Translations under genes and position numbers: made by a program
The notes under the pieces: generated by a model
The model's database searches: none
Seen by the model: the letters and a program-made list of their open reading frames with translations, nothing else
What the model was told of the DNA's origin: nothing
Shown: piece by piece, positions 1 to 37,782 of the stretch
How positions within the stretch are numbered: position 1 is the stretch's first letter
How the letters are laid out: every line of letters begins with the position of its first letter
Origin: Candidatus Methylomirabilota bacterium
GTDB taxonomy: Bacteria; Methylomirabilota; Methylomirabilia; Rokubacteriales; CSP1-6
Reading direction: 5' to 3'
Length of the DNA stretch: 37,782 nt
Assembly: GCA_036002485.1 (NCBI GenBank)
Contig: DASYTI010000107.1
Location: 1-37,782 of the forward strand

Positions 1-1
1 G

Positions 2-85
2 GACAAGATGCCCGGGCAAGAAAAGGCTGGCTATGCTGTAGCCCGAGCATGCGCCGATGGGCTTGAACTTCTCATGAAAAAATAA
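2..85 (+). CDS. C-terminal tail of an upstream gene (partial)
   Basis: An open frame enters from the window edge and runs about 27 codons to a TAA at 83-85, ending in Leu-Met-Lys-Lys. The peptide has an amphipathic, alanine-rich character (GYAVARACADGLELLMKK) that looks like the last helix of a real protein rather than chance coding. Too little is visible to name a family. The roughly 170 bases that follow, up to the P450 start, contain no convincing gene. Confidence 0.3.
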   Translation, partial: DKMPGQEKAGYAVARACADGLELLMKK

Positions 86-255
86 GATTGGTACGCGCTC
101 TTGAGCTTTGCCGGGCGCTGTCGACATAGGCGGCGTCAAACGGGCACTATGCAGTTCTGAACCTTCTGTAGATGACTGACCTACACTCCTGCCCGACGCT
201 CGTAGCGCTTCGGGCAACCCGGGACTAGAATCAGCGCTGGTCGGGAAACCGCCGA

Positions 256-1596
256 ATGAGCATCAGGACGCTGCCGCGGGGTCCGAAGGGACACCTCCTC
301 CTCGGAAGCCTCGGTGACTTTCAACGTGATCAGCTTGCCTTCTACGCTTCCTGTGCGCACGACTACGGCGACGTCGTGCCGATACGTTTCGGGCCCCGCC
401 GCGCGCTTCTGCTCTACCATCCGGAGGCCATCGAGGAAGTGCTGGTGACGAGAAGCCGGGACTTCGTGAAGAGTCCCGGCGCCCGCCTGCTTCGACCCCT
501 GCTCGGCGAGGGCCTCCTGCTCTCCGAGGGCAGTACCTGGCTTCGCCAGCGCCGGCTCGTTCAGCCCGCGTTCCACCGCCAGCGCCTCGCCGGCTACGGC
601 GAGATCATGACGACCTACACCGAGCGCCGCCTGGCCGACTGGAAAGACAGCCAGGTCGTCGACATTCACGCCGAGATGATGGCGCTGACCCTGGAGATCG
701 TCGCCAAGACTCTCTTCGATGCCGACGTCTCCGACCAGACCGGCGCCGTTGGCCACGCGGCGAACGCGCTCGCGGAGCATTTCGGCGCCCGCCTGCGGAG
801 CTTCCGGCTGCTTCCGGACTGGGTGCCCACGCCGGCCAATCTGAGATCAGCCCGGGCGATCCGGCGCCTCGATCAGGTCATCTACGCCATGATCGCCGCG
901 CGTCGATCGAGCGGGGAGGACCGCGGCGACCTGCTCTCCATCCTCCTGCACACTCAGGATGCCGACGACGGCACGGGGATGACCGACCGGCAGGTCCGCG
1001 ACGAGGCCATGACCCTCTTTATGGCGGGGCACGAGACCACCGCGGTCGCTCTATCGTGGACCTGGTACCTCCTCGCCCAGCACCCGCAGGTCGAGGCGCG
1101 GCTCACCGAGGAGCTGCGCGCTGTCCTGGGCGGTCGTGCCCCGGCCCTGGCCGACGTGCCGAGACTCACGTACACGGAGAGGGTCGTGACCGAGTCCATG
1201 CGGCTCTACCCGCCGGCGTACGTGATGGGACGACAGGCGGCAAGGCCCACCCAGGTGGCCGGCTATCCCGTCGCGCGGAACGTCATCGTCGTCATGCCCA
1301 CGTGGATCGTGCATCGCGACGCCCGCTGGTTCGACGAGCCCGAGACATTCCGCCCCGAGCGCTGGGCCGACGAGCGGGCCCGCTCGCTCCCGCGCTACGC
1401 CTATTTCCCGTTCGGCGGCGGGCCGCGCCAGTGCATCGGCAACGCGTTCGCCACGATGGAAGCCGTCCTCATCCTCGCCACGATCGCCCAGCGCTACCGC
1501 CTCGCCCTCGTCCCCGGCCAGTATGTCACCCCCACACCATACGTCACGCTTCGCCCGGAGCCGGGTATTCGCATGGTGGTCACCCGCCCACTGTGA
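256..1596 (+). CDS. Cytochrome P450 monooxygenase
   Basis: Heme-thiolate monooxygenase of 446 aa, a normal full length for a soluble bacterial P450. Landmarks are in the right order: a C-helix WLRQRR segment, the I-helix oxygen-activation motif AGHETT at residues 257-262, the K-helix ExxR pair E313/R316 followed by LYPP, a FRPERW meander segment, and the heme-binding loop FPFGGGPRQCIG with the axial ligand Cys393. It has no membrane anchor, so it should be cytosolic and needs separate redox partners; no ferredoxin or reductase gene is adjacent. The N-terminal half (proline-rich start, then LLLGSLGDF) resembles the fatty-acid or CYP102/CYP4-like group more than the actinobacterial CYP105/107 group, so a lipid or hydrocarbon substrate is possible but unproven. 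The ATG at 256 lacks a strong Shine-Dalgarno sequence. A second, different P450 lies at the far end of the window. Confidence 0.93.
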   Translation: MSIRTLPRGPKGHLLLGSLGDFQRDQLAFYASCAHDYGDVVPIRFGPRRALLLYHPEAIEEVLVTRSRDFVKSPGARLLRPLLGEGLLLSEGSTWLRQRRLVQPAFHRQRLAGYGEIMTTYTERRLADWKDSQVVDIHAEMMALTLEIVAKTLFDADVSDQTGAVGHAANALAEHFGARLRSFRLLPDWVPTPANLRSARAIRRLDQVIYAMIAARRSSGEDRGDLLSILLHTQDADDGTGMTDRQVRDEAMTLFMAGHETTAVALSWTWYLLAQHPQVEARLTEELRAVLGGRAPALADVPRLTYTERVVTESMRLYPPAYVMGRQAARPTQVAGYPVARNVIVVMPTWIVHRDARWFDEPETFRPERWADERARSLPRYAYFPFGGGPRQCIGNAFATMEAVLILATIAQRYRLALVPGQYVTPTPYVTLRPEPGIRMVVTRPL

Positions 1597-1600
1597 GCTT

Positions 1601-1817
1601 CCGCCGGACGCGCGAGAGAGCATCCGCGCCGAGGTGCGCCGGCGCCCGGGAGGGTTCGCCGTGAGAGAACGGTTCGTCATGGAGGTCGACATGCTCTTGG
1701 CCAGCGGGCGCCGCTGAAGCCGGGCGCGACGCCGCGGTCAACGGCTGCGACCTCTTCACGTTCGAGCACGACAAGATCGTGCTGAAGAGCTCCTACTTCA
1801 AGACGCGCACTGCGTGA
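1601..1817 (+). pseudogene. SnoaL / NTF2-like protein remnant, frameshifted
   Basis: Directly after the P450 stop there is no intact ORF, but two partial frames together resemble the C-terminal half of a SnoaL-like (NTF2 fold) protein. One frame gives RFVMEVDMLLASGRR and stops at 1717. Another frame, about 1725-1817, gives NGCDLFTFEHDKIVLKSSYF and ends TRTA then TGA. Strands of the form (C/A)D-x-F-x-F-x-x-x-KI followed by a Y-F/W position are typical of this family's final beta hairpin. A single frameshift near 1700-1720 would join the two parts. The N-terminal half is missing, so this is most simply a decayed gene. Assignment is by eye and could be wrong. Confidence 0.4.
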
Positions 1818-1826
1818 GCGCGGCGC

Positions 1827-2486
1827 TCAGCGGCGCGGCAGGGCGCGCGCAACGGTGAGGATCTCCTCCTCGGAGGGGAATTTCCCGACCCCGGCCAGGC
1901 CCTCGGTCGCGCATTCGATGTTGGCCCACCGGACGATGCCGTCCCGATCGACCAGGAACTGGCCCTTGAGCTGGGGCCACTGTCGCTGGAGGTCTGCCTG
2001 GTCGGTCTCGTTGTTCGTGTAGCCGTCGAATTTCCCGACGGCCGCGGCGGCCTCCGCGATTGGCAGAGGCTCGGGGAACTCGCCGGTGGGATTGATCCGT
2101 ACCGACGCCATCTCCTTCATCATCTCCGGGGTCGGGGCCGGCTTGGGCAGGCCGTACGCGCGGTGCGTGGCCAGCTCCGGGTCGGCGGCCAGGCGCAGAC
2201 GGGTCGGGCGGAACTTGAAGTAGAGCCGGGCGTTCTCCGGCGGGGTGGCCACGATCCCGAGCGACTCCACCCCGAGCGCCTTGAGCTTGCCCTCGGTCGC
2301 CCCCATCTGCGCGATCTGCCGCCGGCAGAAGGGGCACCACAGCCCGATGAGCAGAGCGAGGAACACGGGGCTCCGGCCCCGATAGTCCGCCAGCGACACG
2401 GTCTCTTTTCTGTCCACGGCGGGGAGAGTAAAGTCGGGCGCCGGCTCGCCCGGCGAAACTGGCGGGCGCGATTCAGCAATCGTCAT
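1827..2486 (-). CDS. AhpC/TSA-family redoxin with CPxC motif
   Basis: Thioredoxin-fold redoxin of 219 aa. The start is the ATG at 2486 because GAAGGAG lies about 7 bases upstream; the longer open frame further upstream has no such site. The N-terminal segment PGEPAPDFTLPAVD is the usual peroxiredoxin/TlpA entry strand. The active site is G-L-W-C51-P-F-C54-R-R, a two-cysteine dithiol motif rather than the single peroxidatic PxxxTxxC of classical AhpC, so a thiol-disulfide reductase or two-Cys peroxidase role is likely. A segment after it (FLVDRDGIVRWANIE) is the typical redoxin C-terminal strand pair. There is no signal peptide, so it should act in the cytoplasm. It faces away from the molybdoenzyme gene and ends 9 bases from the SnoaL-like remnant on the opposite strand. 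Confidence 0.85.
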   Translation of the reverse strand: MTIAESRPPVSPGEPAPDFTLPAVDRKETVSLADYRGRSPVFLALLIGLWCPFCRRQIAQMGATEGKLKALGVESLGIVATPPENARLYFKFRPTRLRLAADPELATHRAYGLPKPAPTPEMMKEMASVRINPTGEFPEPLPIAEAAAAVGKFDGYTNNETDQADLQRQWPQLKGQFLVDRDGIVRWANIECATEGLAGVGKFPSEEEILTVARALPRR

Positions 2487-2508
2487 GTGGGACTCCTTCG
2501 TGTACGTC

Positions 2509-2631
2509 TCAGCAGAGAAATGGTAGTACCATGAGCGGGTCCGGCTCGAGCCCGACTCGCTCGCAGACCTCCTGCGCCTTCGCCAGGTAGCGCTCGGCCA
2601 CTCCTGCCAACCATAGCACTTCGGAGGTCTC
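2509..2631 (-). pseudogene. Possible coding remnant upstream of the redoxin
   Basis: Within the 343-base gap 2487-2829, one minus-strand frame of about 40 codons reads like real protein: SEVLWLAGVAERYLAKAQEV, then CERVGLEPDP, ending in a TGA at 2509-2511. The composition (regular helix-like spacing, preferred GC-rich codons) matches coding sequence better than the neighbouring frames do. It has an in-frame stop just upstream and no recognisable ribosome site, so I read it as the 3' end of a degraded gene, or less likely a 36-codon gene starting with GTG at 2619. The family is unknown. The rest of the gap carries the repeat at 2675-2727 and nothing else I can name. Confidence 0.25.
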
Positions 2632-2674
2632 TCAAGACTGCCCGCAGCGCGGGGCGGCCTCTGGATGCTCCTCC

Positions 2675-2727
2675 ATCGGCCCGGCCGTGAGGAGAAAGGG
2701 ACGTTATGTTGCCTCCTACGCTCTTCG
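2675..2727 (+). repeat. Dispersed short repeat, copy A (upstream of molybdoenzyme)
   Basis: This stretch shares ATCGGCCC, GGCCGTGA and TATGTTGCCT in the same order with 5258-5316. The 24 bases following GGCCGTGA align without gaps at about 18 positions. Both copies lie on the plus strand 30-150 bases before an unrelated gene, which hints at a shared regulatory region or a small mobile repeat. Confidence 0.4.
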
Positions 2728-2829
2728 CCACTCGTCGACGTCCTGATCGTGTATCTTCTGGGGGCGAGGAGCGCAGCTCCATGGATGGATCCCTCACGAG
2801 ACGGGAATGAATATGGGCGCGGTGACCCA

Positions 2830-5205
2830 ATGACCACCGAGCGCATCCCGGGATTCTGCGCGCTCTGCCGCTCCCGCTGCGGCTGCGTCTCGGTGGTGGA
2901 GAACGGCCGACTGGTAGCCGTCGAGCCCGATCCCTCGCACCCGACCGGCGAGAGCCTCTGCGTGAAGGGCCGCGCGGCGCCTGAACTGGTCTACGCCCCC
3001 GACCGGCTGCTCTACCCCATGCGGCGCACGCGGCCGAAGTCCGACCCCGACGCCGGCTGGACGCGGATCGGCTGGGACGAGGCGCTCTCCTTCACCGCGG
3101 AGCGCATGCGCGCGATCGCCGAACGGTATGGGCCCGAGGCGGTCGCGTTCTCCGTGACGACGCCGTCCGGCACCGCGGTGTCCGACGGGTTCCTCTGGAT
3201 CCATCGTCTGATCCGCACCTTCGGCAGCCCGAACATGGTCTGGGCTGAGGAGCTGTGCGCCTGGCACCGCGACTACGCGACCGCGTTCACCTTCGGCGTC
3301 GACATCGGCACCCCCGACTTCGATCGCGCTGGCTGCCTGCTCCTGTGGGGCCACAACCCCTCGACCGCCTATCTGGCCCAGGCCACCGCGGTAGCGGAGG
3401 CGACGGCGCGCGGCGCCGCGCTCGTCGTGGTGGATCCGCGGCGCGCGGGGCCCGCGGCCAAGGCCGATCAGTGGCTGCGCGTCCGGCCGGGCACCGATGG
3501 CGCGCTCGCGCTCGGACTGGCGGGCGTCATGCTCGCCGAGGGCTGGTACGATCGCGAGTTCATTCGTGACTGGACCAACGGCCCGTTGCTCGTGCGCCAG
3601 GACACGGGCCGGCTGCTCATCGCGGGCGATCTCTCCGCCGGCGGCCATCCCGCGCACCACGTGGCGTGGGATCGAGCGGCCGGGCGGCCGGTCCCATATG
3701 ATCCGGCCGCCGGCCGGTTCACGGAGCGCGTCGGGGACCCGTTGCTCTCCGGCACGGTGACCTGCCCCACCCGGTCGGGCCCCGTCTCTTGCGCGCCGGC
3801 GTTCGAGGCCTACGCCGCGCTCTGCCGGCAGTATCCACCCGAGCGCGTCACCCACATCACCGGCGTGCCCGCCGGCCAGATTGTCGAGACGGCACGGATC
3901 CTCTGGGAGCGACGCCCGGTGTCGTACTTTCACTGGACCGGGCTCGAGCAGCATACCAACGCGACCCAGACGGTCCGGGCGCTCTCGCTGCTCTACGCCC
4001 TCACCGGCTGCTTCGACGCGCCGGGCGGCAACGTGAGACCGAGCCGCCCGCCCGTCAACGACCTCGCCCCGCTGTCGCTGCTGCCGGAGGCCCAGCGCGC
4101 GAAGGCCATCGGGCTCGCCGAGCGGCCGCTGGGCCCGGCGCGCCAGGGCTGGGCCACCGCGGCCGACGTGTACCGCGCCATGCTCCACGGCACGCCCTAC
4201 CCGGTCCGCGGCATGGTCGGCTTCGGGTCGAACTTGCTCCTCTCGGCGCCGGGAGCCGCGACGGCACGCGCCGCGCTCGCGAGCCTCGACTTCCTCGTCT
4301 ACGCGGATCTCTTCCTGACCCCCACCGCCGCGCTGGCCGACGTGGTACTGCCGGTATCCTCGGCCTGGGAGCGCGAGGGCCTGCGCGTGGGCTTCGGTCC
4401 CACGCAGGACGGCGAGAACTTCGTCCAGCTTCGCCGGCCGGTCGTGGCGCCGCAGGGCGAGGCGCGCTCGGACACCTGGATCGTCTGCGAGCTGGCCAAG
4501 CGCCTGGGCCTGGACGCGCAGTTCTTCGGCGGCAACGAGGACGCAGGGCACCGCTTCGCGCTGGAGCCCACCGGCGTCACGCTGGAGCAGCTGCGTGCGA
4601 GCCCGGGCGGCGTGCGCGTGCCGATCGCGGCGCGGTACAAGCGCTATGCCGCCACCGGCGCCGATGGCCCCGCCGGGTTCGCCACGCCGAGCCGGCGGGT
4701 GGAGATCTTCTCCGCGCAGCTGCTCGAGCACGGACAGGCGCCGCTGCCCGACTACGTGGAGCCGGCGGCGAGCCCGGTGAGCCGGCCCGACCTGGCCGGT
4801 CGCTTTCCCCTGCGCCTCACCACCGCCAAGGTCGTGCAGTTCTGCCACAGCCAGCACCGGAGCCTGCCGCGCCTGCGCCGCCACAGCCCGGACCCGCTCG
4901 TCGAGATGCATCCCGAGGCCGCGCAGGCGCGCGGCATCGCCGGGGGCGACTGGGTGGTGGTCGAGACGCCGCAGGCCACCATGCGGGCGCGGGCGCGGCT
5001 CAACCCGAGCTTGGCTCCGGAGGTGGTCTGCTCCCAGTTCGGCTGGTGGCAGGCCTGCGAGCCGCTCGGACTGGGTGGCTACGACGCCGACGGCCCGGCC
5101 AGCTCCAACTACAACAACCTGATCGATCCCGATACCGCCGATCCGATCAGCGGGACGGTCGCTCTGCGCTCCTCCCTCTGCCAGATCCGCCGAGGAGATT
5201 CATGA
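2830..5205 (+). CDS. Molybdopterin-dependent oxidoreductase, DMSO reductase superfamily
   Basis: Catalytic subunit of 791 aa from the ATG at 2830, chosen because the [4Fe-4S] domain begins at once from there. The N-terminal cluster ligands are C10-x2-C13-x3-C17-x26-C44-VKG, the standard pattern of Mo/W-bisPGD enzymes. Cys143 in the segment EELCAWHRD lies where these enzymes place the metal ligand. GHNP and VVVDPRR segments are cofactor-binding signatures, and the C-terminal Molydop_binding domain (about residues 650-790) is intact. There is no twin-arginine signal, so the enzyme should be cytoplasmic. No iron-sulfur or membrane-anchor subunit is adjacent, so the electron partner is unknown. 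The substrate cannot be read from the sequence; thiosulfate/polysulfide reductase-like, acetylene-hydratase-like or other single-subunit branches are all possible. Its stop overlaps the start of a 13-codon ORF that has a good ribosome site. Confidence 0.88.
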   Translation: MTTERIPGFCALCRSRCGCVSVVENGRLVAVEPDPSHPTGESLCVKGRAAPELVYAPDRLLYPMRRTRPKSDPDAGWTRIGWDEALSFTAERMRAIAERYGPEAVAFSVTTPSGTAVSDGFLWIHRLIRTFGSPNMVWAEELCAWHRDYATAFTFGVDIGTPDFDRAGCLLLWGHNPSTAYLAQATAVAEATARGAALVVVDPRRAGPAAKADQWLRVRPGTDGALALGLAGVMLAEGWYDREFIRDWTNGPLLVRQDTGRLLIAGDLSAGGHPAHHVAWDRAAGRPVPYDPAAGRFTERVGDPLLSGTVTCPTRSGPVSCAPAFEAYAALCRQYPPERVTHITGVPAGQIVETARILWERRPVSYFHWTGLEQHTNATQTVRALSLLYALTGCFDAPGGNVRPSRPPVNDLAPLSLLPEAQRAKAIGLAERPLGPARQGWATAADVYRAMLHGTPYPVRGMVGFGSNLLLSAPGAATARAALASLDFLVYADLFLTPTAALADVVLPVSSAWEREGLRVGFGPTQDGENFVQLRRPVVAPQGEARSDTWIVCELAKRLGLDAQFFGGNEDAGHRFALEPTGVTLEQLRASPGGVRVPIAARYKRYAATGADGPAGFATPSRRVEIFSAQLLEHGQAPLPDYVEPAASPVSRPDLAGRFPLRLTTAKVVQFCHSQHRSLPRLRRHSPDPLVEMHPEAAQARGIAGGDWVVVETPQATMRARARLNPSLAPEVVCSQFGWWQACEPLGLGGYDADGPASSNYNNLIDPDTADPISGTVALRSSLCQIRRGDS

Positions 5206-5243
5206 GCCTCGAGGGCGCGCTCGTCAACCTCGGCCTCTGCTAA
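5202..5243 (+). CDS. 13-codon ORF coupled to the molybdoenzyme gene
   Basis: The molybdoenzyme TGA is embedded in ATGA, and the ATG opens a 13-codon frame ending in TAA at 5241-5243. GAGGAG stands about 6 bases before this ATG, one of the better Shine-Dalgarno sequences in the area. The peptide is MSLEGALVNLGLC. A strong coupled start leading only to a very short product suggests either a truncated former partner gene or a regulatory micro-ORF. No homology can be claimed for 13 residues. Confidence 0.4.
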   Translation: MSLEGALVNLGLC

Positions 5244-5257
5244 GGCCCCCCGAAGCT

Positions 5258-5316
5258 ATCGGCCCACGCCGGCCGTGACTGAGAACGGACGCTATGTTGC
5301 CTACGCGCTCTCGCGC
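5258..5316 (+). repeat. Dispersed short repeat, copy B (upstream of sheath gene)
   Basis: Counterpart of 2675-2727: ATCGGCCC, GGCCGTGA and ACGCTATGTTGCCT appear in the same order, with a 5-base insertion after the first block. It ends about 30 bases before the sheath start codon. The 12-mer GCCGTGACTGAG inside it recurs near 17955, upstream of the cyclase gene. Confidence 0.4.
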
Positions 5317-5345
5317 AGCGTCGCTACAGGCCTGAGGAGGCACCG

Positions 5346-6506
5346 ATGCCGGAATATCTCGCGCCGGGCGTTTTCCTCGAGGAGATGTCGATCCAGCCGA
5401 AGCCGATCGAAGGGGTGCCGACCGGCACGACCGGAATCATCGGCCCTTGCTCCAAGGGCCCCATCAAGAGGGCGACCCTCGTCACCAGCCTCACAGCCTT
5501 CGAGCGGACGTATGGAAGCGGCCGCAGACTTCGGCTCGAGGGCGGCACCGTCAGCCCGAACTACACGTGGCATGCCGCGCGCGCCTTCTTCAAGGAAGGC
5601 GGACGTCGTCTCCACGTCGCGCGCGTTCCCCGCTGGCAGGCCCGCGACTGCGAGAACGCGTTGAAGTGCTTCGAAACCATCGGGGAGATCTCGATCGTCG
5701 CGGCACCCGGGTCGACCTTCTGGCATGAGGACGGCAGAACGGGAACGGCCATCGCCAAGGCGCTGATCGAGCACGCGGAGCGGATGCGGTACCGATTCGC
5801 CGTCCTGGACTCAGGCCCCGGGCCGTCGATCGACTACGTCCGGGCCATCCGCGCGACCTTCACCTCCGCGAAGGCCGCGCTGTATTACCCGTGGGTGCGC
5901 GTGAAGAACCCCAAGAGCAGCCGCGAACTGTCCCTGCCCCCGAGCGGCTTCGTCGCCGGCATCTACGCGCGGGGCGATCTCGCCCGCGGCGTGGGCAAGG
6001 CGCCCGCGAACGAGATGGTCAAGCTGGCCGTTGGACTCGACCACAACGTCACCAAGGCGGAGCAGGCGGTGCTCAACGGGGAGTCCATCAACTGCATCCG
6101 TGCCTTCGGGCCGCGCGACTTCCGGGTCTGGGCCGCGCGAACGTTGAGCGCAGACCCAGAATGGAAGTACGTCAACACCCGCCGCTACTTCATCTATCTG
6201 GAGGCGTCGATCGACAGGGGCACGCAATGGACCGTCTTCGAGCCGAACGCCGAGCCGCTCTGGGCCAAGATCAGGCGAACGGTGGAGAACTTTCTGACGA
6301 GCGAGTGGCGATCCGGCAGCTTGCCCGGCCGCAGGCCGGAAGAAGCCTTCTTCGTGCAGTGCGACCGCTCGACGATGACACCGGGCGACCTTGACCAGGG
6401 GCGGCTCATCTGCGTCGTCGGCGTCGCGGTGGTGCGGCCGGCGGAGTTCGTCATCTTCCGCATCGGGCAATGGACCGCTGATCGCCGGGAGCCGTGCCGA
6501 CCCTAA
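5346..6506 (+). CDS. Contractile tail sheath protein (phage / injection-system type)
   Basis: Sheath subunit of 386 aa, complete at both ends, preceded by GAGGAGG 6 bases before the ATG. The N-terminus MPEYLAPGVFLEEMS is the hallmark of the sheath family (Phage_sheath_1), followed by PIEGVPTGTTGIIGP and a LVTSLTAFERTYG segment. The C-terminal domain is also typical: a RRYFIYLEASIDRGTQW strand region, EPLWAKIRRTVENFL, and then a FFVQCDRSTMT region. In phages, R-type pyocins and extracellular contractile injection systems these subunits form the contracting outer sleeve around a tail tube. Here no tube, baseplate, spike or ATPase gene is next to it: the flanks are a molybdoenzyme and an amidase. 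It may be an orphan paralog serving a locus elsewhere, or a relic. The reading frame is intact with no sign of decay. Confidence 0.88.
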   Translation: MPEYLAPGVFLEEMSIQPKPIEGVPTGTTGIIGPCSKGPIKRATLVTSLTAFERTYGSGRRLRLEGGTVSPNYTWHAARAFFKEGGRRLHVARVPRWQARDCENALKCFETIGEISIVAAPGSTFWHEDGRTGTAIAKALIEHAERMRYRFAVLDSGPGPSIDYVRAIRATFTSAKAALYYPWVRVKNPKSSRELSLPPSGFVAGIYARGDLARGVGKAPANEMVKLAVGLDHNVTKAEQAVLNGESINCIRAFGPRDFRVWAARTLSADPEWKYVNTRRYFIYLEASIDRGTQWTVFEPNAEPLWAKIRRTVENFLTSEWRSGSLPGRRPEEAFFVQCDRSTMTPGDLDQGRLICVVGVAVVRPAEFVIFRIGQWTADRREPCRP

Positions 6507-6542
6507 GAGAGCTCCATCGTCTCCTCGCCTGCGCGGAGGCGT

Positions 6543-7625
6543 TCAGTTTGGCGCGGCGCACGACGACGTCGTCCCGGGATGCGCGGCCAGCGCGTCTCTC
6601 GCCGCGGCCGGGACCTCCCGCAGGAACGGCGTCTTCGTGAAGGCTGACTCGATGAGGGCGAGATTGGCGGCCAGGCGGTAGTCGACAAACTCGGCGCCCA
6701 CGTCACCGGCGCCTCCGGCGGTCACGTCGAGCATCTTGACCGGTGTGCCGCAGGAGAAGTCGAAACCGGCCAAGGCGACACGCCGGATCGCCCGATTGCC
6801 CTCGGTTCTGAAATGGACCTCGCCGGCGCGGAGGTCGTAGACGATGCTCCAGCGCGTGAAGTTCGGTTGCGCGACCGAGGCAAGGATCTCGAAGCCACGG
6901 GCGATCGGGTCGGCGTTGCCGCCGCCCGCCAGCATGGCGGCGCGCACGAACCGATCGAGCGAAGATACGGAGGTGGGCACCTCGCCTTTGCTCTTGGCCC
7001 TTTCGAAGGCGGCGACCGAGTCGGCGTAGGTCGAGTTGGCCAGCGCCCTGACCGGCATGGCCGAGCCACGATGGACGACGAGCCTACCGTCGAGGAACTC
7101 GACCGACGCCGCATCACCGGTGGCATCCGCGACGAGATAGTGGAGCGGCGCCTGCCGGCTCGCCGGCCGCACGGTCTCGGCGTTGGCCAGGAGCTCCGCG
7201 ACACTGGCGTGCCGGTCCAGGTTGTACTGGATCCACTCGAGCACACCGATCACCGGGCGAGGGTCAGCGGGAGGGTACCTGGTCTCGTCCAGCCACATCT
7301 GGGAGACCATCAGGCCTTTCTCGTTGATGCCGGTCATCGGGTTGTCGCGGCCGAACTGATTGAACGTAACGCTGCCGTACGTGGCGGCCCAGGTCGCCCC
7401 CTGAGTCCGGAGCGAGCTGATCTTGCTCGTACCGCGCTTGTTGACCAGGACCAGCCCTTCGGGCGGATGGAAGTCATAGTTGTACGCGACGACGACCCTC
7501 TCCTTGTCAAGGAGACAGACGGTGGTGCAGGACAGCGCAGGCGTGGCGACCAGCGCGGCGACGCCGAGCCCGGCGACTGTGAAGAGGTGACGCCTGGTCA
7601 TGGTGCGGGGCTTGAGGTGAATCAT
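6543..7625 (-). CDS. Secreted linear amide C-N hydrolase (penicillin V acylase / choloylglycine hydrolase family)
   Basis: Ntn-hydrolase of 360 aa. An N-terminal export signal (TMTRRHLF, then a hydrophobic stretch about residues 15-29, then PALS) ends just before Cys33. In this family the catalytic cysteine becomes the new N-terminus after cleavage, and C33-TTVCLLD followed by VVAYNYDF matches the CTxx...RNxDW signature. A later NPMTGINEKGLMVSQMWLD segment is the conserved strand carrying substrate-site residues. Family members cleave amide bonds in penicillin V, bile-salt conjugates or N-acyl homoserine lactones; which one applies cannot be told here. The twin arginines R11-R12 suggest Tat export, but they are not followed by the full motif. 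The residues before Cys33 also look partly like a lipobox. An alternative ATG lies 8 codons downstream. A TTGACA hexamer upstream suggests its own promoter. Confidence 0.82.
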   Translation of the reverse strand: MIHLKPRTMTRRHLFTVAGLGVAALVATPALSCTTVCLLDKERVVVAYNYDFHPPEGLVLVNKRGTSKISSLRTQGATWAATYGSVTFNQFGRDNPMTGINEKGLMVSQMWLDETRYPPADPRPVIGVLEWIQYNLDRHASVAELLANAETVRPASRQAPLHYLVADATGDAASVEFLDGRLVVHRGSAMPVRALANSTYADSVAAFERAKSKGEVPTSVSSLDRFVRAAMLAGGGNADPIARGFEILASVAQPNFTRWSIVYDLRAGEVHFRTEGNRAIRRVALAGFDFSCGTPVKMLDVTAGGAGDVGAEFVDYRLAANLALIESAFTKTPFLREVPAAARDALAAHPGTTSSCAAPN

Positions 7626-7662
7626 CGTGAGATCCCCCGTGGGTGCCTTCGATTGGCGCTAA

Positions 7663-7690
7663 GGATCCGTCTACGCGATCACCTTGTCAA
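7663..7690 (-). promoter_or_regulatory. Possible sigma-70 promoter of the amidase gene
   Basis: Reading the minus strand, a perfect -35 hexamer TTGACA lies at 7690-7685. With a 17-base spacer the -10 hexamer would be GATCCT, a poor match. Position, about 60 bases upstream of the start codon, is reasonable. Confidence 0.3.
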
Positions 7691-7782
7691 CGAGAATGGG
7701 ACGAACAACGCGTACATGCTGAGCGACACACAGGTCGGCAAGATCGTGCTCACGATGACCGACGGCGGGCGCTCGCGACGTC

Positions 7783-7819
7783 CACCCGGCCCTTGCGTTC
7801 GGACGGTCCGGGTGCTTTT
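7783..7819 (+). terminator. Hairpin with T-rich tail in the 7626-7851 gap
   Basis: CACCCGG (7783-7789) pairs perfectly with CCGGGTG (7808-7814) around an 18-base loop, followed by CTTTTCT. This is the layout of a weak intrinsic terminator on the plus strand. Just before it, an ATG at 7716 opens a short frame (MLSDTQVGKIVLTMTDGG) that may be a remnant gene, which would explain a terminator here. Confidence 0.3.
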
Positions 7820-7851
7820 CTGTGGGCCCCTCGATTGCCGAGTGGGTGCCC

Positions 7852-8514
7852 ATGAGATCAGGCTCCACCATCATCACGTTCATCGCCCTCGTCACGTACG
7901 GCTGCTCGGCGTTCGGCGAAGCGGCTCGCGATCGCCTGGGCGCGAAGTTGGCGGGACGCAAGCCGAGCCTGCAGCTCCGCTGCGAGACGCCGAGCGCTGC
8001 CCCCGGCCCCCCGGAGGCGGTGGTGTCGCCGGCGCGGCTGATGGTTCGCGGTGGTTCCGATCCCGGTCGGCCGGCGGTCGTCGGAGAGTTGTTCACGTGG
8101 GGCACCCTGCCGGGGCGGGAGACGCCGATCGTCCTGGCCGGCTCGGCCAACGACGTGCTCGCCACCGACGTCAAACGGATTCTCTTGCGCAACGGCTTCA
8201 CGCTGACGGAGGACGCGCAGGCCGCCTCCGCCGTCCTCGACACGGCCATCGCCGGGCTGGACGTCAAGGGTGTCCCAGGCCAATTGACCGATATGAAGGG
8301 AACGATCCGGGCGCGCGCGGCATTCCACGCGGCGCTCACTCGTGACGCCACCGTCGTCTGGAAGGACTACTTCGAGGGAGACGATGAGATGCGCGTCGCC
8401 TACTTCCTGACGAGCGACTCGGAGCGCACGCTCGGGCGCGCGTACTGCCGGGCCCTCGACTGGTTCGAGGAGGCCGTGCGCGCGCCGACCCTCCGTGGAG
8501 CGATGGCGCCGTGA
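7852..8514 (+). CDS. Putative lipoprotein of unknown function
   Basis: Protein of 220 aa from the ATG at 7852; a GTG 30 bases upstream is possible but would bury the signal sequence. The N-terminus has two charged residues, a hydrophobic run (TIITFIALV) and then TYGC, an imperfect lipobox with Cys18. The mature part contains a LAGSANDVLATDVKRILLRNGF segment (given here only as a landmark near residue 110) and alternating helices and strands like small periplasmic alpha/beta domains seen in YajG-like lipoproteins, but I cannot assign a family firmly. Its TGA overlaps the GTG of the next gene, so it is the first gene of a three-gene lipoprotein operon. Confidence 0.6.
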   Translation: MRSGSTIITFIALVTYGCSAFGEAARDRLGAKLAGRKPSLQLRCETPSAAPGPPEAVVSPARLMVRGGSDPGRPAVVGELFTWGTLPGRETPIVLAGSANDVLATDVKRILLRNGFTLTEDAQAASAVLDTAIAGLDVKGVPGQLTDMKGTIRARAAFHAALTRDATVVWKDYFEGDDEMRVAYFLTSDSERTLGRAYCRALDWFEEAVRAPTLRGAMAP

Positions 8515-10013
8515 GCGCGTTCGGCCGCCTCGTGGTCATGGTGGGCTGCGTGGCCCTGGCGGGCTGCGCGGTCCCTCTCCCCGCCGCCACTCCGCTCATC
8601 CCGGTGGTCGATCTCGATCAGCCCTTCGTGTTCGACGGCTTCTCCGTGCTGCCGCCCCGCGGCCCCAACTGGTTTGTCGCCCCGCCCGAGGCCGCCGAGG
8701 ACAACCAGGTCCTCGTCCTCGGCAAGCTCGTCCGGGACACGCCGCCCAGTACGCCGGCCGAGTCGCGCACGGTGGTGGCCATCGCGATGCTGTGGGATCT
8801 GCGAGACACCGGTCCGCGCAGCGCGTCGGAGCTGCAGCGCTGGAGCGAGCAGTCCAGGGTCCTGCCCGGCCAGCGCCTCAGCGCGCGGCATCGTCTGCTC
8901 ACCTCCTCGGCCGAGGTCGAGCCCGCGCTCGGCGCCACATGCGTCCGCTACGCGCTGTCGACGGAGGACGAGCAGGTGCCGCGCTTTCCCGGCTCCGTCT
9001 TCATCCTCAGCGCGCGCGGTGTGCGCTGCCTCCATCCGCGATGGCCACGTTACGCGGTGGACCTGAGCTACAGCGAGCGCTATCTCCGCGGGCTGCCACC
9101 GCTTGCCTTCGACGCCGAAGCGGAGTCGTTCTTCAGGAGCCTGCGCTTCACGGCCGAGCGCCCGATCGCGGCGTCGATCATCCCCATTGGGAACGAGCCG
9201 GCCGGCGTGGCCGCGGGTGCCGGCGCCGCCTGGGTGGCGCAGATGGGCGCCGACGCCGTCCGCCGCATCGACGTCGGGACGAACGAGCCGGCCGGCGAGC
9301 CGATCGCCGTCGGGCGTCAGCCCGCGGGCATGGCCTTCGGACACGGCGCCCTGTGGGTGACCAACCGCGGCTCCAACACCGTGTCGAGGATCGATCCCGT
9401 CACGAACAGGGTGATCGCCACCGTTGCCGTGGGCACCGAGCCGCGACAGGTGGCCGCGGGCGCCACGGGCGTGTGGGTGGCGAACTTCGAGGGCGAGACC
9501 GTGACGCGGATCGATCCCCGGTCGAACCAGGGGGTGGCGACGGTCCGCGTGGGCAAGTGGCCGGGCGGCCTCGCCGAAGGGCCCGGCGCCATCTGGGTCG
9601 CCGTCCGCCATGAACACTCCCTCGTCCGTATCGATCCCGTGACCCATCGGATCGCGGCGCGAATTCCGCTGGGTGTTCCGTTGCATGGGGTGGCCGTCGG
9701 AGAAGACGCGGTCTGGGTCGCGGGGGGCGAGGGCACCGCCGCCGTCGTAGCGCGCATCGATCCGCGGAGCAACACGGTGTCGGCGCGCATCCCCGTCGAC
9801 GGCGTCCTCGGAGGGGTAGCAGTGAACCCCGCCGGTGTGTGGGTGAGCAACTTCTCGTCCGGCAGTGTGTGGAGAATCGATCCCCGCTCGAACACCGTGG
9901 CCGGCAAGCCGCTTCCCGTGGGCAAGGGACCGGTGTGGATCACCATCGGCGAAGGCGCCGTGTGGGTGGGCAACCGCCGGAGCGGCACGGTTGCGCGCAT
10001 CGATCTGCCCTGA
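8511..10013 (+). CDS. Lipoprotein with C-terminal seven-repeat beta-propeller
   Basis: Protein of 500 aa starting with GTG at 8511, overlapping the previous stop (GTGA). A clear lipobox LAGC gives Cys19 as the lipidated residue. Residues 30-215 form an N-terminal domain with no family I recognise. From about residue 225 to the end there are seven repeats of roughly 37-43 residues, each with a G-x-x-P/L-x-x-(V/M/L)A stretch, a (A/V/L)WV(A/T/S) strand and an RIDP turn. This is the Vgb / YVTN-type propeller layout, and seven copies fit a closed seven-bladed ring. Such propellers bind proteins, sugars or small ligands. Membrane anchoring and the neighbouring lipoproteins suggest an envelope complex, but function is unknown. 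Confidence 0.8.
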   Translation: MSAFGRLVVMVGCVALAGCAVPLPAATPLIPVVDLDQPFVFDGFSVLPPRGPNWFVAPPEAAEDNQVLVLGKLVRDTPPSTPAESRTVVAIAMLWDLRDTGPRSASELQRWSEQSRVLPGQRLSARHRLLTSSAEVEPALGATCVRYALSTEDEQVPRFPGSVFILSARGVRCLHPRWPRYAVDLSYSERYLRGLPPLAFDAEAESFFRSLRFTAERPIAASIIPIGNEPAGVAAGAGAAWVAQMGADAVRRIDVGTNEPAGEPIAVGRQPAGMAFGHGALWVTNRGSNTVSRIDPVTNRVIATVAVGTEPRQVAAGATGVWVANFEGETVTRIDPRSNQGVATVRVGKWPGGLAEGPGAIWVAVRHEHSLVRIDPVTHRIAARIPLGVPLHGVAVGEDAVWVAGGEGTAAVVARIDPRSNTVSARIPVDGVLGGVAVNPAGVWVSNFSSGSVWRIDPRSNTVAGKPLPVGKGPVWITIGEGAVWVGNRRSGTVARIDLP

Positions 10014-10044
10014 CGGCAAGGCGGCGCTCAACCCGACGCGCGTC

Positions 10045-10770
10045 GTGAGGGGTCTGGCCGGCCTGCTCCTGATCGCTTTCGCCGCCGGGTGTGCGCCGCC
10101 GCCGCCCGTCGCGCCGCCGGAGACTCCCCGATCCGGAGCATTCGTCTACCTGGTCAACCACGGATGGCACGTCGGCATCGCCGTGGAGCGGCAGGAGGTC
10201 TCGCCGGCGATCTGGCCGGAGAGCGCGGAGTTCAGCGGCTTCCGGTACCTCGAGGTCGGATGGGGAGACGCCGACTACTACCCGGCCGCTCGAGGCACCA
10301 TCGGGCTCGCCCTGAAGGCGGCGTTCAGCTCGAAGGGGAGCGTGCTCCACCTCGCTGCCTTCGACGCGCCGCCTGCTGAGTTCTTCGACCGATCGAAGAT
10401 CATCGAGGTCCCGCTGTCGCGTCGGGGCCTCGAGGACCTGGGCCGCTTCATTCACGCAACCTACGCCCGGGACGCCTCCGGCCGCCCCGTCGTGGTGGCG
10501 CCCAGCCTCTACGGCCACGGCGCATTCTATCGGGCCACCGGCCAGTACCGGCTCCAGGACAACTCCAACAACTGGACGGCCCGGGCGCTCGCCGTCGCCG
10601 GTTGTCCGATCGATGCGGCGGAGACGATCACGGCGGGCAGCCTCATGGACGAGGCACGCAGGTTCGGACGCGTCGTCCGCGGCAGCGCGCCGCGGAGGGA
10701 TGTCACCGCCGACAGCACTGAGCGACACGCCTGTCGCTGCCAGGCTCCATGCCGCGGACTCAGCCCTTGA
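10045..10770 (+). CDS. DUF2459-family lipoprotein
   Basis: Protein of 241 aa with a GTG start at 10045, chosen because it places a short signal (RGLAGLLLIAFAAG) directly before the lipobox Cys16. The mature part begins with FVYLVNHGWHVGIAVE, followed by FRYLEVGWGDADYYP, both hallmarks of the DUF2459 / TIGR02117 family. The conserved His and Asp positions there suggest a papain-like or NlpC-like fold, but activity is unproven. It lies 31 bases after the propeller gene and completes the run of three lipoproteins. Its last 11 bases overlap the 3' end of the convergent TauE/SafE gene. The C-terminal 35 residues (Arg, Cys-rich) look poorly conserved and may be an extension. Confidence 0.75.
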   Translation: MRGLAGLLLIAFAAGCAPPPPVAPPETPRSGAFVYLVNHGWHVGIAVERQEVSPAIWPESAEFSGFRYLEVGWGDADYYPAARGTIGLALKAAFSSKGSVLHLAAFDAPPAEFFDRSKIIEVPLSRRGLEDLGRFIHATYARDASGRPVVVAPSLYGHGAFYRATGQYRLQDNSNNWTARALAVAGCPIDAAETITAGSLMDEARRFGRVVRGSAPRRDVTADSTERHACRCQAPCRGLSP

Positions 10771-11476
10771 AGAGCAGGCCGGCGCCACTGCCGATGAGCA
10801 ATGCGCTGATGAGCCAGACGAAGGCGCGCTGCGAGAAGCGGGTTTGGATGCGGCCGCCCAGGAAGAGTCCGGCCGCCACGATCGGAAGGGCGCCGGCCAT
10901 GGATACGAGCGTCTCCCAGCGGAACAGGCCCAGGATGGCGTAGGCGATGAGCCGGATGCCGCCGTCGATCAGGAAGTTCGACGCGAAGGTCGCGCGGAAG
11001 GGGGCCTTCTCGAGATTACGTAGGTTCAGGTAGATGACATAGAAGGGGCCCCCGCTCCCGAACAGCGTCCCGACGAGGCCGCCCAGTAGCCCGCACCCGG
11101 TCGCGAAGAGACGCGAGCCGCGCAGCGCGGGGAGCGGGAGCACCTGGTACATCGCATAGAAGATAACGAACGCCCCGAGCGCCCGGGCCAGCGCCGCCGT
11201 CGAGACGGCGCGGAGCAGGTACAGCCCGAGCCCCACGCCCACGAGCATGAACGGGACGAGGGCGAGCTGCTCCTTCCACGCGATCTGGCGCAGGTTCTTG
11301 ATCCCCTGGCTGGCTGAGCCGAGATAGTCCAGCGAGACGACCAGCGGCACGACGGAGGTGACGGGCGAGACGAAGCTCAGGAGTGGAACCGCGATGAGGC
11401 CTGAGCCGAATCCCGCCATGCCCCGGACGAAGTAGGCCAGGAACAGGACCAGCCCGGAGTAGACCACGGTGTCCAA
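10760..11476 (-). CDS. TauE/SafE-family sulfite / anion exporter-like permease
   Basis: Integral membrane protein of 238 aa with about eight hydrophobic segments. The two internally related halves each begin with a glycine-rich loop: FVRGMAGFGSGLIAVPLL near the N-terminus and GGLVGTLFGSGGPFYVIYL in the middle. These are the signature of the TauE/SafE family (formerly DUF81), which moves sulfite, sulfoacetate or other organic anions across the inner membrane. Substrate cannot be inferred. It is transcribed alone on the minus strand and overlaps the DUF2459 gene tail to tail. Confidence 0.87.
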   Translation of the reverse strand: MDTVVYSGLVLFLAYFVRGMAGFGSGLIAVPLLSFVSPVTSVVPLVVSLDYLGSASQGIKNLRQIAWKEQLALVPFMLVGVGLGLYLLRAVSTAALARALGAFVIFYAMYQVLPLPALRGSRLFATGCGLLGGLVGTLFGSGGPFYVIYLNLRNLEKAPFRATFASNFLIDGGIRLIAYAILGLFRWETLVSMAGALPIVAAGLFLGGRIQTRFSQRAFVWLISALLIGSGAGLLFKG

Positions 11477-11544
11477 GGTCTCCCGTATAGCACGAGACCG
11501 GGCCGAACGTCGGGGTCAGGCCGGGCGATGGCGCCCGGTTGCGG

Positions 11545-12183
11545 TCAGGGCTGCTGGGCGGTTCGTGACGGACCGGGGGACAACGTCACGCTGGACTCGC
11601 CCAGCCGGCAAGCGGCGCGCTCGCAGGCCTGACGCGTGAGGATCCGAGCCGGCTGGCGCTCCGCGATGCGGCCACCGGACGGCGCGATGCACCGGGCCAG
11701 CCCCTGGAGCGCCGCCTGAATTTGCCGGCTCTCCTGAACCTCGTCATCATCGGTGGAGGGAGTGAACACGGCGGCGTCCAGCACGTCGTGGCGGGGCGCG
11801 CCGAACACCGGAGGCACGAGGCGGAGGACGAGGAGCCCGAAGGACTCGGCCGGCGCCGCCACGCCCGCGAACCTGCATGAGGAGGACCCATCGCACTGCG
11901 TGTGGATGCGCCGATCAGCGCCGGGGCACACCGCATGACCCTGCGCATTCACAGCCCAGACCAGGACACCGGTCTTGTGATGACACTGAATCCGGCCGGA
12001 AGCGTCGACGAGACAGATCATGAGCGCCGGACGCTCGGTGGAATCGACCCGGTTCATCGCGACCGAGATGTCCATGAGCTCGGACCACGATCCTGGGGTC
12101 GCGCCCAAGGAAACCTCGAACGCCGCATGCACGGTCACGGTCATCAGCACCAACAGCCCTCCGAGCGTCCAGATCTTGCCCAT
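11545..12183 (-). CDS. Exported cysteine-containing protein of unknown family
   Basis: Protein of 212 aa from the ATG at 12183; a TTG-started version 11 codons longer would disrupt the signal sequence. The N-terminus MGKIWTLGGLLVLMTVTVHA is a good Sec signal peptide. The mature part contains about nine cysteines, mostly spaced in pairs (ICLVDASGRIQC, CPGADRRIHTQC, C-SSSC), suggesting disulfides in the envelope or outside the cell. I do not recognise the family. It is monocistronic, with a divergent promoter region shared with the PhnD-like gene. Confidence 0.55.
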   Translation of the reverse strand: MGKIWTLGGLLVLMTVTVHAAFEVSLGATPGSWSELMDISVAMNRVDSTERPALMICLVDASGRIQCHHKTGVLVWAVNAQGHAVCPGADRRIHTQCDGSSSCRFAGVAAPAESFGLLVLRLVPPVFGAPRHDVLDAAVFTPSTDDDEVQESRQIQAALQGLARCIAPSGGRIAERQPARILTRQACERAACRLGESSVTLSPGPSRTAQQP

Positions 12184-12214
12184 GGCTGTCCAAGGACAGG
12201 GCAAGAGACAGGCC

Positions 12215-12243
12215 AAGATCCAGGGCGCGAAAACCCTGATCTT
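12215..12243. repeat. Inverted repeat in a divergent promoter region
   Basis: AAGATCCAGGG and CCCTGATCTT pair with one bulged base around an 8-base AAAA-containing loop, and are followed by TT then CC. It sits between two divergently transcribed genes, so it may be an operator, or an attenuator-like hairpin blocking antisense read-through. A smaller palindrome, ATTGA-TTT-TCAAT, lies at 12342-12354 in the same gap, close to the PhnD-like start. Confidence 0.4.
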
Positions 12244-12388
12244 TTCCGGGCCGATTGGCGCGGCTTATGACGAATTCCGTCCCCCTGGTGACACCCCTTG
12301 GCCGAGGGTGGGACCCTTCTCGAACACACGATATTTTGCGCATTGATTTTCAATCACTTACAGAATCGCCACTTGGCACGCCACTGGA

Positions 12389-13222
12389 ATGGATGTAACC
12401 CCCAAAATCATGAGACACCCGGCGAAACTCCTCGTCGTCCTGGCGGTGCTGCTGCAGCCGTGGACCGCCGCCGCTCAGCAGGCGCCGTTGGCGTTCGGCG
12501 TGCTGAATCAGCAGAGCCCGGCTCTCACTGCGGAGCGGTGGAACCCTATCCTCCACTACGCGGGCATGGTGAGCGGCGTGCCGCTCCAGCTCAGGATGGG
12601 CCGCACAGTGCAGGAAACCAACGCGATGATGGCCCGCGGCGACTTCGACTTCGTGTTCACCAATCACAATTTTCAATCGGAGTTCGACATCCTCGGCTTC
12701 AAGGTGATCGCCCGCTGGGCGGGAGAGCCGATCCGGGCGGTCATCGCGGTGCCCGCGGACAGCCCGATCCACCACCTGCACCAGCTGGAAGGCAAGCGCG
12801 TATCCTTCCCCTCCACCGATGCCTTCGTGGCCTACGCCGTCCCGCTCGTGGCCCTGAAGCGGGCGGGGGTCCGCGTCGAGCAGGTGTTCGGCGGCAACCA
12901 GGAAGGCACCCTGGCCCAAGTCAAGGCCAGACGCGTCGAGGCGGGTGCGGCCAACTCCCGCTTTCTCAGCCAGTACGCGGAGCGCGAGCACGTGCAGTTC
13001 CGCGAGATCTACGTGTCCGAGGGCTTCCCCGACTTGGCGGTGATCGCGCATCCCCGGGTGCCCGCCGCCACCGTCGAGCGCGTGCGCCGCGCCCTGCTCG
13101 GAATGAGCAGCGATCCCAGCGCGGCTTCCGTCCTGACCCTCGCCAAGTCCAAGGGGTTCGAGGCGGCCGGCGACCGCGACTACGACGGCGTCCGGCGCGT
13201 CTACCGACTCGTCGGCCAGTGA
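12389..13222 (+). CDS. PhnD-like periplasmic substrate-binding protein
   Basis: Binding protein of 277 aa with an N-terminal signal peptide (KLLVVLAVLLQPWTAAAQQ). An internal ATG at 12410 would give a more compact signal and may be the true start. The mature protein matches the PhnD/SsuA-transferrin-like fold (phosphonate-binding): QETNAMMARGDFDFVFT is the lobe-closing helix-strand, then GKRVSFPSTDAFVAYAVP and GGNQEGTLAQVKARRVEAG. In transport operons this fold delivers phosphonate, phosphite or oxyanions to an ABC permease. Here no permease or ATPase follows: its TGA overlaps the GTG of a hybrid histidine kinase, so it more likely serves as the detachable ligand sensor for that kinase. TtrS, the tetrathionate sensor kinase, carries the same fold as its own periplasmic domain, a useful precedent. 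Confidence 0.85.
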   Translation: MDVTPKIMRHPAKLLVVLAVLLQPWTAAAQQAPLAFGVLNQQSPALTAERWNPILHYAGMVSGVPLQLRMGRTVQETNAMMARGDFDFVFTNHNFQSEFDILGFKVIARWAGEPIRAVIAVPADSPIHHLHQLEGKRVSFPSTDAFVAYAVPLVALKRAGVRVEQVFGGNQEGTLAQVKARRVEAGAANSRFLSQYAEREHVQFREIYVSEGFPDLAVIAHPRVPAATVERVRRALLGMSSDPSAASVLTLAKSKGFEAAGDRDYDGVRRVYRLVGQ

Positions 13223-15606
13223 AATCCAGCCTCCGTACGCTTCTGCTGGGCTTCTCGAGCGTCGCGATCGTCGCCGTCACGCTGAGCGGCCTCGCCCTCA
13301 ACCTGCACGATCGCAGCACCGCGGCCCGGACGAGGCTGAGCGAGCAGACGGAGCGGCTCGGAACGGCGGCGGCTCCCCTGCTTCTCGACTCGCTGGTGGT
13401 CGGCGATCTGGCGCGGGCCGAGCAGACGCTGCGGAGCCTGAACGCGGAATCGGTGTGGAGCCGCGTGGCCCTCTACGAGAGCGACGGCCGCCGGCTTATC
13501 TTCGACGCCTCTCCCGACAATCTGAAGCGATCCGGGGCCCCTCGCTGGGTCAAGCACCTGGTTCCGGTGACGCTCGAGGAGCATCGGGTCGCGATCGCGG
13601 CGCCGCCCGTGGTCTACGGCGTGCTCGCGGTGACTCCTTCGGTGCAGAGCCTGGAAAGCGACCTCTGGACCGAGATCCGCACCATGATCGCGGTGACCGG
13701 CGTGCTCCTGGTGACCCTGCTCGGCCTGATCCACGTGATCCTGCTCGTCGGCCTGCGGCCGGTGCGCGCCCTCGCTGAGAGCGCGGCCCGGCTCGGCAGC
13801 GGAGACCTCACCGCCCGGATGCCGGAGACCAGGCTCAGCGAGATGGCGCCCACCGTGCGCGCCTTCAACTCGATGGCGGCCAGCCTCGAGCAGGCGCTGC
13901 ACGAGGCACGCACCCGTGAGGCCCGGCTGGAAAGCCTCGTCGAGATCAGCGGCGACCTGTCGCGGATGCAGGAGCTCGACTCCCTCCTCGGGCGCATCGC
14001 GGAGGCGTGCGGGCGTCTTGTCAACACCGACTGGGCGGGCTTCCGCCTCGTGGACGGCGAGGATCTGGTCATCGCCGGAACGGTGGGGCACAGCGACTAC
14101 ATGGTGACACCGCGTCTCAGGATCGGCAGTAGCCTGGCCGGGACCGTGGCCGCCTCCGGACGCCCGCTCTTGGTGCGGGATCCCGCCAACGATCCCCGCG
14201 TGCTCCCCGAGCACGCGAAGGAGATGCGCCGCTTCGGCGCCCGCGGGTTCCTGGGGGTACCCGCCAAGATCGGAGACCGGGTAGTCGGCGTCCTCAGCTT
14301 CCAGACCAAGCGGGAGGAGGGATTCTCACCGGAGGACATGGCCATCGCCACGGCCTTCGCCTCCCACGCGGCGATCACGGTCGAGAACCGCCGATTGCTG
14401 CTCGAGTCCCGCCGCGCCTACGACGAGCTGGCCGAGACCCAGGGCCAGCTCGAGCAGGCTCAGAAGATGGACGCCATCGGCCGGCTCGCGGGCGGCGTCG
14501 CTCACGACTTCAACAACCTCCTGACCGTCATCCTCGGGCGCGCCGAGATCCTGCTGCACCAGCTGAAGCCCGAGAATCCGATGCACCGCGGCATCGAGCT
14601 GATCCACCGCACCGCCGGCCGTGCCGCGGACCTGACGCGCCAGCTCCTTGCCTTCGGCCGCAAGCAGGTGCTCGAGCCAGTCGTCCTCGATCTGAGCGAG
14701 GTGACCACGGACCTGAAGGACATGCTGGGGCGGCTCATCGGTGAGGACATCGCGCTCCTGACCACGCCGACCCCGGGGCTCGGACGCGTGAAGGCCGACC
14801 GCGGCCAGATCGAGCAGGTGGTGATGAACCTGGCCGTCAACGCGCGCGACGCCATGCCCCAGGGCGGCCGCCTCATCCTCGAGACCGCGAACGTGGAGCT
14901 CGACGACGAGTACGTGCGCCGGCACGTCGGGGCGCGGCCCGGTCCTCATGTCATGCTCGCCGTCACCGATACCGGCAGCGGTATCCCGCGCGAGATCCAG
15001 GCGCACATTTTCGAACCGTTCTTCACCACCAAGGAGCAGGGAAAGGGTACCGGACTGGGCCTGGCCACCGTCTACGGCATCGTCAAGCAGAGCGGCGGGT
15101 ACATCGAGGTGGACAGCGAGCCGGACCAGGGCACGACGTTCCGGATCTACCTGCCCCGGCTCGATGCCGCGGCTACCACGGTGGATCGAGGCGCGCGGCC
15201 GGCCGCGGCCGCGGGCGGCACCGAGATCATTCTGCTCGTGGAGGACGAGGAGGGCGTGCGCGAGCTGGCGCGCGACATCCTCCGGGCCAGCGGCTACACC
15301 GTGCTCGAGGCGCGCAACGGCCCCGAGGCTCTGTTGCTCTGCGAGCGGCACCAGGGCCCGATCGATCTCCTCCTCACGGACGTGGTCATGCCCCGGATGA
15401 GCGGCCGCGAGCTGGCCGAACGCCTGGGTCCGCTCCGGCCCGACCTCAGCGTGCTCTACATGTCGGGTTACACCGACGACGCGGTCATCCGCCACGGCGC
15501 GCTCGGCGCGGGCACCGCGTTCCTGCAGAAGCCCTTCACGCCCGCCGCCCTCGTCCAGCGCGTCCGCGAGACGCTCGACCTCGCGACCGCGGGCAACTCC
15601 GCGTAA
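13219..15606 (+). CDS. Hybrid sensor histidine kinase (HAMP-GAF-HisKA-HATPase-REC)
   Basis: Protein of 795 aa starting with GTG at 13219, sharing bases with the preceding stop. Domain order: TM1 about residues 6-28, a periplasmic segment of about 125 residues, TM2 about 155-179, HAMP about 179-230, GAF about 250-395, then HisKA with [11 protein letters not shown] and phospho-acceptor His429. The ATPase domain has the N box [10 protein letters not shown] near 535-545, then DTGSGIP and [11 protein letters not shown]-terminal receiver has LLLTDVVMP with Asp721 as acceptor and a conserved QKPF lysine. The H-D-F-N-N form is typical of hybrid kinases whose own receiver may drain or relay phosphate. 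No response regulator with an output domain is adjacent. The small periplasmic region suggests it reads ligand through the coupled PhnD-like protein. Confidence 0.92.
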
Positions 15607-15641
15607 GCGGTGCTCCCGGCGGTCTACCTGCTGATCGCGCC

Positions 15642-15655
15642 CCGCCGCGAGGCGG
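15642..15655. other. Small hairpin between convergent genes
   Basis: CCGCC and GGCGG close a GCGA (GNRA-type) tetraloop in the 49-base gap between the kinase and DMT-transporter stops. There is no T tract, so it may be only a weak bidirectional transcription barrier. Confidence 0.25.
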
Positions 15656-16531
15656 CTAGCGCCCCGACAGCGCCGTGATCAAGTAGACCCCGAGGACGAT
15701 GAGCACTGTCCCCACGGCGACCCGGGCGGTGAGAATCTCCACCCCGCGGAGGAAGAACGGGGTGAAGAGGAGCACGAAGATCGGCGTCGACGACGCGAGC
15801 GGCATGACGACGCTGACCGCGCCGAAACCCAGAGCGACGATGGTCAGGAAGACCCCCGCGTTCTCCGTGATGCCGGCCGCGACGAAGTAAACGAGCGTCC
15901 GGCCGCGACACTTGCGGAGGCCATGGTGGCCGCTCGCCAGCATCAGCGTGCTGAACGCGATCATCGCCGTCGTCACGTTGATCGCAGTCCCGAGGACCGG
16001 GCCCATCTCGCCCAGGGCGACTTTCCGGATGATCGCGACGATCCCGAAGCAGGTGGCGGAGGTGAGGGGCAGCACGATCTGCCACGGGCGGAAGCCGAGA
16101 CGCTGCCCGCTCGTCGAGAGCAGGACGGTCCCCACCACGATGACGACCGTGCCGGCGAGGATCGGCAGGGTCACGCGCTCCCCGAGCAGCAGGATGGCGA
16201 GCAACGACGCGATCAGCGGCGTCAGGTTCCCCACGGCGGCGGCGACGGCGGCGCCCACCTTCTCGATGGCGAGGAAGCGGGTGAGGCGACCCCCGACCGT
16301 TCCGATCAGCCCCGCGGAGGCGAACAGGAGCAGGCTGCGCAGAGACACTTTTCCGATCCCGCCCGTGCCGATCACGCAGATCCACAGGCCCACGGCGCCG
16401 ACGATCATGTTGATCCAGACGCCGGTGTAAGGATCGCTGCGGCGGAGGCCCTGACGGACGAAGATCGTCGCCGCCGCGGAGAGCACGGCGGCGGCGAGGG
16501 CCAGCGCGGGAACGATCGCGGGGGCGGTCAT
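15656..16531 (-). CDS. DMT-superfamily transporter (EamA type)
   Basis: Integral membrane protein of 291 aa with about ten hydrophobic helices in two EamA halves. The first half starts ALALAAAVLSAAATIF and contains the GGRLTRFLAIEKVGAAVAAA segment; the second half repeats the pattern with VFLTIVALGFGAVSVVMPLA. These paired stretches are typical of drug/metabolite exporters. Known EamA proteins export amino acids, purines or other metabolites; nothing visible narrows the substrate. It is separated by 106 bases from the MFS transporter gene on the same strand and may be cotranscribed with it. Confidence 0.85.
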   Translation of the reverse strand: MTAPAIVPALALAAAVLSAAATIFVRQGLRRSDPYTGVWINMIVGAVGLWICVIGTGGIGKVSLRSLLLFASAGLIGTVGGRLTRFLAIEKVGAAVAAAVGNLTPLIASLLAILLLGERVTLPILAGTVVIVVGTVLLSTSGQRLGFRPWQIVLPLTSATCFGIVAIIRKVALGEMGPVLGTAINVTTAMIAFSTLMLASGHHGLRKCRGRTLVYFVAAGITENAGVFLTIVALGFGAVSVVMPLASSTPIFVLLFTPFFLRGVEILTARVAVGTVLIVLGVYLITALSGR

Positions 16532-16637
16532 CGACTCAGAGCCCGTGAACGAGTCGCGGTATCGAGGAGCGCCACGGCTCTGCCGGGGCGCTTCCGAGCG
16601 TCCGGGGCGTGGCGGGAGCCATGTCGGGGCCCCCCAC

Positions 16638-17885
16638 TCAGAGGAGCGCGGGCACGGCGCGCAAGTGGCGCACCGGGGAGACGACGAGCCAGACCACGGC
16701 GAGCAGACACCCGAGCTCGGCGACCACGAGGGTGAGGGGCAGGCCGATCAGCGCGCCGACGGCGCCGCCGATCAGGGCGCCGATCGGCTGCGCCCCGCCC
16801 GCCATGAAGCGGATGGTGGCGTTGACGCGTCCCTGGAGCCGGTCGGGCATGATGGCCTGACGCACGCTCACCGCGTGTACCCAGTAGACGATGACCGCCA
16901 TCCACTGGCCGAATTCCGACGCGACCAGCATCGGGATGGCGATACGCGGCACGAGCACCGCGAGGGGCACGAGCAGGCCGGTCAGGCCGAAGCAGAGCTG
17001 CGCGGCGATCATCGCGGGACCAGGACCCCAGCGACGCCCCAGCGGGCCCGCGACGATGGCGCCGGCCAGCGAGCCGATGCCGCCGGTGGCCAGGACCAGG
17101 CCGATGCCGACGGGGCCGAGCCCCAGGTCCCGCGCCATGTAGAGGACGTAGACGGCCAGGAACATGCGGCCGAAGAGCGTCATGGTGGCCGAGCACGCCA
17201 CCAGCGCGCGCAGCAGCGGATGGGCAAGGACCACGCGCAGCCCCTCGAGGATCTCGGCCCACACGCCGGCACGGTCGACCGCGCGCGTCGGTGCCGGCTC
17301 GCTGGCGCGCGTCCACGTGATCAGCCATGCCGACGCGAGCAGGGACAGCGCGTCGAGCACGACGGCGAAGGCGGCGCCGAGGAGCCCTACCAGGGCGCCG
17401 CCGAGGCTCGGGCCGACCACCTGCGCGCCCGCCGCCGTGACCTCGAGCTTGCTGTTGCCGTCGACGAGCTGGTCGCGGCCAATCAGCGAGGGCAGGAAGG
17501 CAAGATGCGCGACGTCGAAGAGCAGGCCGAGGGCGCCGACGAGAAAGGCAACGGCGCAGAGCAGCTCGATGCCCAGCACGCCCAGCACGCTGGCGAGCGG
17601 AATCAGGAGCAGGAGGGCGGCCCGACTCACGTCAGTCGCGATCAACACGGGCCGCCGCCGCAGCCGGTCGACCCACACGCCCGCGAAGAGCCCGACGAGC
17701 AGGGCGGGCGCGCTGCCCGCCGCGGTGAGCACGCCCATCTCCCACGGCGAGGCAGCGAGCGTGAGGGCCCCGATCAGCGGGAGCACCAGGGCGGTAATCT
17801 GCGAGCCGACGTCGGAGATGGCGGAGGCGGTCCAGTACTTCAGGAACTCGCGATCGCGCCACAGGCCCGTGAAGCGCTCACGCAT
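16638..17885 (-). CDS. MFS transporter (EntS-like permease)
   Basis: Major facilitator protein of 415 aa with twelve predicted helices. Motif A appears as FAGVWVDRLRRRP at about residues 67-79 between TM2 and TM3. The N-terminus (FTGLWRDREFLKYWTASAIS) and the GGALVGLLGAAFAVVLDALS helix are typical of the MFS_3 / EntS-like group, which exports siderophores, macrolides and other lipophilic molecules. No biosynthetic cluster is adjacent, so the substrate is open. The start at 17885 has no strong ribosome site. The divergent gap to the cyclase gene (17886-18051) probably holds promoters for both. Confidence 0.85.
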   Translation of the reverse strand: MRERFTGLWRDREFLKYWTASAISDVGSQITALVLPLIGALTLAASPWEMGVLTAAGSAPALLVGLFAGVWVDRLRRRPVLIATDVSRAALLLLIPLASVLGVLGIELLCAVAFLVGALGLLFDVAHLAFLPSLIGRDQLVDGNSKLEVTAAGAQVVGPSLGGALVGLLGAAFAVVLDALSLLASAWLITWTRASEPAPTRAVDRAGVWAEILEGLRVVLAHPLLRALVACSATMTLFGRMFLAVYVLYMARDLGLGPVGIGLVLATGGIGSLAGAIVAGPLGRRWGPGPAMIAAQLCFGLTGLLVPLAVLVPRIAIPMLVASEFGQWMAVIVYWVHAVSVRQAIMPDRLQGRVNATIRFMAGGAQPIGALIGGAVGALIGLPLTLVVAELGCLLAVVWLVVSPVRHLRAVPALL

Positions 17886-17968
17886 GCGCGGGCTCGTGGC
17901 GTTGCCTAGGGGGACGATACTCCGCGGCGGTGGGTTGCCGTACGACGGAGCCGCCGTGACTGAGTGAC

Positions 17969-17998
17969 TTGATCGTTGCCTCCAGAACTGGCTAAATC
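17969..17998 (+). promoter_or_regulatory. Possible sigma-70 promoter of the cyclase gene
   Basis: TTGATC at 17969-17974 and TAAATC at 17993-17998 are separated by 18 bases and lie 54 bases before the ATG. Each hexamer matches consensus at four of six positions. Confidence 0.35.
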
Positions 17999-18051
17999 TT
18001 GGCAGCAGTGGGGGACATCATACCCGGAGGGTCGGCTTTCATGATGCACGC

Positions 18052-21000
18052 ATGAAGTGCGCCGGGTGCGGGCAGCAGAGTCCTGCGGGATCGCGGTTCT
18101 GCGCGGGCTGTGGCGCGCGCCTCGTTCCCGCGTGCCCGGCGTGCGGCGCGGAGCTTCCCCTCGACGCCCGCTTCTGTCCTCAGTGTGGGCAGGCCTCGCT
18201 CACGGGCGCGGCGGTCACCGCGGAATTCGCGAGCCCGGCGACGTACACCCCCAAGCATCTCGCCGAGCGCATCCTCACCTCGAAGGCCGCCCTCGAGGGC
18301 GAGCGCAAGCAGGTCACCGTCCTCTTCGTGGACGTCTCCGACTTCACCGCGCTCTCGGCGCGGCTCGACCCCGAGGACGTGCACGCGCTGATGACGCGCG
18401 CCTTCGAGCTCATGCTGGCCGAGGTCCATCGGTACGAAGGCACCGTGAACCAGTTCCTCGGTGACGGCATCATGGCGCTCTTCGGCGCGCCCATCGCTCA
18501 CGAGGACCATGCGCAACGGGCCGTGCGGGCCGCCCTCGGCATCGCGCGCGCCCTCGAGGATTATCGACGCGACCTGGAGCGCGAGCGCGCCCTGAGCTTC
18601 AAGGTGCGCCAGGGCCTCAACAGCGGGCTGGTCGTCGTCGGGAGCATCGGCAACGACCTCCGGATGGACTATACGGCGGTCGGGGACACGACCAACGTCG
18701 CCGCGCGCTTGCAGCAGGGTGCCGAGCCCGGACACATCGTGATCGGCGAAACCACGTACCGTCTCGTCGCCGACTACTTCGACACCCGGTCGCTCGGTGA
18801 GCTGTCCGTGCGCGGCAAGGCGGAGCCCATCCGCGCGTGGATCGTCGAGGCCGCGCGCGAAGGCCGGACGAGGCTCGATGCCGGTGCCCAGCGCGGGCTC
18901 ACGCCGCTCGTCGGACGCGGGCGAGAGCTCGAGGCGCTCGAGGCCGCCCTCGCCCGGACCCGCGCCGGGCACGGGCAGGTCGTGTTCGTCGTCGGGGAGC
19001 CGGGGATCGGCAAGTCGCGCCTGCTCTACGAGTTCCGCGGGCGCGCGAGCGAGGCCGACTGGCGCGAAGGGCATTGCCTCTCCTTCGGCCGCGCCACGGC
19101 CTTTCATCCGCTCGTCGACCTTCTCAAGCGATGGGTGGGCATCGACGAGCGTGATGCCGAGGATGTCGCGGTGACGAAGGTCGAGGGCGCCGTGGCGGCC
19201 ATCGGCGACGACGTGCGCGCGGCGGCGCCCTACCTGCTCTATCTTCTCTCGCCCGGGGCGGCCGACGCCGCCATCACCGCGCTCGATCCGCGCGAGCGCC
19301 GCGGCGGCATCTTCGAGGCGCTCCGCAGAATGATCCTGCGCGCGGCCGAAGGGCGGCCGCAGATCGTGGTGATCGAGGACCTCCACTGGATCGATCGGGC
19401 GACCGAGGAGTTCCTGGCCGTGCTCGGCGACAGCGTGCCCGCGAGCCCGGTGCTCCTGATCTTCACCTACCGCCCCGGCTACGCGCAACCCTTCGGGGAG
19501 CGCACGTATCACACGCGGATCGTGCCGGCGCCGCTGTCGGAGCCCGAGAGCGCCCGCATGGCCGCGGCCATCCTCGCGAGCGACGCGTTACCCGACACGC
19601 TCCGGAGCGCCATCGCCGCCAAGGCCGAAGGCAATCCGTTCTATGTCGAGGAGGTCGTGCGCTCGCTGCGCGAGGCGGGGGCGATCCGCGTCGAGAACGG
19701 CCGCTTCGTGCTCACCGCGCGGCTCGACGACGTCGTCATCCCCGACACGATCCACGACGTGATCATGGCGCGCATCGACCGGCTGGAGGAGGCCCCGAAG
19801 CGGACGTTGCAGACCGCCTCCGTCATCGGGCGCGATTTCACGCAGCGCCTCGTCGAGCGCCTGAGCGAGGTCCGCGGCCGGAGCGACACGCTCCTGCGCG
19901 AGCTGCGGGCCGTGGAGCTGATCTACGAGACGGGCGTGTTCCCCGAGGTCGCCTACCGCTTCAAGCACGCCCTCACCCAGGACGTCGCCTATCGCTCGTT
20001 GCTCGTCCAGCGCCGTCGCGAGCTGCATGGTCTGATCGGCGCCGCCATCGAAGCGCTCTACGCCGACCGTCTCACCGAGCACTACGAGGTCCTCGCCCAT
20101 CATTTCTCCCTCGCGGAAGACTGGCGGCGCGCCTTCGACTACCTGCTGAAGGCCGGAGAGAAGGCGGCGGCGGCCTTCGCGCTGCGTGACGCGCTGGCCT
20201 TGTACGACCAGGCGCTGGGCGTCGCCGATCGCCTCGGGGGCGCCCTGCCCGCCGCCGCCCGCATGGCCATCCACCAGGCGAAATCGTCCCACGCGTTTTT
20301 CCTCGGCGACTTCAACCAGGGCCGGGCCGAGGGGGAGCGATGGCTCGCCCTCGCCGAGGGCGCGGGCGATCGGGCGGCCGCGGCGTCGGCGCTGGCGTGG
20401 ACGAGCTTCGCCACCATGTGGGCGCAGGACTTCGACGCGGCCAGCGACTATGCGCGCCGCGCCATCGAAGTCGGCGGCGCCGCCGACGTCCCCGCCGCGG
20501 TGGGTGGCGGCTACCTCACCATGGCCTACGTGAATGCCCTGAGCGGCCGGCACGACAAGGCGGGCTCGGAGTTCGACGAGGCGCTTCGCGTCAGCCGCAT
20601 CGCGCGCGATCCGGCGCGCGAGATCCTCACCCTGCAGATGCATGGCGTCTTCCACGGCTGGCGCGGCGACTACGGGCGCGCGCACGCCGGCGCCGACGAG
20701 GCGGTCCGCCTCGCGCGCGACCATGGCTTGCTCGTCCTCTATCTGCGCAGCCTGTGGACGCGCGGACTGACGTCGACGTCGATCGGCGACTGGGACGGCG
20801 CCCTGGGTGACCTCGAGGAAGGCATCGCGGTGGCCGAACGGATCGGCGACCGCGGCTTCATGCCTCGGATGATGAACACCCTCGGCTGGCTGCACATCGA
20901 GTGCGACGACATCGAGCGCGGGATCGATGTGACAGGTCGGGCGGCCGCGTTCGCCCGCGACATCCGCCACGCCTTCGGCGTCGAGATGTACACCTTCTGC

Positions 21001-21558
21001 ACCGTCAACCTCGGTGACGCCTTCCTGGCCAAGGGTGACCTCACGCTGGCCGGCGAGAAGTTCGACGAGGCGCGACGCATCGCCGAAGACCCCAAGACCC
21101 ACGAGTGGATGAAGTGGCGCTATACGCTGCACCTCCACGCGAGCCTCGGCGAGTACTGGCTGGCCCGCGGCGACCATCGGCGGGCCGTCGAGTTCGCCGA
21201 GCGTTCGCTGGCGGGGTCGCGGCCGACCCGGTCGCTCAAGTACGTCGCGCGGGCCCTGCGGCTCCTCGGCGACGTCGCGCGCCGGGACCGGCGGTGGGAC
21301 GACGCCGAGCGCGCGTTGCGGGAGTCGGTCGAAATCGCCCGCGCCATCGCGCATCCCAACCAGATCTGGAAGACGGAGCTGGCCCTGGCGCGACTCCATG
21401 CCGCCACGGGCCGGCGTGATGCGGCGGCCGAATCTCTCGCGGCGGCTCGCCGGACCATCGAGGGGCTCCGGGGCGGGGTGCGGGACGCGCGTCTGCTCTC
21501 TGGGCTCACCGACGGCCCGCTGATCCGCGGCGTCTTCGACGCCTCCCCCTTCGACTGA
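18052..21558 (+). CDS. Zinc-ribbon adenylate/guanylate cyclase with AAA ATPase and TPR domains
   Basis: Multidomain regulator of 1168 aa. Residues 3-46 form a double zinc ribbon (CxxC pairs at 3/6, 17/20, 28/31 and 42/45). A class III nucleotide cyclase domain follows (about 80-270), with the metal-binding FVDVSDFT, the GDGIMALFG loop, and a DYTAVGDTTNVAARL segment. The AAA/NACHT-like ATPase comes next: Walker A GEPGIGKS near residue 315-322, Walker B IVVIEDLHWID near 438-448, and a KAEGNPFYVEEVV helix region near 525. From about 700 to 1130 the chain is TPR-like helical repeats. This layout is common in GC-rich environmental bacteria; the ATPase-TPR part is STAND-like and probably gates cyclase activity after ligand binding. 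It is cytoplasmic with no TM segment. It stands alone between divergent MFS and codirectional dapL genes. Confidence 0.9.
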   Translation: MKCAGCGQQSPAGSRFCAGCGARLVPACPACGAELPLDARFCPQCGQASLTGAAVTAEFASPATYTPKHLAERILTSKAALEGERKQVTVLFVDVSDFTALSARLDPEDVHALMTRAFELMLAEVHRYEGTVNQFLGDGIMALFGAPIAHEDHAQRAVRAALGIARALEDYRRDLERERALSFKVRQGLNSGLVVVGSIGNDLRMDYTAVGDTTNVAARLQQGAEPGHIVIGETTYRLVADYFDTRSLGELSVRGKAEPIRAWIVEAAREGRTRLDAGAQRGLTPLVGRGRELEALEAALARTRAGHGQVVFVVGEPGIGKSRLLYEFRGRASEADWREGHCLSFGRATAFHPLVDLLKRWVGIDERDAEDVAVTKVEGAVAAIGDDVRAAAPYLLYLLSPGAADAAITALDPRERRGGIFEALRRMILRAAEGRPQIVVIEDLHWIDRATEEFLAVLGDSVPASPVLLIFTYRPGYAQPFGERTYHTRIVPAPLSEPESARMAAAILASDALPDTLRSAIAAKAEGNPFYVEEVVRSLREAGAIRVENGRFVLTARLDDVVIPDTIHDVIMARIDRLEEAPKRTLQTASVIGRDFTQRLVERLSEVRGRSDTLLRELRAVELIYETGVFPEVAYRFKHALTQDVAYRSLLVQRRRELHGLIGAAIEALYADRLTEHYEVLAHHFSLAEDWRRAFDYLLKAGEKAAAAFALRDALALYDQALGVADRLGGALPAAARMAIHQAKSSHAFFLGDFNQGRAEGERWLALAEGAGDRAAAASALAWTSFATMWAQDFDAASDYARRAIEVGGAADVPAAVGGGYLTMAYVNALSGRHDKAGSEFDEALRVSRIARDPAREILTLQMHGVFHGWRGDYGRAHAGADEAVRLARDHGLLVLYLRSLWTRGLTSTSIGDWDGALGDLEEGIAVAERIGDRGFMPRMMNTLGWLHIECDDIERGIDVTGRAAAFARDIRHAFGVEMYTFCTVNLGDAFLAKGDLTLAGEKFDEARRIAEDPKTHEWMKWRYTLHLHASLGEYWLARGDHRRAVEFAERSLAGSRPTRSLKYVARALRLLGDVARRDRRWDDAERALRESVEIARAIAHPNQIWKTELALARLHAATGRRDAAAESLAAARRTIEGLRGGVRDARLLSGLTDGPLIRGVFDASPFD

Positions 21559-21634
21559 GGAGCGGCCTGCGAGACCTCACCGTCGGCGCCATCGCGTATA
21601 CTCCGGACGCACTCCCGACGAAAGGAGCCCGTGC

Positions 21635-22870
21635 GTGGCCAGGATCAACGAGGCCTTCCTGAACCTCCAGGCGAGCTATCTCTTCGCTGAGGTCAAGCGG
21701 CGGAGCCAGGCCTATCGCGAGGCGCACCCCGATGCGCGGCTGATCGACCTGGGGATCGGCGACGTCACCCTGCCCCTTCCCCCGGCGGTGGTCCAGGCCC
21801 TGGAGGTGGCCGTCCACGAGCAGGCGAGCGCCAAGACGCTCAAGGGCTATGGCCCCTACGTGGGCTACGAGTTCCTCCGCGCCGCGATCGCCGCGCACGA
21901 CTTCGGCGCACGTGACGTCAAGCTCGGGGCCGACGAGATCTTCGTGAGTGACGGCGGCAAGAGCGACGCCGCGAACATCCAGGAGCTGTTCGCGCAGGAC
22001 TCCGTGGTGGCCCTGATGGACCCCGCCTACCCGGTGTACGCGGACGCCAACGTGATGGCCGGCCGATCGCGTCCGGCCGACAGCACGGGGCGCTATGCCG
22101 ACTTCGTGTATCTGCCGTGCACCGCGGAGAACGACTTCCAGCCGGCGTTGCCCGATCGGCACGTCGACCTGATCTACCTCTGCTACCCGAACAATCCGAC
22201 GGGCGCGGTGATGACGCGCGCGGCCCTCGGGCGCTGGGTCGACTATGCCCGCGCGCACGAGGCGGTGATCGTCTACGACGCCGCCTACGAGGCGTACATC
22301 CGGGACTCCGAGATCCCGCGCTCGATCTACGAGATCGAGGGGGCGCGCGAGGTGGCCATCGAATCCCGCAGCTTCTCGAAGAGCGCCGGATTCACCGGCT
22401 TGCGGATGGCCTACACGGTCGTGCCGCGCGAGGCGCAGGGGCGGACGGCCGAGGGCCGTGGCGTGAGCCTGAACCAGCTCTGGCTCCGCAGACAGTCGAC
22501 GAAGTCGAACGGTCCGCCGTATGTCATTCAGCGCGCCGCCGCGGCCGTCTACACGCCGGAGGGCCAGGAACAGGTCCGAGCCCTGATCGACCACTACATG
22601 GAGAACGCCCGCATCATCCGCGCGGGCCTGGAAGCGGCTGGTCTCACCGTGTACGGCGGGCGCAATGCGCCGTACATCTGGATCCGCACGCCGGCCGGCG
22701 TGTCGTCGTGGGATTTTTTCGATCGCCTCCTCGCCGAAGCCCAGGTGATCGGCGTGCCCGGATCCGGCTTCGGCCCGAGCGGCGAGGGCTACTTCCGCGT
22801 CACGGCCTTCGGCTCCCGCGCGCAGAGTGCCGAGGCGGTCGAGCGCATCGCGGCCCGCCTGCGCGGATAG
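21635..22870 (+). CDS. dapL: LL-diaminopimelate aminotransferase
   Basis: Fold type I PLP aminotransferase of 411 aa, GTG start with AAAGGAG 7 bases upstream. It converts tetrahydrodipicolinate and glutamate directly to LL-diaminopimelate for lysine and peptidoglycan synthesis, bypassing the succinylase and acetylase routes. Diagnostic DapL features: LQASYLFAEVKRR at the N-terminus, DLGIGDVTLPLP, KGYGPYVGYEFLR, the DPAYPVY and YPNNPTG loops, and the PLP lysine in SFSK249-SAGFTG followed by LRMAYTVVP. The C-terminal substrate arginine lies in GEGYFRVTAFG. DapL occurs in a limited set of phyla, including several deep-branching uncultured ones, which fits the lineage guess. No other dap gene is adjacent. 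Confidence 0.92.
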   Translation: MARINEAFLNLQASYLFAEVKRRSQAYREAHPDARLIDLGIGDVTLPLPPAVVQALEVAVHEQASAKTLKGYGPYVGYEFLRAAIAAHDFGARDVKLGADEIFVSDGGKSDAANIQELFAQDSVVALMDPAYPVYADANVMAGRSRPADSTGRYADFVYLPCTAENDFQPALPDRHVDLIYLCYPNNPTGAVMTRAALGRWVDYARAHEAVIVYDAAYEAYIRDSEIPRSIYEIEGAREVAIESRSFSKSAGFTGLRMAYTVVPREAQGRTAEGRGVSLNQLWLRRQSTKSNGPPYVIQRAAAAVYTPEGQEQVRALIDHYMENARIIRAGLEAAGLTVYGGRNAPYIWIRTPAGVSSWDFFDRLLAEAQVIGVPGSGFGPSGEGYFRVTAFGSRAQSAEAVERIAARLRG

Positions 22871-22880
22871 CTCCGGCGAC

Positions 22881-22934
22881 ATGCCCGATCCCGCCCTCGG
22901 CGCCTACCTCCGCGCCCGAAGGACTTCGAGATGA
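22881..22934 (+). pseudogene. N-terminal stub of an XRE/MmyB-like regulator
   Basis: Eleven bases after the dapL stop, an ATG opens a 17-codon frame, MPDPALGAYLRARRTSR, closed by TGA at 22932-22934. The pattern LGxxLRARR directly after the start is the usual opening of XRE-family regulators with a MmyB-like ligand domain. Nothing of the remainder follows, as the methyltransferase begins 13 bases later, so this is probably what is left of a deleted regulator gene. A 17-residue match is weak evidence. Confidence 0.35.
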
Positions 22935-22947
22935 GAGCGAAACCAAG

Positions 22948-23700
22948 GTGACCGCCGACCCGCCGCCTCAGAACACCTACGACGATCCCGACTTCTTCGC
23001 GGGCTACTCGCGGCTGGAGCGGTTCGGCGCCGGCTGGACGAAGGCGTTCGAGCATCCGAGCTTCATGACCCTCCTCCCCGACGTCGCGGGACGCCACGTT
23101 CTCGACCTCGGGTGTGGGGCCGGCCAGCTCGCGCACCATCTCGCGGAGCGAGGCGCCTCGGAGGTGATCGGCGTCGACATCTCCGAGCGGATGCTCGGGT
23201 TGGCCAGGGCCGAGCGCAGCCATCCCCACCTGACTTACGTGCACGAGGCGATCGAGCAGGCCACCTTCGCGCCCGATCGCTTCGACCTCGTCGTGAGCTC
23301 CATGGCCATCCACTACGTCTCGGACTACCGTGGGCTCATCCAGCGCATCGCGCGCTGGCTCCGCCCCGGGGGCATCCTCGTCTACTCGACCGAGCACCCG
23401 GTCTATCTCACTCGTGCCTCCACCGAGGGCTGGGTGCGGGACGCGACGGGACAACCCTTGCACTGGGCGGTGGACGCCTACGCCGAGGAGGGTCTGCGCG
23501 AGGAGCACTGGTTCAAGGACGGCGTACAGAAGTACCACCGCACATTGGCCACCCTGCTCAACGTGCTGATCGACGCGGGGCTCTCGATCGAGCGGGTGGT
23601 GGAGCCCGTCCCCGATGAGGCGCAGCTGAACCGGCGGCCGGAGTGGGTCCATGAGCGGCGGCGGCCCTTCTGTCTGCTCGTTCGCGCCCGAAAGACGTGA
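22948..23700 (+). CDS. SAM-dependent class I methyltransferase
   Basis: Methyltransferase of 250 aa with a GTG start at 22948. Motif I is VLDLGCGAGQ at about residues 51-60, followed by EVIGVDISERML (acidic residue binding ribose), then DLVVSSMAIHYV (motif for the adenine pocket) and LRPGGILVYSTEHP. The later part (HWAVDAYAEEGLREEHWF, then KYHRTLATLLNVLIDAG) resembles small-molecule or UbiE/Tam-like methyltransferases. The acceptor cannot be deduced. It lies downstream of dapL and overlaps the SGNH lipoprotein by 4 bases (GTGA), so those two are translationally coupled. Confidence 0.85.
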   Translation: MTADPPPQNTYDDPDFFAGYSRLERFGAGWTKAFEHPSFMTLLPDVAGRHVLDLGCGAGQLAHHLAERGASEVIGVDISERMLGLARAERSHPHLTYVHEAIEQATFAPDRFDLVVSSMAIHYVSDYRGLIQRIARWLRPGGILVYSTEHPVYLTRASTEGWVRDATGQPLHWAVDAYAEEGLREEHWFKDGVQKYHRTLATLLNVLIDAGLSIERVVEPVPDEAQLNRRPEWVHERRRPFCLLVRARKT

Positions 23701-24449
23701 AGCGCTGCCGGTGCCGGCTGATCGCTCTCACCGCGGCGGCCGTCGTCGCAGGGTGCGTGGCGAGCGCGCCACCCCGCGAGTTCGCTCCGGGCACCCTGCG
23801 CCTGCTTCCCGCCGAGCCGGCGGCATCGATCCTCTACGTGGCGCTGGGCGACAGCACGGTGGAGGGTGTCGGGGCCAGCGCTCCCCCTCGCCACTACGTG
23901 GGCCGGCTCCACGAGCGGCTCCTCGCCGTCTATCCCCAGGCGCGGCTGATCAACCTCGGGGTCGGGGGCGCCACGGCCGCCGGGGTACTGCGTCGCCAGC
24001 TCCCGCGGGCCCTGGAGCTCCAGCCCGATCTCGTCACGCTCTCCGTCGGCCCCAACGACATCACCCAAGGACGAGATCTCGAGAGCTACGCCCGCGACGT
24101 CGAGGCGATCCTCCGGACGCTGACCCACCGGACGACCGCCGTCGTGGTGGTCAATCTCATCCCCGATCTCACCGTCACGCCTCGCTTCAGGGGCAAGGAG
24201 ATCGAGGCGCTGGTGCCCCAGCGCGTGGTCGCCTTCAACGAGATCCTGATTCGTCAGGCGCGCGCGAATGGAGCGGAAGTCGTGGACCTCTACGCCGCGA
24301 GCCAGCGGGAGGTGCCGGGCCGCCCCGAGCTCATCGGGGCCGACCGCTACCATCCCTCGGATGAGGGCTACGCGCGCTGGGCCGAACTGATGTGGGCCGG
24401 GATCGAGGCGCGGATCCTGCGCCCGCCGAGTGTCCCTACCCGCCCTTGA
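23697..24449 (+). CDS. SGNH/GDSL-hydrolase lipoprotein
   Basis: Hydrolase of 250 aa, GTG start overlapping the methyltransferase stop. The signal peptide ends in VVAGC with Cys20 as lipid anchor. Block I is ALGDSTVEG with nucleophile Ser53; block II shows INLGVGGATAAGV; block III is SVGPNDI; block V is ADRYHPSDEGY with the Asp-x-x-His pair. This is the TesA/GDSL esterase layout, and lipidation places it in the envelope, acting on acyl esters, lipids or acetylated glycans. Oddly, its last four codons and stop (24436-24449) lie inside a duplicated permease 3' end read on the other strand, so the original C-terminus may have been replaced when that fragment arrived. Confidence 0.85.
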   Translation: MKRCRCRLIALTAAAVVAGCVASAPPREFAPGTLRLLPAEPAASILYVALGDSTVEGVGASAPPRHYVGRLHERLLAVYPQARLINLGVGGATAAGVLRRQLPRALELQPDLVTLSVGPNDITQGRDLESYARDVEAILRTLTHRTTAVVVVNLIPDLTVTPRFRGKEIEALVPQRVVAFNEILIRQARANGAEVVDLYAASQREVPGRPELIGADRYHPSDEGYARWAELMWAGIEARILRPPSVPTRP

Positions 24450-24492
24450 GGCGCGGATCGAGCCAGTCTCGCAGCGCGTCGCCCAGCATGTT
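24436..24492 (-). pseudogene. Duplicated 3' end of an oligopeptide permease gene
   Basis: These 57 bases match the last 18 codons plus stop of the permease gene at 25231-25287 with only three mismatches. Similarity begins exactly at the stop codon. On the minus strand it reads NMLGDALRDWLDPRLKGG then TAG. Two of the three differences are synonymous and one changes Leu to Trp, which points to drift of a once-translated copy. Upstream of it (24493 onward) permease similarity is lost. It is best explained as the stump of a deleted paralogous permease gene. Confidence 0.7.
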
Positions 24493-24654
24493 CCAACTAC
24501 TGCCTCGCGCGCCCGCGCACCCGACAGTCGCGAGATACCAGTCCGACCCCTGCCGCCCGCCCCCGGTCAGCTTTACCGAGTCGGATCGCCCAACTTTGCT
24601 CCACGCTGCCGGCTCGCCGGCACAACTACCGATGCAACCTGGATTTCCCAGAGG

Positions 24655-24669
24655 TGGCACGGAAGATGC
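24655..24669 (+). promoter_or_regulatory. Sigma-54 (-24/-12) promoter
   Basis: TGGCACGGAAGATGC matches the sigma-54 consensus TGGCACG-N4-TTGC at all but one position, with the invariant GG and GC exactly 10 bases apart. The predicted transcript would begin near 24681, about 45 bases before the zinc-ribbon start codon and 30 before its GAGGAGAAAGGG ribosome site. No activator gene is visible beside it. Confidence 0.6.
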
Positions 24670-24725
24670 CTCCGACCAGATGCAGAAGATCTGGCTCGAT
24701 CCCGAGCCCATGAGGAGAAAGGGCC

Positions 24726-24881
24726 ATGGAACATGACTTCGTCTATTGTCCGCGATGCCTACGCTATTCGGTCGTCCGCTGGCTACGGGGGCTCGGCCAG
24801 TGGGAGTGCGAGGACTGCACGTACAGGCTGCCCAGGGAGGAGATGATGGCATGGACGACTACTGCGACACTGCCATCGTAG
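24726..24881 (+). CDS. Small zinc-ribbon protein (51 aa)
   Basis: A 51-codon gene starting at ATG 24726, preceded by GAGGAGAAAGGG. Two CxxC knuckles, C8-P-R-C11 and C28-E-D-C31, are 16 residues apart, the spacing of a single zinc ribbon. Between them are aromatic and basic residues (RYSVVRWLRGLGQWE). Such microproteins bind nucleic acid or act as adaptor knuckles in larger complexes; the function here is unknown. The C-terminal dozen codons overlap the next gene in another frame (31 bases). A good -24/-12 promoter lies upstream. The gene is short enough for standard gene callers to miss. Confidence 0.6.
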   Translation: MEHDFVYCPRCLRYSVVRWLRGLGQWECEDCTYRLPREEMMAWTTTATLPS

Positions 24882-24979
24882 CTCTCATGCTGGCCCTCGC
24901 GGTCTGCCTCACCGTGTTCTTTCTCAAGGTGGCGGAGCCGAGCGGGGGGCTCGTCGAACTGCTGTTTCCCCGGCTCTGA
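24851..24979 (+). CDS. Single-helix membrane microprotein (42 aa)
   Basis: A 42-codon gene starting at ATG 24851 with GGAGGA 9 bases upstream, inside the end of the zinc-ribbon gene but in another frame. After an acidic N-terminus (MDDYCD) it has one strongly hydrophobic helix, about residues 8-25 (ALMLALAVCLTVFFL), then KVAEPSGG and a second short hydrophobic stretch ending FPRL. This is the profile of a small inner-membrane protein. The overlap and shared promoter suggest it works with the zinc-ribbon protein. No family recognised. Confidence 0.5.
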   Translation: MDDYCDTAIVALMLALAVCLTVFFLKVAEPSGGLVELLFPRL

Positions 24980-25027
24980 GCGGGCCGCCTAGACCAGCGG
25001 CCGGACCTAGAGAAGAAGAAGTGAGCC

Positions 25028-25080
25028 CTCACTGAATGATCTGATCCGCTCTCCGCAGCAGCGGCGGGGGGATCAGTGAG
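25028..25080. repeat. Inverted repeat downstream of the microprotein genes
   Basis: CTCACT and GATCC on the left pair with GGATC and AGTGAG on the right, with a 9-base bulge on the left arm and a GC-rich loop. It lies 48 bases after the microprotein stop. Without a T tract it is not a standard terminator; it may stabilise the 3' end or be an operator. Confidence 0.35.
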
Positions 25081-25184
25081 CCGAGCGACTTGGGCGGTCT
25101 GCGCGTTCGTGTGACGGCCCGGGAAACGCAACGTGTGCGCGCGAAGAAACGCTCTGCCGCTACCCACCGTCGCATTGCAAGACC

Positions 25185-25233
25185 TGGCCCCGTAACTGGC
25201 CCGTAACTCGGTAACTACTGGCCCCGGTAACTA
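25185..25233. repeat. GTAACT repeat cluster at the permease 3' end
   Basis: GTAACT occurs four times in 41 bases (25192, 25203, 25211, 25227), twice within the longer unit CTGGCCCCGTAACT or CTGGCCCCGGTAACT. The last copy runs into the permease stop codon. This looks like slippage or tandem duplication next to the breakpoint-rich region. Confidence 0.5.
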
Positions 25234-26187
25234 CCCGCCCTTGAGGCGAGGATCGAGCAAGTCTCGTAGCGCGTCGCCCAGCATGTTGAACCCGAAGACG
25301 GCGAGCGAGAGAGCCACCGCGGGCCAGATGGCGAGCCCGGGCGCGCGGTACATGTGGTCGAGGCCGGCGAGGGAGAGCATCCCGCCCCAGGTCGGATAGG
25401 GCGGCGGCACCCCGAGCCCGAGGAAGGACAGGCTCGCCTCGGTGAGGATCACCGTGGAGAGGCCGGTCGTGGCCACCACGATGATCGTCGGCAGCACGTT
25501 CGGCAGGATGTGTCCGGCGGTGATCCGGACATGGCCGGCTCCCGCGGCGCGGGCGCCCTCGATGTAGGTGTTCTCCTTGATCGAGAGCGCCATGCTCCGG
25601 ACGATCCGCGAGTTCTGGATCCCGAAGGCCGTTCCCAGCACGATCGTGATGTTCCACGCCCCTGGCCCCACCAGCGACATGATGGACATGAGAAGCAAGA
25701 GGGGCGGGAAGGCCATCCAGGCGTCCACCGCCCGCTGGAGGAGCAGGTCCACCCGCCCGCCGAAGTAGGCGGAGCCGATACCGACGAAGGTGGCGATGAG
25801 GCAGCCGAGGCTGACGGCGCCGAACCCCACGTAGAGCGACACCCGCGCCCCGTAGAGCAAGCGCGTGAGCAGATCCCGGCCGAGCGGATCGGCGCCCAGC
25901 CAGTGCTCGCGGCTGATCGGCGCGAAGCGCTCGCGCAGGTTCGTCTCCGCGAACCCGTAGGGGGTGATCACGTCGGCGAGCACCGCCCCCCCCAGCATGA
26001 CGATCACGATCACCGCGCCGAGCGTGCCGAGCGGCTTGTGGCGCACGAGCTGGATCCAGACGTCGGTGTACCACGCGCGGGTTCGCGGGAGCCGTCGCAG
26101 GTTGACGGCGGCGCCCCCCGGCTCCACGGCCACCGCCGCGGACCCGCGGGACCTAGTGGTATCGGATGCGGGGGTCCAGGAAGGCAT
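25231..26187 (-). CDS. Peptide ABC transporter permease, DppC/OppC type
   Basis: Inner-membrane permease of 318 aa with about six helices. The N-terminal OppC_N segment VRHKPLGTLGAVIVIVML leads to the typical HWLGADPLGRDLLTRLLYGA sequence, and the EAA loop for ATPase docking is EGARAAGAGHVRITAGHILP. The end NMLGDALRDLLDPRLKGG is the standard family C-terminus. It forms a heterodimer with the DppB-type subunit encoded just upstream. The ATG at 26187 overlaps that gene by 35 bases; a GTG at 26133 is an alternative. Normally ATPase genes dppD and dppF follow, but here the next 700 bases hold only repeats, microproteins and a second permease 3' stump. Confidence 0.9.
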   Translation of the reverse strand: MPSWTPASDTTRSRGSAAVAVEPGGAAVNLRRLPRTRAWYTDVWIQLVRHKPLGTLGAVIVIVMLGGAVLADVITPYGFAETNLRERFAPISREHWLGADPLGRDLLTRLLYGARVSLYVGFGAVSLGCLIATFVGIGSAYFGGRVDLLLQRAVDAWMAFPPLLLLMSIMSLVGPGAWNITIVLGTAFGIQNSRIVRSMALSIKENTYIEGARAAGAGHVRITAGHILPNVLPTIIVVATTGLSTVILTEASLSFLGLGVPPPYPTWGGMLSLAGLDHMYRAPGLAIWPAVALSLAVFGFNMLGDALRDLLDPRLKGG

Positions 26188-27100
26188 AAGTGAGATCGAT
26201 GAGCAGGTTGAGTCCCACCACTATGGCGGCCACCATGAGGTTCACGGACTGCACGACGGGATAGTCCAGACGGGTGAGGGCCTCGAAGAAGAAGAGCCCC
26301 ACCCCGGGCAGACGGAAGATCGACTCGACGATGACCGATCCGCCGATGTAGAGCGGGGTCTGGAGCCCGACGAGGGTGATGACGGGGATCATCGCGTTCT
26401 TGAGGGCGTGGCGGAGGACCACGGTCCGCTCGCCGAGCCCCTTGGACCAGGCGGTGCGGATGTAGTCCTGGCGGAGCACGTCGAGGAGGGCCGAGCGCAT
26501 GATCCGCATGATGGGTCCGGCCCGCGTGACCCCGAAGACGAGCGCGGGCACCAGCATGATCTGGAGATTGGCGATGGGGTCCCGGCTGAAAGGGACATAG
26601 GTCCACACGGGCGTCCACCGGAACCAGATGGACGGGAGCACCACCACCAGCACGGCCAGTCCGAAGTACGGCACGGACAGCGCCAGGATGGCGAGCACGC
26701 GGCCCGCGTAGTCGGCCACGGTGTCCTGGCGCACCGCCGACACGATCCCCACCACGATGCCGATGACCACCGAGATCAGGATGGTGAGGGCGGCCAGCTC
26801 GAGGGTCACGGGAAAGCGCCGCGCGAACTCGTCCCAGATGGGCTGCCGCGTCCAGTAGGAGTGGCCGAAGTCGCCGCGCAGCAGGATGCCCCCGATCCAG
26901 TCGAGATACTGGACGTGGATGGGACGGTCGAGCCCGAGGTCCTTCCGCAGGGCCTCGAGGGTGGGCGCGTAGGCGTGCCCTTCCACCATCCGGGTCGCCA
27001 CGTCGCCGGGCATGAGGCGCATCATCGCGAAGACGATGATGCTCACCAGAAACAGCGTGGGGACGGCGAGGGCCGCCCGGCGGAGGACGTACCGCTTCAC
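26153..27100 (-). CDS. Peptide ABC transporter permease, DppB/OppB type
   Basis: Inner-membrane permease of 315 aa, GTG start 3 bases after the binding-protein stop. Typical features: KRYVLRRAALAVPTLFLVSI at the start, FMRLMPGD-like MRLMPGDVATRM, then LGLDRPIHVQYLDWIGGILL and RGDFGHSYWTRQPI, the central PYFGLAVLVVVLPSIWF, and the EAA loop YIRTAWSKGLGERTVVLRHA. The C-terminus TYAFLDPRIRYH is the normal family end. It pairs with the DppC-type subunit and receives substrate from the family 5 binding protein upstream. Confidence 0.92.
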   Translation of the reverse strand: MKRYVLRRAALAVPTLFLVSIIVFAMMRLMPGDVATRMVEGHAYAPTLEALRKDLGLDRPIHVQYLDWIGGILLRGDFGHSYWTRQPIWDEFARRFPVTLELAALTILISVVIGIVVGIVSAVRQDTVADYAGRVLAILALSVPYFGLAVLVVVLPSIWFRWTPVWTYVPFSRDPIANLQIMLVPALVFGVTRAGPIMRIMRSALLDVLRQDYIRTAWSKGLGERTVVLRHALKNAMIPVITLVGLQTPLYIGGSVIVESIFRLPGVGLFFFEALTRLDYPVVQSVNLMVAAIVVGLNLLIDLTYAFLDPRIRYH

Positions 27101-27103
27101 GAG

Positions 27104-28714
27104 CTACTTGTCGAGCCAGGTGAACATGAGCTTGTAGCCCATCCCGTAGCCGTCGTGATGCTTGAAGCCCTTCACGTACGGCGGGTGGGTCTGGTACTGG
27201 GGCGCGTTGGGCAAGTACACGTAGTACGCCTTGTCGGCGAGGTAGCGCTGGATGTCGTCGACGATGATCTTGCGCTTCTTCGGGTCGAGCTCCCGGCGCT
27301 GGGCCGCCAGCATCTTGTTGAGGTCGACGTCGACCACGTTGCTCCGGTTGTTCGGCTGCTCGGGGTAGAAGGCCCCGTAGAGCCAGTCGTCCACCTCGGT
27401 GAACGGGGTGACGGGCCCGATGGCCATCTTCTCGAACTTGCCAAGGTAGGTGGTGGAGATGTACTTCCCGTACTCCTCCGGCTTGAGATCGACCTGGATG
27501 CCGATCTTGCCCAAGTTGTCGGCGGTCATCTCGTAGTAGTTGCGCCAGGGCGGCGTGTAACCCGGCCAGTGGAAGGCCGGCGTGGAGAAGCCCTTGGCGA
27601 AGCCGGCCTGCGCGAGGAGGCGCTTGGCCTCGGCGGGGTCGTAGCCCACGAGATACTTCGCCTTGGCCGGATCCTGGCTCGCCGCCTCGAGCTTCCACTC
27701 CTTCATGGCGCAGGGCACGGGGCCCGCGTCGGTGCACCCCTCGCCGTAGAGCAGGGCCTCGTTCCACCCCTTGCGGTCGATGGCCAGGGAGACGGCGCGG
27801 CGCACGCGGACATCGTTGAAGGGCGGCTGGTCCGTCCGGAAATAGATGATCCCCTGCGACATCACCTGCTGCGGGATCAGGACCAGCTCGGGGTTCGTCT
27901 GCTGGAGGGACTTCCCCTCCTCCACGCTCGACCAGCCGAAGATCTGCATCATCTCCACGCGGCCCGCGCGCAGGAGGGACACCCGGGCCGAGGCGTCCGG
28001 CGTGATCTCGAGCACGACACCGTCCAGATGTGGCAGGCCCTTCACGAAGTAGTCGGGGTTCCGCTCCCACACCACGCGCACGCCCTTGTCGTACGACTTG
28101 AAGACGAAGGGCCCGGTGCCGATGACGGCGTCGGGGTGATTGAAGTCCTTGAACTTGGCCTCCGCCTCGCGCGGGAGGATGGCCGTGTAGACGGGATTGG
28201 CCAGATGGTTGAGGAGCGGCGCGAACGGCTCCTTGAGGGTGAGGCGCACGGTGTACTTGTCGACCACCTCGATGGCCTGCACGGGCTCGAGCCGGGCGCG
28301 GAAGCCCGACTTGGCCATGAAACGCTCGAGGGAGTACTTGACATCGTCGGCCGTGACCTCGCGACCGTTCACGGGCGGCTTGTTGTGGAACTTCACGCCC
28401 TTGCGCAGGTAGAAGACGAGGGTGGTGGGATTCTTGTACTCCCAGCGCTCGGCGAGGTCGGGCACGATCGTGAAGTCGGAGGCGTGCTTCTGCTCGGGAC
28501 CGTAGGCGAAACGCACGAGCTGGCTATAGGCCATGCTCACGTAGCAGTGGGTGAGGAAGCTCACCGAGAGATGGGGATCGAGGTTGGGCGCTTCCCGCTC
28601 GGCCATCCGGAGGACGCCGCCGCGCTTGGCCGCCTGAGCGGCGACCGGGGGCACGGCGGCAATCAGGGTCAGCAGGAGCAGGCAGAACCCCGTGACGAGA
28701 CCTCGTCGGACCAT
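27104..28714 (-). CDS. Family 5 ABC substrate-binding protein (peptide/nickel type)
   Basis: Extracytoplasmic binding protein of 536 aa. The start ATG at 28714 is favoured by GCGAGGAG about 8 bases upstream. Residues 1-28 are a signal peptide ending in VAAQA. The mature N-terminus RGGVLRMAEREAPNLDPHLS and the FYLRKGVKFHNKPPVNGREV segment are SBP_bac_5 signatures. Members bind di- and oligopeptides, nickel chelates, sugars or other small molecules; the ligand is not predictable. It is the first gene of the SBP-DppB-DppC unit. Confidence 0.92.
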   Translation of the reverse strand: MVRRGLVTGFCLLLLTLIAAVPPVAAQAAKRGGVLRMAEREAPNLDPHLSVSFLTHCYVSMAYSQLVRFAYGPEQKHASDFTIVPDLAERWEYKNPTTLVFYLRKGVKFHNKPPVNGREVTADDVKYSLERFMAKSGFRARLEPVQAIEVVDKYTVRLTLKEPFAPLLNHLANPVYTAILPREAEAKFKDFNHPDAVIGTGPFVFKSYDKGVRVVWERNPDYFVKGLPHLDGVVLEITPDASARVSLLRAGRVEMMQIFGWSSVEEGKSLQQTNPELVLIPQQVMSQGIIYFRTDQPPFNDVRVRRAVSLAIDRKGWNEALLYGEGCTDAGPVPCAMKEWKLEAASQDPAKAKYLVGYDPAEAKRLLAQAGFAKGFSTPAFHWPGYTPPWRNYYEMTADNLGKIGIQVDLKPEEYGKYISTTYLGKFEKMAIGPVTPFTEVDDWLYGAFYPEQPNNRSNVVDVDLNKMLAAQRRELDPKKRKIIVDDIQRYLADKAYYVYLPNAPQYQTHPPYVKGFKHHDGYGMGYKLMFTWLDK

Positions 28715-28857
28715 GGCGCGCCTCCTCGCTCCCCCTCGGCCGCAGGACGGCGCCCAAGGGTCACGGATCAATGTCGGGAACAAAGCGCGGGAAAGGTCCC
28801 ACCATCTTCGTCAAACGGCACTCGTTGTCAAGCGCCATGACGCCGCCCGGCAGGCTT

Positions 28858-29202
28858 CTAACGCTGCTGGGCAGCGAGGATCTCGAGGGCGTCGTGGGCG
28901 GCGCGGGCGACGTCGGGATCAGAATCTGTCGTGAGGCGACGCATATCCGGCTGGAGACTCGAGGCACCGATATCGGCGGCGATGAGCAGGACCATGGGCA
29001 GATGCTCGCGCCGTCGGATGGCCTCGGCCACGAGAGGCTCCGCGCGCTTGCCGCCCTGAACGAGAAGCATGCCGGCGACGGTTCGTTCGCCTTCGTCCGT
29101 CGAGCCGAGGGCCCTGACCAACCCGCGGCCGGCCGAGCGACACCCGGTGGCCGTCCAGAGTGATTTGAGCGCGTAGAGCCGGACGAAGGTCAACGGCCCC
29201 AT
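28858..29202 (-). CDS. Small HEAT-repeat protein
   Basis: Protein of 114 aa consisting almost wholly of helices in HEAT-like pairs: VRLYALKSLW, GRGLVRALGSTDEGERTVAGM, AEPLVAEAIRRRE, and DSDPDVARAAHDALEIL, the last being a typical HEAT second helix (D-x-x-V-R/A-x-A-A-x-x-A-L). No catalytic motif or signal peptide is visible. It lies 38 bases downstream of the HEAT-hydrolase fusion gene on the same strand, so the two are probably cotranscribed and may interact. Confidence 0.65.
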   Translation of the reverse strand: MGPLTFVRLYALKSLWTATGCRSAGRGLVRALGSTDEGERTVAGMLLVQGGKRAEPLVAEAIRRREHLPMVLLIAADIGASSLQPDMRRLTTDSDPDVARAAHDALEILAAQQR

Positions 29203-29240
29203 GCGGCCATCCTAGCGCGCGGGCGCCTGATTCCTGATGA

Positions 29241-30464
29241 TCAGAGCCAAGCCCGCACGTCGTACTGCCGCCAGGTGGCCGGGTCGTGGGACAGGGAGTG
29301 GTCGAACCAGAGGGGCAGCACGTGCTCCTCGATGCGCGGATCGTAGAATCTCTGGCCCCCGCCGTCGGCGAGGATGACCAGGTCGAGATGCACGCGGATC
29401 GAGATGACCCGGTTCAGCAGATTGAACGCGGGCGTGTACTGCGGCCAGTGCACGGGGCAGCTCAACAGGATCATGCGGCCGACCTGCATCCCCGCGTGGT
29501 TGGCCACCATCGACACGCTGCCGCCGTGGCTGTGGGCGAAGAGGTCGAGCCCGGCAAGGTTGTGCTGCTGGACCCAGGTGCGGAGCCGGGCCCCGCCCAG
29601 GGCGCGCGCGGCGACGCTGTAGCCGCCCGACCAGTCGAAGCGGTCCTGGGCGCCGTACAGGTTCGGATCGACGTCGGTGTGAACGTATTGCCAGAAATCC
29701 CCGTTGGGCGGCTGCCACCATGCGGCGGTGCGGGCCCACGTCCCGTGCACGAGCAGGCTCGTGCGGGATCGTCGCCGCGTCGAGCGCCGCCGCCTGGGCT
29801 CGAGCAGCCGGGCGAGCACGGAATGGCGCGGATCGACCCGCGCGAGCGCGGTCGCCGCCACCTCGCGCGTCAGCGGATCGCGGCTGCGGACGCCGCGCGC
29901 GAGGATGGCCAGCGCGCGCGAGGGGTCGGCCGCGACCGGAAAGTACGAGGCCGCCGCGGCCACGCGGACCAGCTCGTGCGGGTGGCGCAGAGCCACTTCC
30001 ACGAGGGCGCCGGCGGTCTCGTGGCTGGTGTCTCGATAGAATGCGCTGGCCGTGCGCCGCAGCGCGGCCGTGGCCGTGCGCGCTTCGCCGCGGGACGGGG
30101 TCGGCCCCGGCGCGGCCGCAAATCTCACCCCGGCCACGCGCTGGAGCGTTTCGGGTTGAAGGCGAGGCGCACCCGCCGGGAGACGCGGAAATCCCAGCTG
30201 GCGCAGATCGCTCGAAGGAATCGCCCGGAGCGTGCGCCGCGCAACCGGATGCAGCAGCCGGCCAGACGCTTGGGCTCGCGCCTCGACCGCCGCCGTATCG
30301 CCGCGCAGGTGCGCGCCGATCAGCAACAGCGTGGCCGCCTGAGAGAGGACGTGATTCGGTTCCTTGACGTCTCTGAAGGCCGCCGGGCCGGCGATCGGCC
30401 GCAACGTACGTGCGCCTCTCTGCGTCCGTGAGCGTCCCGCCGAGCCCTGGCGCCGTCGAGCCAT
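29241..30464 (-). CDS. HEAT-repeat / alpha-beta hydrolase fusion protein
   Basis: Protein of 407 aa from ATG 30464, with GGGAGGG 7 bases upstream. Residues about 35-235 are alpha-helical, including HEAT-like helices (HPHELVRVAAAASYFP, SRDPLTREVAATALARVD). An Arg-rich linker (EPRRRRSTRRRSR) joins a C-terminal alpha/beta hydrolase that starts TSLLVHGTW (oxyanion region). The nucleophile elbow is LFAHSHGGS with Ser312, i.e. A-H-S-H-G instead of the usual G-x-S-x-G. A later LVILADGGG strand may place the acid, and a final His may lie in DHSLSHDPATW. A lipase/esterase role is plausible; the substrate is unknown. No signal peptide is evident. Confidence 0.75.
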   Translation of the reverse strand: MARRRQGSAGRSRTQRGARTLRPIAGPAAFRDVKEPNHVLSQAATLLLIGAHLRGDTAAVEARAQASGRLLHPVARRTLRAIPSSDLRQLGFPRLPAGAPRLQPETLQRVAGVRFAAAPGPTPSRGEARTATAALRRTASAFYRDTSHETAGALVEVALRHPHELVRVAAAASYFPVAADPSRALAILARGVRSRDPLTREVAATALARVDPRHSVLARLLEPRRRRSTRRRSRTSLLVHGTWARTAAWWQPPNGDFWQYVHTDVDPNLYGAQDRFDWSGGYSVAARALGGARLRTWVQQHNLAGLDLFAHSHGGSVSMVANHAGMQVGRMILLSCPVHWPQYTPAFNLLNRVISIRVHLDLVILADGGGQRFYDPRIEEHVLPLWFDHSLSHDPATWRQYDVRAWL

Positions 30465-30548
30465 CTGGGTCCCTCCCTGCTCGATCTAATCGAAACGATG
30501 TAGCCGGGGATCACCGTAACAATCAAGCTACCAGTCACGGACAGCCGC

Positions 30549-31820
30549 TCATGCGAAGCTGGCGTGCCTCAGCGCCTTTCGCAAGCGTGAGGGCGTCACG
30601 CGCCGGAGCACCACCTCGCGCGCGCCCACAAAGGTGCCCAGGGCGGCGAAGGCCTCCCCCAGCCCACTCAGCGCCTCGTCTTGATCCAGGCCATCCCCAC
30701 CGGCCGGCGGCGTCTTCCCTGCCACGAACCACGGCTCGAAGTGCACGTGCCGGATCTCCAGCCGGCCCTCGGCGCGATGGCTCTTGGCGTCGACGCGGCC
30801 GATGAGATGGCCGTGATGGAGGATGGGCAGCGTGTAGTAGCCGTGCACGCGCTTGTGGCCGGGGGTGTAGACCTCGATGCGGTAGTCGAATCCGAACAGA
30901 CGCGTCACCCGGTCGCGATACCACAGCATCGAGTCGAAGGGCGAGAGCAGGGTCGTCCCGCGCGATGGCGCGGACGCCCGGCGCGCCCGGGCGAGAGCCG
31001 AGAGATCGCGGGTGAGGGCGAACCAGCGGCCGGACCGTCCTTCGACCTCGAGCTCTGTCACCTCGCCGCGCTCGATCAGCGCGCGGAGGGCGGCGCGGCG
31101 AGGCCCCGGCCCGAAGCGCGGGAAGGTCAGATAGTGGGTCATGTCCAGCTCCGTCGCCGCGCCCATGGCGTGCAGCGAGCGCTCCACGTGCCAGCGCTGG
31201 AAGTCCTCGGACGAGATCGGCTCGCCGCCGAGCGCACCGGGAATCGCACGCTCGAATAGATCGAAGCGTTTCTGGAAGTGCCGCCGCGAATGGACAGTCA
31301 GGGCCCCGGTCATCCACAGGTAGTGCAGCGCGTGCTGAACGGGCCGCCACCTCCACCATCCGCCGGGCCCCGCGGGGCGCCGGCCCTCGAAATCGGCGTT
31401 GGCCATCGGGCCATTGGCGAGCACGGTCGCTTTCACCCGCTCGAGCATGGCGGCGTTGCGGCGAAGCCACTTGGACCAGCCCGTGTGGCGGAGGCGGTAG
31501 TCGAGCATGGCGCGCCGCCACCAGGGCAGCATGGTGGTGGGCACCAGGCAGGCGGCGTGGGCCCAGTATTCGAAGAGGAGCCGCCGACGATAGACGAGCC
31601 GGTCGAGCCGCGCGCGATCGTAGGGGCCGAAGCGGCTCCACACCGTGAGGTAGTGGGCGCGATCCAGCACGTTGATCGAATCCATCTGGAGGCCACCCAC
31701 GTCCTCGACGAAGCGCCCGAGTCGCTTCGCGGTGAGGGTGGCCGCGCGCGGTCGCGCGAGGTGCTGGCGCTGGAGGAACAGCGTGGTGACCGCGCGCAGC
31801 GGAACGGTGAGGCCTGGCAT
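30549..31820 (-). CDS. YcaQ/AlkX-type DNA glycosylase (winged-helix, HTH_42)
   Basis: Protein of 423 aa from ATG 31820; a GTG-started form 6 codons longer is possible. It matches the HTH_42 (formerly DUF1006) family: LTAKRLGRFVEDVGGLQMDSI near residues 30-50 (quoted in part), FEYWAHAACLVP, then DSMLWYRDRVTRLFGFDYRIE and GYYTLPILHHGHLIGRVDAK. The catalytic motif is Q45-M46-D47. Known members with QxD (E. coli YcaQ/AlkX) unhook DNA interstrand crosslinks, while QxQ members (AlkZ) protect antibiotic producers. The QxD form points to the general-repair type. It is divergent from the Mpo1-like gene. Confidence 0.88.
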   Translation of the reverse strand: MPGLTVPLRAVTTLFLQRQHLARPRAATLTAKRLGRFVEDVGGLQMDSINVLDRAHYLTVWSRFGPYDRARLDRLVYRRRLLFEYWAHAACLVPTTMLPWWRRAMLDYRLRHTGWSKWLRRNAAMLERVKATVLANGPMANADFEGRRPAGPGGWWRWRPVQHALHYLWMTGALTVHSRRHFQKRFDLFERAIPGALGGEPISSEDFQRWHVERSLHAMGAATELDMTHYLTFPRFGPGPRRAALRALIERGEVTELEVEGRSGRWFALTRDLSALARARRASAPSRGTTLLSPFDSMLWYRDRVTRLFGFDYRIEVYTPGHKRVHGYYTLPILHHGHLIGRVDAKSHRAEGRLEIRHVHFEPWFVAGKTPPAGGDGLDQDEALSGLGEAFAALGTFVGAREVVLRRVTPSRLRKALRHASFA

Positions 31821-31870
31821 CCCGACCGAGAGTACCACCGCGGCCGTGAGACCTGCGGTACGATACGGCC

Positions 31871-32179
31871 ATGGCCGGCACGGAATACCGCTCGTTCCGC
31901 GAGTTCTATCCCTTCTATCTCACCGAGCACAGCAAGAGCGGCACCCGGCGCCTGCACTTCGCGGGCACGCTCCTCGTCCTCCTCACCCTCGGCTACGCGC
32001 TCATCGCCCAGCGGTGGCGCTTCCTCGTGCTGCTGCCCGTGTTCGGCTACGGCTTCGCCTGGGTCGCCCATTTCGCGGTGGAGCGGAACCGGCCCGCGAC
32101 CTTCCAGTATCCGCTCTACAGTCTGGCCGGCGACTTCCGCATGTTCGCCGACATGCTCCGCGGCCGCGTCGCCTTCTGA
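31871..32179 (+). CDS. Mpo1-like (DUF962) membrane protein
   Basis: Protein of 102 aa with two hydrophobic segments, a normal length for this family. The motif string HSKSGTRRLHFAGT, then YGFAWVAHFAVERNRPATF, and YPLYSLAGDFRMF is diagnostic of DUF962. Yeast Mpo1 is an iron-dependent dioxygenase that shortens 2-hydroxy fatty acids by one carbon using conserved histidines, all of which have counterparts here. Bacterial function is inferred only. It lies 17 bases before the epoxide hydrolase gene and is probably cotranscribed with it. Confidence 0.88.
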   Translation: MAGTEYRSFREFYPFYLTEHSKSGTRRLHFAGTLLVLLTLGYALIAQRWRFLVLLPVFGYGFAWVAHFAVERNRPATFQYPLYSLAGDFRMFADMLRGRVAF

Positions 32180-32196
32180 CCGCGCCGGCCCCCCTC

Positions 32197-33225
32197 ATGA
32201 CGTTCCCGGTCGTCGAGCACATCCTGAAGACCAACAGACACCGGACGTTCTATCTGGCCTGCGGCGCCCAGGATGGCCCGCTGATCGTGTTCGTTCACGG
32301 GTGGCCGGAGCTCTCGCTCAGCTGGCGGCACCAGCTCCCCTGCTTTGCCAGTCTCGGGTTCCGGACCATCGCGCCGGACATGCGGGGCTATGGGCGATCG
32401 AGGGTGTATGCGCGTCACGAGGACTATGCCCTGGAGCACACCGTCGCGGACATGATCGAGCTCCTCGACACGCTGGGCCGGGAGAAAGCCGTGTGGGTTG
32501 GCCATGATTGGGGGAGCCCGGTGGTCTGGAGCCTGGCCAGCCATCATCCCGAGAGATGCTTCGGGGTGGCCAACCTCTGTGTGCCCTATTTCGCGCGGGG
32601 CTTTGCCCCGCAGATCCTCGTCCCTCTCGTCGACCGCGCCGTCTATCCGGAAGGGCAATTTCCCGCGGGGCAGTGGGAGTATCAGCTCTTCTACGAGGAG
32701 AGCTTCGACAAGGCGCGGGCGGCCTTCGAGGCCAATGTCCCCAATACCGTCAAGTCCCTGTTCAGAAAGGGGAGCGCCAGCGGCAAAGGCAAGCCGTCCC
32801 GCACCGCGCTTGTGCGTCGAGACGGCGGCTGGTTCGGGGGCACCGGTCAAGCGCCTGAGGTGCCCATGGACACCGATGTGCTGACGGCAGAGGATTTTCA
32901 CAAGTACGTGGCCGCGCTCGAGGGCAACGGCTTCTTCGGGCCGGATTCCTGGTACATGAATCACGCGCGCAACCTCGAGTTCGCGAGCAAAGCCGTGAAC
33001 GGCGGCATCCTGCGCTTGCCGGTTCTGTTTCTCCACGGGGAGTACGACTACACGTGCGAGACGGTGGCGTCCCGTCTGGCCGAGCCCATGCGGCAGGATT
33101 GCCGGAACCTGACCGAGGTGATCGTGCCGTCCGGGCACTGGATGGCGCAGGAAAAGCCCGTGGCCGTCAATGCCGCCCTCGCCAAATGGCTGGCCGTCCA
33201 GCTCCCGGAGCTGTGGACCGTCTGA
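32197..33225 (+). CDS. Epoxide hydrolase-like alpha/beta hydrolase
   Basis: Hydrolase of 342 aa from ATG 32197. The oxyanion motif is H34-G-W-P, the nucleophile is Asp104 in GHD104WGS, and the catalytic His314 is in PSGHWMAQEKP. An Asp nucleophile with an HGWP loop is typical of soluble epoxide hydrolases and related fluoroacetate/haloalkane dehalogenases; the large lid (residues 140-260, with a WEYQLFYEES segment) suggests epoxide hydrolase, with Tyr residues as ring-opening acids. The next gene is a haloacid dehalogenase, so a catabolic role toward halogenated or epoxidised compounds is possible but not shown. Confidence 0.87.
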   Translation: MTFPVVEHILKTNRHRTFYLACGAQDGPLIVFVHGWPELSLSWRHQLPCFASLGFRTIAPDMRGYGRSRVYARHEDYALEHTVADMIELLDTLGREKAVWVGHDWGSPVVWSLASHHPERCFGVANLCVPYFARGFAPQILVPLVDRAVYPEGQFPAGQWEYQLFYEESFDKARAAFEANVPNTVKSLFRKGSASGKGKPSRTALVRRDGGWFGGTGQAPEVPMDTDVLTAEDFHKYVAALEGNGFFGPDSWYMNHARNLEFASKAVNGGILRLPVLFLHGEYDYTCETVASRLAEPMRQDCRNLTEVIVPSGHWMAQEKPVAVNAALAKWLAVQLPELWTV

Positions 33226-33337
33226 AGATATTGGGATCGACTGGCGTGGTCGCCGACCTTCGGGCCCTCCTTCACTGAGCCTGGCTGACGACCTCGCGTC
33301 AAGAGAACAGGCTTCGCCCGGCGAAGGGGATCGGGGA

Positions 33338-34036
33338 ATGATCGATTTCACGACCAAGCGAGTGCTGACCTTCGACTGCTACGGGACCTTGATCGACTGG
33401 GAGAGCGGCCTCCTCGCTGCTCTGCAGCCGATCTTGGCAGACCACGGCACGATGCTCGATGCCGAGCACCTATTGACGCTCTACAGTGAGCTGGAGTCTA
33501 CCGCCGAGCAAGGTTCGTACACTCCGTATCGCCAGCTACTGATGATGGTTCTCCGTCGCCTGGGCGAGCGTCTCGGCTTCGTTCCGTCCAAACCCGAAGA
33601 GGCTAGGTTCGCCGATTCGGTCGGGGACTGGCCGCCCTTCGCCGATACACCGGCGGCCCTGGCGGCGCTGAAGCGCCGGTTTCGGCTCGCCATCATCTCC
33701 AACGTTGACGATGACCTTTTTGCCCGCACGAATGAGAGACTCGGCGTTGTCTTCGACTGGATCGTCACGGCTCAACAGGTCGGGAGCTATAAGCCATCGC
33801 CCAATAACTTCGAGCAGGCCCTGGCGCGCATCGGCCTGCCGAAAGGCCAAGTCCTCCACGTCGCCCAGAGTCTCTTTCACGACCACGTGCCGGCCAAGCA
33901 ACTCGGTCTGGAGACCGTCTGGGTCAACCGGCGCCATGGTAAGTCTGGCTCCGGTGCCACTCCCCCGGCCCACGCCCGGCCGGACTTGGAGGTACGAGAC
34001 TTGGCGACACTAGTGCGAATGACGGAAACGGCGTAG
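33338..34036 (+). CDS. Haloacid dehalogenase type II (HAD superfamily)
   Basis: HAD hydrolase of 232 aa from ATG 33338 with AAGGGGATCGGGG upstream. Motif I is TFD13CYGTLIDW, with Asp13 as nucleophile and no second motif-I Asp two residues on, which is typical of 2-haloacid dehalogenases rather than phosphatases. Motif II is IISNVDDD, motif III is GSYKPSPNNFEQAL. Such enzymes hydrolyse L-2-haloacids to D-2-hydroxyacids. Some members act on other substrates, so the exact reaction is uncertain. It lies 112 bases after the epoxide hydrolase. Confidence 0.87.
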   Translation: MIDFTTKRVLTFDCYGTLIDWESGLLAALQPILADHGTMLDAEHLLTLYSELESTAEQGSYTPYRQLLMMVLRRLGERLGFVPSKPEEARFADSVGDWPPFADTPAALAALKRRFRLAIISNVDDDLFARTNERLGVVFDWIVTAQQVGSYKPSPNNFEQALARIGLPKGQVLHVAQSLFHDHVPAKQLGLETVWVNRRHGKSGSGATPPAHARPDLEVRDLATLVRMTETA

Positions 34037-34101
34037 GGGTGCGTCTGCTGCCTCTATCGCTCGTGCGGCGCAGGCGTCGAGCTTCGATGATCTCAACTGA
34101 A

Positions 34102-35295
34102 TCAGGTCGCCCCGTCGGCCTCGAGGGCCTTGATCTCGGCCTCGTCGTAGCCCAGTTCCTTCAAGATCTCGCCGCGGTGCTGGCCGAGGAGCGGAGCCAT
34201 GGCGATCACCGTCTTCGAAGCTGAGAGCTTGATGGGATTGCCCGCGGTGACGTAGCGGCCGCGCACGGGGTGCTCCACCTCGACGATCATGTCCCGGGCG
34301 AGGAGATGCGGATCGCTCAGCACCTCGCCGGTGTCCAGACAGGCCCCGCAGGGAACCCCGGCGCCGGCCAGCACCTTCATGACGTCGTGCTTGGAGCGCT
34401 CCGATGTCCACCCTTCCACGAGGGCATTGACCTCGTCCTTGCGCTGCCAGCGAGCCTCCGCCGTCTCGTAGCGCGCGTCTCCGACGAGATCGTCGCGTCC
34501 GATGGCGCGCAGGAGCGGATGCCACATCTGCTGCTGGGTGAAGATGAAGACGTAGTCATTGGGCCCGCCGGGATGGCAGCGGTACGTCGTCCCCGGCACG
34601 CTGATCCCGAGCTGATTGCCCGTCCGCGGCGCCGGCCCGCCGTGGCGCTGGTGATCGCGGAGGCTCACCCGGATGAGGTTCACCACCACGTCCTGCATGG
34701 AGACCTCGACCTGCTGGCCCTCCCCGGTCGCGTGGCGCTGCATGAGCGCGGCGAGAATCCCGATCACGCAGTGCATGCCCGTGCCGGAATCCCCGATGGA
34801 CGGCCAGACATACGTGGGCGGACCGTCGGGAAAGCCCGTGACGCTCATGCCTCCACCCATGGCCTGGGCGATCGGCTCATAGCTCTTGTAGTCGCGGTAC
34901 GGGCCGTACGACCCGAAGCCCTTGATGCTGGCATAGACGAGGCGCGGATTGATCGCCTTCGCGGCGGGATAGCCGAAGCCGAGGCGATCGAGGACACCCG
35001 GGCCGAAGTTCTCGAGGAGCACGTCGGCCGTCTTCAAGAGAGCTCGAAAGATCTCCTTGCCGCGGGGATGCTTCAGGTTGAGGGGGAGGCTTCGCTTGTT
35101 GGCGTTGAACGAGAGGAAGAAGAGGCTGTCGGAGTCCGCCCGATCCCGATGGGTGTGGCGCGCGGGGTCGCCCCGCTCCGGCTCTTCGACCTTGACCACG
35201 TCGGCCCCCAGCCACGCCAGCATCTGGCCGCACGAGGGCCCCGCCTGATTGTTCGTGAGGTCGACGACCCGGATCCCCGAGAGGGCCTGAGTCAT
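34102..35295 (-). CDS. frc: Family III CoA-transferase, formyl-CoA:oxalate CoA-transferase-like
   Basis: CaiB/BaiF-type CoA-transferase of 397 aa. It follows the Frc sequence unusually closely: GPSCGQMLAWLGADVVKVE, ASIKGFGSYGPY, GFPDGPPT, then GDSGTG with the catalytic Asp in that motif, and SMQDVVVNLIRVSLRD. The C-terminal part (GVPCGACLDTGEVLSDPHLL, EHPVRGRYVTAGNP) is also Frc-like. Frc moves CoA from formyl-CoA to oxalate for oxalate breakdown, normally beside oxalyl-CoA decarboxylase (oxc), which is not in the window. A related succinyl- or other acyl-CoA specificity therefore stays possible. It is 45 bases downstream of a binding-protein-like gene on the same strand. Confidence 0.82.
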   Translation of the reverse strand: MTQALSGIRVVDLTNNQAGPSCGQMLAWLGADVVKVEEPERGDPARHTHRDRADSDSLFFLSFNANKRSLPLNLKHPRGKEIFRALLKTADVLLENFGPGVLDRLGFGYPAAKAINPRLVYASIKGFGSYGPYRDYKSYEPIAQAMGGGMSVTGFPDGPPTYVWPSIGDSGTGMHCVIGILAALMQRHATGEGQQVEVSMQDVVVNLIRVSLRDHQRHGGPAPRTGNQLGISVPGTTYRCHPGGPNDYVFIFTQQQMWHPLLRAIGRDDLVGDARYETAEARWQRKDEVNALVEGWTSERSKHDVMKVLAGAGVPCGACLDTGEVLSDPHLLARDMIVEVEHPVRGRYVTAGNPIKLSASKTVIAMAPLLGQHRGEILKELGYDEAEIKALEADGAT

Positions 35296-35340
35296 CGGCC
35301 GGCCCCTCGGAGAGACGGGGGCGCTTGAGAAGACCGAGGA

Positions 35341-36231
35341 TCAGCGAGCATCCGGCGGCGCCGCGACCACGGCCTCGTACGGGTGCCGCTTGGTAATGAG
35401 CCTGGAGTAGTGGAAGACATCGAGGGCGACCTCGAAGGCCGGGCGCGTGATCTCGACGTGGGGCGTCCAGCAGCCGAGCTTCTGGTAGTACGCGATGGTC
35501 GAGGTGAGCACAGCTCGGTCGATCTCCGGGAAAAACGAGGCCTCGGCCTCGGCAACCTTCGGCGCCGGCGTCTCGATGAGCCAGGCCCGCGCCGCCCGAT
35601 AGGCGCGCATGAAGCGCTTCGCCGCCTCCGTGCCCAGCCATTCCCGCGTGGCGGCCAGGCTCGAGAACGCCACCGGGCCGATGGCCTCGCCTACCGAGGC
35701 GACGACATGGCCCACGCCATCGTGCTCGAGCTGCTGGGGCGCGGGGCCCTGCTGGTGGATGTAGTCGCCGTCGCCCTTCCGGAACGCCTGATCCATCTGC
35801 CCGCTGGGGAGATCGACGGCCGTGATCGCCGCGAAGTCGAGGCCGCGGCGATGACACGCGTACTTGAACATGGCCAGGGGCTGGCCGCCGTGGTCGACGA
35901 GCACCCGCGTGCCCTTGAGCTTGTCCCAGGTGAAGGCCGGATCGGCGGCGCGTCCGGTGAGGAAGAAGCCGTCTTTCTCGTTGATCTGGGCGAAATGCAC
36001 GACGGGCGGCCGCTGGCCCTTTTCGAGCGGGCCAAAGCCCTGCGAGGGCGCCGACTGGGCCACCTGCACCGTCCCGTTCACGAGCCCCTCGATGGCCGAC
36101 TTGCCGGGCGGAGCCACCGAGTGCTTCGGCTCGAATCCCTCGGCCTTCAGGAAGCCGCCCGCGACCGTGGCGATCAGCGGCGAGTAGAAAGCGGAAAAGC
36201 GCGTGAACTGTATGCTGATCTGGTCACTCAA
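35341..36231 (-). CDS. NMT1/SsuA-like solute-binding-fold protein without signal peptide
   Basis: Protein of about 296 aa with a periplasmic-binding-protein type II fold: IQFTRFSAFYSPLIATVAGGF and a KGTRVLVDHGGQPLAMFKYA segment are NMT1/THI5-like. The TTG start at 36231 is preferred since GGGAGGTG lies 5-6 bases before it; the GTG two codons upstream abuts that sequence. There is no signal peptide, so it should stay in the cytoplasm and cannot be a normal ABC binding protein. THI5-type enzymes are cytoplasmic relatives, but the CCCFC motif of THI5 is not seen. It is probably cotranscribed with the CoA-transferase and could be a cytosolic sensor or ligand carrier. Confidence 0.75.
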   Translation of the reverse strand: MSDQISIQFTRFSAFYSPLIATVAGGFLKAEGFEPKHSVAPPGKSAIEGLVNGTVQVAQSAPSQGFGPLEKGQRPPVVHFAQINEKDGFFLTGRAADPAFTWDKLKGTRVLVDHGGQPLAMFKYACHRRGLDFAAITAVDLPSGQMDQAFRKGDGDYIHQQGPAPQQLEHDGVGHVVASVGEAIGPVAFSSLAATREWLGTEAAKRFMRAYRAARAWLIETPAPKVAEAEASFFPEIDRAVLTSTIAYYQKLGCWTPHVEITRPAFEVALDVFHYSRLITKRHPYEAVVAAPPDAR

Positions 36232-36368
36232 GGACACCTCCCGGTATGCTCGACATGCGGCGCTGGTTGTCGGATCGACAGCGGTAGGATCGCGCCCTCG
36301 ATCACCGGAGTCAAGACAGCATCCCCCCGGAGACTATCACCGCGAAGCCGCGACATCCGTAGGATACG

Positions 36369-36592
36369 GCCCGGTACTGGGTCTAGTTGCGAGCCAGATC
36401 AACTCAGCCCTCGCCTCGGGGCTGCGCCCCTCAGCTCGAATGACCACGCCCGAGGGAGCCAGCGGCGCGAGGCGTACCTGTATGTACGTTGAGCGTCGCT
36501 GGCGACCGAGAACGTGGCATTTCGAGCTGAGCGGCTCCGTCGCGAGGTGAGGGCTGAATTGATCTGGCGAAGCAAATCGACCCAGTACGGCC
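36369..36592. repeat. 224-base imperfect palindrome
   Basis: The 390-base gap 36238-36627 contains no gene; its main content is this palindrome. Arms 36369-36477 and 36484-36592 (about 109 bases each) are complementary across a 6-base loop centred at 36480.5. Pairing blocks stay in register without any net insertion: GGTACTGGGTC with GACCCAGTAC, CCAGATCAACTCAGCCCTC with GAGGGCTGAATTGATCTGG, CTCAGCTCGAA with TTCGAGCTGAG, and GTAC with GTAC. As a consequence the two strands translate to similar peptides. It could be a palindromic MITE, a fold-back element, or the gene for a long hairpin RNA. Confidence 0.85.
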
Positions 36593-36627
36593 CCGCGCGC
36601 CGTCCGTTCGAGTACAATGGTTGCCCG

Positions 36628-37782
36628 ATGAGTGGCCTTGTCTTCGATCCGATGGATCCAGAGTTCGTGGGCGATCCCTATCCGGTGTACGCGCGTCTGC
36701 GCGCCGAGGACCCCGTTCACCAGAGTCCACGCGGCTTCTGGGTTCTCACGCGATACGAGGACGTGGCCACCGTCCTGCGCGACTCGGTCCTGGCCAAGGA
36801 GCCCCTGGCCGCCTTCGTGGCCGCGCGCTTCGGGGTGGCGGTTCCGCCGGGGGTCGGGCTCTCCATGCTGGACCGCGACCCGCCGGACCATACCCGCCTG
36901 CGCAGCCTCGTGAGCAAGGCGTTCACGCCGCGCGTGGTGGAAGAGCTTCGCCCGCATATCCAGGAGATCGTCGACGGGCTCCTCGCGCGCGTGGAGGGCG
37001 AGAGCTCGATGGATCTGATGGAACAGTTCGCCTACCCGCTCCCCGTCATCGTCATCTGCGAGATGCTCGGGGTCCCCGTCGAGGATCACGAGCGATTCAA
37101 GGGGTGGGGGCTCGACATCGCGCGAGGGCTCGACGCCATCCTTCTCCCCGTGGACTCGGAGGTGGCCCAGCGCAGCATGGCGTCACGGCGCGCCCTCGCC
37201 GAGTACTTCCGCGGGCTCATCGCCGAGCGCCGCGCCTCCCCCCGCGGCGATCTGCTCTCGGCTCTCATCGCCGCCGAGGAAGCGGGCGACAAGCTGAGCG
37301 AGGAAGAGCTGCTCGCCACCTGCATCCTCCTGCTCGTGGCCGGCCACGAGACCACCGTCAACCTGATCGGCAACGGCACCCTCGCCCTCCTGCGCCATCC
37401 CGCCGAGCTCCGCCGGCTGCGCGAGCGCCCCGAGATCATCGGAAGCGCGGTGGAGGAGCTCTTGCGTTACGACGGCCCCGTGCAGCGAACGGCGCGCATC
37501 CCGAGCGCCGATGTCACCATCGCCGGCCGGAAAATCAGCAAGGGGGAGCTGGTGCTGCCCTTCATCGGAGCGGCGGACCGAGATCCGACCCAGTTCGCCG
37601 AGCCGGACCGCCTCGACCTCACGCGCGCCGACAATCGCCACCTCGCCTTCGGCTGGGGGATCCACTTCTGCCTGGGCGCCCCCCTCGCGCGCGTGGAGGG
37701 CCAGATCGCCATCAGCGCGCTCGTGCAGAGGCTGCCCAGGCTCGCCCTCGCTACAGACAAGCCAGAGTACCGTCAGAGCCTG
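36628..37782 (+). CDS. Cytochrome P450, 3' end cut off by the window
   Basis: An open frame of 385 codons from ATG 36628 runs off the window end. It is a second, distinct P450 of the bacterial CYP107/CYP105-like type: FDPMDPEFVGDPYPVYARLR at the N-terminus, LDRDPPDHTRLRSLVSKAFT (C-helix), I-helix AGHETT at residues 238-243, ExxR pair E277/R280 in EELLRYDGP, and heme loop FGWGIHFCLG with Cys348. Only about 20 C-terminal residues should be missing. It is unlike the first P450 in both N-terminus and heme loop (FGWGIHFC versus FGGGPRQC). Redox partners are not visible. It begins 35 bases after the palindrome, which may affect its expression. Confidence 0.93.
   Translation, partial: MSGLVFDPMDPEFVGDPYPVYARLRAEDPVHQSPRGFWVLTRYEDVATVLRDSVLAKEPLAAFVAARFGVAVPPGVGLSMLDRDPPDHTRLRSLVSKAFTPRVVEELRPHIQEIVDGLLARVEGESSMDLMEQFAYPLPVIVICEMLGVPVEDHERFKGWGLDIARGLDAILLPVDSEVAQRSMASRRALAEYFRGLIAERRASPRGDLLSALIAAEEAGDKLSEEELLATCILLLVAGHETTVNLIGNGTLALLRHPAELRRLRERPEIIGSAVEELLRYDGPVQRTARIPSADVTIAGRKISKGELVLPFIGAADRDPTQFAEPDRLDLTRADNRHLAFGWGIHFCLGAPLARVEGQIAISALVQRLPRLALATDKPEYRQSL

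Follow-up and report, generated by a model that had tools for sequence, protein, structure and literature searches.

The window analysed here, a stretch of 37,782 nucleotides from an uncultured soil bacterium (Rokubacteria) with a genome of 4.45 Mb (G000), carries a compact unit on the forward strand between a GDSL lipase gene and an oligopeptide transporter operon. It consists of a -24/-12 promoter element, the gene of a 51-aa zinc-ribbon microprotein (ORF1) and an overlapping reading frame for a predicted 42-aa single-pass membrane peptide (ORF2). A second copy was found in a genome of the same genus (G004; record Candidatus Rokuibacteriota bacterium QHSC01000099.1), where it occupies a different genomic position, between an alpha/beta hydrolase gene and a DUF2339 gene, and retains the promoter, the two Shine-Dalgarno sites and the two ORFs with exactly the same overlap. 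Since the neighbours differ between the two genomes, the genomic context gives no functional link.

A 57-bp direct repeat (24436-24492 and 25231-25287, 95% identical) lies at both sides of the unit, which is therefore located within the 795-bp segment between the two copies. The repeat duplicates the 3' end of a permease gene, and in the left copy this sequence is joined to the 3' end of the GDSL lipase gene; the pair is probably the scar of a rearrangement, not a target-site duplication. Two further stretches downstream recur elsewhere in the genome: a 60-bp stretch with a GATC-containing dyad (25041-25100), which has 78-83% matches in contigs C61, C243 and C153, and a 67-bp stretch (25126-25192; CGCATTGCAAGACCTGGCCCCG...), which has two copies of 86-88% identity in contig C218, where they flank the gene of a predicted secreted protein whose C-terminal tail is of the sorting type, and recurs in contig C33. 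Upstream, positions 18052-21555 encode a 1168-aa protein with double zinc ribbon, adenylate/guanylate cyclase, AAA ATPase and TPR domains.

The promoter element (TGGCACGGAAGATGC, 24655-24669) reads TGGCACG-GAAG-ATGC and possesses the GG-N10-GC arrangement with correct spacing, just as an earlier sequence-only reading of this DNA had described; its -12 box is ATGC, not TTGC. In the comparison of the two copies, the G004 counterpart (TGGCACAGAAGATGC) is conserved whereas the adjoining leader is poorly conserved. Further upstream lies an enhancer-like block (CCGCCCCCGGTCAGCTTTACCGA, 24557-24579), a candidate activator (bEBP) site, which is identical to its G004 counterpart (CCGACCCCGGTAAGGCTTACCGA) at 18 of 23 positions with a score unmatched in 300 shuffles. 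The block encloses the dyad CGGTCAG-C-TTTACCG (24564-24578), located 84 bp upstream of the T of the -24 element, which is a relative of TTACCSGGTAA with three mismatches and is conserved in both copies. Moreover, the block of the window is very similar to its counterpart at the DUF1328 gene of the genus (TCAGCTTTACCGAGTCGGAT vs TCGGCTTTACCGGGTCGGAC).

The same promoter class was surveyed by taking every exact TGGCACR-N4-TTGC (27 sites) and TGGCACR-N4-ATGC (23 sites) in G000 and G004, the surrounding genes being called from codon usage, with five genes of the window that have Pfam support as the training set. Under this gene calling, all 27 TTGC-type and 19 of the 23 ATGC-type sites were intergenic (46/50), and a called gene on the same strand followed at 44 of the 46, usually within ~300 bp, three of these genes being farther off (571-1166 bp). 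One additional spacer base (N5) reduced the number of sites from 50 to 4. Given this share of intergenic sites among those of the ATGC type, the ATGC variant of the -12 box is probably in use. Both genomes contain rpoN (PF04552 over cut-off), and the full-length NtrC-type regulators number at least a dozen; two rpoN-type DNA-binding domains were noted in G000, at C106:54679-55149 and C19:95200-95672, the latter split across two frames and thus perhaps a pseudogene or an assembly error. The spacing specificity, the intergenic enrichment, rpoN and the conserved promoter with its enhancer-like dyad make the element a credible predicted promoter of the unit, in agreement with the sigma-54 control proposed earlier.

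With two mismatches allowed, the dyad TTACCSGGTAA lies between -60 and -150 at 11 of the 46 sites, which are not all independent since some of them are orthologues of one another in G000 and G004, and at 0 of 46 in each of three intervals farther upstream, -160 to -250, -260 to -350 and -310 to -400. It is a candidate common activator site upstream of loci L039, L041, L044, L059, L066 and L074 as well as L076, L077, L080, L082 and L084. A PrsR-type PEP-CTERM activator was considered as the regulator and rejected, with nothing over cut-off. Many of the predicted targets are proteins of the envelope or small proteins that are secreted or membrane-bound. A Pfam scan of 20 target proteins gave a mixed list, with DUF1328, DUF1344, MlaE, a penicillin-binding protein (PBP) of class A, glycosyltransferases and a sugar nucleotidyltransferase next to topoisomerase IB, a carbamoyltransferase and binding proteins of the NMT1-like type; several targets have no Pfam match. 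The envelope targets fit the proposal of sigma-54 as a controller of the bacterial exterior (PMC3162934).

ORF1 (24726-24881) starts with an ATG at 24726, preceded at a distance of 8 nt by the Shine-Dalgarno sequence AGGAG (24713-24717), and the surrounding block ATGAGGAGrAAG-sGGCCATGG is conserved in G004. The protein (MEHDFVYCPRCLRYSVVRWLRGLGQWECEDCTYRLPREEMMAWTTTATLPS) bears cysteines at positions 8, 11, 28 and 31; the ribosome site and both pairs, C8xxC11 and C28xxC31, were as previously read, and all four residues are invariant between the window and G004. The two proteins share 90% identity, differing at 5 of 51 residues, yet 59% of the synonymous sites differ, which corresponds to a dN of 0.048, a dS of 1.43 and a dN/dS of ~0.03 for the G000-G004 pair (Fisher p=7e-12 for nonsynonymous versus synonymous differences). 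Judged by this substitution pattern, ORF1 is a real protein gene under selection, which bears out the zinc-ribbon gene of the sequence-only reading. The synonymous divergence of ORF1 is higher than that of the neighbouring hydrolase and GDSL genes (p ~0.005), which together with the changed location of the unit hints at a separate history of its own. The GC3 of ORF1 is 0.745 vs 0.88-0.93 in three neighbouring genes, and a crude codon-usage caller picked ORF2 and passed over ORF1.

The two CxxC knuckles of ORF1, separated by ~16 residues within a predicted beta fold, are those of a zinc ribbon. The AF2 model is beta-rich, with strands at residues 4-8, 13-20 and 25-28 plus a short helix (mean pLDDT 76). 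The best Foldseek matches belong to zinc ribbons or zinc fingers (eL43, the TFIIB N-terminus and ZifS), the rest include many ribbons of polymerase subunits and other domains that bind zinc, and all matches have E>0.7. The protein would be expected to bind zinc. Its best Pfam match is Zn_ribbon_IS1595 (E=0.002; 18.5 bits vs a curated cut-off of 25.4), and when its profile was compared with that of two IS1595-type transposases from Rokubacteria, the match had 94.7% probability with 38% identity over 32 columns, whereas the ribosomal eL43/S27ae ribbons also score weakly in the profile search. The weak tblastn matches of ORF1 in relatives were rejected, L012 and L015 being IS1595 transposases and L013 a frame-shifted reading of a CheY-like gene, with the others judged chance frames from their translations alone; none of these matches has the four cysteines in a separate small gene.

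ORF2 (24851-24979) begins inside ORF1 with an ATG at 24851, overlaps it by 31 nt and has a Shine-Dalgarno sequence of its own, GGGAGGAG (24835-24842), 8 nt before the ATG; the G004 counterpart (AGAGAGGAG) stands at equal distance. The peptide (MDDYCDTAIVALMLALAVCLTVFFLKVAEPSGGLVELLFPRL) is 67% identical to that of G004, with frame, start, stop and hydrophobic helix retained. Its AF2 model contains a helix at residues 3-28, followed by a short helix at 32-38 (pLDDT ~81-92 for residues 1-20), and the mean hydropathy of residues 7-27 is 2.5 in the window and 2.65 in G004, so that ORF2 has the single hydrophobic helix of ~20 residues typical of a small membrane protein and would be inserted in the membrane. 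Lys26 and Arg41 together with the acidic N-terminus suggest that the tail faces the cytoplasm. Within the overlap, all five differences fall at third positions of ORF1, which are first positions of ORF2, and the constrained frame there is therefore the C-terminal tail of ORF1. Outside the overlap, the single sequence pair gives a dN of 0.18-0.19, a dS of 0.22-0.32 and a dN/dS of ~0.9 (p=0.55 for N vs S), and the substitutions in the helix mostly exchange one hydrophobic residue for another. Because dN about equals dS, the coding status of ORF2 is probable, not proven. Of the 42-aa membrane protein claimed earlier, the frame, start, GGAGG and hydrophobicity were borne out, whereas dN/dS, which in the ORF1 frame revealed clear constraint, lends it no support. 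A programmed -1 frameshift joining the two ORFs was rejected, as no X_XXY_YYZ site was seen by eye in the overlap and ORF2 has its separate Shine-Dalgarno sequence and ATG in both genomes. Antisense coding in the ORF2 region was likewise rejected, with no reverse frame displaying third-position bias, and RNA structure there was not convincing (z -1.2 and -2.0, mononucleotide shuffle).

Profiles of ORF1 and ORF2 run over 95 genomes of the phylum matched only G000 and G004, with no unit in the other 93, and a pattern scan, a method whose reach is limited to close relatives, returned the G004 record as its sole match among 84,980 species genomes; the plasmids and phages were empty, as were the viral contigs under the pattern scan for close relatives. 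The expected co-occurrence of both ORFs, their spacing and the -24/-12 element was thus encountered, together with the cysteines, the helix and the promoter, in one other genome. The distribution is patchy within the genus (2 of 5 genomes), the other three members having the neighbouring DUF2339 gene and lacking the unit, and the unit is best read as lineage-restricted. Neither protein has a match passing the curated cut-offs of Pfam or NCBIfam, and the best PHROGs matches, in a library that has no curated cut-offs, are no better than E ~0.02. Since none of the libraries searched (Pfam, NCBIfam, PHROGs, PDB) names either protein, the family looks undescribed, as the sequence-only reading had supposed.

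Taken together, we tentatively favour, with somewhat less than even confidence, a lineage-restricted, sigma-54-dependent two-gene operon, whose products would be a ribbon adaptor and a peptide in an envelope/stress programme. An NtrC-class activator would bind ~85-110 bp upstream and remodel the sigma-54 RNA polymerase at 24655-24669, a step that we infer from the promoter, from rpoN and from a dyad that other sigma-54 targets share. The short bicistronic mRNA would first yield the soluble, cytoplasmic zinc-ribbon microprotein; the steps up to this translation are well supported by the sequence comparison. A second product, whose translation is likely, would be the 42-aa inner-membrane peptide, made from the start inside ORF1 by means of the separate ribosome site and oriented with its basic C-terminal side toward the cytoplasm. 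The most likely role of the zinc ribbon would be that of a small adaptor in the cytoplasm, which operates together with the peptide from the same transcript at the membrane or close to it, both serving the sigma-54 envelope/stress programme of the genus. Translational coupling, an interaction between the two proteins and the envelope role are presumed parts of this scheme, and the membrane-tethered regulatory or stress module suggested in the sequence-only reading is likewise presumed. Against the scheme count the dN/dS of ORF2, the presence of the unit in two genomes only, the lack of any family match above a curated cut-off, the high E-values of the fold matches, the differing neighbours and the mixed list of targets.

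Several other explanations have to be weighed against this operon. The one given most weight, itself rather unlikely, regards ORF1 as the sole sigma-54-driven gene and ORF2 as a hydrophobic frame that lies in the 3' region of ORF1 and serves no protein function. Such a view accords with the spread of ORF2 substitutions evenly over the codon positions (4/7/6), with a dN of 0.19 against a dS of 0.22, and with the 88% of random substitution sets that leave ORF2 open; against it stand the retention of the Shine-Dalgarno sequence, ATG, stop and helix, the ~0.01 of simulations (1%) that were as good as observed in hydrophobicity and similarity jointly, and a nonsynonymous rate of ORF2 below the synonymous rates of the neighbour (p=0.02) and of ORF1 (p=8e-5). 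That ORF1 is a captured IS1595-type transposase zinc ribbon, now serving as a DNA-binding microprotein or local regulator, is unlikely: the Pfam and profile-profile matches point in this direction, whereas the former is under the cut-off, zinc ribbons converge easily, ribosomal ribbons of the eL43/S27ae type score similarly, and beyond the ribbon neither a transposase motif nor repeat ends were seen.

A toxin-antitoxin-like pair, in which ORF2 would be the membrane-peptide toxin and ORF1 its small zinc-ribbon partner, is improbable. Two tiny overlapping genes with a short hydrophobic peptide, the patchy presence at different positions and the elevated synonymous divergence of ORF1 would suit such a pair; however, toxin-antitoxin pairs are not usually under sigma-54 control with a dyad for an activator upstream, plasmids, phages and viral contigs yielded no match, and no family match exceeded a cut-off. 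Least probable of all is a fortuitous -24/-12 match with transcription of the unit from elsewhere, for which the ATGC in place of TTGC might be quoted, and which is opposed by the intergenic enrichment and spacing specificity of the exact pattern, the conservation in G004 beside a poorly conserved leader and the dyad upstream. A more elaborate version of the operon, also improbable, envisages a two-microprotein switch, in which the peptide of the overlapping frame would either keep the sigma-54-induced ribbon at the inner membrane or let it go, and the ribbon would act as a membrane-tethered nucleic-acid- or polymerase-binding regulator; if true, this switch would be unlike the described small-protein systems.

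The analysis provides a well-supported, short and apparently uncatalogued protein gene from an uncultured phylum, which was recognisable only because promoter and selection agree. As a by-product, a spacing-validated list of predicted sigma-54 targets and a candidate common activator dyad were obtained, which render sigma-54 regulation in Rokubacteria directly testable.

The family belongs to known kinds, namely zinc-ribbon microproteins, small membrane proteins and sigma-54 operons. With the sigma-54 (RpoN)/NtrC-class promoters, the unit shares the exact spacing of TGGCAC-N5-WTGC, a candidate activator dyad at about -85 to -110 and rpoN, whereas its -12 box is ATGC and TTACCSGGTAA was not matched to a named activator here. 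ORF1 resembles the ribbon of IS1595-type transposases (PF12760) in the spacing and pattern of CPRC...GQwxCxxC and in the identity over 32 columns, but it is a stand-alone protein of 51 aa without a transposase domain and with a score below cut-off. The ribosomal eL43 (L37ae)/S27ae and TFIIB N-terminal ribbons have the four-cysteine ribbon and weak profile or fold matches in common with ORF1, whereas these families are archaeal/eukaryotic and the match is not significant. Unlike the small single-pass bacterial membrane stress proteins, ORF2 has no sequence match and is accompanied by a zinc-ribbon partner in an overlapping frame; like them, it is short and forms one predicted helix, and the unit's promoter class is common to the DUF1328 membrane protein gene in the genus.
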